From Methylosinus sp. Sm6 (GTDB lineage: Bacteria > Pseudomonadota > Alphaproteobacteria > Rhizobiales > Beijerinckiaceae): DNA of 64,000 bases. The translations under genes were made by a program, and so were the position numbers. The stretch lies in NCBI RefSeq assembly GCF_019802345.1, contig NZ_JAINDZ010000016.1:1-64000 (forward strand), given 5' to 3'. The notes under the pieces are model-generated. The model was not told the DNA's origin. It did no database searches and saw nothing but the letters and a program-made list of their open reading frames with translations. The stretch's first letter is position 1. Every line of letters starts with the position of its first letter. This document shows positions 1-64,000 of the stretch, one piece after another.

Positions 1-190
1 CCGCCGCCGTGCCAGCCGCCATGACCGCCGCCGCCGTGCCAGCCGCCATGACCGCCGCCGCCGTGCCAGCCGCCATGACCGCCGCCGCCGTGCCAGCCGC
101 CATGACCGCCGCCGCCGTGCCAGCCGCCATGACCGCCGCCGCCGTGCCAGCCGCCATGACCGCCGCCGCCGTGCCAGCCGCCATGGCCGC
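1..190. repeat. 27-bp tandem repeat inside a coding region
   Basis: About seven near-identical copies of a 27-bp unit lie head to tail and encode the GGWHGGGGH peptide on the minus strand. Copies are almost identical at nucleotide level, and the last unit near 180-200 degenerates (CATGGCGGC variants). The array probably continues beyond the left edge. Such perfect arrays can expand and contract by slippage. Confidence 0.9.
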
Positions 191-281
191 CGCCATGGCC
201 TCCGTGATGCTGGGCGAGCGCCGCGGAAGGCGCCGCGAGCGCCGCGCCCAGGGCGAGAACCAAGATATATTTGTTCGACAT
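1..281 (-). CDS. Secreted Gly/His/Trp-rich repeat protein (3' end outside window)
   Basis: The protein starts at an ATG at 281, preceded by a GGAGGG ribosome site, and runs off the left edge after 93 codons. The first ~24 residues form a signal peptide (MSNKYILVLALGAALAAPSA, then ALAQ). The mature part begins HHGGHGGGHGG and becomes a tandem 9-residue repeat, GGWHGGGGH, encoded by a 27-bp DNA repeat. The family is not recognised. Gly/His-rich exported proteins often bind metals or are loosely structured envelope proteins; that role is inference. The C-terminus and final repeat number cannot be seen. Confidence 0.6.
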   Translation of the reverse strand, partial: MSNKYILVLALGAALAAPSAALAQHHGGHGGGHGGWHGGGGHGGWHGGGGHGGWHGGGGHGGWHGGGGHGGWHGGGGHGGWHGGGGHGGWHGG

Positions 282-539
282 CGGTAACCCTCCGTTTGAG
301 CGGCCGCGAAGCCGGCGCCTTTTTGATGCGTCGTCGCTTCGAGGGAGGAATACTAGCTCGGACGCGGCTTGCGCCTTGTGCGTTGTCGCACAGTTCACGC
401 GGAAATCCCACCGACCGCCGCGTGATCGCGAGAGCCGGCGCCGCCATTGATTTCGGGAAGCGGGCGGCTATAGTCCGCGCCCGTTGGCCGGCCGTTCGCG
501 CCGGCGCCAGGCGCGTCCGCCGCTTCTAAGAGATCGAAC

Positions 540-1010
540 ATGAAATTGATCCAGATCGCACAAGCCCAGACCGATCCGGCGCCCGCCCCCGCCCCTCCGA
601 CGCCTCCCGCGCCCCCGGCTCCTGCGGCGCCCGCGCCGGCCGCGCCGCCGCCGGTTCCGCCGACGGCCACCGTGCAGAGCGCGCCGGACGCCGCCGCCCC
701 GCCCCCGCCGGCTCCCGACATGCTGACGCAGCTCGCGCCGCTTCTGTTCATCACACTGATCGTCTATTTCATCGTGCTGCGGCCGCAGAACCGCCGCGCC
801 AAGGAGCAGAAGGAGGCGCTGAAGAATGTGCGCCGCGGCGACACCATCGTCACCAGCGGCGGCCTCGTCGGCAAGATCACCAAGACGATCGACGACGCCG
901 AGGTCGAGGTCGAGATCGCGCAGAACGTGCGCGTGCGCGTCCTTCGGCAGGCGATCTCGGACGTGCGCGCCAAGGGCGAGCCGGTAAAGGATCAAGCCGG
1001 CGCGCGTTGA
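540..1010 (+). CDS. yajC: Preprotein translocase subunit YajC
   Basis: YajC is the small single-pass inner-membrane partner of SecDF in the holotranslocon. The 156-residue product has one membrane segment (about residues 62-78, LLFITLIVYFIVLRPQ) followed by the family's RRAKEQKEAL stretch and a small soluble domain (RRGDTIVTSGGLVGKI). An unusually long Ala/Pro-rich leader (residues ~12-55) precedes the membrane segment, making it longer than the ~110 residues usual in enterics. It lies directly upstream of secD and secF. The start at 540 has an AGAGA-type ribosome site. Confidence 0.93.
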   Translation: MKLIQIAQAQTDPAPAPAPPTPPAPPAPAAPAPAAPPPVPPTATVQSAPDAAAPPPPAPDMLTQLAPLLFITLIVYFIVLRPQNRRAKEQKEALKNVRRGDTIVTSGGLVGKITKTIDDAEVEVEIAQNVRVRVLRQAISDVRAKGEPVKDQAGAR

Positions 1011-1087
1011 CGCATCGGCGGTAATCGCTCGCCGCAATCGCGCCGGATCGGCCGGCGCGCGCGGCTTTTACATCGAACGGACGCTCG

Positions 1088-2677
1088 ATGCTGCGCTTCT
1101 CCAAATGGAAGATCATCGCCGTTCTGGCGCTGACGCTCTCCGCTATTTTCGTCGTCGTTCCCAGCCTCGTATCGCCGGCGAGCCTGCAGGCCATATCCAA
1201 GGCGCTGCCCGAATGGGCGCAGCCGCGCACCATCGTGCTCGGTCTCGATCTGCAGGGCGGCTCCTATGTGATGCTGGAGGTCGACAAGCCCTCCGTGCTG
1301 CACACGCAGGTGACGAATCTGCGCGACGACGTGCGCCGCATCCTGCGTGAGGAAAAAATAGCGATCACCGGCGGCATCGGCGCGCAGGCGCGCGGCGTGC
1401 AGCTGCGCATCCCCGAAGCCGCCGACCGCGCCAAGGCGCTGCCGAAGTTCCGCCAGCTGGCGCAGGGCTTCGGCTCGGCGCGGATGGGCGGCGCGCCGCC
1501 GCTCGAAGTGCGCGAGGGCGACGACGGCCTCGTCCAGATCGTCGTCACCGAGGCGGGCGTCACCGACAAGGTTCGCCGCGCCGTCGAGCAGTCGATCGAG
1601 GTCATCCGCCGCCGCGTGGACGCGCTCGGCACCAGAGAGCCGAGCATTCAGCGCCAGGGCGACGATCGCATCATCGTGCAGGTCCCCGGGCTGCAGGATC
1701 CCGAGCAGCTGAAGCAGATCCTCGGCCAGACAGCCAAGCTCGAGTTCCGCCTCGTCGCCGAGCCCGGCGCGAGCCCCTCCGAGATCGAGGAGCTGGAACA
1801 GACCGAGCAGCAGGGCAAGATCGGCATCGAACGCCAAGTCATGGTGCAGGGCGAGGATCTGACCGACGCCCAGCCCGGCTTCGACCAGCGCAATGGCGAG
1901 CCTGTCGTCAATTTTCGCTTCAATATTCGCGGCGCGCAGAAGTTCGGCGAGGTCACCTCGAAGAATGTCGGGCGCCTGTTCGCCATCGTGCTCGACAACA
2001 AGGTGATTTCGGCGCCGCGCATCCTGACGCCGATCACCGGCGGCTCGGGACAGATCTCCGGCCATTTCACGGTCGAGCAGGCCAATAATCTCTCGATCCT
2101 GCTGCGCGCCGGCGCCCTGCCCGCCAAGCTCGACATCGTCGAGGAGCGCACCGTCGGCCCCGGCCTCGGCCAGGATTCGATCGACGCGGGCAAGCGCGCG
2201 GCCTATGTCGGCGCCGGCCTCGTCGTCGTCTACATGCTCATCACCTATGGCGTGTTCGGAATCTTCGCCAATCTGGCGCTGTTCGTCCATATCGCCTTCA
2301 TCTTCGCCGGCCTCGTGCTCACCGGCTCGACGCTGACCTTGCCCGGCATCGCCGGCATCGTGCTGACGATCGGCATGGCGGTCGATTCGAATGTGCTGAT
2401 CTATGAGCGCATCCGCGAGGAGCAGCATGGCGGGCGATCGATCCTCGCCTCGCTCGACGCCGGCTTCAACCGCGCCTTCGCGACCATCGTCGACTCCAAT
2501 GTCACCATGTTCGTCGCCGCGGCGATCCTCTATTTCCTCGGCTCCGGCCCGGTGCGCGGCTTCGCCGTGTCGCTGGCGCTCGGCATTTTGACGACCATCG
2601 TCACCGCGGTGACGATGACGCGCATGATGATCGCCGCCTGGTATCACTTCGCGCGTCCGACGCGCCTGCCGATCTGA
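1088..2677 (+). CDS. secD: Protein translocase subunit SecD
   Basis: SecD uses the proton-motive force with SecF to help pull exported proteins out of SecYEG on the periplasmic side. The 529-residue protein has an N-terminal membrane segment (~10-30), the D1 motif GLDLQGGSYVMLEVD, a periplasmic domain, and five C-terminal membrane segments including GIVLTIGMAVDSNVLIYERI, the conserved proton-path region. Length is normal. It follows yajC by 77 bp and is followed by secF with an 11-bp gap, so it is probably one operon. Confidence 0.96.
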   Translation: MLRFSKWKIIAVLALTLSAIFVVVPSLVSPASLQAISKALPEWAQPRTIVLGLDLQGGSYVMLEVDKPSVLHTQVTNLRDDVRRILREEKIAITGGIGAQARGVQLRIPEAADRAKALPKFRQLAQGFGSARMGGAPPLEVREGDDGLVQIVVTEAGVTDKVRRAVEQSIEVIRRRVDALGTREPSIQRQGDDRIIVQVPGLQDPEQLKQILGQTAKLEFRLVAEPGASPSEIEELEQTEQQGKIGIERQVMVQGEDLTDAQPGFDQRNGEPVVNFRFNIRGAQKFGEVTSKNVGRLFAIVLDNKVISAPRILTPITGGSGQISGHFTVEQANNLSILLRAGALPAKLDIVEERTVGPGLGQDSIDAGKRAAYVGAGLVVVYMLITYGVFGIFANLALFVHIAFIFAGLVLTGSTLTLPGIAGIVLTIGMAVDSNVLIYERIREEQHGGRSILASLDAGFNRAFATIVDSNVTMFVAAAILYFLGSGPVRGFAVSLALGILTTIVTAVTMTRMMIAAWYHFARPTRLPI

Positions 2678-2688
2678 GGGTGAAGCAT

Positions 2689-3672
2689 ATGAAGCTCCTG
2701 CGTCTCGCCCCGGAGAACACCAAATTCCCGTTCATGCGGTTCCGCCGCGTGAGCTATCCCTTCTCGGCCATGCTCTCGATCGCCTCGGTGCTGCTGTTCA
2801 TCCTGCATGGCATGAATTTCGGCATCGACTTCGCCGGCGGCACGGTGATCGAGGTGCGCGCCAAATCCGGCCACGCCGAGGTCGCGACATTGCGCTCGAC
2901 CGTGGAGACGCTCGGCCTCGGCGACATGGAGGTGCAGGCCTTCGGCAACGAGTCCGACGCGACCTTGCGCTTCGGCCTGCAGGACGGCGGCGACGCCGCG
3001 CAGCAGGCGGCGGTGGAGAAGGTGCGCGGGGCCGTCGGCGCGGACTATGAGCTGCGCCGCGTGGAAGTGGTCGGCCCGCGCGTCTCCGGCGAGCTGGTGC
3101 AGTCGGGCACGCTCGGCGTCGTGCTGTCGATCGTCGCCGTGCTCACCTATCTCTGGTTCCGCTTCGAATGGCAGTTCGCCATCGGCGCCGTCATCGCGAC
3201 GATGCACGATCTTCTGCTCACGGTCGGATTCTTCTCGCTCACCCAGCTCGAGTTCAACACGACCTCGATCGCGGCCATCCTCACCATCGTCGGCTATTCG
3301 CTGAACGAGACCGTCGTGGTGCTCGACCGCATTCGCGAGATGATGCGAAAATATAAGAAGATGCCGACGGATCAGATGATCGATCTGTCGATCAACGCCG
3401 TGCTGCCGCGCACCATCATGACCGCGACGACCGTGTTCCTGGCGCTGATGTCGCTGGCGATCTTCGGCGGCCATGTGATCCGCAGCTTCTCGCTGGCGAT
3501 GATCTGGGGCATTTTCGTCGCCACCTATTCCTCGGTGTTCATCTGCTCGCCCATGCTGATCTATCTCGGCCTGCGCAGCGAGGATCAGGACAAGGCGCCC
3601 GAGCCCGCGCCGGCCAAATCCGGCGCCAAGCCCGCCAAGACGAGCGCCCGCGCCAAGCCCAAGGCCGCCTGA
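2689..3672 (+). CDS. secF: Protein translocase subunit SecF
   Basis: SecF is the six-pass partner of SecD. The 327-residue product shows GMNFGIDFAGGTVIEVR near the N-terminus and the conserved IVGYSLNETVVVLDRIRE segment. An in-frame GTG lies at 2680, but the ATG at 2689 is preferred because TGAGGG, overlapping the secD stop, is 8 bases upstream. The C-terminal tail after the last membrane segment is Lys/Ala/Pro-rich (about 30 residues) and probably cytoplasmic. Confidence 0.95.
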   Translation: MKLLRLAPENTKFPFMRFRRVSYPFSAMLSIASVLLFILHGMNFGIDFAGGTVIEVRAKSGHAEVATLRSTVETLGLGDMEVQAFGNESDATLRFGLQDGGDAAQQAAVEKVRGAVGADYELRRVEVVGPRVSGELVQSGTLGVVLSIVAVLTYLWFRFEWQFAIGAVIATMHDLLLTVGFFSLTQLEFNTTSIAAILTIVGYSLNETVVVLDRIREMMRKYKKMPTDQMIDLSINAVLPRTIMTATTVFLALMSLAIFGGHVIRSFSLAMIWGIFVATYSSVFICSPMLIYLGLRSEDQDKAPEPAPAKSGAKPAKTSARAKPKAA

Positions 3673-3683
3673 GGCGCGGGGCC

Positions 3684-4064
3684 ATGGCGGAGCATGGACA
3701 GGGCTTCGTTCCGGGCCGTCACAGGATCGAGGCCTATGGCGGCGGGGGCTTCCGTTTCGCGGACATGTCGCATCGCGGCTCGCTGCTCGCCCTGCCGTCC
3801 GGCGTCCACGCCATCGACGCGGCCGAAGCGGCCGCAGTGACCGAGGGGACGCTCGCTCCCCTCCTCGCCGAGCCGCCCGGGACGGTCGAGCTGCTGATCT
3901 TCGGCGCCGGCGCCAATCTGCGCCCGCTCGGCGCCGCCCTCCACGCTCGCTTGCGCGCGCGCGGGATCATGGTCGAGGCGATGGCGACGGGCCCCGCCGT
4001 GCGCACCTATAACATGCTGGTCGACGAGGATCGGCGCGTCGCGGCGGTGCTGATCGCCGTTTGA
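3684..4064 (+). CDS. Mth938-like domain protein (DUF498)
   Basis: This 126-residue protein belongs to the Mth938/DUF498 family of small globular proteins with no firmly assigned biochemical role. Features include the N-terminal IEAYGGGGFRFADMSHRGS stretch and a central GTVELLIFGAGANLRPL. It starts 11 bp after secF. The same order (secD, secF, Mth938-like, squalene-synthase-like) is common in alphaproteobacteria, so cotranscription is likely. There is no signal peptide or membrane segment. Confidence 0.85.
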   Translation: MAEHGQGFVPGRHRIEAYGGGGFRFADMSHRGSLLALPSGVHAIDAAEAAAVTEGTLAPLLAEPPGTVELLIFGAGANLRPLGAALHARLRARGIMVEAMATGPAVRTYNMLVDEDRRVAAVLIAV

Positions 4065-4082
4065 AAAGCGGAGCCGATCGAG

Positions 4083-4976
4083 ATGGACGACGCGCGGACG
4101 AAGCGGGACGCCGAGCTCGCCGAGAATTACCGACGCTGCGAGGAGCTCGTCCGCGAGCAGGACGTCGATCTCTGGCTCTCCTGTCTGTTCGCGCCCGCGG
4201 CCGCGCGTCCGCATCTCCACGCCATCGGCGCCTTCGCCGTCGAGATCGCGAGCGTGCGGGCCAAGACGTCGCAGCCTCTGCTCGGCGAGATGCGGCTGCG
4301 ATGGTGGTATGACGCGCTGGAGGCGGCCGGCGAGCCGGGGGCGGGCGAGGAGAGCGGCGGCGCGCGCGCGCACCCGGTCGCCGATGCGCTGATCGACACG
4401 CTGCAGCGCCGCTCCATCCCGCCGGAGGACGTCATCCGCCTGCTCGAAGCGCATGTGTTCGACCTCTATGACGAGCCGATGGAATCCATGGAGGCTCTCG
4501 AGACCTATAGCGACAATGTGTTCGGCGCGCCCATGCGCTGGCGCGCCGCCGCGATCGACGCAGAAGACGCGGCTCGCCAGGAAGAGGCGCTGCGGCTCGC
4601 CGGCCGCGCCGTCGGCCTCGCCTTTGTTCTTCGCTCCCTTCCCCACCATCTGGCCCTCGGCCAGCAATTTATTCCCGCCGAGCTGATGGCGCGCCATCGC
4701 GCCGCGGAGGACATGGGCCACGCCCGCGCAACCCCGGCCATCCGCAGCGTCCTCGCCGAAATCCGCGCGCACGCCCTCGCCCATTACGAGGCGGCGCGGC
4801 GCGCTGTGGTCGGCCAGGGACCGGCCGGCGCGGCGCTGCTGCCCGCCGCTCTGGTTCCGCTCTATCTGAAGCCGATGGAGAGCAAGGCCTTCGATCCGTT
4901 TCGGCCCGCCGCCCCGCCCGCGCAATGGCGCCGGCAATGGCGGCTGTGGCGCGCCGCGCGCGGCAAAGGCCTGTGA
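4083..4976 (+). CDS. Squalene/phytoene synthase family protein, NDUFAF6-like
   Basis: The fold family is the head-to-head prenyl synthases. The aspartate-rich substrate motif of true squalene or phytoene synthases is not obvious in this 297-residue protein. The region AFAVEIASVRAKTSQPLLGE and then MRLRWWYDAL matches the NDUFAF6 branch, linked in eukaryotes to complex I assembly, better than carotenoid enzymes. ETYSDNVFGAPMRW carries the second family motif in degenerate form. It sits 18 bp after the Mth938-like gene, with GGAG before the start. The bacterial role is unknown; assigning carotenoid or hopanoid function would be unsafe. Confidence 0.8.
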   Translation: MDDARTKRDAELAENYRRCEELVREQDVDLWLSCLFAPAAARPHLHAIGAFAVEIASVRAKTSQPLLGEMRLRWWYDALEAAGEPGAGEESGGARAHPVADALIDTLQRRSIPPEDVIRLLEAHVFDLYDEPMESMEALETYSDNVFGAPMRWRAAAIDAEDAARQEEALRLAGRAVGLAFVLRSLPHHLALGQQFIPAELMARHRAAEDMGHARATPAIRSVLAEIRAHALAHYEAARRAVVGQGPAGAALLPAALVPLYLKPMESKAFDPFRPAAPPAQWRRQWRLWRAARGKGL

Positions 4977-5064
4977 TCGGCGTCATGCCGCTGGCTTCGC
5001 GGAAAGCGCGAGCCCATATGTCGCACCCCTCGAAGTTTGATGCATCCGGCGCCCGAAACGCGCT

Positions 5065-6507
5065 ATGGACGATGAAACCGCGCCCGCACGCGCCAGAATC
5101 GCAGCAAGCTCCGAGACCGATCCGCGCCCCATGATCAATCCCGCCGACGCCGATCTCGGCCATCAGGCTCGCCAGCTTCGCGTCGACACGCTCATCATCC
5201 TGCGCTGGCTGGCGATCATCGGCCAGACCATAGCGACGCTCGCCACTTATTATTACTTCAACTTCGATTTCCCGATCGGCCTCAGCTTCATCGCCATCGC
5301 CACCTCGGCCTGCCTCAATGTGGCGCTGCGCCTCGGCACGCCGCGCACCTTCCGGCTCGACGACAGCGAGGCGGCGCTGCTGTTGTCCTATGATATTCTG
5401 CAGCTCTCGGCCCTGCTCTATCTCACCGGCGGCGTCGCCAATCCCTTCGCCATGCTGTTCCTCGCGCCGGTGATGATCTCGGCGGTGTCGCTGCCGCGCA
5501 AGCTCACCATTCTGCTCGGCCTGCTGATGATCGCCGCGGCGACGATCCTCACCGTCGAGTTCCTGCCTCTGCCCTGGTACGAGGGCGTGCAGCTGCATTT
5601 CCCGCTGCTCTATCGAACGGGCGTGTGGACCTCGCTCGTGCTCAGCGCCGCCTTCGTCGGCCTCTACGCCGCGCGCGTCTCCGACGAGGCGCGGCTGCTT
5701 TCCACCGCGCTCGCGGCGACTGAACTGGTGCTGGAGCGCGAGCAGCATCTCTCCCAGCTCGACGGGCTCGCGGCGGCGGCGGCGCATGAGCTCGGCACGC
5801 CGCTCGCGACGATCGCGCTCGTCACCAAGGAGCTGCAGAAGTCCTTGCCGGAGAATGCGCCGGCGCTCGCCGACGATCTCGCTCTGCTCGCGCAGGAGGC
5901 GCTGCGCTGTCGGGAAATCTTGCGCAAGCTCGTCTCGCTCGGCTCGGAGGACACCGGCGGGCTGCTGGACCAGGCGTCGATGGAGACGCTGATCCAGGAG
6001 GTGGTCGAGCCGCATCGCGCTTTCGGCGTCGAGGTCGAGGTGATCAAGAGCGGACCGCCGGACGAGCCGGCCTTCGTGCGCAATCCGGCGATCGTCTACG
6101 GGCTCGGCAATCTCGTCGAGAACGCCGTCGATTTCGCCCATTCGAAAGTCAAGATCGAGGCGTCCTGGTCGCGCAATCTCGTCGTCGTGGTCATCGAGGA
6201 CGACGGCCCGGGCTTCTCGCAGCACATTCTCAACCGGCTCGGCGATCCTTATGTGAGCGGCCGCTCGAGCGAGCGCCGCACCAAGACCGAGCCCGGCGCC
6301 GGGCTCGGCCTCGGACTGTTCATCGCCAAGACCTTGCTGGAGCGCTCGGGCGCGACGGTGACGACCGCCAATGCGCTTCCGCCGAAGACCGGGGCCAGGG
6401 TCACGATCGTGTGGCCGCGCTCGGCGCTGGAGCGCAGCGCCGCCGGCGGCGAGCGCGACACGCGGCCTGGAGAGGCACAAACGGCTTCGCCGGACACGAA
6501 GCAGTGA
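5065..6507 (+). CDS. regB: Redox-sensing histidine kinase RegB/PrrB/ActS
   Basis: RegB senses quinone-pool and thiol redox state and phosphorylates RegA to control respiration, hydrogenase, nitrogen and carbon fixation genes in alphaproteobacteria. The 480-residue product has about six membrane segments (residues ~40-205). The quinone-binding heptapeptide GGVANPF is at 122-128, the H-box AAAAHELGTPLATI has His241, and Cys282 in ALRCREIL lies 41 residues later, the position of the redox-active cysteine. The ATPase domain carries NLVENAVDFA and GAGLGLGLFIAK. A second plausible start is the ATG at 5131 (MINPADADLG). regA follows immediately. Confidence 0.94.
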   Translation: MDDETAPARARIAASSETDPRPMINPADADLGHQARQLRVDTLIILRWLAIIGQTIATLATYYYFNFDFPIGLSFIAIATSACLNVALRLGTPRTFRLDDSEAALLLSYDILQLSALLYLTGGVANPFAMLFLAPVMISAVSLPRKLTILLGLLMIAAATILTVEFLPLPWYEGVQLHFPLLYRTGVWTSLVLSAAFVGLYAARVSDEARLLSTALAATELVLEREQHLSQLDGLAAAAAHELGTPLATIALVTKELQKSLPENAPALADDLALLAQEALRCREILRKLVSLGSEDTGGLLDQASMETLIQEVVEPHRAFGVEVEVIKSGPPDEPAFVRNPAIVYGLGNLVENAVDFAHSKVKIEASWSRNLVVVVIEDDGPGFSQHILNRLGDPYVSGRSSERRTKTEPGAGLGLGLFIAKTLLERSGATVTTANALPPKTGARVTIVWPRSALERSAAGGERDTRPGEAQTASPDTKQ

Positions 6508-6524
6508 TATATTCGGGGGTGATC

Positions 6525-7130
6525 ATGATCGGGGACGTCGACGCAATGACGATCGAAGAGAACAGCGCCCAGGACGCCGATTTCGAAGAGACGGGCGAGC
6601 TGCCGCAAGAGCGCTCGCTGCTGATCGTGGAGGACGACAAGCCCTTCCTCACGCGCTTGACGCGAGCCATGGAAGCGCGCGGCTTCGCGGTCACCGCGGT
6701 CGAGACCGTGGCCGAAGGGCTCGCCGCGGTCGAGGCGGACGCCCCCGCCTTCGCCATCATCGACATGCGGCTCGGCGACGGCAACGGCATCGACGTGATC
6801 TCGCGGCTCAAGGCCAAGCGTCCCGATTCGCGCGGCATCATTCTCACCGGCTATGGCAATATCGCCACCGCGGTGACCGCGGTGAAGCTCGGCGCCTTCG
6901 ATTATCTCGCCAAGCCGGCCGACGCCGACGAAATCTATCACGCGCTGATGGCGACGCAGATCGACAAGCCCGACGTGCTCGAAAACCCGATGTCGGCCGA
7001 CCGCGTGCGCTGGGAGCATATTCAGCGCGTCTATGAGTCATGCGACCGCAATGTCTCGGAGACGGCGCGCCGCCTCAACATGCATCGCCGCACGCTGCAG
7101 CGCATCCTGGCCAAGCGCGCGCCGCGATGA
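6525..7130 (+). CDS. regA: Redox response regulator RegA/PrrA/ActR
   Basis: This is the two-domain response regulator partner of RegB (201 residues). The receiver domain has VEDD acidic residues, the phosphoacceptor in IIDMRLGDGNGIDV, and KPADADE near its end. The C-terminal Fis-type helix-turn-helix, with NPMSADRVRWEHIQRVYE and NVSETARRLNMHRRTLQRIL, is the almost invariant RegA signature. The start was set at 6525 because GGGGGT lies just upstream; the ATG at 6546 is an alternative. The gap to regB is 17 bp. Known RegA regulons include hydrogenases, so the hup locus at 37-57 kb is a plausible target. Confidence 0.95.
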   Translation: MIGDVDAMTIEENSAQDADFEETGELPQERSLLIVEDDKPFLTRLTRAMEARGFAVTAVETVAEGLAAVEADAPAFAIIDMRLGDGNGIDVISRLKAKRPDSRGIILTGYGNIATAVTAVKLGAFDYLAKPADADEIYHALMATQIDKPDVLENPMSADRVRWEHIQRVYESCDRNVSETARRLNMHRRTLQRILAKRAPR

Positions 7131-7147
7131 TCGCGCGCCGCCGGCGC

Positions 7148-7615
7148 TCAACGCTCGTCACGATGCGAAGCGAGATAGAGACGCTCCGCTGCCGCGCCGG
7201 CGAAGCGCAGCAGCATGGCCTTGCGGCTCGCCGGCGCCAGACGATGCGCCGGCGCCTCGCGCAGCACGATGGCGCCATAGCCGTCGGCGACGATGAGCCC
7301 CGCGTCGGCGGGAAATGCGTTCGGCTCCAAATCTCCGGGAATGGCGAAATAGAAACGGTCGCAATGGATGCGATAGTCCATCCATTTATGATCGGCGCGG
7401 AAATCGGCGAGCGAGGATTTGACTTCGACGATGCGGATCGCGCCGTCGGGCGCGAGCGCGACGAGATCGGCGCGGCGCCCGCCCGGCAGCGGCAGCTCGG
7501 TGAGAATGGAGAGGCCCGCCGCGCGCAGATAGCGGCGGGTCCCGCGCGTCACGAGGCGCGCATTCTCCTCGCGAAGGCTCGCGCCGACCGGCGGCGGGAG
7601 GGGTGCAATATCCAT
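7148..7615 (-). CDS. mmcB: MmcB family DNA repair protein
   Basis: MmcB is an alphaproteobacterial protein linked to mitomycin C damage repair, with a PD-(D/E)XK nuclease-like core. Here the core is visible as GGRRADLVALAPDGAIRIVE followed by VKSS, that is, a D followed by E-x-K. The ATG at 7615 (MDIAPLPPPVG) gives 155 residues, the usual family size; upstream codons look non-coding. It is convergent with regA (17-bp gap) and divergent from the next gene. No clear LexA box was found. Confidence 0.82.
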   Translation of the reverse strand: MDIAPLPPPVGASLREENARLVTRGTRRYLRAAGLSILTELPLPGGRRADLVALAPDGAIRIVEVKSSLADFRADHKWMDYRIHCDRFYFAIPGDLEPNAFPADAGLIVADGYGAIVLREAPAHRLAPASRKAMLLRFAGAAAERLYLASHRDER

Positions 7616-7722
7616 CGAAGCGCTCTCGCTCGTCTCGAAAGGGCGACGAGCGTGATCTTGGCGCCGGCGCCACGCCGCGCGCAAGCGTTCGGACCCCGGC
7701 GACCGAGGAGAACCGCGCAAAA

Positions 7723-8805
7723 ATGAGATCGATCTTCGCCCTTCTGCTCCTCGCCCTCGGCGCCGGCGCGGCCCATGGCGCCGAGCGCGTCGTCAATATC
7801 TTCAATTGGAGCGATTACATCGATCCGACCGTGCTCGAGGATTTCACCCGCGAGACGGGCGTCAAGGTCGTCTACGACACTTTCGACTCCAACGAAGTTT
7901 TGGAGACGCGCCTGCTCGCCGGCTCGGCGGGCTATGACGTCGTCGTCCCTTCGGCGACCTTCCTGCAGCGCGAGATCAAGGCCGGCGTGTTCCGGCCGCT
8001 CGACAAGAGCAAGCTGCCCAATCTGAAGAACGTCTGGCCCGACATCGCGATGCGCCTCTCCCGCTACGACCCCGGCAATGCATTTGCTGTCAACTACATG
8101 TGGTTCACCACCGGGATCGCCTTCAATGTCGCCAAGATCAAGGAGCGCATCGGCGACAAGCCCATCGTCTCCTGGGACCAGGCGCTGAAGCCCGATAATT
8201 TACGCAAATTCGCCGATTGCGGCGTCTATGTGCTCGACAGTCCCGAGGATCTGTTCTCGACGACGCTCAATTATCTGAAGCTCGATCCGAATTCGAAGGA
8301 ACCTGGCGACATTCGCCGCGCCGCCGATCTCCTCTCGGGGCTGCGCCGATACATCAAGAAATTCCACTCTTCCGAATATATCAATGCGCTCGCCAATGGC
8401 GACATCTGCCTCGCCATTGGCTGGGCGGGCGACAGCTTCCAGGCGCGCAACCGCGCGCGCGAGGCGGCCAATGGCGTCGAGATCGCTTATGTGATCCCGC
8501 AGGAGGGCGCGCTGATGTCGCTCGACAATCTCGCCATCCCCAAGGACGCGCCGCATCCCGACGAAGCGCATCTCTTCATCGATTTCCTGCTGCGTCCCGA
8601 CATCGCCGCGCGCAACACCAAGGTGACGCATTTCGCCAATGGCGTCGCCGATTCGCGTCCGCTCGTCGACAAGGAGATCGCGGACAATCCGGCCATCTAT
8701 CCCGACACGGCGGCGATGAGAAAGCTGTTCACCGTGACGGCGCCGGATCTCGCGATCCAGAAGATCGTCACCCGCGAATGGACGCGCGTGAAGACCGGGC
8801 GCTGA
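7723..8805 (+). CDS. Periplasmic polyamine-type binding protein (PotF/PotD family)
   Basis: This is the substrate-binding component of an ABC importer of the spermidine/putrescine class. A signal peptide (MRSIFALLLLALGAGAAHG, cleavage before AERVV) is followed by the family start VVNIFNWSDYIDPTVLEDF and by DVVVPSATFLQREIKAG; length is 360 residues. GAGGAG lies 12 bases before the ATG. No permease or ATPase genes adjoin it, so it is an orphan that must pair with components elsewhere. The ligand is likely a polyamine, not proven. Its 3' end overlaps the opposing glycosyltransferase gene by 38 bp. Confidence 0.9.
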   Translation: MRSIFALLLLALGAGAAHGAERVVNIFNWSDYIDPTVLEDFTRETGVKVVYDTFDSNEVLETRLLAGSAGYDVVVPSATFLQREIKAGVFRPLDKSKLPNLKNVWPDIAMRLSRYDPGNAFAVNYMWFTTGIAFNVAKIKERIGDKPIVSWDQALKPDNLRKFADCGVYVLDSPEDLFSTTLNYLKLDPNSKEPGDIRRAADLLSGLRRYIKKFHSSEYINALANGDICLAIGWAGDSFQARNRAREAANGVEIAYVIPQEGALMSLDNLAIPKDAPHPDEAHLFIDFLLRPDIAARNTKVTHFANGVADSRPLVDKEIADNPAIYPDTAAMRKLFTVTAPDLAIQKIVTREWTRVKTGR

Positions 8806-9919
8806 CGCGGCTCCCGGAGCGCCGCAACGCGCCGGCGACGGCCGCCGCCGCATCGCGCCAGCTGTCGACATAGGCGCCGCTCGCGGGCCGCGTCGCGACG
8901 CCTCCCGCATCGATCGACGCCAGCGCCCTCACATAGGCCGCCGCATCCGCTCCGCTGTCGACGAGGCGCAGCGATCCGTCGGCGAACGCCCGCCGATAGA
9001 TGCGATGATGATCGAACTCGTCCGTCTCGCGCGGCGCATTGACGATCACCGGCCGACCCGATTGCAGACAGGCGAGCACGCTGCCGCGCCGCGAGGTGAG
9101 CCCCTCGGGAAAACGATAGAGGAAGCAGTCGACCTCGCCGAACAGGGCGTTCAGCTCGGCGAAATCGTCGATATAGCCGGTGACGAGCATGCGCTCCTCG
9201 ACGCCGAGCCGGCGCGCCTTCGCATAAAATTCATCCTCGACGCGATCCGCTCCCTTCACGAAGCCCCCGATGAAGAGGCAGAAGGCCGGACAGCCCGCGC
9301 GCATCGCGGCTTCCGCGACATCGAGCACGAAGCCGCTCTGCTTCTTGGGATAGATCGCGCCGAAATGGCCGATGATAATCCCCCCTTGCGCTTTGGCCTC
9401 ACGCAGCCGCGCGGCGAAGCGCGGCGCGGCGGAAGGCGCGACCGGCGGGATATTGGACGGAATCGGCGCGATCACGGTCGGCTTGCCCGCGAGGCGCATC
9501 GCGCGGCTCGCCAGGAAGCCCGCCCGCACATGCGGAGACGAGAAGACGAGCGCCTGCGCGACCAGCGCATAAGCGCCGACGACGAGGCGCCGACGCCAGT
9601 CGAGATCGGCCCATTCGTGCAGAACGAGCGCGCTGCCGCGGCCGCGCAGACGCGCCGAGATCAAAGCGGCGAGCGGCGTCAGCAGCGCTTTCTTCCAGGC
9701 CACGACCGGAACATTGATCGCGATCGCATCGCATGCGCCGAGCGCCCTCCAGATCGCCGCGAGATCGCGCGGCCCGCCCGAGACGGCGAGCATGCGCGCC
9801 TTCCCCCCGATCCGCGGCCAAGCCCCGGCGACGGCGCGCGCAAAGGCCTCGACGCCGCAAGGCGCGGGGGAGCTCGAGATCAGGAACAGCGTCTCGGCGG
9901 GCGTATCCTCGGCGGTCAT
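8768..9919 (-). CDS. GT-B fold glycosyltransferase
   Basis: This 383-residue protein has a Rossmann-like N-terminus (TLFLISSSPAPCGVEAFARA) and a second domain resembling group-1/GT4 glycosyltransferases: IIIGHFGAIYPKKQ, then LVTGYIDDFAELNALFGEVD, then FPEGLTSRRGSVLACLQSGR. The donor-binding E-x7-E motif is not canonical, so donor and acceptor are unknown. It is probably cotranscribed with the Wzz/GumC-like gene upstream (22-bp gap), suggesting cell-surface polysaccharide assembly. Confidence 0.75.
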   Translation of the reverse strand: MTAEDTPAETLFLISSSPAPCGVEAFARAVAGAWPRIGGKARMLAVSGGPRDLAAIWRALGACDAIAINVPVVAWKKALLTPLAALISARLRGRGSALVLHEWADLDWRRRLVVGAYALVAQALVFSSPHVRAGFLASRAMRLAGKPTVIAPIPSNIPPVAPSAAPRFAARLREAKAQGGIIIGHFGAIYPKKQSGFVLDVAEAAMRAGCPAFCLFIGGFVKGADRVEDEFYAKARRLGVEERMLVTGYIDDFAELNALFGEVDCFLYRFPEGLTSRRGSVLACLQSGRPVIVNAPRETDEFDHHRIYRRAFADGSLRLVDSGADAAAYVRALASIDAGGVATRPASGAYVDSWRDAAAAVAGALRRSGSRVSARSSRASIRG

Positions 9920-9941
9920 GCGATTGTCCTGATGCGATGCG

Positions 9942-11507
9942 TCAGGCGGATTTGCGCGCCTGCGCCCCGCTCTCCCCCTCCTCGACCGGAGCGAAACGGG
10001 TCGTGACGGTCACGCTCTCGGGCTCGCCAGAAGCGGCGACGCCCGCGGCAACACCCGCGGCAACGCCTGCGGCCTGCGTCTCTGGCTGCGTGTCTTTCTC
10101 CGGCGCGCGACGCGCCCGCAGCACGGCGATCCCGAGCCCGGCGGCGAGGCCCGCCGCGAGGCCCACGCCGGCCATCAGCGTGCCGCTCGGCGGGAAGCTG
10201 CGCGCGATCGGCGGCGTCGCCATCGTGATGACATGCGTGCTCGCCGCATCGAGCTGGCGCGCCTCGCCGGTCTGGCGCGCGCGCGTGAGGAACGACTGAT
10301 AAATGCTGCGGCTCGCATCCACCTCGCGCTCGAGATCGTGCAGCTCGACCGAGGCCTGGCCTGCGTCCGCGGCTCGCCCCTCGAGCTTGCGCACCTCTCG
10401 GCTCAGCGCTTCCTCGGTGCTGCGCGCGCGCTCATAATCCTTGCGCAGCGACCCCGCGACGCGGCCGAGCTCGGCGGCGACGAGACGGCGTGTTTCGGCG
10501 AGCCGCGCCGTCGCGTTGCGCACGACCGGGTGCCGCGGGCCGAGATCGGCCGAGAGATCGGCGAGACGCTGCGCCGCTTCCGCCTGGCTATTGCGCAGAT
10601 TGTTCAGCGTCATGAGATTCATGCTCGCGGCGATATCGGCGAGATCGGCGTCCGAGCGCCCGCCTCTCTGCGCCTGCTCATAGCGCGAGCGCGTGTCCTC
10701 GAGCCGCGTGCGCGCGAAAGTGAGCTGCTGATTGAGTTCTTTGAGCCGCTGCTCATCCGCATAGAGCTCGCGCGTGCCGATGAGCCCGTGACGCGCCTTG
10801 TAATTCTCCACGGCTTTCTCGGCCATGAGCGCACGCTCGCGCAGGCTGTCGATCCCAGCGGTGAACGAGCTCGCCGCCTGCCGCGCGGCGTCGGCATGCA
10901 TGGCGCCGCGCACGCCGATATAGGCCTGCGCGACCGCATTGGCGATGCGCGCAGATTTTTTCGGATCATCGCTCGATGCGGCGATATCGATGATGAAGGT
11001 GCGCTCCGGCCGCCGCACGACGATGCGCGCGCCGAGCGCATGCACCGCACCCGCCATTTTCTCCGCCTCCGTCGGCCGCCGGCCGACGCCGAACAGACGA
11101 TAGAGCAGCGACGGAGCGCCGGCGAATTGCGGATCGTCGAGCAGATGCTCGGAGGCGACGACGCGCTCCAGCACGGCTTGCGAGGCGATGATGCGCGTCT
11201 GCGTTTCGACGAAATTGATGAAGCCGTTCGAATCCTGCGCCTGATTGTCGCCCTCGAGCCCGGGGAGGCTGCGCGGATCGAGATAGATCTGCGCGGCGGC
11301 GACATAGCGTGGCGTCAGCCCTTTGGAGAGGCCGAAGCCGATCGCCGCGCCGATCACGGCCACGGATAAAATGAGCCAGCGCGAGCGCAGAGCGAGCGCC
11401 GCCAGGCTCGCGAGCGTGATGGAGCTCTTGCCGCGCGCCTCTTCGATGACGACGCTCTCCGGGCTCTCGGTCGTGTCACCGCCTCGACTGCGATAGTCCA
11501 GCATCAT
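9942..11507 (-). CDS. Wzz/GumC-like polysaccharide chain-length protein
   Basis: These inner-membrane proteins control chain length and export of exopolysaccharide. The product (about 521 residues from the ATG at 11507) has an N-terminal membrane segment (ALRSRWLILSVAVIGAAIGF), a Wzz domain (YVAAAQIYLDPRSLPGL), long coiled-coil periplasmic stretches (about residues 180-430) and a second membrane segment (TLMAGVGLAAGLAAGLGIAV). No tyrosine-kinase domain follows. The C-terminal tail contains a short Ala/Gly/Val repeat (AAGVAAGVAAGVAASG). The start is uncertain because no clear ribosome site exists; upstream in-frame starts give a basic leader. A related protein begins at 62647. Confidence 0.82.
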   Translation of the reverse strand: MMLDYRSRGGDTTESPESVVIEEARGKSSITLASLAALALRSRWLILSVAVIGAAIGFGLSKGLTPRYVAAAQIYLDPRSLPGLEGDNQAQDSNGFINFVETQTRIIASQAVLERVVASEHLLDDPQFAGAPSLLYRLFGVGRRPTEAEKMAGAVHALGARIVVRRPERTFIIDIAASSDDPKKSARIANAVAQAYIGVRGAMHADAARQAASSFTAGIDSLRERALMAEKAVENYKARHGLIGTRELYADEQRLKELNQQLTFARTRLEDTRSRYEQAQRGGRSDADLADIAASMNLMTLNNLRNSQAEAAQRLADLSADLGPRHPVVRNATARLAETRRLVAAELGRVAGSLRKDYERARSTEEALSREVRKLEGRAADAGQASVELHDLEREVDASRSIYQSFLTRARQTGEARQLDAASTHVITMATPPIARSFPPSGTLMAGVGLAAGLAAGLGIAVLRARRAPEKDTQPETQAAGVAAGVAAGVAASGEPESVTVTTRFAPVEEGESGAQARKSA

Positions 11508-11909
11508 GCGATGTCCATTGCTGGCCCGAATCTCGCGACGGCGACGACGTCGCGTCGCCTTCCGCATTTCGGCGCCGTGGTTGATATTCTCCAAATGCTC
11601 GCAAGCCGCATTTTCTGCTAGCGGCGAATAAAGACGATTTGCAGGCGCCGAAACGCATTTGTGGGACGCTGTGAGATATCGGGACGCATCGCCTGTCCCA
11701 GGATTGGCCTGCGCGTGTCATTTTCGTGCATCTCGGTAGGAGATTCTTTCCAAAAACGGTCAAATCGAATGGAACAGAATTAGCAGCCGCTCACGATTGT
11801 CGATCGATTCACCTTCGCCGATCGCAATGTCTTCACCATCGAGCGGCAACTTTGCTGCAAATGCCGGCGAAATCCGTATGGTGAAGCCACAGGACGATAC
11901 GCAACTCAC
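11508..11909. promoter_or_regulatory. Divergent intergenic region upstream of carrier-protein cluster
   Basis: This 402-bp stretch separates the minus-strand GumC-like gene from the plus-strand carrier-protein operon and is AT-richer than its surroundings. I see no convincing gene in it. A 9-bp inverted repeat (CTTCACCAT at 11831-11839 and ATGGTGAAG at 11878-11886) flanks TTTGC-T-GCAAA and ends 24 bp before the carrier-protein start. It could be an operator pair or a leader hairpin. Promoters for both directions presumably lie here, but no confident -35/-10 pair was found. Confidence 0.45.
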
Positions 11910-12176
11910 ATGTCGATGGAGATGATGATGCTCGCAACGATCCGACGCCTCGTGGAGGAACAGGGACGCCTCTCGGCCGCCGCCGACACGCTGCGCGACG
12001 ACGCCGATCTCTATGCGTCGGGACTCACCTCATTCGCTGCGGTGCAGCTCATGCTGGCGCTCGAGGAGGCGTTCGACGTCGAGTTCCCCGAGCGCATGCT
12101 CAACAGGCGCAGCTTCGCCTCGATCGCGGCGATCGCCTCCTGCATCGCCGAACTGAAGCCGGAGGAGGTCGCCTGA
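11910..12176 (+). CDS. Stand-alone acyl/aminoacyl carrier protein
   Basis: This is an 88-residue carrier protein. The phosphopantetheine site is in DLYASGLTSFAAVQLML, with Ser41 in place of the DSL serine; Leu-Thr-Ser-Phe is the variant seen in carriers paired with amino acid:[carrier protein] ligases. Helix III is recognisable in FDVEFPERMLNRRSFASI. The likely role is to hold an amino acid loaded by the ligase at 13338-14249. It overlaps the dehydrogenase gene by one base (TGATG), so translation is probably coupled. Several Met codons (MSMEMMM) make the exact start uncertain. Confidence 0.88.
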   Translation: MSMEMMMLATIRRLVEEQGRLSAAADTLRDDADLYASGLTSFAAVQLMLALEEAFDVEFPERMLNRRSFASIAAIASCIAELKPEEVA

Positions 12177-13333
12177 TGAATGCGCCTTTGGATCGCGGAG
12201 CGACCGTCGTCGCCGCCGCCGCTCTTCATGCCGACGATGTCGATCGCCGCGGTCGCTTTCCGGCGGAAGCGGTGCAGGCGCTCAAGGATGCGCGACTGAT
12301 GTCGCTGCTGATCCCGACAGAGCTCGGCGGCGCCGGCGCGCCGCTCGCCGACGTCGCCGAGCTGTGCACGACGCTCGGCCATCATTGCGCGTCGACCGCG
12401 ATGGTCTTCGCCATGCATCAGATCAAGGTGTCGAGCCTCGTCGCGCATGGGATGGAGAGCGAGTGGCATCGCGGCTTCATGCGCCGCGTCGCCGACGCCC
12501 AGCTCCTGCTCGCATCGGCCACGACAGAAGGCGGGGTCGGCGGCAATCTGCGCAACAGCATCTGCGCTTTCGAGCGAGACGGCGACATGTTCCGCGTCTC
12601 CAAGGAGGGCGCGCTCATCTCTTACGGCGCGCAGGCCGACGCGATCCTCGTCACGGCGCGCCGCGCCGCGGACGCGCCGCCCTCCGATCAGCGCATGGCC
12701 GTGCTGGCGCGCGGACAATATCGCCTCGAGCGCAGCGGCGAATGGGACGCTCTCGGCATGCGCGGCACTTGCAGCGAGGGCTTCACGCTCAGCGGCGAAG
12801 CGCCTCACGAGCAGATCCTCGCCAGCGAATTCGCCGATATCGCCTCGCATTCCATGCTGGCGACGGCGCATCTGCTGTGGAGCTCGGTGTGGTTCGGAAT
12901 CGCCAGCGACGCCCTCGGCCGCGCTCAGGCCTTCGTGCGCAAGGACGCGCGCAAGCGCTTCGACGGCCCCTCGCCCGGCGCGTTGCGCCTCGCGGAGGCT
13001 TCGACCAAGCTGCAGCTGATGCGCGCCAATATCGTCGAAGGCCTGAGGCGCTTCGAACGCGCCAACAGCGAGCCGGACGATCTCAACTCGATGAGCTTCG
13101 CCGTGACGATGAACAACGTCAAGGTCGGCTCCTCGGAGCTCGCCCTCGAGATCATCAATCATGCGCTGCTCATCGCCGGCATCGCCGGCTACAAGAACGG
13201 CACGCCCTACAGCGTCGGCCGCCACATGCGCGACGCGCTGTCGGCGCGGGTGATGATCTCCAACGATCGCATCCTCGGCAATATGTCGACGCTGCTGCTC
13301 GCGCAGCGCATCGACGCGCGACTGGGAGACTAA
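12176..13333 (+). CDS. Acyl-CoA dehydrogenase-like flavoprotein
   Basis: The 385-residue protein has the three-domain acyl-CoA dehydrogenase layout: an N-terminal helical domain ([20 protein letters not shown]), a beta domain, and a C-terminal helical domain ending near [20 protein letters not shown] and [13 protein letters not shown]. The usual C-terminal Y-x-G-T-S-E signature is absent and replaced by ILGNMST, so the substrate is unlikely to be an ordinary fatty acyl-CoA. Placement between a carrier protein and its ligase suggests oxidation of a carrier-bound aminoacyl thioester, as known for prolyl-carrier oxidases. That is inference. Confidence 0.85.
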
Positions 13334-13337
13334 CGCC

Positions 13338-14249
13338 ATGTGCGAGGCTTGCGACAGCTTTCTCGACCGCATGTTCGCCAAGGGCGTCCTGCATGCGACC
13401 GGCGTCGACGGACTTTATGGACGCGGCGCCTCCTTCGAAGCGGTCGTCGACGGATTGGACCGGCTGATCACGCGCCTCGCCAGCGACGACGCGGCCGAAG
13501 TCATTCGCTTTCCGCCCGGCATGAATCGCGCTCTGTTCGAGAAGAGCGGCTATATGAAGAACTTCCCGCAGCTCGCGGGAACGGTCCACAGCTTCGATGG
13601 CAACGAGAAGGACCATATGGCCCTGCTCGACGCCATTCACAACGGCGGCGCGTGGACGCAGGGACAGGCTGCGACCGACATCGTGCTGACGCCAGCGGCC
13701 TGCTATCCGCTCTATCCGATCGTCGCGCGGCGCGGTCCGCTGACGCCGGAGGGCGCGTTGTTCGACGTGCAGTCCTATTGCTTCCGCCACGAGCCGTCCA
13801 AGGACCCGGCGCGCATGCAGATGTTCCGCATGCGGGAATTCGTGCGCATCGGCGCGCCGGAGCAGGCCGCCTCCTTCCGCGAGCGCTGGCTCGATCGCGC
13901 GCGCGACTTCGCCGAACGGCTCGAGCTGCCGCATCATATCGACGTCGCCAATGATCCGTTCTTCGGACGCGCCGGCAAGATGATGGCGTCGAGCCAGCGC
14001 GATCAGGCGCTGAAGTTCGAGCTGCTGGTGCCGATCGAGAGCGTCGAGAAGCCCACCGCCTGCCAGAGCTTCAACTACCACCAGGACCACTTCGGCTCCC
14101 TGTGGGGAATCGAGACATCGTCGGGCGAGACCGCGCACACGGCTTGCGTCGGCTTCGGCATGGAGCGTCTCACCCTCGCCTTGTTCAAGCATCACGGATT
14201 GGATACCGATGGCTGGCCGAAATCAGTGCGCGCCGCGCTCACTCTCTGA
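13338..14249 (+). CDS. Amino acid:[acyl-carrier-protein] ligase (class II aaRS-like)
   Basis: The protein resembles the catalytic core of atypical seryl-tRNA synthetases and lacks a tRNA-binding domain. Family members (Bradyrhizobium Bll0957) activate a small amino acid with ATP and load it on a carrier protein. At 303 residues it matches the family. Cys122 (AACYPLYP), Glu167 (MREFVR) and Cys270 ([14 protein letters not shown]) sit at spacings of 45 and 103, identical to the zinc ligands Cys131/Glu176/Cys279 that I recall for the characterised enzyme. The start is 4 bp after the dehydrogenase stop. The amino acid used (glycine or alanine are known) cannot be told. Confidence 0.92.
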
Positions 14250-15219
14250 CGAGGAGGCGAGCCCGCTCGCTCCTGAGGCGGCGCATGAGCGTCATGCGCT
14301 GCATCATCCCGAGCGCGATTGGCCGCAGACCAATTGCTATGTCGATCTGTGGGTCGAGCTTCTCGCCTCGCGCGGGCTCGATCCCTCGGCGATGCTCGGC
14401 TTCACGGTCGCGCAGGACTTCGAAGGCGATCAATTCACCTTCTTCAAGCCGCGCATCGCCGATCTCGAACGGCTCTATGGCGTTCGGCTCGAGGAGCTGT
14501 CGCTCTATGATCGTCTCGACAGCCAGATCGAGCTGCAGGTTTCGCGCGGCCGCGTCGTGCTCGTCGAGGTCGACGGACATTATCTGCCCGACACGCGCGG
14601 CGTGACCTATCGCATCGACCATTCCAAGACGACGATCGGCGTCGAAGCCATCGACCTTCGCGCCCGCCGCATCGACTACTTCCATAACGACGGCTATTTC
14701 TCGCTCGACGGCGAGGACTTCGACGCGATCTTCGGACCCGAAGGCGCAGAACGCGATCCGGCCGCGCTGTTTCCCTATGCGGAATTCGTGCGCTTCGATC
14801 GCGCGCAGCCGCGCGACGATCTGCGGGAGATTGCGGAGGGTCTTCTGGTCGAGCACTTCGCCCGTCGTCCGGCGAAAAATCCATTGCGCGCCTTCGCCGC
14901 GGCGCTTCCGGCTTTGTGGGAGGCGCTGCTCGCGCGTCCGCCGTGCTTCTTCCACAGCCTCGCCTTCAACAGCTTCCGCCAGGTCGGCGCCAATTTCGGG
15001 CTGCTCGGCAGTCATCTCGAATGGCTGCGGCCAAATGGCGCTTTCATCGCCGAGAGCGCGGCGTGCGAGCGCCTGTCCTCCGGCGCGAAGGCGTTGCAGT
15101 TCCAGGCGGCGCGCGCTTCCGCGCGCAAGCGCGCGCTCGAGGCGAGCCCGGCGCTCGACGAGATGGCGCTCGCCTATGACATGCTGGTCGACGGACTGGC
15201 GAAACGGCTCGCGCGCTAG
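14209..15219 (+). CDS. DUF1839 protein, possible BtrH-like aminoacyl transferase
   Basis: DUF1839 proteins accompany amino acid:[carrier protein] ligases but have no established activity. This one has 336 residues and its start overlaps the ligase gene by 41 bp. The N-terminal part shows Cys43 in [32 protein letters not shown], His138 in [16 protein letters not shown], Asp149 and [14 protein letters not shown]. The order Cys, His, Asp resembles papain-like folds of the C39/BtrH type; BtrH moves an aminoacyl group from a carrier protein to an aminoglycoside. Transferase function is my inference. There is no signal peptide. Confidence 0.8.
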
Positions 15220-15221
15220 CA

Positions 15222-17663
15222 ATGCGGATGCGCGGCGGAGACCATCGGATCGCCCTCGAAGAGGGCTGGTCCTTCGCCATCGACGAGACCGGCGCCTCGG
15301 CCGAGCCCGGCGCCGTTCCGGAGACTGCCCTGTGGCGCGCCGCGCGCGTTCCCGGAACGCTGGCGCAAGCCTTGCTTGATGCGGGCGAGGCGCTCGACGG
15401 CTTGCCGGCGCTCGACTCGCTCGACGTCTGGTACGAGACGAGCTTCATCGCGGAGAGGCCGGCGGAGCTGCGGCTCGACGGTCTCGCCAGCGTCGCCGAC
15501 GTGTTTCTCGACGGCGCGCTCGTCCTGCATTCCGACAATATGTTTCACGCGCATCGCATCGCGGTCGCGAGCCCCGGCCGTCATCGGCTGCACATCGCCT
15601 TCCGTTCGGTCGAGCGCGAAATCGCCAAGACAAGCGGACGCGCGCGCTGGCGTCCGCGCATGATCGTTCCCGCGGGCCTGCGCGCCATTCGCACCACCGC
15701 GCTCGGACGCCTGCCCGGCTTCGCGCCGCCGACGCCGCCGGTCGGCCCTTGGCGCGAGATCGCGCTGGTCGAGCCCGGTCCGCTGACCGACGCGCGCATG
15801 CGCGCCTGTGTCGAGGACGGCGTTCCGACCTTGCGCGTCGCCCTCGATTTCGCGACGACGCCGGAGGGAGAGGCGCTGCTGCTCTGCGCCGGACGACGAA
15901 CGACGCTGGCGCGCACCGGGGAACGGCGGCTCGAGGCGACGCTGCGCCTGCCGGACTGTCCGCTCTGGACGCCGCATACGCATGGCGAACCGCATCTGCA
16001 CGTCGTCGAAGCGCGCGTCGGCGATCTGCACATCGACCTCGGCCGCGTCGGCTTTCGCGACATTCGCGTCGAGCGCGGCGCCGACGGGCGCGACTTCGAG
16101 CTGTTCGTCAACGGACTTCCGATCTTCTGCCGCGGCGCGTGCTGGACGGCGGCGGATGCGGTGTCGCTGCGCAGCCGGCGCGAGGATTGCGAGCCCCTGC
16201 TCGTCGCCATGCGCGACGCCGGCATGAACATGGTCCGCGTCCCCGGCGTCACTCTCTATGAGAGCGACGATTTCTATGATCTCTGCGATGAATTGGGGAT
16301 CATGGTCTGGCAGGACTTCGCCTTCGCCAATTTCGATTTCCCCGTGCAGGACGCGGCCTTTTGCGCGAGCGTCGAGCGCGAGGCGACGCAGTTTCTGCAG
16401 CGCGTGCAATCCGCGCCGTCGCTGTCGGTGCTCTGCGGCGGCAGCGAGGTCTATCAGCAGGCGGCCATGCTCGGCCTCGCGGAGGCGAAATGGCGCTCGC
16501 CTCTGTTCGACGAGCTGCTGCCGCGCCTCGCGCGTGCGCATCGTCCCGACGTCGTCTATGTCGAGAATTCGCCCTCCGGCGGCGCCCTGCCCTTTCATTC
16601 GGACAGCGGCGTCGCGCATTATTACGGCGTCGGCGCCTATCGCCGTCCGCTCGAGGACGCCCGTCGCGCCGCCGTGCGCTTCGCCTCCGAATGCCTGGGC
16701 TTTTCCTGCGCTCCGGACAATGCGTCGCTCGCGCGCGATTTCGGCGCGGCGCCGCTCGCCTCGCCGCTCTACGCCGCACGCGCGCCGCGCGACATGGGCG
16801 CGATGCAGACTTTCGGTGAAGTGACCGAACATTACATGCGCGCGCTCTACGGCTGCGATCCGGATGCGCTGCGCGAAAGCGATCCGACGCTCTATCTTCA
16901 CATCGCCCGCGCCGCCGTGGCGGAGGCGATGGAGGCGACGATCGGCGAATGGCGGCGCGCCGGCTCGTCGACGCATGGCGCGCTGGTCTGGTTCCTGAAG
17001 GATCTATGGCCCTCGCCGGGCTGGGGAGTCATCGACGCGCATAACGAGCCGAAATCGGCCTATTACGCCTTGAAGCGCGCCTGTCGCCCGCTATCGCTCA
17101 TCCTCGCCGACGAAGGGGTCAACGGGCTGTTGGTGCATCTGCGCAATGACGCGCCGCATCGGGTCGCCGGCGAAATCACGCTCTCTTGCTATCGCGAGGG
17201 CAAGGTGAAGGTGATGCAGGCGCGCCGGCCCATCGTGGTCGAAGCGCATGGCGTCGTGACGCTGCGCGACGTGGAGTTCTGGGGCGGCTTTTTCGATACG
17301 ACGCTCGCCTATGGCTTCGGTCCGCCGTCGCATGACGTCACGCATGCGAGCTTCGTCGCGGAGGGCGGCGATGCGCCGATCGACGCTTTTCATTTTCCGC
17401 TCGGCCGCAGCGCGGTCAAAGCGACGCTCGGGCTTCGCGCCGAGCTCGTGGAAGACGCGCAGGGCTACGCCTTGATACTGTCGTGCGAGGCCGTCGCGCA
17501 ATCGGTCGAGATCGAGGCGGACGACTTTCGTCCGGCGGATAATTGGCTGCATCTCGCGCCCGGAGCGGCGCGCCGCATCGCGCTGCTTCCGCGCCGCGCC
17601 GGCGCGCGGGGCCCGCAAGGCGCGGTTTCGGCGTTGAACGGAGAAGCGGTCCGCTACGGCTGA
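15222..17663 (+). CDS. Glycoside hydrolase family 2, beta-mannosidase-like
   Basis: This 813-residue GH2 protein starts 2 bp after the DUF1839 gene. Domain order is a sugar-binding jelly roll (residues ~30-180, with SLDVWYETSFIAERPAELRL), an immunoglobulin-like domain (~190-280), then a TIM barrel (NGLPIFCRGACWTAADA, MRDAGMNMVRVPGVTLYESD). The acid/base region reads LCGGSEVYQQ, with Ser instead of the usual Asn before Glu, and the nucleophile region reads RFASECLGFSCAPD. No signal peptide is visible, so it should act in the cytosol. Its inclusion in the carrier-protein operon suggests it trims or rearranges a glycan that is aminoacylated. Confidence 0.87.
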   Translation: MRMRGGDHRIALEEGWSFAIDETGASAEPGAVPETALWRAARVPGTLAQALLDAGEALDGLPALDSLDVWYETSFIAERPAELRLDGLASVADVFLDGALVLHSDNMFHAHRIAVASPGRHRLHIAFRSVEREIAKTSGRARWRPRMIVPAGLRAIRTTALGRLPGFAPPTPPVGPWREIALVEPGPLTDARMRACVEDGVPTLRVALDFATTPEGEALLLCAGRRTTLARTGERRLEATLRLPDCPLWTPHTHGEPHLHVVEARVGDLHIDLGRVGFRDIRVERGADGRDFELFVNGLPIFCRGACWTAADAVSLRSRREDCEPLLVAMRDAGMNMVRVPGVTLYESDDFYDLCDELGIMVWQDFAFANFDFPVQDAAFCASVEREATQFLQRVQSAPSLSVLCGGSEVYQQAAMLGLAEAKWRSPLFDELLPRLARAHRPDVVYVENSPSGGALPFHSDSGVAHYYGVGAYRRPLEDARRAAVRFASECLGFSCAPDNASLARDFGAAPLASPLYAARAPRDMGAMQTFGEVTEHYMRALYGCDPDALRESDPTLYLHIARAAVAEAMEATIGEWRRAGSSTHGALVWFLKDLWPSPGWGVIDAHNEPKSAYYALKRACRPLSLILADEGVNGLLVHLRNDAPHRVAGEITLSCYREGKVKVMQARRPIVVEAHGVVTLRDVEFWGGFFDTTLAYGFGPPSHDVTHASFVAEGGDAPIDAFHFPLGRSAVKATLGLRAELVEDAQGYALILSCEAVAQSVEIEADDFRPADNWLHLAPGAARRIALLPRRAGARGPQGAVSALNGEAVRYG

Positions 17664-17685
17664 ACCCGGGCTGCGAGCCGCCCTT

Positions 17686-18378
17686 TCAAGGTCCTCGAAC
17701 CAGTGTTTCGGGGAAAGTGAGGCGCACCATGGCGCCCATTTTCGAGCTGCACAGCTCGAGCCGGCCGCGCAGCTGTCGGGCGATGCCGCGCATCAGCTCT
17801 ATGCCGTTGCCGCGCGCGCAATGCGAGGGATCGAATCCGATGCCGGAATCGATCACCGTCAATTCGAGATCATAGCCGAGACGACGGAACCGCGCGGCAA
17901 TCTGGCCCGCCGCTCCGCCAGGGAAAGCGTGCTTCATCGCATTTGTGACCGCCTCGACATAGACGAGGCCGACACATTGGGCGCGACGATAGTCGAGGCA
18001 GATGTCCGCATCGGCGGCCATCTTACCCGCTATGCGGTCGTCGAAGGCGTTGCGCCGCGCTTCCGATAGCGCCCAGAGATAATCGTCCATTCGAATGTCC
18101 GACGCGCCGTCCTCGTCCAGCGCATTGTGCAGCGCCGCGGCGCTGCGCAGGCGCATGGCGCAGCGGGCGCATCCTTCCGGCCTGTCGAGACGGCGGGATT
18201 GTGCGGAGATCAGCGTGGCGAGGCCCTGCAGGTCGTTGCGGATGCGATGGCGCAGCTCCGCATAGCGCTCCCGCTCCAGTCGAAGCTCGTCCTGCACCGC
18301 GGCGAGTCGCGCCTCCAGTACGGCGATTTTCGTCTCGCTCGTCTCGGCAATGAAGGAGTCGCCGACACTCTCTTTCAT
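17686..18378 (-). CDS. Cytosolic HWE/HisKA_2-type sensor histidine kinase
   Basis: The protein of 230 residues has an N-terminal coiled coil (ETKIAVLEARLAAVQDELRL), the dimerisation/phosphorylation helix YAELRHRIRNDLQGLATLIS (His in ELRHR), and an ATPase domain with YVEAVTNAMKHAF, VIDSGIGFDP and GNGIELMRGIA. It has no membrane or recognisable sensor domain. The ATG at 18378 is preferred over the GTG at 18402 because GGAGGA lies 8 bases upstream. No response regulator is adjacent. HWE/HisKA_2 kinases in these bacteria often feed the PhyR general stress pathway; that link is only a possibility. Confidence 0.82.
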   Translation of the reverse strand: MKESVGDSFIAETSETKIAVLEARLAAVQDELRLERERYAELRHRIRNDLQGLATLISAQSRRLDRPEGCARCAMRLRSAAALHNALDEDGASDIRMDDYLWALSEARRNAFDDRIAGKMAADADICLDYRRAQCVGLVYVEAVTNAMKHAFPGGAAGQIAARFRRLGYDLELTVIDSGIGFDPSHCARGNGIELMRGIARQLRGRLELCSSKMGAMVRLTFPETLVRGP

Positions 18379-18431
18379 CCGCCGGATCCTCCGCGGCGAC
18401 ACAGGAGGGCCGCTCCCGTGTCGCGCCGGCC

Positions 18432-18469
18432 TGCTTTAGAACAACTAAAGCACAGTCGAGAAATGTCAA
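18432..18469 (-). promoter_or_regulatory. Promoter with overlapping palindromic operator
   Basis: On the minus strand TTGACA (18469-18464) is followed by a perfect 8-bp inverted repeat, TGCTTTAG-TTGTT-CTAAAGCA (18452-18432), which covers the expected -10 region. It lies 54 bp upstream of the histidine kinase start and overlaps the last codons of the permease gene. The arrangement looks like a repressor-controlled promoter. The binding protein is unknown; the palindrome differs from LexA (GTTC-N7-GTTC) and only half matches Irr-type boxes. Confidence 0.55.
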
Positions 18470-19923
18470 TCCGGCGCCGCGCCGGAGGCGTCGCAGCTGC
18501 GCCCGGCGCAAGACGCGGCGGCGAGCCGGCTGCGCCGGCGCCCATATGAAAAATACAGGATCAGCCCGAGGCCCATCCAAAGCGCGAAGCGCTCCCAGGC
18601 GATGGCGGGGAGCTTCGACAGCAGCCAAAGCGAGAAGCCGACGCCGACGAGCGGCGTGACTGGCGAGAAAGGCGTGCGGAAGCTGCGCGGCGCGTCGGGC
18701 CGGGTGTGGCGCATTACGATCACCGAGACGCAGATCACGACGAAGGCGGACAGCGTTCCGATATTCACGAGCTCGGCCACCTCGCGGATCGGGAACAGGC
18801 CGGCCACGAACGCGGTCAGCGCGCCGATGACCAAGGTCGGCCGGTGCGGCGTGTGGAAGCGCGGATGCGGCTTCGAGAGCCAGGCCGGCAGCAGCCCGTC
18901 CCGGCTCATGGCGAAGCAGATGCGCGCGCAGCCGAGCAGAAAGGCGAGCATGACGCTGACAATGCCGGCGACCGCGGCGACGGAGACGAGCAGAGTCGCC
19001 CAGGGCATGCCGAGAGCGGCGAAGGCGGAAGCGACCGGCGCCGGATTGTTCAGCGTATCATAGCGCGCCATGCCGGTGAGCACGAAGGACATGGCGATAT
19101 AGAGCGTCAGCGCCACGCCGAGCGACAGCAGCACCGCGCGGGGCAGTTGTCGCTGCGGATCGCGGGCCTCTTCGGCGGCGGTGGTCAGCGTGTCATAGCC
19201 GAACACGGCGAAGAACACGACTGCGGCGCCTTCGACGACGCCGCCGAAGCCGAAGGGCATGAAGGGCGTCCAGTTCTCGACGCGCACATGCGGAAGGCCG
19301 GCCGCCACCACCAGCACGACGGCGGCGATCTTGATGAGCACCATGGCCGCGTTGAAGCGGGCGCCCCATTCGATGCGCTGCACCAGCAGCGCGGCGACGC
19401 CGAGCGCGCCGAGCGTGGCGGCGAGATCGACGACGCGGCCCTCGCCCGTTCCGGCGGCGCCCGCCGCCCAGACCGGCAGAGCGAGGCCGAGCTGGCCGAG
19501 CAGCGCCTGCAAATAGCCGGACCAGCCGATCGAGACGACGGCGACGACGAGGGCGTATTCGAGCAGCAGGTCCCAGCCGATGATCCAGGCGGCGAGCTCG
19601 CCGAGCACGGCATAGGCGTAAGTATAGGCGCTGCCGGCGGCGGGAATCATGCCGGCGAATTCGGCGTAGCAGAGCGCCGCCGCCGCGCTGGCGACTCCGG
19701 CGATGACGAAGGAGAGCGAGACCGCAGGGCCCGCCTGGGTCGCCGCCACGACGCCGGTGAGCACGAAAATGCCGACCCCGATCAGCCCGCCGAGGCCGAT
19801 CGCGGTGAGCTGCCACAGGCCCAGCACGCGGCGCAGCCCGCTCTCGGCCCCGCCTTGCCCGCAGAGCGTTTCGATCGGCTTCACGCGGGTCAGCGCGCTC
19901 CAGCCGAGATCTCCTCGGGTCAT
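18466..19923 (-). CDS. APC-family amino acid permease
   Basis: The 485-residue protein has about twelve membrane segments typical of the amino acid-polyamine-cation superfamily (CAT/YfnA-like branch). Hallmarks are GLGGLIGVGIFVLTGVVAA in segment 1, EFAGMIPAAGSAYTYAYAVL in segment 3, and FFAVFGYDTLTTAAEEARDP in segment 6. The C-terminus carries a short Arg/Cys/Ala tail. Likely cationic amino acid uptake; the substrate cannot be assigned. The ATG at 19923 faces the divergent VOC gene across 93 bp. Confidence 0.9.
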   Translation of the reverse strand: MTRGDLGWSALTRVKPIETLCGQGGAESGLRRVLGLWQLTAIGLGGLIGVGIFVLTGVVAATQAGPAVSLSFVIAGVASAAAALCYAEFAGMIPAAGSAYTYAYAVLGELAAWIIGWDLLLEYALVVAVVSIGWSGYLQALLGQLGLALPVWAAGAAGTGEGRVVDLAATLGALGVAALLVQRIEWGARFNAAMVLIKIAAVVLVVAAGLPHVRVENWTPFMPFGFGGVVEGAAVVFFAVFGYDTLTTAAEEARDPQRQLPRAVLLSLGVALTLYIAMSFVLTGMARYDTLNNPAPVASAFAALGMPWATLLVSVAAVAGIVSVMLAFLLGCARICFAMSRDGLLPAWLSKPHPRFHTPHRPTLVIGALTAFVAGLFPIREVAELVNIGTLSAFVVICVSVIVMRHTRPDAPRSFRTPFSPVTPLVGVGFSLWLLSKLPAIAWERFALWMGLGLILYFSYGRRRSRLAAASCAGRSCDASGAAPD

Positions 19924-20016
19924 GCCCTCGTCCTTCGGCGGAGGCGGCGGCGTCCCTATGGAACCACCCCTCGGACGAGATTGTTATCATGCCGCAATCG
20001 TCTCGCGAATGCGCCG

Positions 20017-20385
20017 ATGACCATCGTCCTCAACCATACGATCGTGCCCGCCCACGACAAGGCCGCCGCCGCGCGCTGGTTCGCCGGCGTGTTCGATCTG
20101 CCGCTCGAGCAGCCGGACGATCATTTCGTCCCGGTGTATGTCAATGACGCGCTGACCTTTCTGTTCGCCGACGCCGACTCCATCGCGGCCGCGCATTACG
20201 CCTTCCACGTCTCCGAGCCGGAGTTCGACGCCATTTTGTCGCGCGTGCGCGCCTCCGGGCGCCCCTTCGGCAGCGCGCCATGGAGCCGCGCCGACGGCAA
20301 GCTCAATGATTGGAACGGCGGCAAGGGCGTCTATTTCGAGACGCCCGACGGCCATCTGATGGAGCTGATGACCGTTCCGCAGTGA
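20017..20385 (+). CDS. VOC (glyoxalase/bleomycin resistance) family protein
   Basis: This small cytosolic protein (122 residues) has one vicinal-oxygen-chelate module pair. Putative metal ligands are His8 (MTIVLNHTIVPAHDK), a central His in YAFHVSEPEFD and Glu near the C-terminus (DGHLMELMTV). VOC proteins include dioxygenases, isomerases and antibiotic-binding proteins; substrate prediction is not possible. It is convergent with tonB (2-bp gap). Confidence 0.85.
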   Translation: MTIVLNHTIVPAHDKAAAARWFAGVFDLPLEQPDDHFVPVYVNDALTFLFADADSIAAAHYAFHVSEPEFDAILSRVRASGRPFGSAPWSRADGKLNDWNGGKGVYFETPDGHLMELMTVPQ

Positions 20386-20387
20386 CG

Positions 20388-21185
20388 TCAGCGCCCGCCG
20401 GAAAGGCCGAATTTCACCGGAATGGTGAAGGATAGGCGCTCGTCCGCGGTGGCCGGCGGCGGAGGCGGCAAGGGATCGGCGCGCTTCAACGTCGCAAGCG
20501 CCGCCGCATCGAAGACGGCCACGCCCGACGACTTGCCGACATGCGCCTCCACCAAATGGCCGAGCCGATCGAGAGTGAAGTCGATCTGGACCACGACGTC
20601 GAGCTTCGGAGCGCCGCGCGGATATTGTAGATTGGCGCGCACGTGGGCGGACACACGCTTCGTCCAATCGAGCTTGGCGGCGCGAATGGCCTTGTCCGTT
20701 GCGCCGAGAGCGGGTGCGGCCGCTCTCGGCGCTTCCTGCATAGCGTCCAATTTCGGCGGCGCAGCCGCAACGGAGGCGGCGGACTCGGCCGAGACGACCG
20801 GAGTCGCTTCATGCTTCGTCGGCTCCTCGACCGGCTTCTCGTGCTTTTCGGCGTGGGTGTAATCGGCGTCCTCGGCCTCGGTGCGGGCGATCTTGGGATC
20901 GTCGCTGTCCTTGGTCTGCGAGGAGGCGACGGCCGGCGCCGCGGCGGCGGCCTCCTCGGCCGGCGGGCCCGGCGGCGCGTCGGGAGAATCCTCGACATGG
21001 GGCGCGGCCGGCGCCAGCGAAATCTCGATCGCCGGCGCGCCGTCCGCGTCGTCCTCCGGCTCGGCGGCGGCGACGAACAGCGCCGCGCCTATGGCCGTCA
21101 CATGCAGCGCCAGCGCGGCGACGCCCGCCACGCTCCAGACGCGGCGATCGCCGCCGGAGGCGCCCCACAGCGCGGCGACGCTCAT
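20388..21185 (-). CDS. tonB: TonB family energy transducer
   Basis: The protein couples the ExbBD proton channel to outer-membrane receptors. It has 265 residues: an N-terminal membrane segment (WSVAGVAALALHVTAIGAAL), an Ala/Glu/Pro-rich periplasmic spacer (~60-165), and a C-terminal TonB domain (LQYPRGAPKLDVVVQIDFTL, then VFDAAALATLKRADPLPPPP). It overlaps exbD by 4 bp (ATGA), implying translational coupling. It probably serves the receptor at 23913-26402. Confidence 0.92.
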   Translation of the reverse strand: MSVAALWGASGGDRRVWSVAGVAALALHVTAIGAALFVAAAEPEDDADGAPAIEISLAPAAPHVEDSPDAPPGPPAEEAAAAAPAVASSQTKDSDDPKIARTEAEDADYTHAEKHEKPVEEPTKHEATPVVSAESAASVAAAPPKLDAMQEAPRAAAPALGATDKAIRAAKLDWTKRVSAHVRANLQYPRGAPKLDVVVQIDFTLDRLGHLVEAHVGKSSGVAVFDAAALATLKRADPLPPPPPATADERLSFTIPVKFGLSGGR

Positions 21186-21613
21186 TTCTGCGCTCCGCCG
21201 GCGTCGAGCGCGACCAGCGAGACCTTGAGATAGCCGCCGGCGCGCAAGCGCTCCAGGATCGCCATCATCTCCCCATAGGGCACGGCGCTGTCGGCGCGCA
21301 GGAAGATGCGCTTGTTCTTGTCGCCATTGGCGAGCGAATCGAGCGAAGAAACGAGATCGTTGCGCTTGACCGGCGTCTCGCCGAGCGCGAGCGCGAGATC
21401 GGCCTGGACGGTGAGATAGACCGGCTTGTCCGGTTTCTCATGCGGCGCGGAATTGGCGGCCGGCAGATCGACCGGCAAATCGACGGTGGCGAGCGGCGCC
21501 GCCACCATGAAGATGATGAGCAGGACCAGCATCACGTCGATGAAGGGCGTGACGTTGATGTCGTGCGTCTCCTCGAGCGCGCCGCGCGGCGAGCCGCCGA
21601 TGTTGCCGGCCAT
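21182..21613 (-). CDS. exbD: Biopolymer transport protein ExbD
   Basis: ExbD is the single-pass stator partner of ExbB. At 143 residues it has normal length, with the family motif INVTPFIDVMLVLLIIFMVA, in which the Asp is the proton-carrying residue. The periplasmic part is normal. It lies 5 bp after exbB. Confidence 0.95.
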   Translation of the reverse strand: MAGNIGGSPRGALEETHDINVTPFIDVMLVLLIIFMVAAPLATVDLPVDLPAANSAPHEKPDKPVYLTVQADLALALGETPVKRNDLVSSLDSLANGDKNKRIFLRADSAVPYGEMMAILERLRAGGYLKVSLVALDAGGAQK

Positions 21614-21618
21614 CGCGC

Positions 21619-22425
21619 TTACTCCGCCGCCCGCAGCGCCGCATGATGCGACGGATGCTGCGCGCCGCGATCGATGTCGCGCGAGACGACGCGCAGCAAT
21701 TCGCCCGAGAGATTGGAGACGAGCTCCTGATAGGCGCCGATCTGGCGGGCGAGATGATTATAGATCAGCACCGCGGGAATGGCGGCGAAGAGGCCGATGG
21801 CGGTGGCGAGCAGCGCCTCGGCGATGCCCGGCGCGACGACGGCGAGATTGGTGGTCTGCGCCTTCGAGATGCCGATGAAGCTGTTCATGATGCCCCACAC
21901 CGTGCCGAACAGGCCGACGAAGGGACCCGTGGAGCCGACCGAGGCGAGCAGGCCCGTGCCGCGGCGGATCGAAAGCCCTTCGGCGCGCTCGAGCTCGGCG
22001 AAGCTCGAGGCGACGCGCTCCTTCAAGCCGCCCGAGGCGGAGAGGTCGGAGGAGAGGCGGAACTCCCGCAGCGCCTCGGCGATCAGCGCGCTCGCCAGCG
22101 CATCGTCGGAGCCGAGCGCGACGCGCGCCTCGGCGAGGCCGCGCGCCTCCTGCAGACGCTCGATCGAGGCGCGCGCGCGGCGGCGCGCGCGATCGAGCTC
22201 GATCGTCTTGGCGATCAGCACCGTCCATGTGCCGATCGACGCGGCGAGCAGTCCGAGCATCACCACCTTCACGACGATGTCGGCGTTGACGAACATCGTC
22301 CAGACGGACAGATCATGCGGGCGACTCGCGATGTCGATCGCACGCGCCGCCTCGGCGAATGAAAGGCCGGGGAGCAGCAGGAACACCGAGGCCGCGACCG
22401 ACGCCGTCAGAATTGAACGTTTCAT
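21619..22425 (-). CDS. exbB: Biopolymer transport protein ExbB
   Basis: ExbB forms the proton-conducting pentamer of the TonB system. The 268-residue product has an N-terminal signal-like segment ([20 protein letters not shown]), then three membrane segments including [20 protein letters not shown] and [21 protein letters not shown] chose the ATG at 22425 because it overlaps the dioxygenase stop as ATGA and has GGGCGGA just upstream; the in-frame ATG at 22437 is less likely. Confidence 0.94.
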
Positions 22426-23105
22426 GCTTCCGCCCATGTGCGAATGAGATTGTGATAGACGCCGGTCAATCTGATGCAGGCGCTGTCGCCCGCTCCGAGC
22501 CGCGCCGTGAGGCTTTGGATCGTCTGGTCCAAATCGAAAAGCAACGACCGTACCATATTGTCGCGAATCATGCTCTGCAGCCAGAAGAAGGAGGCGATGC
22601 GCTCGCCGCTCGTCACTTCACGCACGAGATGCAGGCTCGTCGACGGATAGAGCACCAGATGGCCGGCCGACAGCTTGATCTCCTGCGAGCCGAAATGATC
22701 CTCGATGACCAGCTCGCCGCCTTCATATTCCTCTGGATCCGACAGAAACAGGGTGACGGAAAGATCGGTGCGAATGCGCAAGGGCGTGCGCGGCACGCCG
22801 CGAATCGCATTGTCGACATGCAGGCCGAAGTTCTGTCCGACGCCGTAACGATTGAACAGCGGCGGGAAGATTCGATGCGGCAGCGCCGCCGAGACGAACA
22901 AGGGCGAGGCGGCGAGCGCATCGAGCACCATGTCGCCGAGCTCGCGCGCCGCGGCGCTGTCCTGCGGCAGCTGAAAATTATTCTTCACCAGCGAGGACTG
23001 CGACCCCGCGGTCGTGCGCCCATTCTCCCACAGGGATTGCGACATCACGTCGCGGAAATGGGCGACCTGCTCCTTGGCGAGCACATCCGGAATGCAGATC
23101 AGCAT
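22422..23105 (-). CDS. PKHD-type Fe(II)/2-oxoglutarate dioxygenase (PiuC/YbiX family), copy 1
   Basis: The family (PiuC, YbiX) is found beside TonB-dependent iron-siderophore receptors, and its substrate is not established. The 227-residue protein shows the iron ligands HVD in [12 protein letters not shown] and the distal His in [12 protein letters not shown], with the 2-oxoglutarate-binding Arg probably in [12 protein letters not shown]. It is about the usual length. The gene lies between a second, similar copy (13 bp upstream) and exbB (ATGA overlap). GAGGA is 11-15 bases before the start. Confidence 0.9.
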
Positions 23106-23118
23106 CGGCGCGAGGTCC

Positions 23119-23799
23119 TCATACCTCGCTCCAATGGCGAATGAGATTGTGATAGACGCCGCCGAGCTTCACCATATCCTCGTCGCGGGCGCCGAGACGC
23201 GGCGTCAGCTCCTGAATGGCGAGATCGAGATCATAGACGAGATCGCGCACGCCCTCCTGGCGGATCATGCTCTGCACCCAGAAGAAGGAGGCCAGGCGCA
23301 GGCCGCGCGTCACCGGCGTCACCATGTGCAGATTGCTCGCCGGATAGACGGCGACCGATCCGGCCGAGAGCTTCACGCTGTGCGACTCATAGGCGTCGTC
23401 GACGATCAGCTCGCCGCCGTCATATTCGTCGGGCTCCGACAGAAAGACGGTGACGGCGAGATCGGCGCGGATGCGCAGGCCGGTCATCGGATCGCCGCGC
23501 ACGGCGTTGTCGACATGGACGTCGAAATAATGGCCGACGCCATAGCGATTGAACAGCGGCGGATAGACGCGCAGCGGAATGGCCGCCGACACGAATCCCG
23601 GATTGGAGACGACGGCCGAGAGCAGGCGCTCGCCGAGCCGGCGTGACAATTCGCCGTTGGGCGGCAGCTGCTCATTGCTCTTGAAGGCGGCCGCCGCGCC
23701 GCCAGTCGATGCGCCATCCTCCCATCGCGCAGCGTCGAGAGCGCTGCGAAATGTGGCAACGGCGTCCTTGCTCAGCACTTCGGGAATTGAAACCAGCAT
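23119..23799 (-). CDS. PKHD-type Fe(II)/2-oxoglutarate dioxygenase (PiuC/YbiX family), copy 2
   Basis: A paralogue of the downstream gene, 226 residues from the ATG at 23799 (GAGGA 8 bases upstream). The two share the same framework: [20 protein letters not shown] here against [20 protein letters not shown] in copy 1. Iron ligands are HVD and the His of [27 protein letters not shown] follows. A tandem duplication followed by divergence is the simplest reading. Both keep all expected catalytic residues, so neither is obviously decayed. Confidence 0.9.
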
Positions 23800-23821
23800 G
23801 GAAGAGGTCCTCGGCCCCATT

Positions 23822-23854
23822 ATCTTCCCATGCTTCAGGGAAGCATGGGAAGAT
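23822..23854 (-). promoter_or_regulatory. Perfect 15-bp stem-loop between receptor and dioxygenase genes
   Basis: ATCTTCCCATGCTTC and its exact complement are separated by only three bases. On the minus-strand transcript it falls between the receptor stop (23913) and the dioxygenase start (23799). No U-run follows, so it is not a classic terminator. It could stabilise the upstream receptor mRNA or partially attenuate read-through. Confidence 0.6.
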
Positions 23855-23912
23855 CACAGGCGCTTGTTTGAAACGATTCCAAGGGGCCGAGCGCCCGAGG
23901 AGTCCGCCCGTC

Positions 23913-26402
23913 TCAGAATTTGACGCGCGCTTCGAGGAACACCGTCCGCCCCGGCGCCACCACGGTGTAGGGCGTCGCGGTCTGATAGAAGGCGTCATAA
24001 TAGGTGCGATCGAACATGTTCATGATCGAGGCCTTTAGCGTGATGTTCTCCGTGACCTTCGCCTCGACGAAGGCGTCGAAGCGCCAATAGGAGGGAAGCT
24101 CCGTCGGCCAATTGACGGTCGTATTGGCCGCGGTCGGCATGCGCGTCGCGGCGTCCGTCGCCGTGGCGCCATTGGCGATGAGGTTGTTGCCGCCATAGAT
24201 CTTGGAGCGATAGATCGCCTGGCCGCCGATCTCCAGTATGTCGGGCGCGAGGCCGAAGACATCGCCGAACTTGTATTTGCTCAGCAGGCTGAAGGATTCA
24301 TGCGCGACATTGGCGAGCTGCAGGCCCACATTGGTGAGGATCTGCGACTCCTTGACCTTCGACTCCATGATCACGACGCCGCCGGTCACGCTCCATTTAT
24401 CGGTGATGTTGCCGGTGACCTCGATGTCCGCGCCCTGCACATAATAGGCGGCGCCGGCGGTGGTGACGCCCGAGTTCACCTCGCGCGCGCCGGTCACATC
24501 GGTGCGGAACAGCGCCGCCGTGGCCAGCAGATGGCGGTCGAACAACTCCCATTTGACGCCGATTTCCTTGGCGTAGTTGCGCTGCGGCGCGAAGATCTGC
24601 GAGGCGGCGTTGATGCCGCCGTAATTGGCGGCGCCGCCGTCGAGCTCGGCGCCGACCGGATTGCTGGAGGTCGCATAGGCCGCATAGAGGCTCACCTCCG
24701 GCAGCGGCTTCAGCACGAGCCCGGCGTTCCAATTGATCATGCCGGAATGGTTGGCGGCGAAGCTCGTGCCGGCGTCGTTACGGCTGGTGATGTTGTAGTC
24801 GTCGTAGCGGACGCCGGCGTTGGCGATCACGATGTCCTGGAAATTCGCCGTCTCGATCAGATAACCGGCCTTGGTGTCGACCGCGATGCGAGTCGCATTG
24901 GAATTGCGAGTCGGCGTGTTCGGAAACGGCAGATAGTTGCAGGCATAGTAGAGGCTGCAAACGCTGGCGTTGCCGACGGTCGGAACTCCGTTGAACTCGG
25001 ACAGGAGTCCGGTGTAGTTCGTGCGCGTCAGCCATTCACGACCGAATTCCGTGCCGACGACCACCTCATGCTTCACCGGACCGGTCGCGAATTTGATATT
25101 CGCATCGGTCTGGTTCGCAAGTGTGCTGGTGACCTGATAGCGGCTCTGAGCGCCGATATTGACGGTTCCGGCGGCGCTGTTGGACGCTTGCGTCAGCGTT
25201 CCGATATAGTCGATCACCGAGCGGCTCTGCCGCAAGCGGCTGCTGAACGTCAAACTCTCGTCGACGCGATATTCGCCGGTGAAGGTGCCGAAGTCCTGCT
25301 GATATTTCTGGAAGTCGCGGTTCAGCAGGCCATACCAGGTGTTGCGAGACGTCACTCCCTGCGAATAGGGCCGGTTGGCGGCGCGGTTATAGGGAACGCC
25401 GAAATCCGGTAAACCATCCTGATAGACGTGGGTGTAGCTCGCGGTGAGCGTCAAATCCTCGAGCGGCTTGAAGACGACCGAGCCGGAGAAACCATAGCGG
25501 TCGTCCGTGACGAAGTTGCGTCCCGCGACCTTGGAGTCCTGGAAGAGGCCGTTGAAGCGCACCGCGAGAATCGGGCTGATCGACTTGTTCAGATCGACCG
25601 TCAAGCGCTTCGAATCGTCGAGCGGCCCGCCCCTGAACGTCATATCGTAGAAATCGACGTCCTTGGCCTGCTTGGTGACGACATTGATCGCGCCGCCCGC
25701 CGTGCCGCGGCCGGCGAAGCTGGAGCCCGGCCCGCGCAGGATCTCGACCTGCTCGGTGTAGAAATTCTCGCGCAGGCTGACGCCCGGATCGCGGACATTA
25801 TCGATGAAGATGTCGTTGCGCGCGTCGAAGCCGCGGATGAAGAAGCGGTCGCCGAAGGCGTTGCCGCCCTCGCCCACGCCGAGCGTCACGCCCGCCGTGC
25901 TGCGGCCGATCTCCTTCAGCGACGTCGCGTTCTTGTCGGCGAGGATCTCCTTGGTGAGGACCGTCACCGAGCGCGGCGTGTTGAGGATCGGCTGGGTGAA
26001 TTTATTCGACGACAGCCGGTCGGCCTTATAGGGCGCGGCGGGATCGGCGTAAGGATTGGCGTCGGCCGGCGCCGCGCCGCCCCCGCCCACACCCGCCTGC
26101 GCGGTCGCCGCTCCCGGCGCGCTCTGGCGGTCTCCATGGGTCGCCGGGGCGCGGACCGCGCGGCGCGGCTTGGCGGCGTGATGGACCACCGGCGCCGCAT
26201 GCACGACCGGCCGCGGCTTCTCCTTCGGCGCATCGATGCGCACCGCCGGGAGCGACTGGTTCGCCTCCTGCGCCGTCGCCATGCCGACGCCGGCCGCGAA
26301 CATCGCGGCGGCGCCAAGAATAGAAGCCGAAGCGCCGTCGATGCGCCCCTGGTCTCCGCGTCGCAGACTGCGAAGAGAAAGCGGCGCTTTGATCTTGCTC
26401 AT
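23913..26402 (-). CDS. TonB-dependent siderophore receptor
   Basis: This outer-membrane gated porin imports ferric siderophores. The 829-residue protein has a signal region (ILGAAAMFAAGVGMATAQEA), a proline/alanine-rich linker (~60-125) instead of a signalling domain, then the plug (NTPRSVTVLTKEILADKNAT, FIRGFDARNDIFIDNVRD, VEILRGPGSSFAGRGTAGGA) and a 22-strand barrel ending in GRTVFLEARVKF with the terminal Phe. A possible TonB box is LPAVRIDA near residue 52. The ATG at 26402 is preceded by GGGGGCAG. It heads a unit with two PKHD dioxygenases and exbB-exbD-tonB. It resembles the Fiu/CirA-like catecholate group, with ligand unproven. Confidence 0.92.
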   Translation of the reverse strand: MSKIKAPLSLRSLRRGDQGRIDGASASILGAAAMFAAGVGMATAQEANQSLPAVRIDAPKEKPRPVVHAAPVVHHAAKPRRAVRAPATHGDRQSAPGAATAQAGVGGGGAAPADANPYADPAAPYKADRLSSNKFTQPILNTPRSVTVLTKEILADKNATSLKEIGRSTAGVTLGVGEGGNAFGDRFFIRGFDARNDIFIDNVRDPGVSLRENFYTEQVEILRGPGSSFAGRGTAGGAINVVTKQAKDVDFYDMTFRGGPLDDSKRLTVDLNKSISPILAVRFNGLFQDSKVAGRNFVTDDRYGFSGSVVFKPLEDLTLTASYTHVYQDGLPDFGVPYNRAANRPYSQGVTSRNTWYGLLNRDFQKYQQDFGTFTGEYRVDESLTFSSRLRQSRSVIDYIGTLTQASNSAAGTVNIGAQSRYQVTSTLANQTDANIKFATGPVKHEVVVGTEFGREWLTRTNYTGLLSEFNGVPTVGNASVCSLYYACNYLPFPNTPTRNSNATRIAVDTKAGYLIETANFQDIVIANAGVRYDDYNITSRNDAGTSFAANHSGMINWNAGLVLKPLPEVSLYAAYATSSNPVGAELDGGAANYGGINAASQIFAPQRNYAKEIGVKWELFDRHLLATAALFRTDVTGAREVNSGVTTAGAAYYVQGADIEVTGNITDKWSVTGGVVIMESKVKESQILTNVGLQLANVAHESFSLLSKYKFGDVFGLAPDILEIGGQAIYRSKIYGGNNLIANGATATDAATRMPTAANTTVNWPTELPSYWRFDAFVEAKVTENITLKASIMNMFDRTYYDAFYQTATPYTVVAPGRTVFLEARVKF

Positions 26403-26670
26403 TTTTCTGCCCCCGTGAAGCGCACGTCCCGCAGATGGGACTAAGTGGTTTCACGATCGTTAGTTTTTCATAGGGGCAGCGTCAACGAACCAGAGCGCAT
26501 ACTGGAATTGTTGCAAAGAACTATTCTTGCTAATAATTGCTCGCGACCAGCTGTCTGCTTTCAAACATTGTATGAAAGCGCCTCTTTGGAACTATTCCAC
26601 TATTTTTCATCAAATACTGCTTGCGTGTGGCGCCGTTGCACAGCCTCAGCCATGCTGACTCGCCGACGCC
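26403..26670 (-). promoter_or_regulatory. Receptor upstream region with two GAACTATTC inverted repeats
   Basis: This AT-rich 268-bp region lies upstream of the receptor and holds no gene I can support. It contains two 13-bp palindromes with the same core: AAGAA-CTA-TTCTT (26516-26528) and TGGAA-CTA-TTCCA (26587-26599). The AGAAnnnTTCT layout resembles Irr (ICE-type) boxes of rhizobial iron regulation. Position and gene function fit an iron-responsive operator; the match is by eye only. Confidence 0.45.
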
Positions 26671-28173
26671 CTATTTGCGCTCGATCGCCGCGCGCGCCGC
26701 GTCGCGCAGCATCCGGCGTGCATCGTCACGCAGATAGGCCATGTGGCCGCCGGGCGTCGTGACGAGCTTTACGCGCGGCGCGGCGCCGAAGCCCGGCAGC
26801 TGGTCGATGAGCAGCTTGCTGACGAAGTAAGGCGTGACCAGATCGGCGAGCCCATGCGCGATGGTGACCTCGAGCCGCCGGTCGAGCGCGAGCTCCTCGC
26901 GGAGGGTGGAGACGGACTCCGCCTCGGCGCGGCCGCCCCGGCCGAAGTCCCAATCACGCGCGACCCGATCATTGAGAATTTCATAGCGCGCGTCGCCGAC
27001 CGGCCATTGCAGCTTGTCGAGCGTCACGCGGGTCATCGCCGCGCCGAGCGGCGCGCGCAGGCCGTCGAGGACCGGATCGGGCCATCGGCTCTCGCGCGAG
27101 AAGGGGCGCGGATCGAAGCCCGCGACCTCGCCGTCATAGGCGCTGACCACTTCCCGCTCCCCACGCTTGCGGTCGCGCAGAAAGGTCTTCAGCCCGATGC
27201 GTCCCCCCTCCTCCTCGACGATTCGCGACCCGAGCCCGGTGAAGCGCGCGACATTCGCCTCGAGCCGTCCCATCGCGTCCTGGTCGCGCACGCCCTTCAG
27301 CAGATCGACGACGAACTCGCCCGAGGCATAGGCCTCGACATCGGCGAGATCGGCGCGCTGTCGGGCTTCGCGCGCGACCGCCGCATAGGACGGCAGGCGT
27401 CCCGCGAGGGCGAGAAGATTATGGTCGTCGTCGAGCCAGGCGAAATCGAGCGCGGGCGAGATCAGCACGAGGCCTTCGACGCCGACGCTCTCGCGCTCCC
27501 GCAGCGCATGGAGCATCTCGACGGCGCGAAAGCCGCCATAGCTCTCCCCGACCAAATATTTGGGCGAGCCGATGCGCCGGTGCGCGGAGAGCCATTTGCG
27601 CACCACGACGGCGAGCGCGTCTGCGTCGCCCTTGGTGGAGAAGAAGGATTTGCGCGTCTCCTCGTCGTCGCTGAGGAATTTGCTGAAGCCCGTGCCGGGC
27701 GGATCGACGAAGACGAGGTCGACGAAAGGCAGCCAGCTCTCGGCATTGTCGACAATCGCCGGCGGCGCCGAGGGCGAAGGCGGCTGCGGCCCGAGCGCCA
27801 GCCGCCAGGGCGAAATTCCGCCGAGGCCGAGCCAGGCGGACGCCGCGCCGGGACCGCCGTTGAACACGAAGGCGATCGGCCGCGCGGCCGGATCGGCGTC
27901 GGAACGCTCGTAGGAAACAACGGAAACATCTACCCGCGGCGCCCCGCTCTTGGCGTCGCGCAGCCGCACGGCGCCGGCGCGCGCGACAAAAGTGATCTTC
28001 TCGCCGCGAAACGTCATCGTATGAGTCGTCGCGACTTCCGCCGGCAGACCCTTCCCGGCCTCCGCCGGCTCTTCCACCTCCTTTTTCGGCGGCGCAGGCG
28101 GCTGGGCCGCGACGACGGAAGACGTGGCGAGCGCCGCCGCCACAGCGAACGCGACGCAGAACTTGGAAAGCAT
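26671..28173 (-). CDS. Exported serine carboxypeptidase-like peptidase (family S10)
   Basis: This 500-residue alpha/beta-hydrolase has a signal peptide (MLSKFCVAFAVAAALATSSV, cleavage near VAAQ). Catalytic residues are the Ser in LVGESYGGFRAVEML, the Asp in HGLADLVTPYF, and the His in TTPGGHMAYL. FVFNGGPGAASAWLGLGG is the oxyanion-hole motif of S10 enzymes. It removes C-terminal residues from peptides in the periplasm. The ATG at 28173 has GAGG 8 bases upstream; a longer open frame upstream is not coding-like. Transcribed alone. Confidence 0.88.
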   Translation of the reverse strand: MLSKFCVAFAVAAALATSSVVAAQPPAPPKKEVEEPAEAGKGLPAEVATTHTMTFRGEKITFVARAGAVRLRDAKSGAPRVDVSVVSYERSDADPAARPIAFVFNGGPGAASAWLGLGGISPWRLALGPQPPSPSAPPAIVDNAESWLPFVDLVFVDPPGTGFSKFLSDDEETRKSFFSTKGDADALAVVVRKWLSAHRRIGSPKYLVGESYGGFRAVEMLHALRERESVGVEGLVLISPALDFAWLDDDHNLLALAGRLPSYAAVAREARQRADLADVEAYASGEFVVDLLKGVRDQDAMGRLEANVARFTGLGSRIVEEEGGRIGLKTFLRDRKRGEREVVSAYDGEVAGFDPRPFSRESRWPDPVLDGLRAPLGAAMTRVTLDKLQWPVGDARYEILNDRVARDWDFGRGGRAEAESVSTLREELALDRRLEVTIAHGLADLVTPYFVSKLLIDQLPGFGAAPRVKLVTTPGGHMAYLRDDARRMLRDAARAAIERK

Positions 28174-28317
28174 GATCGGCCTCTTTCGAATGCCCGACGA
28201 TAGATAGCGCAGCGCTCGAGCGTAGCGAAGTTTTTGGAACCAAGGCCGCGCAAAAGAATTGATTACGAACCGAACGCCGCGCGACGAGTAGGCGCGCGAA
28301 GCGATAGGAGTTGTACA

Positions 28318-28518
28318 ATGGAATGGAACCAGCTCCAGGGCAACTGGAAACAGGTCAAAGGCAAGATCAAAGAGAAATGGGGCGACCTCACCGATGACGA
28401 TCTGACCAAGATCGAGGGCAACCGCGAGCAATTCGAGGGCGCCCTGCAGAGCCGCTATGGCAAGAGCAAGGAAGCCGTCCGCAAAGACGTGGACGAGTGG
28501 CTGAAGACGATGCACTGA
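28318..28518 (+). CDS. CsbD family stress protein
   Basis: A 66-residue small soluble protein beginning MEWNQLQGNWKQVKGKIKEK, the CsbD consensus. CsbD-like proteins are abundant under general stress control in many bacteria, with no known biochemical activity. ATAGGAG precedes the ATG by 7 bases. A GGAAC element at 28236 resembles the -35 of alphaproteobacterial EcfG promoters, but no proper -10 follows at the right distance. Confidence 0.93.
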   Translation: MEWNQLQGNWKQVKGKIKEKWGDLTDDDLTKIEGNREQFEGALQSRYGKSKEAVRKDVDEWLKTMH

Positions 28519-28551
28519 CAAAAGCGCGTGACGGCCGGCGCCCGCCGGCCG

Positions 28552-28845
28552 TCACCTCGCGGTGTCGTTCTCGCGCCCGAACGCCTTGCGCAGCTCCGTC
28601 TTCGCCCTTTCCAGCACGCGCCGGCGCGACTGCGGGAGGTTCTTGCCGGCCCGATTGATGTAGAAGGTCAGCATCGACATGGCCGAACGAAATGGATCGC
28701 TCTTGCGCCTGCGGCTCGCCTCCGCCGAGCGCTTCAGCGAGCCGGCGACGGCGCGCGGATCGTCCAGAGTGAAGACGTTGTCCTCGAGGTCGAGCGCATT
28801 GCTGTGACGAGTCACGTCGTTCGACCAATATTTCTTCTCGGTCAC
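28552..28845 (-). CDS. DUF3175 protein
   Basis: A 97-residue basic protein beginning MTEKKYWSNDVTRHSNALDL, the DUF3175 pattern, including FRSAMSMLTFYINRAGKNLP. Function is unknown. Translation starts at a GTG overlapping the CBS gene stop (GTGA), so the two are probably coupled. It is convergent with csbD. Confidence 0.85.
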   Translation of the reverse strand: MTEKKYWSNDVTRHSNALDLEDNVFTLDDPRAVAGSLKRSAEASRRRKSDPFRSAMSMLTFYINRAGKNLPQSRRRVLERAKTELRKAFGRENDTAR

Positions 28846-29285
28846 GCCGCGCTCTCGCTCTGGCAGTGGGCGCCGCCCGGCTGCGATATGCCACGCAGAG
28901 CCGCGCCGGAGAGACCGACGTCGCGATCCATCGCAATATCGGCGAGCGAGACGATGCCGACGAGGCGCTTGCCGCGATCGAGCACGGGCATGCGGCGCAA
29001 TTGCTGCTGCGCCATATTCTCCGCCGCCTCCTCCACCTCGCGGTCGTCATAGAGATATTTCACGTCGCGCGTCATCACCTCGCGCACCTTCGTCTCGGCG
29101 CTCTTGCCCGCGGCCACGGCGCGCAGAGCAATGTCGCGATCGCTGATCATGCCGACGAGCCGGTCATTCTCGCCGACCGGGAGCAGGCCGACGTCGAGCT
29201 CGGCCATGTGTCTCGCCGCGTCGCCGATCGAGTCCTCCGGGTCGATGACGCACACGTCGCTGGTCATGATGTCCTTGATCTTCAT
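28842..29285 (-). CDS. Two-CBS-domain protein
   Basis: This 147-residue protein consists of two CBS motifs (DIMTSDVCVIDPEDSIGDAA with VGMISDRDIALRAV, and EVMTRDVKYLYDDREVEEAA with VGIVSLADIAMDRD), which together bind an adenine nucleotide. There is no attached enzyme domain. The ATG at 29285 with GAGGAG 9 bases upstream is clear. Stand-alone CBS pairs are common near stress genes; the partner is unknown. Confidence 0.92.
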   Translation of the reverse strand: MKIKDIMTSDVCVIDPEDSIGDAARHMAELDVGLLPVGENDRLVGMISDRDIALRAVAAGKSAETKVREVMTRDVKYLYDDREVEEAAENMAQQQLRRMPVLDRGKRLVGIVSLADIAMDRDVGLSGAALRGISQPGGAHCQSESAA

Positions 29286-29345
29286 CTTTCGACTCCTCGC
29301 GTCTTCCGCCGGAAGGAAACCGCCGGAGCGCGCCATGGTTCCCCG

Positions 29346-30614
29346 TCAGCTCAACGCGAGCAGCGCGAGCGCGCCCGCGACGATCGCGAGGGTCGAGACG
29401 AGCGCCATGCGCCATCCTGCGCCCATGCCGCCGATCCAGAAAGTTAGCGCGCATCTGGAGATCGTGTTCACGACGACGGCGATGGCGATGGCGCCGGCCG
29501 CCGCCTCCGCGCTGATGGCGTCGCGATCGAGGCTCGCCATCGACAGGGTGATCGCGTCGACATCGGCAAGGCCCGAGATCGCAGCAAGCGCATAAGCCCC
29601 GGCGGCGCCGGCGAAGCGGGTCGCCAGGCGAGACAGAATCGAGATCGCCGTCAGCACGAGCCCGAATTTCGCTACGACCCCGAGATCGAGCGGATTATCC
29701 GGCGCGAAGCTCTCGTCCTGCTCGAGCGACTCGACCGCGCGGCGCATCGACCACAGCGCGGCGGCAATCAGCACGACGGCGCCGCAGACGAAGGGGGCGG
29801 CGAGGTGCGAGAGCATCGTCCGATCGACGACCGCGACGATGGCGAGCACGCGGAACGGCATGGTCGCCCCGGCGAGCAACGCGCCGGCGACGAAGATCGC
29901 GCAATGTTCCGCATGCTCGCGCGCGAGCTTCGCCATGGTGATCGTCGTCGCCGTCGACGAGGCGAGGCCGCCCGCAACTCCGGTGATCGCGACGCCGCTC
30001 GCGCCTCCCGTCGCTTTGATGACGACATAGCCGAAGAAGGAGATGAAGGCGATCATCACCGTCAGCGTCCAGATGCGAAACGGATTGACCGCCCCCCACG
30101 GATCGACGGCGCGATCGGGCAGCAGCGGCAGCAGAACGACCGTCATCGCGAGCAGGATCAGCCCCGAGCGAAGCTCGTCCCAGGTGATGCGCCGCAACCA
30201 GCCATGTGTCGCCCGCTTCAGCGCCAGCAGCGATGTCGTCGTGACGCCCGCCGCCCCGGCGACCTGAACATCGCCGACGACGGCATAGGCGCCGAGCGTG
30301 AAGGCCAGCATGGCGCCGACCATGGTCGTCGCGCCGAACGTCTGCTCGCGCTCCGTCTCGCGATAGCGAAACAGCGTGATCGACGCCGAAAAGACGAGGA
30401 AGGCGAGCCCGAGCGAAACGGCCCCGCCTATGCCGGTCTGATTGCAGATCGCGCCCCAGACGGCGCCGAGCAGCGCCGCGAGCGCATGGGTGCGAAATCC
30501 CGCGGCGCGTTCGCCCTCCTCGTCCTCGCGCGCCTGCCATCCGCGTTCCAGGCCGATGAGCAGGCCGATGGCGAGCGCCACCGACATGCGGCGAAACAAT
30601 TCGAGCGTCTCCAT
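29346..30614 (-). CDS. MgtC/SapB and DUF4010 membrane protein
   Basis: The product (422 residues, about 12 membrane segments) has an N-terminal MgtC-like part (MSVALAIGLLIGLERGWQAR, with FRTHALAALLGAVWG) and a C-terminal DUF4010 part (FFGYVVIKATGGASGVAITG, GLASSTATTITMAKLAREH). Function of this fusion family is unknown; a transport role is usually assumed. It lies 60 bp upstream of the CBS gene on the same strand. Confidence 0.88.
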   Translation of the reverse strand: METLELFRRMSVALAIGLLIGLERGWQAREDEEGERAAGFRTHALAALLGAVWGAICNQTGIGGAVSLGLAFLVFSASITLFRYRETEREQTFGATTMVGAMLAFTLGAYAVVGDVQVAGAAGVTTTSLLALKRATHGWLRRITWDELRSGLILLAMTVVLLPLLPDRAVDPWGAVNPFRIWTLTVMIAFISFFGYVVIKATGGASGVAITGVAGGLASSTATTITMAKLAREHAEHCAIFVAGALLAGATMPFRVLAIVAVVDRTMLSHLAAPFVCGAVVLIAAALWSMRRAVESLEQDESFAPDNPLDLGVVAKFGLVLTAISILSRLATRFAGAAGAYALAAISGLADVDAITLSMASLDRDAISAEAAAGAIAIAVVVNTISRCALTFWIGGMGAGWRMALVSTLAIVAGALALLALS

Positions 30615-30644
30615 GGCGGCCCTTCGTGAAAAGCGACGTCCCTC

Positions 30645-31535
30645 TTATAGTCCGTCGCCCGCGAACATGCGCAGCGCGGCTGGCGAGATGCTTTGTCGCA
30701 GGTCGAAATAACCGTCCCATGGATCGCCGCGCAGGGAGGCGAGGCGCCGCTCCATCGCCTCGATCGAATAGGCGTCGCCGCGCTCGACGCGCGCGAGCTC
30801 GCCCCAGGCGATCGGCGCGGAGACTGTCGGCGTGATGCGGGCGCGCGGCGAGAAGGGCGCGATGGCGCTCGCAGCGCGCTCGTTGCGGCGATAGTCCACG
30901 TAGATGCGGCCGACGCGGCGCGACTTCGTCATGATGGCGGTGAAGCGCGAGGGCTCTTCGGCGGCGAGCCGCATCGCCATGCCTTTGGCGAAGGCGGCGA
31001 GCGTCGCCCAATCGAGTCGGGGCTCGAGAGGCGCGACCACATGCGCGCCCTTGCCGCCGGTGAGCATGACGAAGCTCGTCAGCCCTGCGGCCTCGAGCAG
31101 AGCGCGAAAATCGCGCGCGGCCCGCTTGACCTCCTCGAAGCTCAATGCTTCGTCGGGATCGAGATCGAACGTCAGTCGATCCGGCCGCTCTATGGCGTCG
31201 ACATGCGCGCCCCAAATGTGCAGCTCGAGCGCGTCGATCTGCACGGCGGCGTCGAGCCCCGACCCATCCTCGAGAGTGAGAAGCTCCTCCGTCTCTCCAT
31301 CATTCGCGGCGATCAGCGCGGCGTGCAGGCCCGGCGGCATGCCGCGCGCATGGCGCCGCTGGAAGAAGCAGGGCCTCCCGCCGCCCTTCGGACACCGAAC
31401 GAGCGACAGCGGCCGCCGCACGAGATGCGGAAGCGCGAAAGGCGCGACGCGGCGCCAGTAATCGAGCAGCCGCCGCTTGGTGACATGGATCGAATTCGCA
31501 TAGAGCGGCTTGTCGGGATGAGTGAGCCGGATCAC
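30645..31535 (-). CDS. LigD polymerase/primase domain protein (NHEJ)
   Basis: This archaeo-eukaryotic primase-type polymerase fills ends during non-homologous end joining. It is a free-standing polymerase domain of 296 residues; in many bacteria it is fused to the ligase. Catalytic Asp residues are in RLTFDLDPDEALSFEEVKRA, with FVMLTGGKGAHVVAPLEP and GRIYVDYRRNERAASAIAPF following. Translation starts at a GTG overlapping the ligase stop (GTGA), so synthesis is probably coupled to the ligase. Confidence 0.93.
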   Translation of the reverse strand: MIRLTHPDKPLYANSIHVTKRRLLDYWRRVAPFALPHLVRRPLSLVRCPKGGGRPCFFQRRHARGMPPGLHAALIAANDGETEELLTLEDGSGLDAAVQIDALELHIWGAHVDAIERPDRLTFDLDPDEALSFEEVKRAARDFRALLEAAGLTSFVMLTGGKGAHVVAPLEPRLDWATLAAFAKGMAMRLAAEEPSRFTAIMTKSRRVGRIYVDYRRNERAASAIAPFSPRARITPTVSAPIAWGELARVERGDAYSIEAMERRLASLRGDPWDGYFDLRQSISPAALRMFAGDGL

Positions 31536-33070
31536 CGCTTTCCTCCGCCGTCCCGCGCCGCGGCCACCTCTTTCGCCGGCTTGTCCTCGCGCAGAGCGAC
31601 GAAGCGAGGATGTCGCAGCACGCCGTCGCTCGTGCGCTCCGCATAGGCGATTTCGACGACGAGCCGCGGCTCGACGAAGCGAGCCGCCCGCGCGATGTCT
31701 CGCGGAAGCTCGGCGAAAGGCGAGATCTTGCGCTCGCGGAGCTTCGCCGCGAGGCGCGCGAGATCGGACTCGGAAAAGCCGGCGCCGACGCGCCCGCGAT
31801 AGCGCAGAGCCCTGCCCTCATATTCGCCGATCAGCAGCGAAGCGAAGGCTCGCCCGTCCTTGGCCGAAGGTCGATAGCCGCCGACGACGAACTCGTCGCG
31901 CCCGACACATTTCGTCTTGATCCAGGAGAGCGTGCGCCCCGAAACATAGGGCCGGTCGGCGCGCTTCGAGACGACGCCCTCGAGCTTCATCCGGCAGCAT
32001 TCCTCGAGGAAGCGCGGGCCGCCGCCGCGCAGATGATCGCTGTAGCGGATCGCCGCCGGCGCCTCGCGCGTGAGCTCGGCGAGCCGCGCCTTGCGCTCGA
32101 CGAGCGGAGCCTTCGAAATATCCTCGCCGTCGATCTCGAGCAGATCGAAGACATAGAAGATCAGGACGTCGGCGCGCGCTTCGAGCGCCTTCTGCAGCCT
32201 GCCGAAATCGCTGCGTCCGCATTCGTCGGTCGCGACGATCTCGCCGTCGACGAGCGCGCTGCGCATCGGCAATTGCGCCACGGCCTCGGCGATGCGCGCA
32301 AATCTATCCGTCCAATCGAGGCCGGAGCGCGTGTACGCCCGAGCGGCGCCGCCCGCCGCCGCGACGATGGCGCGATAGCCGTCGAATTTGATCTCGTGCA
32401 GCCAATCGGCGCCGGACGGCGGCGCGTGCGCGAGAGTCGCGAGCTGCGGCGCTCGGAACTTCGGCAGAGGCGCCGGCCACGCGTCGCCCGCGGCGATCTC
32501 CGCAAATCCACGCCCGCTGACGACGCTCTTCGTCCATTCGCGGATCGGGTCGACATCAGGGTCGGCGAAGCGATCCTTCTCCTTCACGAGCAGCCAGTTC
32601 TCGCGGCGCTCCTTGCCGCGCCGCGGCAGCCGCGTGAGCGCGAAGCCGCCCTTCAGCCGCTCGCCCGCGAGCGTGAATTTGAAATGGCCCCGCTCGATTC
32701 CAGAACGCGCGTCGCCCACAGGCGACCAGCGGCCGCGATCCCACAGCATCACCTCGCCGGCGCCATATTCTCCCTGCGGAATGGCGCCTTCGAAGCCGGC
32801 GTAGTCGAGCGGGTGATCCTCGGTGCGCACGGCGAGACGCTTCTCGCTCGGATCGAGGCTCGGGCCGCGCGTCACCGCCCAGCTCTCGAGCGCGCCGTCG
32901 AGCTCCAGACGCAGATCGAAATGCGTGCGCCGCGCGCGATGCTTCTGCACGACATAGGCGCCCTGCCCCGCTGCGGCGCGCGGGGTCTCGCCGCGCGGCT
33001 CGCGCGTGCGCGTGAAATCGCGCTTGGCCCGATAGGCTGCGAGCGAGGCCGTGGCGCTGCGCGCGATCAT
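31532..33070 (-). CDS. ligD: ATP-dependent DNA ligase LigD (phosphoesterase + ligase)
   Basis: LigD seals double-strand breaks with Ku. The 512 residues contain an N-terminal 3'-phosphoesterase domain (VVQKHRARRTHFDLRLELDG, FEGAIPQGEYGAGEVMLWDR), then the ligase with nucleotidyl Lys in WLHEIKFDGYRAIV, LVDGEIVATDE, and the OB-fold (FVVGGYRPSAKDGRAFASLL, LRHPRFVALREDK). The polymerase domain is a separate coupled gene downstream. Upstream, between this gene and ku, lie two REP-like palindromes. Confidence 0.95.
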   Translation of the reverse strand: MIARSATASLAAYRAKRDFTRTREPRGETPRAAAGQGAYVVQKHRARRTHFDLRLELDGALESWAVTRGPSLDPSEKRLAVRTEDHPLDYAGFEGAIPQGEYGAGEVMLWDRGRWSPVGDARSGIERGHFKFTLAGERLKGGFALTRLPRRGKERRENWLLVKEKDRFADPDVDPIREWTKSVVSGRGFAEIAAGDAWPAPLPKFRAPQLATLAHAPPSGADWLHEIKFDGYRAIVAAAGGAARAYTRSGLDWTDRFARIAEAVAQLPMRSALVDGEIVATDECGRSDFGRLQKALEARADVLIFYVFDLLEIDGEDISKAPLVERKARLAELTREAPAAIRYSDHLRGGGPRFLEECCRMKLEGVVSKRADRPYVSGRTLSWIKTKCVGRDEFVVGGYRPSAKDGRAFASLLIGEYEGRALRYRGRVGAGFSESDLARLAAKLRERKISPFAELPRDIARAARFVEPRLVVEIAYAERTSDGVLRHPRFVALREDKPAKEVAAARDGGGKR

Positions 33071-33097
33071 ACCGACGTCTCCTCACGCGCCCTCGAG

Positions 33098-33133
33098 GAG
33101 CGCTATCCGATCCAATTGGATCGGATAGCGCTC
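33098..33133. repeat. 36-bp perfect palindrome, REP-like
   Basis: Half-sequence GAGCGCTATCCGATCCAA is followed at once by its complete complement with no loop bases. It lies between ku and ligD. The adjacent hairpin at 33151-33196 shares the AGCGC-ATTCCGATC arm, so both are probably members of one dispersed palindromic family. It could also act as a processing site or as a terminator in either direction. Confidence 0.75.
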
Positions 33134-33150
33134 TAGACTTCTCGCTTTTG

Positions 33151-33196
33151 AGCGAATTCTGATCGATCGAACGATTCCGTTCGATCGGAATGCGCT
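33151..33196. repeat. Second REP-like imperfect palindrome
   Basis: The perfect core is CGATCGAACG (33164-33173), loop ATTC, then its complement (33178-33187). Outer arms AGCG...ATTC and GAAT...CGCT pair imperfectly. It begins 7 bp beyond the ku stop codon on the transcript and resembles the neighbouring 36-bp palindrome. Confidence 0.65.
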
Positions 33197-33202
33197 CTGG
33201 CG

Positions 33203-34099
33203 TCACGCGCGCTTTTTCGCGGCTGCTTTCCTCGCGCCGGGCGTCGGCTTGACGCGGCCCGGACCGCGTGTCGGCGGCGGCTTCGCGCCGGCTCTGCGCG
33301 GCGCGGGCGCCTCGGCCTCCCCGACGCTGCGCTTCAGCGCCTCGATGAGATTGATGACCTTGCCGGGGCCGCGCCGCTCCTCCTCGCCGATCGACACCAC
33401 GGCATGGCCTTCGCGCTTGCGCTCGACCAGCTCCCGCAGCGCCTCCGCATAAGTATCCTTGAAGGCGGCGGCGTCGAAAGGCCGCGTCTTGCGCTCGATG
33501 AGCTCCCTCGCGAGCGAGATCATCTCCTCGTCGCCGGCCGCGTCGGCGATGTCGGCGAAGAAGGGCTCGGCGGCCCGCAATTCATTCGCATAGCGCAGCG
33601 TCTCGACCAGCAGCCCCTTGCCGAAGGGAACAACGGCGACGAGGTTTTCCCGCCCGCGCATGGTCAGCCGCCCGAGACCGATGCGGCCGGCGGCGCGCAG
33701 GGCCTCGCGGATCACGACATAGCCTTCGGTCGAGACATCGCCTTCGGGCGTCAGGTAATAGGGCCTGTCGAAATAGCGCGGATCGATCTCGTCGCGCTCG
33801 ACGAATTGCACCAGCTCGATCGCCCGGCTGCTGTCGAGCTTGATTTCGTCGAGCTCCTCGGGCTCCAGCACAACGTAGGAATCGTCGCCGATCTCGAAGC
33901 CCTTGACGATGTCGCTCGCTTCGATCGGGCCGACTCCGGGCGCGACCTTTTCATAGCGAACGCGCTTGCCCGAAGGCTTGTGGATCTGATGCAGCGCGGT
34001 CTTCTCGCCGCTCGCGGCGGCGGCGTAGAGCTCGACGCCGATGGAAACGAGCGAGAGCCGCAGATAGCCTTGCCAATAGGCGCGCGCGCGGGGAGCCAT
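33203..34099 (-). CDS. ku: Non-homologous end joining protein Ku
   Basis: Bacterial Ku forms a ring homodimer that binds DNA ends and recruits LigD. The 298-residue protein begins with the family pattern YWQGYLRLSLVSIGVELYAA and LHQIHKPSGKRVRYEKVAPG, has the central DRPYYLTPEGD, and ends in a Lys/Arg/Pro-rich tail that can bind DNA. Same strand as ligD; the 132-bp gap holds two palindromes. Confidence 0.96.
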   Translation of the reverse strand: MAPRARAYWQGYLRLSLVSIGVELYAAAASGEKTALHQIHKPSGKRVRYEKVAPGVGPIEASDIVKGFEIGDDSYVVLEPEELDEIKLDSSRAIELVQFVERDEIDPRYFDRPYYLTPEGDVSTEGYVVIREALRAAGRIGLGRLTMRGRENLVAVVPFGKGLLVETLRYANELRAAEPFFADIADAAGDEEMISLARELIERKTRPFDAAAFKDTYAEALRELVERKREGHAVVSIGEEERRGPGKVINLIEALKRSVGEAEAPAPRRAGAKPPPTRGPGRVKPTPGARKAAAKKRA

Positions 34100-34126
34100 G
34101 GAACGATCTTCCTCTTTGGAGCCCCT

Positions 34127-35083
34127 TCATCTAGCGCCGCGACGCGCGCGGGCGATGGCGGCGTTGAGCTCGCCGCCATAGATGAAGATGACGGCGGAAA
34201 AATAGAGGAAGACCAGCGCGACCATCGCCGAAGCGAGGCCCGCATAAGTGACCACGTAGCGATCTGCGAAAGCCGAGAGATAGCTGCCGAAGGCGGCGCC
34301 CGCGACGAGCCAGAGCGCCAAGGTCACGACGACCCCCGGAACCGTCTCGGAAAGCCTGCGGCGTCCCGCCGGAAGCCAATTGTGAATGGCGAAAAGCGTC
34401 GCGCCGAGAACGAAAGTGGCGATGGCGAAGCGCGCCAGAGTGACGAAGGTCCAGAACGGCGGAAACCAGCCGAGATAATGCGCCGCGATCTCGGTGGCGA
34501 CAGGCCACAACACGACCAGCACCGACAAGATCAGCAGAGCGACGGCGCTGCCGAGAACATAGACGATCGACTCGAGGCGCAGCAGCCACCAGGGCCGCTC
34601 CTCCTGCGCTTCATAGGCGCGGTTGAGGCCGATGCGCAGGCTCTCGATTCCGCTCGAGGCGAAATAGACCGCGAACAGCGCGCCTATGGTCAGCGCGCCT
34701 CTCTGCGGCGTCGTGGCCACGCGGCGGATCTCGCCGGCGATCGGCGCCGCCACCTGCGGCGGCCAGACGTCGAGCAACAGGCGCCCGGCTTCATCGGCGA
34801 GACGCGTCGAGCCGACCATGGCGGCGAGCGCCGTCACGACGATGAGAAACGGAAACAGCGACATCAGCGTCGAGAGGGCGATATGGCTCGCAATCGCGAA
34901 GCCGTCGCCCTCGCTGAAATGAAGGAAGGCGTCGAGCGGAATGCGCAGGGGCGCGGGGAGCCGCTCCGCCCATGGCGCGAGCGGCCCGAGCGCGCGCCGA
35001 AAAATCCCGTTCTCGATTCTGTCCAGAGCGAGCGCCTCTTTTGGGCGCGCAACGCGACAGGCGCGCGCATCGTTCCCTTTCAT
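34127..35083 (-). CDS. YihY/BrkB family inner-membrane protein
   Basis: About 318 residues from the ATG at 35083, with six membrane segments. Family features are HFSEGDGFAIASHIALSTLM with SLFPFLIVVTALAAM, GIESLRIGLNRAYEAQEERP, and YLSAFADRYVVTYAGLASAM. The annotation RNase BN for this family is obsolete; the function is unknown. A GTG at 35152 would add 23 residues. It sits 27 bp upstream of ku on the same strand. Confidence 0.85.
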   Translation of the reverse strand: MKGNDARACRVARPKEALALDRIENGIFRRALGPLAPWAERLPAPLRIPLDAFLHFSEGDGFAIASHIALSTLMSLFPFLIVVTALAAMVGSTRLADEAGRLLLDVWPPQVAAPIAGEIRRVATTPQRGALTIGALFAVYFASSGIESLRIGLNRAYEAQEERPWWLLRLESIVYVLGSAVALLILSVLVVLWPVATEIAAHYLGWFPPFWTFVTLARFAIATFVLGATLFAIHNWLPAGRRRLSETVPGVVVTLALWLVAGAAFGSYLSAFADRYVVTYAGLASAMVALVFLYFSAVIFIYGGELNAAIARARRGAR

Positions 35084-35202
35084 GCCCGATAAAGGGGAAG
35101 GATCGGCCGAACGAAACGGAACAATCGCCGGGCGCCGGCAACCTTCAGTCACGAGAGGCGTTGTCGAGCCAGGCGCAAAAAGCCTCGAACGGGAGATCGG
35201 CG

Positions 35203-35523
35203 ATGGGTTCCAAAGGCAGAGGACTCCAGGAGGAGCTGAGCAATCTTCGCGACGACGTGAGCGATCTGGCGAGCCGGCTGAGCTCGATCGGGAGCGATCC
35301 GACCGGCGATGTCGCGGAAGACGTGAAGAAGCGCATTCAGAAGATCAGCGACGATATCGACGGAGCGATGACCGAGGCCAAGTCGAAGGGGCGCGAGATC
35401 GTGCAGGCCGGCGTCGAAGGCGTCGGCGACACCGTCGAAAGCTCTATTCGCGAGCATCCCTTCGCGACATTGGCCATCGCCATCGGCGTCGGCGCTCTGG
35501 TCGGCAGCCAGTTGCGTCGCTGA
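35203..35523 (+). CDS. DUF883 (ElaB/YqjD-like) protein
   Basis: This 106-residue protein has an amphipathic coiled coil (EELSNLRDDVSDLASRLSSI) and a single C-terminal membrane anchor (FATLAIAIGVGALVGSQLRR). The ElaB/YqjD family associates with ribosomes at the membrane in stationary phase in E. coli; that is family knowledge, not shown here. GGGAG precedes the ATG. It is followed 20 bp later by a membrane protein gene, probably in the same operon. Confidence 0.88.
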   Translation: MGSKGRGLQEELSNLRDDVSDLASRLSSIGSDPTGDVAEDVKKRIQKISDDIDGAMTEAKSKGREIVQAGVEGVGDTVESSIREHPFATLAIAIGVGALVGSQLRR

Positions 35524-35543
35524 AAAAGAACGAGGTCGTCGCC

Positions 35544-36050
35544 GTGCCGCCATTGGTCGAGAGCGCGAGACACGCCATCGAGATGCGCGCGAAGAGGCTC
35601 GGCCTCGGCGTCGCATTGGATGCAGCGGCGATTCTCTCGGCGGCAGTCGCGCTGTTCTTCTTCACCTATGGCGCCTTCGTGCTGGCGGATCGGCAATTCG
35701 GGACCGTCGTCGCCAGCCTTCTGCTCGGCGCATTCTATCTCGCGCTCGCGGCGGCTCTGTATGTCTGGTCGCGCAGATTGGCGCAGCAGCCCGTCGGCGC
35801 CCCGCGCTCCGATGACACCGGGAAACTTCTGCTCGCGGCGACCGCAGGCGGGGGGCGTCCAGATTGGCTGGTCGCGCCGGTCGTCATCGCCGCGGGCATA
35901 GAAATACTGCGGCGCGTCGGCGCGCGCCGGCTCATTCCGGCGTTCGCCTTGAGCGCGGTCGCGGTTGCGGCGGCGCAGACCACGATGCGCTCCAGGCCGG
36001 GTAGCTCAGAGAAGACCAACGAGCAGCAGCAGGAAAAGAAACACGCCTGA
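35544..36050 (+). CDS. Small membrane protein, phage-holin-superfamily-like
   Basis: The product has about 168 residues and starts at a GTG (35544) with GAGG 8 bases upstream; no ATG is suitably placed. Two strong membrane segments (AAAILSAAVALFFFTYGAFV and VVASLLLGAFYLALAAALYV) match the phage_holin_3/DUF1469-type proteins that commonly follow DUF883 genes. A third hydrophobic stretch (PAFALSAVAVAAAQ) precedes a Lys/Gln-rich tail. The name reflects fold only; there is no sign of phage. Confidence 0.75.
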   Translation: MPPLVESARHAIEMRAKRLGLGVALDAAAILSAAVALFFFTYGAFVLADRQFGTVVASLLLGAFYLALAAALYVWSRRLAQQPVGAPRSDDTGKLLLAATAGGGRPDWLVAPVVIAAGIEILRRVGARRLIPAFALSAVAVAAAQTTMRSRPGSSEKTNEQQQEKKHA

Positions 36051-36098
36051 GCGCGACCGGCGCGGCGGCTGCTCGGCCGCCGCGCCGAGGACGGCGGT

Positions 36099-36278
36099 TC
36101 ACACGCCCCCTCTCCTGAGGAGACCGCCGATCAAGGCGATCACGAACAACACGATCGCCACCCAGAACAGCATGCGCGCACCCTCGACGGCCGTGCCTGC
36201 GACGCCGCCGAATCCGAACGCCGCCGCGATGATGCCGATCACGAGGAACACGATGGCCCAATACAGAAGACCGCCCAC
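36099..36278 (-). CDS. DUF1328 small membrane protein
   Basis: A 59-residue two-helix membrane protein ([20 protein letters not shown] and [18 protein letters not shown]) of the DUF1328/YtjA family. It starts at a GTG at 36278 with GGGAGG 5 bases upstream. Such proteins are widespread and often stress-induced; function unknown. It diverges from the nuoD paralogue with a 103-bp gap that must hold both promoters. Confidence 0.88.
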
Positions 36279-36381
36279 GGACGCCTCCCGATGTCGATCC
36301 CGGCCCGGCCGATAAACGCAGGAGCCGCGAAGCGGTTTCTCGCAAGCCCGGATTCTCCGCGCTGGCGCCGAAAGTGACGAG

Positions 36382-37572
36382 ATGAGCCTCGACCCCGAAC
36401 GCAGCTTCCGGATCAATTTCGGACCGGTTCACCCGGCCGCGCATGGCGTGCTGCGCCTCGTCCTCGAGCTCGACGGAGAGATCGTGCGCCACGCCGATCC
36501 GCATGTCGGCTTCCTGCATCGCGGCACGGAGAAGCTCCTCGAGGACAAGACATATCTGCAGGGCCTTCCCTATTTCGATCGGCTCGACTATGTCGCGCCG
36601 ATGAATCAGGAGCATGGCTTCTGCCTCGCGGCCGAGCGCCTGCTCGGGCTCGAGGTTCCGCGGCGCGCGCAGCTGATCCGCGTGCTCTATCTCGAGATCG
36701 GACGGCTTCTGTCGCATCTCCTCAACATCACCACCTGGGCGTCCGATTGCGGCGCGCTCACGCCCAATCTCTGGGGATTCGAGGAGCGCGAGAAGCTGAT
36801 GGCGTTCTATGAACGCGCGTCCGGCGCGCGCATGCACGCAAATTATTTTCGCATGGGCGGCGTGCATCAGGATTTGCCGAATGCGCTTCTCGACGACATC
36901 GATGATTTCTGCGACCGCTTTCCGCAGGCTCTGGACGATCTCGAGGGGCTGCTCACCGACAATCGCATCTTCAAGGAGCGCAACGCCGATATCGGCGCCA
37001 TCACTCTGGACGAGGCCTGGGGCCTCGGCTTCTCCGGCGTGTTTCTACGCGCCTGCGGCGCGCCGTGGGACCTGCGCAAGGCGCAGCCCTATGAATGCTA
37101 CGAGGAGATGGATTTCGACATTCCAGTTGGGCGCAATGGCGATTGCTACGACCGCTATTGCGTGCGCGTCGAGGAGCTGCGCCAGTCGACGCGCATCATG
37201 ACGCAATGTCTCGTCAAGCTTCGCGCGCCCGGCGGCGAGGGCCCCGTCGCAGTGGAGAACCCGAAGATCACCCCGCCCCGGCGCGAGGTCATGAAGCGCT
37301 CGATGGAGGCGACCATCGAGCATTTCAAGCTCTATACCGAAGGCATCCACGTGCCCGCGGGCGAAGTCTATGTGGCGGTGGAGGCGCCGAAGGGAGAGTT
37401 CGGCGTCTATCTCGTCTCGCACGGCGGCGACAAGCCCTATCGCTGCAAGGTCAGGCCGCCATCCTTCGCCCATCTCGCCGCCGCCGACCGCCTCTCCCGC
37501 GGACACATGCTCGCCGATGTCGCCGCGATCATCGGCTCGCTCGACATCGTGTTCGGAGAGATCGACCGATAG
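36382..37572 (+). CDS. Orphan NuoD paralogue (complex I 49-kDa subunit)
   Basis: The 396-residue protein is full length for the quinone-site subunit of NADH dehydrogenase: [39 protein letters not shown] and C-terminal [12 protein letters not shown]. His21 and Tyr70 correspond to the two residues that contact quinone (Nqo4 His38 and Tyr87, same spacing of 49). No other nuo gene is here; the next gene is hupU, 67 bp downstream. NuoD and hydrogenase large subunits are homologous, but the nickel-binding cysteine pairs are absent, so this is not a hydrogenase. It may be a second NuoD isoform for complex I. Confidence 0.88.
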
Positions 37573-37639
37573 CGAACGGGTGGGCGCGGCGGAGGCGATG
37601 GTCTACAATCCCCGCGGGGAAACGGAGACCGCCGCGGCC

Positions 37640-38701
37640 ATGACGACGACGACGAACCGAGAGACGGACGAGTTCGCGGTTCTGTGGCTGCAGGCCGGCA
37701 GCTGCGGCGGCTGCACGATGTCGGTGCTGGAGCGTGGCGGCGCCGGCTGGCTCGAGGAGCTGCGCCGTTTCGGCATACGTCTCCTGTGGCATCCGAGCCT
37801 CAGCGAGGAGACCGGCGCCGAGGCGCGCGCCATTCTGGCGCGCATCGAGAGCGGCGAGGATAGGCTCGACGCTCTCGTCATCGAGGGATCCATTCTGCGC
37901 GGGCCGGAGGGGACCGGCCGGTACGACATGCTCGCCGGGACCGGCCGCAGCAAGCTCGACTGGGTGCGCGCGCTCGCGCCTCTCGCCGGCCATTGCGTCG
38001 CCATCGGCAGCTGCGCGGCCTTCGGCGGCGTTCCGGCCGGCGCGCCGGATCCGACCGACGCCTGCGGCCTGCAATATACCGCGAGCGAGGCCGGAGGAGC
38101 GCTCGGCGCGGATTATCGCTCGCGCGCTGGGCTGCCCGTCGTCAATGTCGCCGGCTGCGCGCCGCATCCGGGCTGGATCATGGAGACATTGGCGGCGCTC
38201 TCGCTTCGCCGCTTGACCGCGGCCGATGTCGACGGTTTCGGCCGCCCGCGGCTCTTTGCCGATCATCTCGCGCATCACGGCTGCAGCCGCAATGAATTCT
38301 ATGAATTCAAGGCCAGCGCCGAGGATTTCGCCGAGCGCGGCTGCCTGATGGAGCATCTCGGCTGCAAGGCGACCCAGGCGGTCGGCGACTGCAATCAGCG
38401 CGCCTGGAACGGCGGCGGCTCCTGCACGCAGGCGGGGTCGACCTGCATCGCCTGCACCTCGCCCGGCTTCGAGGCGACGCGCGGCTTTCACCACACGCCG
38501 AAGATCGGCGGAATCCCCGTCGGCCTGCCGCTCGACATGCCCAAGGCCTGGTTTGTCGCGCTCGCCGCTCTGTCCAAATCGGCGACGCCCGCGCGCGTGC
38601 GCGAGAACGCCCGCAGCGACCGCGTCGCGCGAGGGCCGGCGCCGAGCTCCGACAAAAGGTCTGGCTCCGAAAAAAGGACCGGCGCCGAGAAAGCGAAATG
38701 A
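37640..38701 (+). CDS. hupU: H2-sensing regulatory hydrogenase small subunit HupU/HoxB
   Basis: HupU is the FeS subunit of the soluble H2 sensor. The 353-residue protein lacks a Tat signal and membrane anchor. Cluster-binding motifs are LQAGSCGGCTMS, IGSCAAFGGVPAGAPD, HHGCSRNEFYEFKAS, MEHLGCKATQAVGDCNQRAW and GSTCIACTSPGF. The ATG at 37640 gives 19 residues before the first Cys motif, as in relatives; an ATG at 37598 has GGAGG too close to it. It overlaps hupV by 4 bp (ATGA). A Lys/Arg/Ser-rich C-terminal tail follows the last motif. Confidence 0.93.
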   Translation: MTTTTNRETDEFAVLWLQAGSCGGCTMSVLERGGAGWLEELRRFGIRLLWHPSLSEETGAEARAILARIESGEDRLDALVIEGSILRGPEGTGRYDMLAGTGRSKLDWVRALAPLAGHCVAIGSCAAFGGVPAGAPDPTDACGLQYTASEAGGALGADYRSRAGLPVVNVAGCAPHPGWIMETLAALSLRRLTAADVDGFGRPRLFADHLAHHGCSRNEFYEFKASAEDFAERGCLMEHLGCKATQAVGDCNQRAWNGGGSCTQAGSTCIACTSPGFEATRGFHHTPKIGGIPVGLPLDMPKAWFVALAALSKSATPARVRENARSDRVARGPAPSSDKRSGSEKRTGAEKAK

Positions 38702-40149
38702 GCCGCCTCGTCGTCGGTCCGTTCAATCGAGTCGAAGGGGATCTCGAGCTGACGCTCGACGTCGAGGGCGGCGTCGTCCGCGAGGCGCGCGTCGCCGCCT
38801 CGCTCTATCGTGGCTTCGAGCAATTGCTGCTCGGCCGCCCCGCCGAGGACGCGCTCGTCATCGCGCCGCGCGTCTGCGGCATCTGCTCGGTCTCGCAGTC
38901 GCTGGCCGCCGTCGCCGCCTTGCGCGCGGCGCAGGGAACGGAGCCGGCGCCCAATGGCCTCATCGCCGCCAATCTCGCCCATGCGGCGGAGAACATCGCC
39001 GATCACCTCACGCATTTCTACGTCTTCTTCATGCCGGATTTCGCGCGCGCCGCTTATGCGGGGCGCGGCTGGCAGGAGGCGGCGGAGGCGCGCTTCAAGG
39101 CGGTCTCCGGCGCCGCTCTGCGCGAGGCGCTGCCGGCGCGCGCGCGCCTGCTGGAGACGATGGGCCTCATCGCCGGAAAATGGCCGCACAGCCTCGCCTT
39201 CCGTCCCGGCGGCGTGACGCGGGCGCTGGCCCTCGGCGACGAGATGCGGCTCGTCGCTCTGCTCGCGGAGTTTCGCGGCTTCATCGAACGCACTCTGTTC
39301 GCCGCGCCGATCGAGGCCGTGATCGCGCTCTCCAGCGCGAAAGCGCTCGACAGCTTCGTGGAAGGCGACGGCGCGGCCGGCGATTTCGCATTTTTCGTCC
39401 GGATCGCGCGCGATCTGCGCCTCGACGAGCTGGGGCGCGGTCCCGGCCTGCTGATGTCGGCCGGAGCCTATCTCGGCCCGCAGGGCCATCGCTTTCCCGC
39501 CGGCCTGCTCGACACGGCGACCGGCGCGCTGCGATCGCCGCCCCTGCACGCAATCGAGGAGGACGTCTCCCACAGCTTCATGCGCGATACGGCCGCCGAT
39601 CCGGCCCTTGCCGAGACGCTCCCCGACATTCATCGGCCGGGCGCCTATAGCTTTGCGAAAGCGCCGCGGCTGGAGGGCCGCGCGGTCGAGGTCGGCGCCG
39701 TCGCCCGCCAGGCGGTCGCCGGACATCCGCTGATCCGCGATTGTCTCGCGCGGAGCGGCGCATCCGATGTCTTCGCCCGCATCGTCGCGCGCCTGCTCGA
39801 AATCGCGCTGCTGACGCAAGCGATGGACGAATGGACGCGCGATCTGCGTGCGCGCGAGCCCTTCTGCGCGACGGATGCGCCGCTGCGCGACGGCGCGGTC
39901 GCCGGCTTCGTCGAGGCGGCGCGCGGCGCGCTCGGCCATTGGGCGAGCTATCGCGGCGGGCAGATCGCGCGCTATCAGATCATCGCGCCGACGACGTGGA
40001 ATTTCTCCCCGCGCGACTCGGCCGGACGGCCCGGCCCGCTCGAATTCGCGCTGCAAGGGCTCGAGGTCGGGGCCGAGGGCGCGTCGAGCGTTGCGCTGCA
40101 GCATGTCGTGCGCTCCTTCGACCCTTGCATGGTCTGCACCGCGCATTGA
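38698..40149 (+). CDS. hupV: H2-sensing regulatory hydrogenase large subunit HupV/HoxC
   Basis: This is the NiFe active-site subunit of the H2 sensor (483 residues). Nickel ligands lie in RVCGICSVSQSLAAV and the C-terminal FDPCMVCTAH. The protein ends at that His with no cleavable tail, as is typical of sensor hydrogenases, so it needs no maturation endopeptidase. HLTHFYVFFMPDF contains the bulky aromatic positions that narrow the gas channel in sensors. HupUV transmits the H2 signal to HoxJ (56046-57410). Confidence 0.94.
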   Translation: MSRLVVGPFNRVEGDLELTLDVEGGVVREARVAASLYRGFEQLLLGRPAEDALVIAPRVCGICSVSQSLAAVAALRAAQGTEPAPNGLIAANLAHAAENIADHLTHFYVFFMPDFARAAYAGRGWQEAAEARFKAVSGAALREALPARARLLETMGLIAGKWPHSLAFRPGGVTRALALGDEMRLVALLAEFRGFIERTLFAAPIEAVIALSSAKALDSFVEGDGAAGDFAFFVRIARDLRLDELGRGPGLLMSAGAYLGPQGHRFPAGLLDTATGALRSPPLHAIEEDVSHSFMRDTAADPALAETLPDIHRPGAYSFAKAPRLEGRAVEVGAVARQAVAGHPLIRDCLARSGASDVFARIVARLLEIALLTQAMDEWTRDLRAREPFCATDAPLRDGAVAGFVEAARGALGHWASYRGGQIARYQIIAPTTWNFSPRDSAGRPGPLEFALQGLEVGAEGASSVALQHVVRSFDPCMVCTAH

Positions 40150-40348
40150 GTGGTGAGCGGCTTTCCGCGACTGGAAAAGCGATTTTCAATCCCGCGACGC
40201 CGATGCGCCTGCGGACTTTGTGCAATCGCCTGAGAAGCTGGAATTCTTCTTTTTCCAGCCTGCTGGCCCACAACTTGCGCTTCGCTGGACAAGCGGCGTC
40301 GTCGCGCGAATGCCGCAACGCACAATGGGTGGGAAGGAAACAGCCGCC
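40150..40348 (+). promoter_or_regulatory. hupS upstream region with sigma54 promoter
   Basis: A sigma54-type promoter TGGCCC-N5-TTGC lies at 40264-40278, with GG and GC exactly 10 bases apart, predicting a start near 40290. Five bases upstream is a 7-bp inverted repeat, GCTGGAA-N9-TTCCAGC (40237-40259). More CTGGAA/TTTCC half-sites lie at 40166-40176. HoxA, an NtrC-type activator encoded at 54557, is the expected partner. The same inverted repeat recurs at the hupG promoter. Confidence 0.75.
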
Positions 40349-41413
40349 ATGGAAACCTTCTACGACGTCATTCGTCGTCAGGGCGTCACGCGCCGCAGCT
40401 TCACCAAATTCTGCTCGCTGACCGCCGCGAGCCTCGGCCTCGGATCGACCGCCGCCGTGAAGATGGCGCATGCGCTGGAGACCAATCCGCGCATTCCGGT
40501 GATCTGGATGCACGGCCTCGAATGCACCTGCTGCTCGGAGAGCTTCATCCGCTCGGCGCATCCGCTTGCAAAAGACGTCGTGCTGTCGATGATCTCGCTC
40601 GACTATGACGACACCATCATGGCCGCCGCCGGCCATCAAGCCGAGGCGATCCTCGAGGAGACCAAGGAAAAGTACAAGGGCAAATATATTCTGGCCGTCG
40701 AGGGCAATCCGCCGCTGAACGAGGGCGGCATGTTCTGCATCGACGGCGGCAAGCCCTTCGTCGAGAAGCTGAAATGGATGGCCGAGGACGCCATGGCGAT
40801 CATCGCCTGGGGCGCCTGCGCCTCCTGGGGCTGCGTGCAGGCGGCCAAGCCCAATCCGACGCAGGCGACGCCGATCGACAAGGTCATCAAGGACAAGCCG
40901 ATCATCAAGGTTCCCGGCTGCCCGCCGATCGCCGAAGTGATGACCGGCGTCGTCACCTATGTCACGACGTTCGGCAGACTGCCCGAGCTCGACCGGCAAG
41001 GCCGGCCGAAAATGTTCTACTCGCAGCGCATCCACGACAAATGCTATCGCCGCCCGCATTTCGACGCCGGCCAGTTCGTCGAGGAATGGGACGACGAGGC
41101 GGCGCGCAAGGGCCATTGCCTCTACAAGATGGGCTGCAAGGGGCCGACCACCTACAACGCCTGCTCCACCGTGCGCTGGAACGGCGGCGTCTCCTTCCCG
41201 ATCCAATCCGGCCATGGCTGCATCGGCTGCTCGGAAGAAGATTTCTGGGACAAGGGCTCATTCTACGACCGGCTGACCAAAATCCAGCAATTCGGCATCG
41301 AGCACAATGCCGATGAGGTGGGACTCGCGGCCGCTGCCGTCGTCGGCGGCGCCGTCGCCGTCCATGCCGGCGTCACCGCGGTGAAGCGCATCACGACGAA
41401 GCACGACGGGTGA
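40349..41413 (+). CDS. hupS: Uptake [NiFe]-hydrogenase small subunit HupS
   Basis: This is the electron-transfer subunit of the membrane-bound uptake hydrogenase (354 residues). The Tat signal has [20 protein letters not shown]. Cys59, Cys61 and Cys62 form the LECTCCSE motif, and Cys157 and Cys162 lie in [10 protein letters not shown]. The additional Cys61 and Cys162 are the hallmark of the [4Fe-3S] proximal cluster in O2-tolerant group 1d enzymes. Distal and medial cluster motifs follow ([28 protein letters not shown]). A C-terminal helix ([20 protein letters not shown]) anchors it to HupC. A 200-bp repeat-bearing gap separates it from hupL. Confidence 0.97.
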
Positions 41414-41439
41414 GGAGCGCTGGCGCGCACGTCACCCGC

Positions 41440-41549
41440 GCCTCATGCTGAGCCCGCGCAGCGGGCGTCTCGAAGCACTCCAGAGAGCGCGCCTGACGCT
41501 TCCCCCACCCTTCGAGACGCGGCCTGCGGCCGCTCCTCAGGATGAGGGA
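41440..41549. repeat. Rhizobial-type palindromic repeat between hupS and hupL
   Basis: Left arm CCTCATGCTGAGCCCGCGCA... at 41441 and right arm ...GGCCGCTCCTCAGGATGAGG ending at 41547 form a long imperfect hairpin. Each arm contains GTCTCGAAG or its complement and an inner GC-rich hairpin. The pattern matches the mobile intergenic palindromes common in Rhizobiales genomes. It lies within the hupSL transcript and could slow polymerase or alter mRNA processing. Confidence 0.8.
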
Positions 41550-41613
41550 AGCTCCTACAGGCGCCCTGGACACGAATGACACCGGCAACGGCCGATCTCG
41601 AGGAAACGCGATC

Positions 41614-43404
<1,791 letters not shown>

Positions 43405-43417
43405 AGGGAGGACGGTC

Positions 43418-44143
43418 ATGACCGAGGCGACGCAAGTCCATGGCGTGCTGGACAGCCACGGCGAGAAGGCCGCGCGGCTGGAGAGCGTCTATGTCTATGA
43501 AGCGCCGGTGCGGCTGTGGCATTGGATCAATGCCGCGGCGATCGTGGCGCTGGCGACGACGGGCTATTTCATCGCCTCGCCGCCGCCCTCAACGCCCGGA
43601 GAAGCGAGCGCGCAATTCCTGATGGGCTATATCCGCTTCGCCCATTTCTCGGCCGGCTATGTGCTCGCCGTCGCGCTGCTGATGCGCATCTATTGGGCTT
43701 TCGTCGGCAATGAGCATGCCCGGCAGATATTCTATCTGCCGGTCTGGGACCGCAAATGGCTGTGGGGCGTGCTGCACGAGCTGCGCTGGTATTTGTTCCT
43801 GGCGAAGGCGCCGAAAAAATATATCGGCCATAATCCGCTCGGCCACCTCGTGATGCACGGCTTCATGCTGACGCTGGCCTTCCTGATCGTGACCGGCTTC
43901 GCGCTCTATTCGGAAGGCGCCGGCCGCGACAGCTGGCAATATGCGCTGTTCGGCTGGGTCTTCTCGATCTGGCCCAACAGCCAGGACGTCCATACCTGGC
44001 ATCATCTCGCCATGTGGGGCGTCGTGCTGTTCGTCATCATTCATATCTACACCGCCGTGCGGGAGGACATCGTGTCGCGCCAGAGCCTGATCTCGTCGAT
44101 CATCTCGGGCGAGCGCGTGTTCCGCGACGAGGCCGACAAGTGA
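43418..44143 (+). CDS. hupC: Hydrogenase cytochrome b subunit HupC
   Basis: This di-heme b-type cytochrome anchors HupSL to the membrane and passes electrons to quinone. The 241 residues contain four membrane segments with likely heme ligands in VRLWHWINAAAIVALATTGY, RFAHFSAGYVLAVALLMRIY, HLVMHGFMLTLAFLIVTGFA and HTWHHLAMWGVVLFVIIHIY. GGGAGGA precedes the ATG. A short hairpin-containing gap of 88 bp separates it from hupD. Confidence 0.96.
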   Translation: MTEATQVHGVLDSHGEKAARLESVYVYEAPVRLWHWINAAAIVALATTGYFIASPPPSTPGEASAQFLMGYIRFAHFSAGYVLAVALLMRIYWAFVGNEHARQIFYLPVWDRKWLWGVLHELRWYLFLAKAPKKYIGHNPLGHLVMHGFMLTLAFLIVTGFALYSEGAGRDSWQYALFGWVFSIWPNSQDVHTWHHLAMWGVVLFVIIHIYTAVREDIVSRQSLISSIISGERVFRDEADK

Positions 44144-44166
44144 CGCGCATCCTCGCGACGCGAGCG

Positions 44167-44197
44167 GCGAGGCGGCCCATGGGCCGTATTGCCTCGC
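44167..44197 (+). promoter_or_regulatory. Hairpin in hupC-hupD intergenic region
   Basis: GCGAGGC (44167-44173) pairs with GCCTCGC (44191-44197). The loop contains the 12-bp self-complementary GGCCCATGGGCC (44174-44185). No U-run follows, so it may set differential mRNA stability between structural and maturation genes rather than end transcription. Confidence 0.5.
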
Positions 44198-44231
44198 CCG
44201 CGATGAGGCGGAAAGCGTCGGAGGACTGACG

Positions 44232-44807
44232 ATGCGCACTCTCGTTCTCGGCATCGGCAATATTCTCTGGGCCGACGAAGGCTTCGGCGTCCGCGCGGTG
44301 GAAGCCTTCCATGCGCGCTATGAAACCGGGCCGGATGTGACCGTGCTCGACGGCGGCACGCAGGGGCTCTATCTGGTTCAGTTCGTCGAAGCCTGCGACA
44401 GGCTCCTCGTGTTCGACGCCATAGACTACGGCCTCGAGCCCGGGACCCTGCGCATCATGCGCGACGCCGACGTGCCGCGCTTCATGGGCGCGAAAAAGAT
44501 GAGCCTGCATCAGACCGGCTTTCAAGAGGTGCTGGCCGCGGCCGATCTGCTCGGCCGCTATCCCTCCCGCCTCGCGCTGATCGGCTGCCAGCCGCAGGAT
44601 CTCGAGGATTGGGGCGGCCCGCTGACGGCGCCCGTGGCGGCGGCGATCGAGCCGGGGCTCTCCGTCGCGGCGCAGATTCTCGCCGAATGGGGCGTCGACT
44701 TCCGGCCCCGCGGGGCCGAAGCACGCGAGCGCCTGCTGGCGCACGACCTCGACCATCGCCATTATGAGCGGCGTCCGCGCGGCGCCGAAGAGGAGACGAG
44801 ACCATGA
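44232..44807 (+). CDS. hupD: HupL maturation endopeptidase HupD
   Basis: HupD cleaves the HupL C-terminal tail after nickel insertion. The 191-residue protein shows the M52 peptidase pattern: VLGIGNILWADEGFGVRAVE with the first metal-binding Glu, VFDAIDYGLEPG with the Asp, and KMSLHQTGFQEVLAAADLLG with the His. The C-terminal 25 residues are an Arg/Glu-rich extension. It overlaps the following small gene by 4 bp (ATGA). Confidence 0.95.
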   Translation: MRTLVLGIGNILWADEGFGVRAVEAFHARYETGPDVTVLDGGTQGLYLVQFVEACDRLLVFDAIDYGLEPGTLRIMRDADVPRFMGAKKMSLHQTGFQEVLAAADLLGRYPSRLALIGCQPQDLEDWGGPLTAPVAAAIEPGLSVAAQILAEWGVDFRPRGAEARERLLAHDLDHRHYERRPRGAEEETRP

Positions 44808-45025
44808 AAGCATTTCGCAACGCTCTGACGGCCGCCGTCTCGCTGGCCCCCACCGCCGCGCTGGCCCACCCCGGCGCGCATCCGGCCGACCTCGGATGGG
44901 ACCTCGTCCATATTTTCACTCAGCCCGATCATCTCGTCGCCATGGCCCTCGGGCTCGTCTGGGTGGGCATGACATTCGCCGTCTGCTGTTGGTTCAAGCC
45001 GTGGCGGGCCGACTCCTGGCGCTGA
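44804..45025 (+). CDS. Small exported/membrane protein in hup operon, HupE-like fragment
   Basis: A 73-residue product with a signal peptide (MKAFRNALTAAVSLAPTAAL, then AHPGAHP) and one membrane segment (LVAMALGLVWVGMTFAVCCW). The His-rich start after the cleavage site and the HIFTQPDHLVAMALG stretch recall the N-terminal half-module of HupE/UreJ nickel permeases, which are over 180 residues. It is therefore either a reduced HupE or a distinct small accessory. ATGA overlap with hupD and a 7-bp gap to hupF put it firmly in the operon. Confidence 0.75.
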   Translation: MKAFRNALTAAVSLAPTAALAHPGAHPADLGWDLVHIFTQPDHLVAMALGLVWVGMTFAVCCWFKPWRADSWR

Positions 45026-45032
45026 CGCCGCC

Positions 45033-45338
45033 ATGTGCATCGGCTTTCCCATGACGGTGATCGAAGGCGACGCCTTCGAGGCGCTGTGCGAGCGGCGCGG
45101 CGAGCGGCGACATGTGTCCATGGCGCTGGTCGGCGCGCAGCCGGCCGGCGCGCGCGTGCTGGTGCATGTCGACTCGGCCGTGCGCCTGCTCGATCCGCTC
45201 GAGGCCGCGCAGATCGACGATGCGCTCGACGCGCTCGAGAAGGCGCTCGCCGGCGAAAATGTGGACCATCTCTTCGCCGATCTCGTCGGCCGCGAGCCCG
45301 AGCTGCCCGACTTCCTCCGCGAGCCGGAAAGTCGCTGA
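45033..45338 (+). CDS. hupF: HypC-family hydrogenase chaperone HupF
   Basis: HupF is a HypC paralogue that protects HupL during maturation, especially under O2. The N-terminal Cys2 (MCIGFPMTVIEGD) is the metal/HypD-binding residue. At 101 residues it is longer than HypC (76) because of a C-terminal extension containing LFADLVGREPELPDFLREPE, typical of HupF. It lies 7 bp after the small membrane protein gene. Confidence 0.92.
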   Translation: MCIGFPMTVIEGDAFEALCERRGERRHVSMALVGAQPAGARVLVHVDSAVRLLDPLEAAQIDDALDALEKALAGENVDHLFADLVGREPELPDFLREPESR

Positions 45339-45504
45339 TCCGGCTGGAATGCTGCTTTCCAGCGCGCCGGGGCGGGAGCGGCGAGCCATGCGGCAAACTC
45401 CCTTTCGCTTCAGTCGCCTTCCTTCCAGCGGGACGCCGCAGCCGCTGGCACGCAGCTTGCCGCAGCTCATCAAAAAGCACCAAAAAAAACTCCGGGAGGA
45501 GCCG
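45339..45504 (+). promoter_or_regulatory. Internal hup operon promoter: sigma54 site before hupG
   Basis: A consensus sigma54 promoter TGGCAC-GCAGC-TTGC occupies 45446-45460, 44 bp before the hupG ATG, with GG and GC 10 bases apart. Upstream at 45343-45363 is GCTGGAA-N7-TTCCAGC, the same inverted repeat as at the hupS promoter but 82 bp from the -24 element, a usual enhancer distance. This 166-bp gap is otherwise empty of genes. Confidence 0.78.
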
Positions 45505-45942
45505 ATGCCGTCGCCGCTGTTGCGCGCCCTGCGCGTAAAGCATGGCGTCGCCGAGGTGGACGAGGCCTCGATCGACGCCTTTCTCGCGCAAGCACCGCAT
45601 GCGCTGCTGTTTTTCGCCGGCGATCCGGCGCAGCGCAGCGAGACGCATGACGTCGCGGTGATTCTGCCGCAGCTGATCGCCGCTTTCGCGGGACGGCTGC
45701 GCGCCGCCATCGTCGCGCCGGCCGCCGAGCATGCGCTCGCCCGCCGTTTCCTCGTCGGCGTCTATCCGAGCCTCGTCGTGACGCGCGGGCCGGACCCGGT
45801 CGGCGTACTGCCGAAGGTCTGGGACTGGGCCGATTATTGCGCGCGCATAAACGGCTGGCTGCGGCCCGACGCGCCCGTGCTCGAGCGTCCCATCGGGCCG
45901 CGTGTAAGCATCACATTTTCCGGCGAGGAGACGACGGCATGA
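45505..45942 (+). CDS. hupG: Hydrogenase maturation protein HupG/HyaE
   Basis: A 145-residue thioredoxin-fold protein of the HyaE/HupG family, thought to act as a chaperone for the Tat-exported small subunit. The core reads HALLFFAGDPAQRSETHDVA, FLVGVYPSLVVTRG; the catalytic CxxC of real thioredoxins is absent, as expected. GGGAGGAG is 7 bases before the ATG at 45505. It overlaps hupH by 4 bp (ATGA). Confidence 0.9.
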   Translation: MPSPLLRALRVKHGVAEVDEASIDAFLAQAPHALLFFAGDPAQRSETHDVAVILPQLIAAFAGRLRAAIVAPAAEHALARRFLVGVYPSLVVTRGPDPVGVLPKVWDWADYCARINGWLRPDAPVLERPIGPRVSITFSGEETTA

Positions 45943-46796
45943 AAGCGGGATTCTGGATCGCGCCGGAAGGAACCGACGACACGATGACCATGCTGCCGCT
46001 CGCCGAAGCCGGCGAAGACGTCGCGCGCGGCAAGGATGTGGTCGGATTTCTCGCCAGCGCCTCGGCCGAAGAGGCGATCGCCCGTTGTCCGCGCACGGCG
46101 CAGCTGCTGCCGCAGCTCGCCGAGGCGCTGGAGGCGCAGCGCGCCGACGCCCCCGGCCGGCTGTTCGATATCACGGACTATGAGGATCACGAGCGCGAGC
46201 TGATCGGCCAGGTGCTGGGCGAGGGCGAGGTGAGCGGCCTCGCCGCTCTGCCGGACGGCGGCGTCGCCCAGCTCGTCGAGGCGTCGATGGCCGGCCTCTG
46301 GCGCGTGCGCTTTTCCGACGCCGACGGCAAGCTCGTCGCCGATTATCTCGAGATCGCCGCCATTCCTCATGTCGTCGAGCGCGCCGCCGCCTTCACCGCC
46401 GAACGGCTGAGCTTCGGCGATGCGCCCGAAGGGGCGATGAATGTGATGCCGATCCTCGCCGAGATCGACGGCCGCATGCGCGCGCACCGGCCGGGCGGCC
46501 CTTCGCACACGATCAATTTCTCGCTGCTGCCGGTCAATGAGATCGACATGGACTTCCTGCAGCGCACGCTCGGCGACGGCCCCGTCCAGCTCGTCTCGCG
46601 CGGCTATGGCCATTGCAAGGTGACCGCGACCGGCGCCCGCAATGTGTGGTCCGTGCAATTCTTCAATGCGATGAGCACGATCATCCTCGACACGCTGGAG
46701 ATCGGCGACACGCCAGCCGCCGCCCGCGCCGCCGACGAGGATTTTCACGATTCCGCCGAACGTCTGCGCGAGATCCACGAGGCCTATTTCGCATGA
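45939..46796 (+). CDS. hupH: Hydrogenase maturation protein HupH/HyaF
   Basis: HupH/HyaF proteins help assemble the small subunit and its FeS clusters, particularly in the presence of oxygen. This 285-residue example has LPQLAEALEAQRADAPGRLF, VLGEGEVSGLAALPDG, SFSLLPVNEIDMDFLQR-like text (here INFSLLPVNEIDMDFLQRTL) and LVSRGYGHCKVTATGARNVW. The start overlaps the hupG stop and the end overlaps hupI, both as ATGA. Confidence 0.92.
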   Translation: MKAGFWIAPEGTDDTMTMLPLAEAGEDVARGKDVVGFLASASAEEAIARCPRTAQLLPQLAEALEAQRADAPGRLFDITDYEDHERELIGQVLGEGEVSGLAALPDGGVAQLVEASMAGLWRVRFSDADGKLVADYLEIAAIPHVVERAAAFTAERLSFGDAPEGAMNVMPILAEIDGRMRAHRPGGPSHTINFSLLPVNEIDMDFLQRTLGDGPVQLVSRGYGHCKVTATGARNVWSVQFFNAMSTIILDTLEIGDTPAAARAADEDFHDSAERLREIHEAYFA

Positions 46797-46978
46797 GCGA
46801 CGACGTCTCCGAAGCCACGCGCATGGAATGCGGCGTCTGCTGGCATGTCTATGATCCGGCCGAGGGCGATCCCGTGTGGCAGATTCCGCCGGGCGTCGCC
46901 TTCACCGATCTGCCGGAGGACTGGCGCTGCCCCGAATGCGACGCGCCGCGCGAAAAATTCCTGAGGCTCGGCGAATGA
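46793..46978 (+). CDS. hupI: Hydrogenase-associated rubredoxin HupI
   Basis: A 61-residue rubredoxin with two iron-binding knuckles, MECGVCWHVYDP and WRCPECDAPREKFL. HupI is needed for H2 uptake under oxygen in related bacteria and is thought to help protect or repair the HupS clusters. It overlaps hupH and hupJ by 4 bp each. Confidence 0.95.
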   Translation: MSDDVSEATRMECGVCWHVYDPAEGDPVWQIPPGVAFTDLPEDWRCPECDAPREKFLRLGE

Positions 46979-47463
46979 GCGCCTGCGCGATCGCCGAGCG
47001 GCTCGCCGCGATCTATGGCGACATCTATCGCGGGGCGATGCGCGACGCGCCGATCTGCAATGACGCGCTGGAGGTCGAGGCTGTGGGGTTTCGCGCCTTC
47101 GGCGATCTCGCGCTCGGCGTCATGGTGACGCCCTGGTTCGCCAATCTCGTCGCCGCGCCGGCGGACGAGGCGGCGGAGCCGCTCGACCGGGCGCCTCTGC
47201 GGCTGCGCTTTCCTGCGGGCGAAGTGGAATTCACGGTGAGCGAGCTCGACGGATTCGGGCGTCTCGCCTCCTGCTCGCTGTTCTCGCCGATGGACTCTTT
47301 CGCCGATCAAGACGCCGTCCGCGGCACGGCCGAAGCGGCGCTCGCCGCGCTGTTCGATCCGCAACTCCACGATGCGCCCGAGCGAGAGCCTGCCGCAAAG
47401 ACGCTCGACCGCCGCGCTCTGTTCGGCGGACGCCGCGCGGAGAGCCGAGGCGCGAGCCCGTGA
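46975..47463 (+). CDS. hupJ: HybE-family hydrogenase assembly chaperone HupJ
   Basis: A 162-residue protein of the HybE/HupJ family that proofreads Tat export of the small subunit. Family features are MRDAPICNDALEVEAVGFRA, LGVMVTPWFANLVAAP and FGRLASCSLFSPMDSFADQD. The C-terminal 25 residues are Arg-rich. Start at 46975 overlaps hupI; the end overlaps the GTG of hupK. Confidence 0.9.
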   Translation: MSACAIAERLAAIYGDIYRGAMRDAPICNDALEVEAVGFRAFGDLALGVMVTPWFANLVAAPADEAAEPLDRAPLRLRFPAGEVEFTVSELDGFGRLASCSLFSPMDSFADQDAVRGTAEAALAALFDPQLHDAPEREPAAKTLDRRALFGGRRAESRGASP

Positions 47464-48509
47464 GCGGCGACGGCGCGTTCGCGGCGGGCGCGATCTCCAT
47501 CGCCGTGGAGACGGCGGACGATCGCATCTGCTCCGTTCGCCTGCGCTCGAGCCGCCCGCTGCGCCTCTCGCGTCTGTTTCGCGGCCGCCCCGCCGACGAG
47601 GCGCCGCTGCTGGCGGAGCGCCTGCATGCGCTCTGCGGCGTCGCGCATGGCCTCGCCGCCGCCTCCGCCGTCGCCGCCGCGCGCGGCGAGCGGGCGGCGC
47701 CCTCGACCGAGAGCGAGCGCCGTCTCCTGTGCGAGCGCGCCACCGAAATGCTGCGCTCGAGCGCCGCCATGACCGGCGCCCCTCCCCCGGCGCCTCTGCG
47801 CGAAATTCTGGCGCTGACGCGCGAGATCGCGCTCGCTCCGCCACGCGCGAGCCGGCAGAGCGTCGAGGCGCGCCTCGGGGAAGCATCGCGCGCGCTCGGT
47901 CTCGCGGAAGTTTCGCCGCCGGCGGACACTCTGTTCGGCGCGCTGCGGCGCGCCTGCGCGACGGATGCGACGCCGCCGGCGGAAGCGCCCGACGCGCTCT
48001 CGCCCGACGACGACGCGGCCGTGCTCGCCGGCCTGCGACGCGAGGGCGAATGTTTCTGCGCGGAGCCGCGGATCGCGGGACGCGCGCCGGAGACCGGACC
48101 TTTCGCGCGCCATTGGCGAGAAACCGATATGCGCGGCGGCGCGGCGGCGGCGCGGCTGCAGGCGCGCATGATCGATCTTACCGCGACGCTCGGCCGCCTC
48201 GCCCATGGCGGCGGCGAGAACAGCCCGCGCCTGTCTTCTTCTGCGCCGCGCGAAGGCTTCGCGGCCGTCGAAACGGGACGCGGCGCACTATATCACTGGG
48301 CGCGGCTTTCGACCGACGATAAGATCGCCGACTATGCGATCCTCGCTCCGACGGAATGGAACTTCCACCCAGCCGGCCCGTTCGTCGCGACGCTGCTCGG
48401 CGCGCGCATGCCACGCGGGCGCGCCGCCGAAGCGATCACGCGGCTCGCCGCTTTATTCGATCCTTGCGTCGCCTTTCACGTCGAGCTCGAGGAGGCGGTC
48501 CATGCATGA
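47460..48509 (+). CDS. hupK: Hydrogenase accessory protein HupK
   Basis: HupK is a scaffold-like protein related to hydrogenase large subunits but without the complete nickel ligands. The 349 residues keep LHALCGVAHGLAAASAVAAA in place of the first CxxC motif and LFDPCVAFHVELEEAV at the C-terminus, where only one Cys remains. LAPTEWNFHPAGPF is a shared large-subunit motif. It starts at GTG 47460 (GTGA overlap with hupJ) and overlaps hypA by 8 bp. It is probably involved in FeCN2CO transfer. Confidence 0.9.
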   Translation: MSGDGAFAAGAISIAVETADDRICSVRLRSSRPLRLSRLFRGRPADEAPLLAERLHALCGVAHGLAAASAVAAARGERAAPSTESERRLLCERATEMLRSSAAMTGAPPPAPLREILALTREIALAPPRASRQSVEARLGEASRALGLAEVSPPADTLFGALRRACATDATPPAEAPDALSPDDDAAVLAGLRREGECFCAEPRIAGRAPETGPFARHWRETDMRGGAAAARLQARMIDLTATLGRLAHGGGENSPRLSSSAPREGFAAVETGRGALYHWARLSTDDKIADYAILAPTEWNFHPAGPFVATLLGARMPRGRAAEAITRLAALFDPCVAFHVELEEAVHA

Positions 48510-48843
48510 GCTCGCCCTGACCGAGAGCATCGTCGAGATGATCGAGGAGGAGAGCCGCAGCCGAGGCTTCGCCCATGTGCGCGTGGTGCGGCTGGAGATC
48601 GGCGCCTTGAGCCATGTCGAGCCCGAGGCGATCCGCTTCTGCTTCGAGGCGGTGGCGCGCGGCGGCGTGACCGATGGCGCGCGGCTCGAGATCATCACGA
48701 CTCCGGGCGAGGGCTGGTGCCTCGATTGCGGCAAGACCGTCGTGGTCACTGAACGTTTCGGCCCTTGTCCCGACTGCGGCGGCTATCATGTGCAGGTGAC
48801 AGGCGGCGAGGATATGCGGGTCAAGGAACTGGAGGTCGACTGA
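48502..48843 (+). CDS. hypA: Nickel-insertion protein HypA
   Basis: HypA delivers nickel together with HypB. The 113-residue protein has the N-terminal nickel site [17 protein letters not shown] (His2) and the zinc knuckle [12 protein letters not shown] with [21 protein letters not shown] in the hupK end serves as ribosome site. The stop overlaps hypB by one base. Confidence 0.97.
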
Positions 48844-49814
48844 TGTGCACGGTCTGCGGCTGCGGAACCTCGAGCGTCGAAGGCAAGGAAGCCCATTCTC
48901 ACGACCATGCTCATGAGCACGGCCCGCGTGAACACGGCCCGCATGAGCACGCTCATGCGCATGGAGCGCATGAGCATCATCATCATGAACATGATCGCCA
49001 CCACCATGATCATCATGGCCATGATCACGCACACGACGCCCATGCGCACGGCCCTGCCGACAGCGTCATCGACTTCGGCGCCGGTCCCGCCGGCGTGCAC
49101 ATCGCCGGCATGAGCCAGGATCGGATCATCCGCATCGAGCGCGACATTCTCGGCAAGAACAATGATCACGCCCGTGAGAACCGCGCGCATTTCGCGGAGA
49201 GCGGGACATTCGCGCTGAACTTCGTCTCTAGCCCCGGCTCGGGCAAGACCGAGCTGCTGGTGCGCACGATCCGCGACATGAAGGATCGCCTTCCCATCGC
49301 CGTCATCGAGGGCGATCAGCAGACGTCGAACGACGCCGAGCGCATTCGCGCGACCGGCGCGCCGGCAATCCAGCTCAACACCGGCAAGGGCTGCCATCTC
49401 GACGCGCATATGGTCGGCCATGCGCTCGAAGATCTGCCGCTCGCGCCCGGCGGCCTGCTGTTCATCGAGAATGTCGGCAATCTCGTCTGTCCCGCCGCCT
49501 TCGATCTCGGCGAGGCGCACAAGGTGGTGGTGCTCTCGGTGACGGAGGGCGAGGACAAGCCGCTCAAATATCCGGAGATGTTCGCCGTCTCCGATCTGAT
49601 GCTGCTCAACAAGTCCGACCTTCTGCCGCATGTCGAGTTCGATGTCGGCCGCTGCCTCGCCAATGCGCTGAAGGTCAATCCCGATCTGCAGACGCTGGTG
49701 GTCTCGGCGCGCACGGGCGAAGGCATGCCGGCCTTCTACGCCTGGATCGAGGCGCGCGCCGCGCGGCTGGCGCAGCGGCGCAATGAAACCGCGGCGACGG
49801 CCGCGACACGATAA
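48843..49814 (+). CDS. hypB: Nickel-binding GTPase HypB
   Basis: HypB hydrolyses GTP during nickel insertion. The 323-residue protein starts with the high-affinity nickel motif MCTVCGCG, followed by a His-rich stretch (residues ~18-70, more than 25 His in runs such as [20 protein letters not shown]) for nickel storage. The GTPase domain has [51 protein letters not shown] and [22 protein letters not shown] contains metal ligands. Confidence 0.97.
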
Positions 49815-49829
49815 GAGCGAGCCCTGGCC

Positions 49830-52139
49830 ATGACGGCTTCGGAGGCGGCGACCACTTCGAGACTGCGCCTCAGAGTGACGGGCGCTGTGCAGGGCGTCGG
49901 CTTTCGTCCCTTCGTGCATGGGCTCGCGCATCGCTATGCGCTCGGCGGCTTCGTGCGCAATGACGCGCGCGGCGTGCTGATGGAGGTGGAGGGCGACGCG
50001 ATCGACGCCTTCGTCGCGGCGCTGCGGCGCGAGCCGCCGCCGCTCGCGCGCATCGACAGCCTGACTTGCGAGGCGATCGCGCCGATGCGCGAGACGGCGT
50101 TCCGCATCGAGCAGAGCCGCGACGGCCGCACGCTGACGCGCATCACGCCGGACGCCGCCGTCTGCGAAGATTGTCTCGACGACATCTTCGATCCGTCGAG
50201 CCGATTCCATCTCTATCCTTTCACCAATTGCACCCATTGCGGGCCGCGCTACAGCTTGACAAAGCGCCTGCCCTATGACCGCGCACAGACCTCGATGGCG
50301 CGCTTCGCAATGTGCGAGGATTGCGCGCGCGATTATGCCGATCCGAGCAATCGGCGCTTTCACGCGCAGCCGATCGCCTGTCCCGCATGCGGCCCACGGC
50401 TCGCTCGCCTGTCGACGGAGGCGAGCCCGAAGGCTCGCAGTGCAACTCCCGCTGTCGACCACGAGCCTTCAGGCTCGCTCATCTCAAAAATCGTCGCGAC
50501 CATCCGTCATGGCGGCGTCGTCGCGCTGAAAGGAATCGGCGGATTCCATCTGCTCTGCGACGCGCGTCGCGAGAGCGCGGTCGCCGAGCTGCGTCGTCGC
50601 AAGCAGCGCGACGCCAAGCCTTTCGCGGTGATGGCCGCCAATGCGGCGTCCGCCGAGCGGATCGGCGTCTTCGACGCAGAATCGCTTCGCCTCTTGCGCT
50701 CGACCGCGCGGCCGATCGTCGTCGTCGAGAGCCGCGCGCCGCTCGCGCCCTCCGTCGCGCCTGGCCTCACGCGCGTCGGCGTTCTGCTCCCTTACGCGCC
50801 GCTGCATCATCTCTTGTTCCATGCCGCCGCCGGCGCGCCGGAGAGCCGTCACTGGCGAAGCGAGGCGCAGGAGCTCGTGCTCGTCGCGACCAGCGCCAAT
50901 GTGAGCGGCGAGCCTTTGATTATCGACGACGAGGAGGCGCGCGAGAAGCTCCGCGCGATCGCCGATCTCGTCATCGGCCATGATCGCGCCATCGTGGCGC
51001 GCGCCGACGACAGCGTCGCGAGCGTCATTGCCGGCGCGCCGGCGCTTCTGCGCCGCGCCCGCGGCTTCATCCCCGATCCGATCGCGCTCGCCTCCGACGG
51101 CCCCGATGTCCTCGCCGTCGGCGCGCATCTCAAGACCACCGTCACGGTGACGCGCGGCCGCGAAGCCTTCGTCTCGACGCATATCGGCGCGCTCGACAAC
51201 CGCGCGACGATCGCTTTCCATCGCGAGACCATCGCGCGCATGCTCGATATTCTCGATGTCCGCCCCGAGCGCATCGCCTGCGATCTCCATCCCGATCTCG
51301 CCTCGACGCGCTATGCCGAGGACTGCGGCCTCCCGCTCGTGCGCGTTCAGCATCATGCCGCCCATGTCGCGGCGATCGCGGCCGAGCATGGCGTCGATGA
51401 GCCGCTTCTCGGCGCCGCGCTCGACGGCTATGGCTATGGCGACGACAGCGGCGCCTGGGGCGGCGAGCTGATGCTGGTCGAGCGCGGCGACTGGCGCCGC
51501 GTCGGCCATCTCGCGGAGCTGCCGCTGCCGGGCGGCGACCGCGCCGCGCGCGAGCCCTGGCGCATGGGCGTCGCCGCCCTCGCCCGCCTCGACCGATGCG
51601 CCGAGGTCTTCCACCGCTTCCCGCAGTTTTCGCTGGCGGGACAGGTCGCCATGCTCGCCTCCTCGCCCCATGTCGCGCGCACCACGAGCCTCGGCCGCAT
51701 CTTCGACGCCGCCGCCGCTCTGCTCGGCGTGCGTCATCTCCAGGAGCACGAAGCCCAGGCGGCGATGGAGCTCGAGGCGCTGTGCCGCGCGCCGCGCGCG
51801 CTCGCCGGCGCCTTCCGCATCAGGGACGGCAAGCTCGATCTCGCGCCGCTGTTCGCCGCTCTGCTCCAGCCCGGGCTCGACCCCGCGCAGGGCTCCGAGC
51901 TGTTTCACGGAACGCTGATCGAAGCGCTCGCCGCCTGGATCGGCGACGCCGCCCTCGCGCGCGGCCATCGCCGCGTCGCGCTCGGCGGCGGCTGCCTGAT
52001 GAACAAGATTCTCGCCGAGGGCGTAGCCAATGGCCTGCGCGCGTTCGGCGTCGAACCCTTGCTCGCGCGAAAAATTCCAGCCAATGACGGCGGGCTGTCG
52101 CTCGGACAGGCCGCCATCGCCCGAGAGAGAAAGGCGTAA
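49830..52139 (+). CDS. hypF: Carbamoyltransferase HypF
   Basis: HypF makes the thiocarbamate on HypE that becomes the cyanide ligands. The 769 residues contain an acylphosphatase domain (residues ~10-95, GAVQGVGFRPFVHGLA), paired zinc fingers (CEDC, CTHC, CEDC, CPAC between ~112 and 190), a YrdC-like domain (GVVALKGIGGFHLLCDARRE) and a Kae1-like domain (VQHHAAHVAAIAAEHGVDEP, GGGCLMNKILAEGV). Between the zinc fingers and YrdC domain (about residues 192-218) an extra segment is encoded by a palindromic element; the frame stays open. Confidence 0.95.
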   Translation: MTASEAATTSRLRLRVTGAVQGVGFRPFVHGLAHRYALGGFVRNDARGVLMEVEGDAIDAFVAALRREPPPLARIDSLTCEAIAPMRETAFRIEQSRDGRTLTRITPDAAVCEDCLDDIFDPSSRFHLYPFTNCTHCGPRYSLTKRLPYDRAQTSMARFAMCEDCARDYADPSNRRFHAQPIACPACGPRLARLSTEASPKARSATPAVDHEPSGSLISKIVATIRHGGVVALKGIGGFHLLCDARRESAVAELRRRKQRDAKPFAVMAANAASAERIGVFDAESLRLLRSTARPIVVVESRAPLAPSVAPGLTRVGVLLPYAPLHHLLFHAAAGAPESRHWRSEAQELVLVATSANVSGEPLIIDDEEAREKLRAIADLVIGHDRAIVARADDSVASVIAGAPALLRRARGFIPDPIALASDGPDVLAVGAHLKTTVTVTRGREAFVSTHIGALDNRATIAFHRETIARMLDILDVRPERIACDLHPDLASTRYAEDCGLPLVRVQHHAAHVAAIAAEHGVDEPLLGAALDGYGYGDDSGAWGGELMLVERGDWRRVGHLAELPLPGGDRAAREPWRMGVAALARLDRCAEVFHRFPQFSLAGQVAMLASSPHVARTTSLGRIFDAAAALLGVRHLQEHEAQAAMELEALCRAPRALAGAFRIRDGKLDLAPLFAALLQPGLDPAQGSELFHGTLIEALAAWIGDAALARGHRRVALGGGCLMNKILAEGVANGLRAFGVEPLLARKIPANDGGLSLGQAAIARERKA
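50421..50477. repeat. Paired palindromes inside hypF coding sequence
   Basis: GCGAGCC-CGAA-GGCTCGC (50421-50438) and CGAGCC-TTCA-GGCTCG (50462-50477) are two near-identical tetraloop hairpins 23 bp apart. The layout is that of a REP/BIME-type unit, but here it lies in frame within hypF and encodes about 19 residues (EASPKARSATPAVDHEPSGS) in a linker between domains. Confidence 0.65.
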
Positions 52140-52143
52140 AGCC

Positions 52144-52374
52144 ATGTGTCTCGCCATACCCACGCGCATCGTCGAGCTGCTGCCGGACGAAATGGCGCGC
52201 ATCAGCCTCGACGGCGTCAGCAAGGTCATCTCCGTCGCGCTCGTCGACAATCTCGCCGTCGGAGATTATGTCGTGCTGCATGTCGGCTATGCGCTCGCCA
52301 GGATCGACGAGGCGGAAGCGCTCGCCACATTGGAGCTGCTGCGCGAAGCCGCGCAATTGGGAGCCGCGCCATGA
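52144..52374 (+). CDS. hypC: Hydrogenase chaperone HypC
   Basis: A 76-residue OB-fold chaperone that carries the Fe(CN)2CO precursor with HypD and delivers it to the large subunit. The essential Cys2 is in MCLAIPTRIVELLPDE, and VGDYVVLHVGYALARIDEAE is the conserved C-terminal part. It starts 4 bp after hypF and overlaps hypD by 4 bp. Confidence 0.97.
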   Translation: MCLAIPTRIVELLPDEMARISLDGVSKVISVALVDNLAVGDYVVLHVGYALARIDEAEALATLELLREAAQLGAAP

Positions 52375-53498
52375 AGCATGTCGACGAGTATCGCGACGGC
52401 GCGCTGGCGCGCGGCGTCGCCCGCCGCATCGCCGAGGAAGCGCAGCCGGGCCGGCATTATCGGTTGATGGAGTTTTGCGGCGGCCATACGCATGCGATCT
52501 CGCGCTATGGCGTCGAAGATTTGCTGCCCGAAAATATCCGCATGATCCACGGGCCGGGCTGCCCGGTCTGCGTGCTGCCGATGGGGCGCATCGACGACGC
52601 CATCCGCCTCGCCGCGCGGCCCGAGGTGACGCTCTGCACCTACGCCGATCTGATGCGCGTGCCGGCCTCGGGCGCGACGAGCCTGATGAAGGCGAAGGCC
52701 GACGGCGCCGATATTCGCATGGTCTATTCGACGCTCGACGCCATCGCCATCGCCGAGAAGGAGCCGGATCGCGAAATCGTGTTCTTCGCCATCGGCTTCG
52801 AGACCACCACGCCGCCGACCGCTCTCGCCATTCGCCTCGCGCAGAAGAAACGCCTGCGCAATTTCTCGATCTTCTGCAATCATGTGCTGACGCCGGCGGC
52901 GATGCAGGCCATTCTCGAGGCCAAGGAAGGCGTCGAGATCGAGGGCTTCGTCGGCCCCGCCCATGTCTCCACCGTGATCGGCATGTCGCCCTATCGGCGC
53001 TTCGCGACGGATTATCACAAGCCCGTCGTCATCGCCGGCTTCGAGCCGCTCGACGTCATCCAGGCCGTGCTGATGCTGGTTCGGCAGATCAATGACGGCC
53101 GCAGCGAGATCGAGAACCAATACCGCCGCGCCGTCACCGAGACCGGCAATAACAAGGCCATCGACGAGATGGCGGAGATATTCGAATTGCGCGAGAGCTT
53201 CGAATGGCGCGGCCTCGGCGAGATTCCGCGCAGCGCGCTGCGGCTGCGCGAGCCTTACGCGCAATTCGACGCGGAGCGGCGCTTTTGCGTCGTCACCCTC
53301 CCCGCGCGCGACAATCCCGCCTGCGAATGCGGCGCGATCCTGCGCGGCGCCAAGCGCCCGCAGGATTGCAAGCTGTTCGGAACCGCCTGCACGCCGGAGA
53401 CGCCGATGGGCTCCTGCATGGTGTCCTCGGAAGGCTCTTGCGCGGCGCACTGGGCTTATGGAAGATTCCGCCAGATCGAAAGGCGGAAGGCGTCATGA
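52371..53498 (+). CDS. hypD: HypD, iron-sulfur scaffold for Fe(CN)2CO assembly
   Basis: HypD with HypC and HypE builds the iron centre. The 375-residue protein has MEFCGGHTHAISRYGVEDLL, HGPGCPVCVLPMGRIDDAI and GFETTTPPTALAI. The C-terminal [4Fe-4S] cysteines lie in NPACECGAILRGAKRPQDCK and FGTACTPETPMGSCMVSSEG. Length is normal. Both ends overlap neighbours by 4 bp. Confidence 0.97.
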   Translation: MKHVDEYRDGALARGVARRIAEEAQPGRHYRLMEFCGGHTHAISRYGVEDLLPENIRMIHGPGCPVCVLPMGRIDDAIRLAARPEVTLCTYADLMRVPASGATSLMKAKADGADIRMVYSTLDAIAIAEKEPDREIVFFAIGFETTTPPTALAIRLAQKKRLRNFSIFCNHVLTPAAMQAILEAKEGVEIEGFVGPAHVSTVIGMSPYRRFATDYHKPVVIAGFEPLDVIQAVLMLVRQINDGRSEIENQYRRAVTETGNNKAIDEMAEIFELRESFEWRGLGEIPRSALRLREPYAQFDAERRFCVVTLPARDNPACECGAILRGAKRPQDCKLFGTACTPETPMGSCMVSSEGSCAAHWAYGRFRQIERRKAS

Positions 53499-54544
53499 AC
53501 AAGCACGAGCCGCTCGGAAGAAAGCTGGACCTTCGCCATGGCCGCGTCGACCTGTCGCACGGCTCCGGCGGGCGGGCGATGGCGCGACTCATCGCCGACG
53601 TCTTTCACGCGGCCTTCGACAATGATTGGCTGCGCGCCGGCAATGATCAGGCGGCCTTCGACATTCCCGGCGGACGCATGGCGATGACCACCGACGGCTA
53701 TGTCGTCTCGCCTCTGTTCTTTCCCGGCGGCGACATCGGCAAGCTCGCCGTGCATGGCACGATCAACGATATCGCAATGGCCGGCGCGCGGCCCCTGCAC
53801 ATGTCGGCCAGCTTCATCATCGAGGAAGGCTTTCCCCTCGCCGATCTCTCGCGCATCGCGCAGAGCATGGGCGAGGCCTCTCGCGAGGCGGGCGTGCCGA
53901 TCGTCACCGGCGACACCAAGGTGGTCGAGCGCGGCAAGGCCGACGGCGTGTTCATTTCCACCGCCTGCGTCGGCGTGGTTCCGGCGGGGCTCGAGCTCTC
54001 CGGCGACAAGGCGCGGCCGGGCGACGTCATTCTCCTTTCCGGCGCGATCGGCGACCATGGCGTCGCCGTGATGTCGAAGCGCGAGAATTTGTCGTTCGAG
54101 ACGGAAGTGCTTTCCGACACCGCCGCTTTGCACGAGCTGGTCGCGGCCATGGTCGCGGCCGCCGGCGCCTCGATCCGCCTGATGCGCGACCCGACGCGCG
54201 GCGGGCTCGCGGCGACGCTCAACGAGGTCGCGCATCAGTCCAAGGTCGGCGCGCAGATCGACGAGGCGTCGATTCCGGTCGCGCCGCAAGTGGCGGCCGC
54301 CTGCGAGCTGCTCGGCCTCGATCCTCTGTTCGTCGCCAATGAGGGCAAGCTCGTCGCCATCGTCGCGCCGGAGGCGGCCGACGCCCTCCTCGCCGTCATG
54401 CGCGCGCATCCGCTCGGCGCACGATCCGCGCGCATCGGCGAGATCGTCGCGGACGAGCATTGCTTCGTGCAGATGACGACGCGCTTCGGCGGCGGCCGCA
54501 TTATCGATTGGCTCTCCGGCGAGCAATTGCCGCGCATCTGCTGA
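53495..54544 (+). CDS. hypE: HypE, thiocyanate-forming maturation protein
   Basis: HypE dehydrates a carbamoyl group on its C-terminal Cys to thiocyanate and gives cyanide to HypCD. The 349 residues begin RVDLSHGSGGRAMARLIADV and end in the required LPRIC. MTTDGYVVSPLFFPGGDIGK and RDPTRGGLAATLNEVAHQS are PurM-type ATP-binding motifs. The gap to hoxA is 12 bp. Confidence 0.97.
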   Translation: MNKHEPLGRKLDLRHGRVDLSHGSGGRAMARLIADVFHAAFDNDWLRAGNDQAAFDIPGGRMAMTTDGYVVSPLFFPGGDIGKLAVHGTINDIAMAGARPLHMSASFIIEEGFPLADLSRIAQSMGEASREAGVPIVTGDTKVVERGKADGVFISTACVGVVPAGLELSGDKARPGDVILLSGAIGDHGVAVMSKRENLSFETEVLSDTAALHELVAAMVAAAGASIRLMRDPTRGGLAATLNEVAHQSKVGAQIDEASIPVAPQVAAACELLGLDPLFVANEGKLVAIVAPEAADALLAVMRAHPLGARSARIGEIVADEHCFVQMTTRFGGGRIIDWLSGEQLPRIC

Positions 54545-54556
54545 GCGACCACATTC

Positions 54557-56059
54557 ATGAACCAGCGCGAAGACCCGGCGAAGATCGAACGCGACCCGCG
54601 CAAGAGCGCGACCGGCGCCACAGTGCTGATCGTCGACGACGAAAAGCGCTCGCTCGAATCCTTGCGGCGCGTGCTCGGAGTCGAGTTCCAGATTCTGTGC
54701 GCGCAGAACGCCGCCGAGGCGGAGGCGATTCTCGACGGCGATCTCGTGCAAGTGGTGCTGTGCGATCAGCGCATGCCGGGCGAGACGGGCGTCGAATTCC
54801 TGACGCGCGTGCGCGAGCGCTGGCCGGAGCCCGTGCGCATGATCATCTCTGGCTATACCGACGCGGAGGACATCATCGCCGGCGTCAATGAAGCCGGCGT
54901 CTATCGCTATGTGACGAAGCCCTGGGACCCGGACAGGCTGCTGGAGACCGTGCGCGAGGCCGCGCGACTCTATGCGGCGCAGAAGGAGGGCGGCGCGGCG
55001 CCGCCGCTCGACGCCAAGCCGTCCAACGAAAGGCTGCGCCGAATCGTCCAGGACAAGCGCCGCGCCGAGCGGAGCCTGTTCGAGTTCTCGCGCATCGTCC
55101 ACGCCCCCGACAGCCCGATGCGCCAGACCATCGCTCTGGCGCGGCGCGCCGCCGAATACGACATCTCCGTGCTGATCACCGGCGCCTCCGGCACCGGCAA
55201 GGAGCTGCTCGCCCGCGCCATTCACCACGGCTCCGCGCGCGGCGACAAATCCTTCGTCGTCGAAAACTGCGGCGCGCTGCCGGACGAACTGCTCGAGAGC
55301 GAATTGTTCGGCTGCAAAAAGGGCGCGTTCACCGGCGCCTATCAAGATCGTGTCGGCCTGTTCGAGGTCGCCGATGGCGGCTCGATCTTTCTCGACGAGA
55401 TCGGCGAGACATCCCCTGCTTTCCAGGTGAAGCTGCTGCGCGTCCTGCAGGAGGGCGAGATTCGCCCGCTCGGCGCCCAGCGTCCGCGCCGCGTCGACGT
55501 GCGCGTCATCGCCGCCACCAATCGCGACATCGAGGCGGAGGTCGAAGCCGGCCGCTTTCGCCGCGATCTCTATTATCGCCTCGCCGCCTTCCCCATCCAT
55601 CTTTCGGCGCTCGGCGAGCGCCGCGGCGACATCGCCATCATCGCCGCGCGCATTCTGCTCGCCGTCAATCAGCAATTCAACCGCCGCATTCCCGGCTTCG
55701 AGCCGGAGACCTTGCGCTTGATGGAGCGCTATTCCTGGCCTGGAAACGTTCGCGAGCTGCACAATGAAATTCAGCGGATGGTGGTGCTCAGCGATGGCGA
55801 GGCCAATCTTTCGCCGGAGCTGCTGTCGCCGGCGATCCTCGAGCATGGCCGCGGCGGCGCGGCGCCGCAGGAGGGGCAGACGCGATTCACCTTGAAGGAG
55901 CGCGTCGAAATGCTCGAATGCGCGCTCATCAAGGAATCGCTCGAGCGCAATGGACGCAACATCAGCCATGTCGCCGATGAGCTCGGCCTCTCGCGCGTCG
56001 GCCTGCGTAGCAAGATCGCGCGCTATGATATCTCCCGCGTCGTCGATGACGAAGCCTGA
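54557..56059 (+). CDS. hoxA: NtrC-type hydrogenase regulator HoxA/HupR
   Basis: HoxA activates sigma54-dependent hup transcription in response to H2. The 500 residues comprise a receiver domain ([19 protein letters not shown], phosphoacceptor Asp70 in [13 protein letters not shown]), an AAA+ domain with [20 protein letters not shown], the sigma54-contact loop [14 protein letters not shown] and [20 protein letters not shown], and a Fis-type helix-turn-helix ([20 protein letters not shown]). In relatives the unphosphorylated form is active. Likely targets are the sites at 40264 and 45446. The end overlaps hoxJ by 14 bp. Confidence 0.95.
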
Positions 56060-57410
56060 TGCGACAAGCGATTGCGCGCGTGGCGATCTGATCGCCCGCG
56101 TCGCCGGCGCCGACATCGCGCTTTCGGAAGGCAGCGAGCAGGTCTGGCTCGAAGTCATCCGCAAGATGGATGAGGTCTATGCCGATCTCCTCGTCTACGA
56201 AGCCGATCTCGAGAAGAAGAACGGCGAGCTCGAGGAAGCGCAGAATTTCATTCAAAGCGTGATTGCATCGGTCTCCGACGTGCTCGTCGTCTGCGACGAG
56301 AGCGGGGCGATATTGCAGGTCAATCCGGCGTTCCGCGAGCTGATCGGCCACAGCGAGGAGGAGCTCGTCGGATCGCCGCTGCTCGAGCTGTTCGTCCCCG
56401 AGGACCGGGCGCAGGCGTCGACGCTCTGCTCGGCGTCGACGCGCGACGCCACCAGCGCCGAGCTGCGCTTCCGCACCCGCGACGGTGCGTCCGATTTGAT
56501 GGCGATCAATCGCTCGCCTCTCTCCAATTCCGCAGGACGGCGCGCCGGCGTCGTGTTCACCGGCCGGCCGATCGGCGAGCTGCGGCGCGCCTATGAGGCG
56601 CTGCATCGCGCCCATCTCGAGCTGAAGCAGGCCCAGTCGCGGCTGATCGAGCAGGAGAAGATGGCGAGCCTCGGACGTCTCGTCGCCGGCGTCGCCCATG
56701 AGCTCAACAATCCGATCAGCTTCGTCTATGGAAATATTCACACGCTCGACCGCTATCGAAAGGCCCTCGCCCGCTATATCGGCGCCCTTCACTCGGGGGC
56801 CGGCCCAAAGGAGCGCGACAGGCTGAGACGCGCCGACGACATAGACGCGATGCTCGCCGATCTCGAGCCATTGATCGAAGGCACGCTCGAAGGCGCCGTG
56901 CGCATCAGCGATATCGTGAAGAATCTGCGCCGGCTCTCCTTCGGCGCCAACACGCCGCGCGAAAAAATCGCGCTCTCCAAGGTCGTCGAAACCGCGACGC
57001 AATGGGCCGCGCGCAGCAAGAAGGCCAAGGCGCGCATCGTCACGCGGCTCGAGCCCGATGTCGTCGCCTGCGGCCACAGCGGTCAGATCCACTCCGTGCT
57101 GGTCAATCTGATCGACAATGCGCTCGACGCCGTGCGCGACAGCGACTCCCCGCTCGTCTCGATCGACGCGCGCACAGACGGCGAACATGCCGTCGTCGAA
57201 GTGGCCGACAATGGCAAAGGCGTGCCCGAGACGCTGCGCAGCCGCATATTCGAGCCTTTTTTCACCACGAAGACCGTCGGCGAAGGAACGGGACTCGGCC
57301 TTTGGATCAGCTATTCGATCGTGCACGAACATGGCGGCTCGATCGAGGTCGACGCGCCGCCGCAAGGCGGCGCGCGCTTCACCTTGCGGCTCCCTCGCGG
57401 AGTGGATTGA
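56046..57410 (+). CDS. hoxJ: H2-responsive histidine kinase HoxJ/HupT
   Basis: HoxJ phosphorylates HoxA when H2 is absent and is silenced by contact with H2-bound HupUV. The 454-residue protein is soluble, with an N-terminal coiled coil (VYADLLVYEADLEKKNGELE), a PAS domain (~70-180, SVSDVLVVCDESGAILQVNP), H-box VAGVAHELNNPISFVYGN with His218, and ATPase motifs NLIDNALDAV, VADNGKGVPE and GEGTGLGLWISY. It ends the hydrogenase operon; a convergent flippase gene lies 31 bp away. Confidence 0.94.
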   Translation: MTKPDATSDCARGDLIARVAGADIALSEGSEQVWLEVIRKMDEVYADLLVYEADLEKKNGELEEAQNFIQSVIASVSDVLVVCDESGAILQVNPAFRELIGHSEEELVGSPLLELFVPEDRAQASTLCSASTRDATSAELRFRTRDGASDLMAINRSPLSNSAGRRAGVVFTGRPIGELRRAYEALHRAHLELKQAQSRLIEQEKMASLGRLVAGVAHELNNPISFVYGNIHTLDRYRKALARYIGALHSGAGPKERDRLRRADDIDAMLADLEPLIEGTLEGAVRISDIVKNLRRLSFGANTPREKIALSKVVETATQWAARSKKAKARIVTRLEPDVVACGHSGQIHSVLVNLIDNALDAVRDSDSPLVSIDARTDGEHAVVEVADNGKGVPETLRSRIFEPFFTTKTVGEGTGLGLWISYSIVHEHGGSIEVDAPPQGGARFTLRLPRGVD

Positions 57411-57441
57411 CGACGCTCCGCGCGCGAGCGAACGCTGGCGA

Positions 57442-58947
57442 TCAGCTCGGCTTGCGCAGCGCGCCACGCAGCAGAATCTCGGCCATCAGCGTCCGCGAGA
57501 TCTGCAGCTCCTTCTCCTCGAGCGCGCCGAGCGCGACGATCAGCCAGCCATAGACGGCCGCGCCGCAGGCGATCGCCAGGGCCAATGCGGCGGGCGCCTG
57601 CCATTGCGTGACGATTGCGCGCGCCGCCAGCGCGCAGCCTGTCGCCGCGAGCACGATCTTGCAAAACTTCGCCAGCGGAAACGGCGCCTCCATGACCTTC
57701 GCGATGTAAACGAAGCTCGCCAGGGTGAGAAACCCCTGCACCGCCGAGCGTGCGGACACGGCGCCCATCACGCCGAATGCCGGAATCACCGTCACGCCTG
57801 CGAGCAGGGACAAGACGACGCCGAGCGCTCCCGTGCGCACGAGAAAGGAGCTTTTCTCGCAGGCGAGCAAGAGCGTCGTGCTCACTGTGGAAATGGAGCC
57901 GAACGCCTGCATGGCGATCAGAATCGTGGCGGACGCGCTCGCTTCTGCGAACTCCGGCCCGAACAGCACCGGCAGAAACAGCGGAGCGATCGCCGCCATG
58001 CCGAAGCAGGCGGGAAACAAGACCACAGCGACAAAGCGAATCGACGAAGCGTAGGCGTCGTGCAGTCCGCTTCGATCTCCGAGCGCGTGTCGCTCGGCGA
58101 ACAGCGGCAAAATCCCGCCCGTCATCAACAAAGGCGCCTGCGCGGCGAGATTGCAGAGCGTGTAGGAGACCGCGAACAGCCCCGCCTCCTTGGCGCCGCG
58201 CCAATAATCCAGAAAGCCGATTTCGATGCGCGACCAGACGATCACCGAAATGAGTCCGACGCCCCAATTATTCACAGCAAAACGCCAGGCGCGTCGCCTC
58301 AGGTCTTCCGGCAGGCCGGTCGTCGCTCTCATATATTGCAAGGCCGCGGCCGCGCAAACGACACTGCCCATCGCATAGCCGATCAGCGCGCCTTCCGCGC
58401 CCCCGTAAAAACATCCCGCAGCCGTCGCGACGAGCTGCAACGGCAATCCGATCGCCGTCAGCTTCGCCGCCACGTCGAAGCTCTGACGCCCACGCAGAAC
58501 CGACAGGCCGAAATTGTTGAGCGCCTGAACGGCGAACACGAATGCGATCACCAGCCAGATGGAATCGGGAGACTCGCTGAACATGCGCAATCGGAAGCTG
58601 TCGCGGATCCATTGCGCGCCGCCGAGCGCCAGCTCGGCGAAGAGTCCGACGACGAGCGCCGTCGAGAACAATATCGGCCGAAAGAAATAGGGGCCGATCT
58701 CGTCGACATAGGCGAGCTCGCCGCGCGCCATCAGCTCCGGCGTGAACCGCGCTATGGTGAGGGGAAGGCCGAGGTCGGCGAAAGTAACGGCCATTCCCGT
58801 GACCCACACGCCGATCGCCACCGTTCCCGCCCCGACGGGACCGAGAATGCGTCCAACGATCACGAGGCCGAGAAAGCTGCCGAGAGACGAGTTCAGACTG
58901 GCGAGGAGCCCGAACATGGTGTTGCGGGTAAATTTGTTCAGGGACAT
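57442..58947 (-). CDS. Lipid-linked oligosaccharide flippase (Wzx-like)
   Basis: The 501-residue protein has about 14 membrane segments of the MATE/MVF-like polysaccharide flippase superfamily. The N-terminus FGLLASLNSSLGSFLGLVIV with GRILGPVGAGTVAIGVWVTG and the mid-protein LNNFGLSVLRGRQSFDVAAK are typical. Role: moving undecaprenyl-linked repeat units across the inner membrane. It lies downstream of a GT4 gene on the same strand (32-bp gap) within an exopolysaccharide cluster. Confidence 0.88.
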   Translation of the reverse strand: MSLNKFTRNTMFGLLASLNSSLGSFLGLVIVGRILGPVGAGTVAIGVWVTGMAVTFADLGLPLTIARFTPELMARGELAYVDEIGPYFFRPILFSTALVVGLFAELALGGAQWIRDSFRLRMFSESPDSIWLVIAFVFAVQALNNFGLSVLRGRQSFDVAAKLTAIGLPLQLVATAAGCFYGGAEGALIGYAMGSVVCAAAALQYMRATTGLPEDLRRRAWRFAVNNWGVGLISVIVWSRIEIGFLDYWRGAKEAGLFAVSYTLCNLAAQAPLLMTGGILPLFAERHALGDRSGLHDAYASSIRFVAVVLFPACFGMAAIAPLFLPVLFGPEFAEASASATILIAMQAFGSISTVSTTLLLACEKSSFLVRTGALGVVLSLLAGVTVIPAFGVMGAVSARSAVQGFLTLASFVYIAKVMEAPFPLAKFCKIVLAATGCALAARAIVTQWQAPAALALAIACGAAVYGWLIVALGALEEKELQISRTLMAEILLRGALRKPS

Positions 58948-58979
58948 GTCAGGCCTGTCGAAGCGCGAGCTTTATGGGC

Positions 58980-60200
58980 TCAGTGTCGAGATCGCTCGGC
59001 CGGTCTTTTTGACACAGAAGCCGATCCCTCGACCTCTATCGAGCAATCCCGGCGCCGGTCGGCGTCTGTTCCGATTTCCGGCATCCGGCGCGAGCCCGCC
59101 GCACCATGATAAATCTGCGAGTAGCTTTCGGCGACGCGCGGCCATGCGAATTCGCGCGCAAGGCCGACTGCCCTCTCACGCAGAGCTCCTGCGGAGGCTT
59201 CGAGCTCGTCGAATGCGCGGCCGATCGCTTTCGCCGTCGCAGCAACGTCGGCAAAATCCGCAATGTGAATGAGCCCGCGCCGTGACGAGAAGGCGCGATA
59301 AGCGTCATTCCCATGCACCACCGGCAGCAGTCCCGCGCTCAGCGCTTCGATCAAAGCTATGCCGAAACCCTCATATTCCGACGCGCTCACGAACAGGCTC
59401 GAACGGCCGATCAGCTGCGCGACGCCGTCATCGTCCAGGCCGACATGAAGCTGCACATGCGCCTGAAGCGAGCGTTGCGCGATCTCGTCGTTCAAACGAT
59501 CCTTGTTCCAATCGGATTCGAGTCCGACGATGTCGAGGCGCCACTGCGCATCCCGCTCGACCAACGCCCGCATCGCGTCGAGCAGACGGTCGAGCCGCTT
59601 GTTGACCGAAAATCGTCCGATGGCGATGAGCGACTTCACCGGCGTTCGACTCGATGCGTGCGCGAATTTGTCGATATCCGTCCCGTTCTCCACCAGTTGC
59701 AAATTGTTCGGCGAGATCGTCGCGAACAGACGATAGTCGCTGTCGCTGCACGCGACGATCGCGTGATAGCGGCGCGCCGTGAACCGCGTCACCGCGGCGA
59801 ACCAGATGCGCTTCAACGTCGAATGCGCGGCTGTATGGAAAAATCCGCCATGGGTGGTCGCGATGATCGGGCGTCGCCGCAGGAGCGACGCGAGCGCGAC
59901 GAAATCGAACAAGAAGTCGACGGCATGAACATGCAGGATATCGGCGTCGCCGATGTGCGCGAGCACGCCCGGCGCGATCGGATAGCGCGTCGAGCCGAAA
60001 AACGGCACGCGGCGGATCTCTATGCCGTCGAGAGCGTCTTTATCGGCGAGAGGCGTGTCGCGATCGGTGAACAGACGATCCAGCGTCACGACACGCACAT
60101 GCGCGCCCGCTTCCACCTGCGCGCGGGCGAGTCGATGAACGAACTCCTCGAGCCCTCCCCGCGAAGGCCAGAACTGGCGAACGATATGGACAATTCTCAT
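58980..60200 (-). CDS. GT4 family glycosyltransferase
   Basis: This 406-residue GT-B enzyme begins MRIVHIVRQFWPSRGGLEEF, the GT4 glycine-rich N-terminus, and has LIAIGRFSVNKRLDRLLDAM and the E-x7-E donor motif in SASEYEGFGIALIEALSAGL. It looks like mannosyl/glucosyl transferases of xanthan-type repeat assembly (GumH/AceC-like), though donor specificity cannot be read from sequence. It is divergent from the GT2 gene, with a 107-bp promoter gap. Confidence 0.9.
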   Translation of the reverse strand: MRIVHIVRQFWPSRGGLEEFVHRLARAQVEAGAHVRVVTLDRLFTDRDTPLADKDALDGIEIRRVPFFGSTRYPIAPGVLAHIGDADILHVHAVDFLFDFVALASLLRRRPIIATTHGGFFHTAAHSTLKRIWFAAVTRFTARRYHAIVACSDSDYRLFATISPNNLQLVENGTDIDKFAHASSRTPVKSLIAIGRFSVNKRLDRLLDAMRALVERDAQWRLDIVGLESDWNKDRLNDEIAQRSLQAHVQLHVGLDDDGVAQLIGRSSLFVSASEYEGFGIALIEALSAGLLPVVHGNDAYRAFSSRRGLIHIADFADVAATAKAIGRAFDELEASAGALRERAVGLAREFAWPRVAESYSQIYHGAAGSRRMPEIGTDADRRRDCSIEVEGSASVSKRPAERSRH

Positions 60201-60307
60201 GGGACGCCCCGCTCTCGAGCCGCTCGCTTCACGCTTTGCGCCGCGCTTAACGGCTCATTAACCAAGCGCCGGCTAATTCTCGGCCGATACGGCTCGAGGA
60301 TTCGTCG

Positions 60308-61222
60308 ATGGCCCAGCGGACTTATCTCGGAGACCGGGTCGCGGGCGGCCATCCGACGCTTTCGCTCATCGTCTGCACCATCGGCCGCGTCGAGCCGCTC
60401 GTCCGGCTGTTTGCGTCGCTTCTCGAGCAGACGAGCGCGGACTTCGAGATCGTTCTCGTCGACCAAAATCCGCCGGGAACGCTCGACGTGATTCTGGCGT
60501 CGGTCGTCGACCGACTGAAGATCCTGCATGTCGCATCTCCCCGAGGCCTCTCGCGCGCTCGTAACGCCGGTCTGCGAGAGGCCGCCGGCGCCCTCGTCTG
60601 CTTTCCAGACGATGATTGCTGGTACGCCCCGCATCTCGTCGAAGAGGTGATCGGCCGCTTTGCGCGCGAGCCCGGCCTCGATCTGCTCATGGGACGCACA
60701 GTCGACGCGGCCGGGACGAATTCCCTCGGCCTGTTTCTCGGCCATAGCGCGCCGGTCGACCGTCGCAATGTCTGGTTCGCCGGCAATTCGAATGGCCTGT
60801 TCCTTCGCGCAGAAGTCGCGAAAAGGATCGGCGGGTTCGACGAAGCTCTCGGCGTCGGCGCCGACACGCCGTTCCGATCCGGCGAGGAAACCGATTACGT
60901 GCTGCGCGCCCTCGCGCTCGGCGCGAAATGCTGGTTCCATCATGATCTGACCGTGTTTCACGATCAGGCGCCCGACCGCAACTCCGCCGCGATCTCCCGC
61001 GCAAGAGCCTATGCGCCAGGCTTCGGCCGTGTGTTGAGGCTGCATTACGACGCCTCTTATCTCGCCGAGCGTCTCCTGCGGACGCTCGCGCGCGCAATCC
61101 TGTCGGCGCTTTCGTTCGATCTTTCGACGGCACATTACAAGCTCGTCTGGGGTCTCGGCACGCTCAAGGGCTATTTATCACCTTGTGCAGGTGAAGGAAC
61201 ACGATTGCCAGGGCGAAGGTGA
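60308..61222 (+). CDS. GT2 family glycosyltransferase
   Basis: The 304-residue GT-A enzyme shows LSLIVCTIGRVEPLVRLFAS, the donor-site Asp in FEIVLVDQNPPG, SRARNAGLREAAGALVCFPD followed by the metal-binding DDD motif, and GGFDEALGVGADTPFRSGEE with TDYVLRAL, the acceptor-side ED motif. No membrane segment except a weakly hydrophobic C-terminal stretch. The 3' end overlaps the opposing WecG-like gene by 59 bp. Confidence 0.9.
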   Translation: MAQRTYLGDRVAGGHPTLSLIVCTIGRVEPLVRLFASLLEQTSADFEIVLVDQNPPGTLDVILASVVDRLKILHVASPRGLSRARNAGLREAAGALVCFPDDDCWYAPHLVEEVIGRFAREPGLDLLMGRTVDAAGTNSLGLFLGHSAPVDRRNVWFAGNSNGLFLRAEVAKRIGGFDEALGVGADTPFRSGEETDYVLRALALGAKCWFHHDLTVFHDQAPDRNSAAISRARAYAPGFGRVLRLHYDASYLAERLLRTLARAILSALSFDLSTAHYKLVWGLGTLKGYLSPCAGEGTRLPGRR

Positions 61223-62030
61223 ACGCTCCGAACGTATATCCATAGGCGAGCTTTCGCGGCTCGCTGAGATTTCCCCACGGCCATTGCGCCTGCTGCACGC
61301 CTTGCAATCGAAAGCACGCCATCGCCAGCGCGAAGGTGAAGGCTCCGACCGTATAGCGATGGACGAGTCGACGTGGCTCGCGCCAAAGCCGGAACAGCCA
61401 TTCGAGCCTTGCGCGTCGAAGCCAGGCCGGAGCGCGTGGAACCGTCCCCGAGACGAAGTCGAACAATGCGCCGACGCCGAACGTCAGCCTGCTGTTCAAT
61501 TCGTCGCGATGCGCGTCCATGAACAATTCCTGTCGCGGATTGCCCATTGCGACGAGCAGCACGTCCGGCGCATGGCTCGCGATTTCGGCAACGACCGCGG
61601 CCTCTTCGGCGGCGGAGAAATAGCCGTCGCGATAGCCGACGACCTCGTGCCATGGATAGCTCTCCGCGAGTCGCGCCGCGGCGCGCGCGACGACATCGGG
61701 CCTGGCGCCGAGCAGATAGATGCGCAGCGGCCGCTTGCTCGTCGCGAGAAAGGTCGGAACCAGGTCCGTTCCGTTCAGATTTCCCGGAAAGGCCGCACCT
61801 GTAACGAGCCGGGAGGCGATGTCGAGAGCGACGCCGTCATTGAACACCAGCATCTGCGCCAACGCATGGCGAAAGACCGGATCGAAAAAGGCATTGCTCG
61901 CCGTATGCGCATTGCAGAACGCCACGCGTCGGGAGCCTCGTCCCTCCAGCGCGTCTTCGATGCGACGCAGGGCTTCTTCGACAGTCAAATGCTCGATGCG
62001 AATGGGACCAAGATTCAATGCACGCTTCAT
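61164..62030 (-). CDS. WecG/TagA/CpsF family glycosyltransferase with duplicated tail
   Basis: GT26 enzymes add the second sugar (ManNAc, ManNAcA or GlcA) to lipid-linked intermediates. The 288-residue protein has FCNAHTASNAFFDPVFRHAL, VFNDGVALDIASRLVTG with the catalytic Asp, and LLVAMGNPRQELFMDAHRDE. After the usual membrane-associated end (ARLEWLFRLWREPRRLVHRY) there is a tandem repeat of 39 residues: EPRRLVHRYTVGAFTFALAM at 218-237 and EPRKLAYGYTFGAFTFALAI at 257-276. Confidence 0.9.
   Translation of the reverse strand: MKRALNLGPIRIEHLTVEEALRRIEDALEGRGSRRVAFCNAHTASNAFFDPVFRHALAQMLVFNDGVALDIASRLVTGAAFPGNLNGTDLVPTFLATSKRPLRIYLLGARPDVVARAAARLAESYPWHEVVGYRDGYFSAAEEAAVVAEIASHAPDVLLVAMGNPRQELFMDAHRDELNSRLTFGVGALFDFVSGTVPRAPAWLRRARLEWLFRLWREPRRLVHRYTVGAFTFALAMACFRLQGVQQAQWPWGNLSEPRKLAYGYTFGAFTFALAIVFLHLHKVINSP
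61167..61382 (-). repeat. 117-bp tandem duplication in WecG-like gene 3' end
   Basis: Two diverged copies (61382-61266 and 61265-61167) encode the E-P-R-[RK]-L-x5-YT-x-GAFTFALA segment twice with a 39-residue period. The second copy overlaps the end of the convergent GT2 gene. Nucleotide divergence shows the event is not recent. Confidence 0.75.
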
Positions 62031-62290
62031 CCGCAGACCTCGCGAGGGACGATTCCGATCTCACGAGAACATGAAGCGCCGTCATCACCAATGATATCTA
62101 AACAGGCTAAACTTCGATTTGTTCTTGGTTTTCCGATTCAAAGCAAGATTGCGACAATTCGATTCGAATATTATGCAAGGATGCGAATCCGCGGCAGAGC
62201 ACGGGCCAATTCGAGTGAAGTCGATCGAGCGGTTCTCGCGTGCAGGCGACATCCGATCGCTAGAAGGATTCCGCTAAAACGGAAAGCGCG
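62031..62290. promoter_or_regulatory. AT-rich intergenic region upstream of WecG-like gene
   Basis: This 260-bp stretch is clearly AT-richer than the genes and holds no gene I can support. It presumably contains the promoter of the minus-strand WecG-like gene. A small hairpin TTCCG-CTAAAA-CGGAA (62269-62284) lies just beyond the stop of the small membrane gene at 62291 and may serve as a weak terminator. Confidence 0.35.
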
Positions 62291-62479
62291 CTAGCGTCGA
62301 GATTGGATGTAGGCGCAGAACAAGATCGCGCCGATCGACAGCGGCCACAGCGCGTGTGCGAAGACGAACAGCATGGGCGACAGTCTTCGGCTCTCGTTCC
62401 AATTCATCGAAAGCGAAATGAGAGCGATGCCGCATCCGACCGCCAGATAGAGGTAAAACAAGGCCTCGACGCCCCACAT
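62291..62479 (-). CDS. Small two-helix membrane protein, unknown
   Basis: A 62-residue product beginning MWGVEALFYLYLAVGCGIAL. The ATG at 62479 has GGGAG 8 bases upstream, and the reading frame has two membrane segments (FYLYLAVGCGIALISLSMNW and LFVFAHALWPLSIGAILFCA). I do not recognise the family. It lies between WecG-like and GumC-like genes and may be an accessory of exopolysaccharide synthesis or unrelated. An in-frame start further upstream (62584) would extend it by 35 residues of poor coding character. Confidence 0.55.
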   Translation of the reverse strand: MWGVEALFYLYLAVGCGIALISLSMNWNESRRLSPMLFVFAHALWPLSIGAILFCAYIQSRR

Positions 62480-62646
62480 CTGTCGCTCCCACGTCGATCG
62501 CCGCCAATGCGTTCGTCGACAATTCGAAACCTGACATGCGCGAAGCTCGGGCGCCGATATTAACATAAGCTTAAGGATAACCACGTCTATATTCGAGGGG
62601 CCATCCGACCTTCGCGAACACGCGACGTGCAGGAAAAATAGCGTCC

Positions 62647-64000
62647 ATGAATCGAATTCGCCCCGGAAGCGAGCCGCAGACGGACCCGAGCGGGTCCCGC
62701 TCGCCCGAGCGCAATGCGGATGCGCCGAGCGCGCTCGATTTCGACGCCGGCGAATATGTCCGCTTCGTGCGGCGTCATGGCAAATGGATCCTGTCGATTA
62801 CCGGGATCGCATTGATCCTCGGATTGTGCTTCTATCTGCTCGTGCCCGCGCGCTATCGCTCTGTCGCGGAGATTTTGCTCGATCCGCGCGGCGTGGCGCT
62901 GGCGAAAGCCGACCCCGCATTTCAGAGCCTCGGAGCGGACAGCAATCTGCTCGATCTCGAGACGCAGCGCTATCTCATCGTGTCGAGCAGCGTGCTCGGC
63001 GCCGTCGTCGATGAGGAAAGGCTCAACGAAGACCCGCAGTTCACGCGCGTCGGCTTCATCGGCAAGCTGCTCGGAAGCAAGCCCAACGACAGCAGAGAAG
63101 CGGCGATCGAAAAGCTCGCCGCCATGATCGAGGTCATGAGAGGCGAGCGCGCGCTGATCCTCGACATCATCGTAGTCAGTCCAGACCCGCGGCTCTCGGC
63201 GCGTCTCGCCAACGCGGTCGCGCGCGTGTTCTTTTCCCGGAATGGCGCCGCCCAGCGCGAGGCCGCGCGTCGGGCGGGCCTCGCTCTCCAGGGTCGCGCC
63301 GAGCAATTGGCGCAGGAGCTGCAAGACGCCGAAGCGAAAGTCGAGCGCTACAAATCCGAGCACGATCTTTCCGAGACGGCGGGAAAGCTCACCGCGGAGC
63401 AGCAGCTCGGCGATCTCAGCTATCAGCTCGGCCTCGCCCGCTCACAGGTCGCGCAGACCAGAGCCCGTTTCGAAGAGGTCACGAAGCTGCAACGCTCGAA
63501 AGCCGCGGTCGATCAATTGTCCGACGCGGTGCATTCGAACACGATTTCCGGCCTGCGCACGCAATATGCGACGCTGGTCCAGCAGAAGTCGGCGATGGAG
63601 ATGCAATTTGGTCCCAAATTTCCGCCGCTGATCGATATCCAGCGGCAGATTCAGGAAGTCGGCAGGCTCATCGACGCAGAGCTCTCGCGGATCGCCGGCG
63701 CGGCGCTCAGCGATCATCGCCGCGCGCAGACGACGGAGGCCGATCTCGAGAGCAGGCTCGCGGGGCTCAAGCGGCGGTCGTTCCAGGTGAATGAGACGAT
63801 GGTCGGGCTGCGCGCGCTGGAGCGCAGCGTCGAAGCGACGCGCAATCTCTATCAATCTTCGCTCAAGCGCGCCAAGGAGCTCGAAGAATCGCAGGAGGTC
63901 GACAGCTCCACGTCGCGCATCATCACCGAGGCCGTGCCCAATAACAAAAAGGCCGGCCCTCCCCTCCCGCTCGTGCTCGGCGGCGCTCTGATCTGCGGCA
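62647..64000 (+). CDS. GumC/Wzz-like polysaccharide export protein (3' end outside window)
   Basis: The frame is open from the ATG at 62647 to the window edge (451 codons). After a hydrophilic leader (~35 residues) comes a membrane segment (WILSITGIALILGLCFYLLV), the Wzz domain (YRSVAEILLDPRGVALAKAD), and a coiled-coil GNVR-like region (about 195-420). A second membrane segment begins at the end (PLPLVLGGALICG). A C-terminal tyrosine-kinase domain may or may not follow outside the window. It is a paralogue of the 9942-11507 protein. Confidence 0.85.
   Translation, partial: MNRIRPGSEPQTDPSGSRSPERNADAPSALDFDAGEYVRFVRRHGKWILSITGIALILGLCFYLLVPARYRSVAEILLDPRGVALAKADPAFQSLGADSNLLDLETQRYLIVSSSVLGAVVDEERLNEDPQFTRVGFIGKLLGSKPNDSREAAIEKLAAMIEVMRGERALILDIIVVSPDPRLSARLANAVARVFFSRNGAAQREAARRAGLALQGRAEQLAQELQDAEAKVERYKSEHDLSETAGKLTAEQQLGDLSYQLGLARSQVAQTRARFEEVTKLQRSKAAVDQLSDAVHSNTISGLRTQYATLVQQKSAMEMQFGPKFPPLIDIQRQIQEVGRLIDAELSRIAGAALSDHRRAQTTEADLESRLAGLKRRSFQVNETMVGLRALERSVEATRNLYQSSLKRAKELEESQEVDSSTSRIITEAVPNNKKAGPPLPLVLGGALICG

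Follow-up and report, generated by a model that had tools for sequence, protein, structure and literature searches.

A conserved aminoacyl-carrier-protein cassette of Methylosinus sp. Sm6 with a DUF1839 protein presumed to be a CcbD/CtaG-like amide synthase

Organisation and conservation of the cluster

The window analysed in this study is a stretch of 64,000 nucleotides from Methylosinus sp. Sm6 (contig NZ_JAINDZ010000016.1). On its + strand, a carrier protein of 88 aa with the phosphopantetheine serine Ser41 (11910-12176) is followed by an acyl-CoA-dehydrogenase-like flavoprotein of 385 aa (12176-13333), whose presumed substrate for modification is the aminoacyl thioester, an amino acid:[carrier protein] ligase of 303 aa (13338-14249), a DUF1839 protein of 336 aa (14209-15219) and a GH2 glycosidase-like protein of 813 aa (15222-17663). 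The open reading frames are separated, in gene order, by a 1 bp overlap, a 4 bp gap, a 41 bp overlap and a 2 bp gap. Coordinates and profile matches confirm that the five genes are real, with the order and spacing given by an earlier sequence-only reading of this DNA.

The genome survey, which had been set beforehand as a refutation test, favours the cluster. Among 327 genomes sampled evenly from the order, DUF1839 was present in 55, and 54 of these keep all five genes together in the same order and strand, so that the arrangement cannot be due to chance; in the 55th, a contig end removes the GH2 side. The same five genes are present in the Agrobacterium loci. From 575 confirmed loci the best 80 formed a further collection, which overlaps in species with the genome sample; hence the counts from both sets are not independent, and the alignments of the cassette proteins (88 to 92 rows) and of a sixth protein (115 rows) contain near-copies. 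The proposal that the five genes act together is upheld, with one correction: a sixth gene lies outside the window, and more than five genes make up the functional set.

Loading of the carrier protein

The carrier protein matches the PP-binding profile with 37.6 bits and NCBIfam PRK07081 with 108 bits (cut-off 72). Its nearest solved chain is Atu2571 (2jq4, E 4.6e-24; also 4h2w_C), and Ser41 is conserved in 88 of 88 alignment rows. The ligase passes the curated cut-off of PRK07080/NF005479 with 498.6 bits against 357. Its Cys122, Glu167 and Cys270 align with the metal-site residues of Bll0957, which we take to be zinc ligands, and are kept in 91, 92 and 92 of the 92 aligned ligases, the sole exception being a broken ORF (L045). 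Both the alignment and the conservation agree with the previous assignment of all three putative zinc-ligand residues.

A ligase tree, for which 108 ligases were thinned to 34 (L045 dropped, L104-L106 taken from a second set), divides the ligase family into two clades, a split missed in the earlier reading. The window ligase falls in the clade found with DUF1839 and not in that of the crystallised Bll0957; position 272 is Gly in the cassette clade and Ala in Bll0957, and DUF1839 was absent from the fetched loci of the Bll0957 clade. Amino acid:[carrier protein] ligases were reportedly described by Mocibob et al. in 2010 and 2013, namely Bll0957, and Atu2573 with the carrier Atu2571, and relatives of this kind are reported to charge their carriers with glycine or alanine through a thioester bond. 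The window system resembles this set in its PRK07080-level match, the same metal-site residues and a carrier closest to Atu2571; it differs from Bll0957 in clade and at position 272. The carrier Atu2571 and the DUF1839 member Atu2574 suggest that the Agrobacterium cassette has Atu2573 as its ligase, and the data reported for Atu2573 make alanine the most likely amino acid to be loaded. In passages of PMC9437257, the biological role of the aminoacyl carrier proteins of these tRNA-synthetase-like ligases is called unknown.

Predicted modification and transfer of the aminoacyl group

The second gene product matches acyl-CoA dehydrogenase domains in the profile search. Alignment with 8i4p and 4iv6 located its two usual catalytic Glu positions, presumably the MCAD-like and IVD-like sites, and both were found to be changed (A231 and I361), so that the classical Glu is present at neither. 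The alignment covers 86 of 90 rows, with the incomplete ORFs L015 and L028 omitted and L105/L106 kept apart; Ile occupies position 361 in 84 of the 86, the 12 rows shown have Ala, Ser, Thr or Cys at position 231, and His232, Trp235 and Trp239 are invariant.

The fourth protein matches the DUF1839 profile (PF08893) with 381.6 bits, against a cut-off of 22.5, and its Cys43 and His159 are kept in 89 of 89 rows. In the AlphaFold2 model (pLDDT 89), which is papain-like, Cys43 opens the first core helix (residues 43-54), Thr141/Thr142 lie on strand 140-149 and His159 closes the next strand. No solved relative was found by sequence alone at E<=10. The fold search returned 13 matches (TM 0.49-0.60, 8-17% identity), and the best structural relatives include CcbD, a carrier-dependent amide synthase, which the model matches along its full length. 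At these TM and identity values a shared predicted fold is not proof of a shared function. The Cys-His-Glu/Asp triad order of the CcbD/CtaG-type synthases is not found in DUF1839; passages of PMC10318531 describe a triad swap, apparently to Cys-Thr-His.

The comparison with lincosamide synthetase CcbD/LmbD, and also with CtaG and AziU2-U3, is one of predicted whole-length fold, a nucleophilic Cys and a carrier-bound aminoacyl donor. The differences are that CcbD (about 12% identity) has Cys-His-Glu where DUF1839 appears to have Thr and His in place of His and Glu, that the CcbD/LmbD system activates its amino acid by an adenylation domain whereas the cassette has a tRNA-synthetase-like ligase, and that CcbD/LmbD belongs to an antibiotic cluster whereas the cassette lies with GH2 and often has polysaccharide genes close by. 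Because of the swapped triad the chemistry may differ, and DUF1839 would work like CcbD without being classed as CcbD. We presume from the model that it is a papain-like, CcbD/CtaG-like amide synthase. Of the earlier suggestion that an aminoacyl group, possibly oxidised, is moved to a glycan or small molecule, the transfer fits this predicted fold; the oxidation finds no such backing in a flavoprotein without both catalytic Glu.

Papain-like enzymes often hydrolyse, and the rearranged triad might favour water. DUF1839 could then be a thioesterase, the amino acid being oxidised on the carrier and released as a free modified amino acid. This is very unlikely, since it leaves GH2 and the polysaccharide link unexplained and since the full-length match, C-terminal helical half included, is to a synthase.

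The GH2 protein matches Glyco_hydro_2_N2 with 49.2 bits, and its alignment shows the catalytic pair Glu409 (87 of 88 rows) and Glu490 (86 of 88). Both residues are missing from L045, whose frame is broken or cut, and Glu490 also from L015, which has a short open frame. The usual Asn before the acid/base Glu is replaced by Ser408 in 86 of the 88 rows, with Asn in one and a gap in one, and this Ser-Glu doublet is associated with C2-modified sugars. Judged by eye, the GH2 N-terminus has no evident signal peptide and all five window proteins look cytosolic.

A sixth gene and the polysaccharide neighbourhood

A sixth component is encoded at contig positions 66035-67837, 2 kb beyond the end of the window and near polysaccharide genes. 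It consists of two fused alpha/beta-hydrolase domains with a single triad, Cys399 (114 of 115 rows), Asp524 (113) and His557 (114). It was found, linked or unlinked, in exactly the same 55 of 327 genomes as DUF1839. The E limit of 1e-40 was chosen by the analyst (1e-50 for the GT4 glycosyltransferase below); the weakest best match among the 55 genomes is 8.7e-61, and no match in the other 272 lies between this value and the limit.

The conserved triad also allows the sixth protein to be the real transferase, with DUF1839 working elsewhere, for example on cell-wall glycans. Such a role for DUF1839, glycan processing at the cell wall, is guessed in passages of PMC10318531, and its main text does not mention CcbD, CtaG or AziU. 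One genome (G131) has the sixth gene, ligase and carrier without DUF1839 and GH2, which speaks for the same division of labour and counts against the reaction sequence proposed below. We nevertheless regard it as unlikely; CcbD is among the structural relatives of DUF1839 and no wall enzyme is among the 14 top rows of the fold search, and in all 55 genomes no more than 437 bases separate the ligase from the DUF1839 gene behind it. The resemblance of the sixth protein to exosortase-associated hydrolases 1 and 2 (TIGR03100, 95.5 bits; TIGR03101, 76.2 bits) raised the possibility of a polysaccharide-linked protein sorting (exosortase A) system. Both scores are well under the family cut-offs (168.45 and 202.75), and only 2 of the 55 DUF1839 genomes, and not that of the window, gave an exosortase (PF09721) match; with none found in the other 53, this reading is hardly credible and was ruled out.

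The window holds genes of two polysaccharide regions. Adjoining the cassette on the - strand is a divergent polysaccharide chain-length protein of Wzz/EpsF type (9942-11594; Wzz 41.5 bits, TIGR01005 154.8 bits, under the cut-off), followed by a glycosyltransferase-like protein (8768-9919, - strand; Glyco_trans_1_4 26 bits, just below the cut-off of 27). The second region has a GT4 glycosyltransferase (58983-60200, - strand) and, on the + strand, the start of a second Wzz-type gene (62647-64000, continuing to contig base 64758), with the sixth component two genes further on. GT4 homologues occur in 21 of the 55 DUF1839 genomes against 5 of the other 272, and in 21 of the 21 DUF1839 genomes with both genes their distance from the sixth gene is no more than 10.8 kb. 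Enrichment is not requirement, and polysaccharide genes as an obligate part were ruled out; they are common, not obligate, neighbours. The 19 ligase-only loci, searched in the same way, included two with Wzz and one (L104) with the sixth gene. Of 57 listed flanking proteins, 12 were omitted by choice and 45 scanned. GH5 was found in 12 of the 55 cassette stretches, and the flanks also hold families unrelated to polysaccharide, for cobalamin, chromate, cation and other transport, with one protein each.

These neighbourhoods bear on the nature of the product, which by the same chemistry could be a soluble small molecule, either an aminoacyl-sugar or an aminoacyl-amine, that serves as a signal, protectant or metallophore and is released or trimmed by GH2. 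CcbD acts in a small-molecule pathway, as do CtaG and AziU2-U3, and the latter two are not known to act on amino sugars, a point against an amino-sugar acceptor. The cytosolic appearance of the five proteins agrees with a soluble product. The cassette is also self-contained on four plasmid loci (two of Azospirillum, one of Caballeronia and a Rhizobium plasmid) with few or no annotated polysaccharide genes nearby, in a gene table that is incomplete, and of the 55 cassette stretches, each about 8-20 kb long, only 14 contained matches to the polysaccharide representatives used as queries (GT4, second GT, Wzz, GumK, Wzx and C40). Against this, where the sixth gene is at least 10 kb from the cassette, 11 of the 20 stretches surrounding it contain Wzz, the sixth gene has its GT4 neighbour in all 21 DUF1839 genomes with both, and a recognised exporter, an ABC protein, is near only 13 of 85 loci. 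A soluble product is somewhat improbable in our estimate.

Proposed reaction sequence and relation to earlier work

We give about even weight to the proposal that the cassette encodes a cytosolic, tRNA-synthetase-driven amide synthetase working like lincosamide synthetase. The ligase would use ATP to activate an amino acid, alanine being the likeliest, and form its thioester on the carrier. The flavoprotein may then alter the aminoacyl thioester by amine oxidation or by hydroxylation and not by ordinary alpha,beta-desaturation. Cys43 of DUF1839, as its fold and conserved residues suggest, would accept the group and pass it to an amine, making an amide; the acceptor is most likely an amino sugar, a cytosolic exopolysaccharide precursor. 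The two least certain roles come last: GH2 may trim or proofread a beta-glycoside of a C2-altered sugar, and the tandem hydrolase may use Cys399 of its second domain for a second acyl transfer or for clearance of misloaded carrier.

More tentatively, with the balance of our judgement against it, the six components may form a cell-surface counterpart of lincosamide synthetase. In Agrobacterium, Rhizobium, Mesorhizobium, Methylosinus, Azospirillum and Burkholderiaceae it would attach alanine, in oxidised or hydroxylated form, to an amino sugar belonging to a Wzx/Wzy-type exopolysaccharide, by a papain-like Cys-Thr-His enzyme and an always-accompanying, not necessarily linked, tandem alpha/beta hydrolase with a Cys nucleophile. 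If right, this would be an unrecognised amino-acid decoration of surface sugar in plant-associated and methane-oxidising bacteria. The fold match to a synthase that forms amides between carrier-bound groups and amino sugars, the sixth partner universal in the sample and the clade-marking active-site residue make the aminoacyl-carrier role testable with six purified proteins.

The sequence-only reading had called this a cluster without known product. No product was found in the literature on the Agrobacterium locus, on the ligase with exopolysaccharide or on aminoacyl carrier proteins, but a record of the cluster in print had been overlooked. The note in proof of Iyer and Aravind 2010 (PMC2922099) describes the same neighbourhood of carrier, redox enzyme, the uncharacterised Atu2574, glycosidase and liposaccharide genes, and predicts the same idea, that Atu2574 forms an amide between an amino acid and the amine of a sugar, with probable mono-oxygenation. 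Its passages on the cluster give neither a fold for Atu2574 nor a sixth gene, and describe the redox enzyme as a Rossmann-fold protein whereas acyl-CoA dehydrogenase domains are found here. Beyond that account, fold, residues and co-occurrence have been tested in our study, and the sixth partner gene, the DUF1839 fold, the ligase clade assignment and the active-site changes in the flavoprotein and GH2 are new. The GH2 group 'SF_22' of the CLUSS paper, whose passages on the group give no gene context, has members from Agrobacterium (AAL43556), Burkholderia and Ralstonia, and AAL43556 is probably the GH2 of the Agrobacterium cassette.

Organization and conservation of the cassette

The five genes, identified in family scans as encoding a carrier protein, an acyl-CoA-dehydrogenase-like flavoprotein, an amino acid:[carrier protein] ligase, DUF1839 and a GH2 protein, occupy positions 11910-17663 of the + strand. 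The tightly spaced set in one direction proposed by the sequence-only reading was borne out, with junctions of -1, +4, -41 and +2 bp by ORF reading. The ligase lies well above its curated family cut-off, the solved chain closest to the carrier is Atu2571 of Agrobacterium (2jq4, 4h2w), and the closest DUF1839 relatives in named genomes belong to Methylosinus and Methylocystis (best 80 of 575 loci). Genes for a chain-length protein of the Wzz type and for a protein resembling glycosyltransferases lie upstream, in divergent orientation. Downstream, convergent on the - strand, are a small histidine-kinase-like protein (17686-18402) and an amino acid permease near BcaP (18466-19923; 555 bits, below the cut-off of 690); in family scans of 17686-19923 nothing ties either of them to the cassette.

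Of 327 genomes sampled evenly across the order Rhizobiales, 55 contain DUF1839 and 72, among them all of those 55, have a ligase over the cut-off. DUF1839 loci were fetched for 53 of the 55 genomes, the window and locus L109 standing for the other two. The five genes are collinear on a single strand in 54 of the 55; in the last, a contig end 321 bases from DUF1839 has cut off the GH2 side. The five families are thus kept together, in the same order and strand, a result that favours the earlier reading. A named set of 85 loci (best 80 of 575 loci, L001-L004 and the window, L001 being the window's own place again) contained the ligase and DUF1839 in 85/85, the flavoprotein and GH2 in 84/85 each and the carrier in 78/85, some loci being too short to extend to the carrier. 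Annotated plasmids of Azospirillum (two), Rhizobium, Caballeronia and Mycetohabitans carry the carrier, flavoprotein, ligase and DUF1839 in cassette order, and GH2 comes next in all five loci (four annotated, L085 by similarity only). In the wider class sample (n=289), DUF1839 was present in 4 genomes and a ligase over the cut-off in 7.

Some cassettes contain broken or split genes, which may reflect decay or sequencing error: DUF1839 (L240, genome G495) and GH2 (L029) are split over two frames, the flavoprotein and GH2 frames are short in L015, and the ligase frame is broken in L045.

A tandem alpha/beta hydrolase as sixth component

A sixth protein, made of two fused alpha/beta-hydrolase domains, was encoded inside the fetched flanks (at most 10 kb) in 67/85 loci of the first survey and, with the window genome's own copy as query, in 70/84 loci of the named set, both including the best 80 of 575 loci. 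Across the 327 genomes (E<=1e-40) it was found in 55/55 DUF1839 genomes and 0/272 others, a co-occurrence which the Fisher test overstates because the sampled genomes are related. Both genes are nonetheless present or absent together within the window's family (6 with, 8 without) and within one genus, g4 (3 with, 3 without). The distance between the sixth gene and DUF1839 is at most 12 kb in 39 of the 55 genomes and larger, on the same contig, in 6; in the other 10 the two are on different contigs. In the window's genome the sixth gene is located at 66035-67837 of the same contig, 2 kb past the window end and about 51 kb away from DUF1839.

Of 12 genomes searched, three were positive, including G186 and G280 outside the order. 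In G186, the carrier, flavoprotein, ligase and DUF1839 lie on contig C19 with no GH2 behind, and GH2 adjoins the sixth gene on C12; this split is telling for the sixth component. Strict obligation with DUF1839 is argued against by G131, which has the ligase, carrier and sixth gene with DUF1839 and GH2 not found at the limits used, and by the Caballeronia and Rhizobium plasmid stretches, within which no sixth gene was seen.

In an alignment of 115 copies, near-copies included, the second domain retains Cys399 (114/115), Asp524 (113/115) and His557 (114/115). The nucleophile place of the first domain is without Ser or Cys in its six commonest forms, which cover 90/115 rows and include GQGLG, AQGLG and GLRLG. 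The Cys nucleophile suggests that the protein may be suited to acyl transfer. The window's genome also holds a second, more distant copy on another contig (G000:C151:30177-31835, 35-36% identity).

Link to polysaccharide genes

Some linked cassettes are flanked by GT4 (the glycosyltransferase of the second polysaccharide region), GumK-like, Wzz, flippase and GH5 genes. Polysaccharide representatives were, however, positive in only 14/55 cassette stretches (GH5 in 12) and several plasmid loci have few such genes around the cassette, so a soluble compound, instead of a polysaccharide decoration, stays the main rival for the product. Against it, Wzz was found in 11 and GT4 in 7 of 20 stretches around sixth genes at least 10 kb from the cassette. 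The 45 further neighbours scanned there comprise flippases, an initiating transferase, a Wzy-like protein and deacetylases, as well as unrelated proteins. GT4 occurs in 21/55 DUF1839 genomes vs 5/272 others, and in 21/21 of the former its distance from the sixth gene is 10.8 kb or less.

Ligase clades and catalytic residues

The ligase tree (34 rows) separates a DUF1839-linked clade from the clade holding the crystallised Bll0957 with 100/100 support. Residue 272, two places from a Cys of the metal site which we take to be a zinc ligand, is Gly in the DUF1839-linked clade and Ala in Bll0957 and 18/19 loci without DUF1839, the exception being L104 of G131, whose long branch joins the tree on the DUF1839 side. 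Atu2573 of Agrobacterium reportedly takes Ala and Bll0957 Gly, which together with the residue-272 split suggests alanine as the cargo here. The two ligase types never share a genome among the 327: each ligase-bearing genome, 55 having DUF1839 and 17 lacking it, gave a single match. With relatedness ignored, the chance of such exclusion is 0.04 across the order and, within the window's family, 0.009.

In L104 itself, the ligase, carrier and tandem hydrolase are accompanied by four scanned neighbours that match no known Pfam family, and DUF1839, the flavoprotein and GH2 are missing from the surroundings; this is possibly a third arrangement of the system.

In the flavoprotein, the two positions which are presumably the usual catalytic glutamate sites hold Ala, Ser, Thr or Cys (first; 12 rows printed) and Ile in 84/86 (second), and His232, Trp235 and Trp239 are present in 86/86 rows. 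Since its family scores span monooxygenases and dehydrogenases, all far under those families' cut-offs, hydroxylation or amine oxidation would be as likely as desaturation. The closest solved enzymes to the GH2 protein are beta-mannosidases; both catalytic glutamates are kept, and the Asn preceding the acid/base is replaced by Ser in 86/88. PMC12243196 ties Ser at this position to substrates that are aminated at C2 or substituted. PMC1976428 describes a group of GH2 proteins, with members from Agrobacterium and Burkholderia, whose catalytic doublet differs and whose substrate is perhaps new. The Ser-Glu doublet and these reports point to a probable amino sugar or acylamino sugar substrate.

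Relation to known systems

The neighbourhood, and the idea that the DUF1839 member Atu2574 forms an amide with a sugar amine, appear in a note in proof in PMC2922099. Both the ligase and the carrier belong to known enzymes, whose purpose PMC9437257 describes as unknown. No product of the cassette was reported in the literature searched, subscription papers being mostly outside that search. As far as this literature goes, three findings are apparently new to print: the relation by fold of DUF1839 to CcbD, CtaG and AziU2-U3, the sixth gene, and the correspondence between ligase clade and gene context.

A distinct aminoacyl-carrier system was observed in 18 loci (L105, L106, L172-L187), where a Bll0957-type ligase adjoins its own flavoprotein in 18/18, a carrier is present in 16/18, an AMP-binding enzyme and a short-chain dehydrogenase in 8/18, and DUF1839 in none. 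Five of them (L105, L106, L185, L186, L187) have homoserine O-succinyltransferase and an O-succinylhomoserine-sulfhydrylase-like gene nearby, and in L106 and L186 this pair comes immediately after the ligase.
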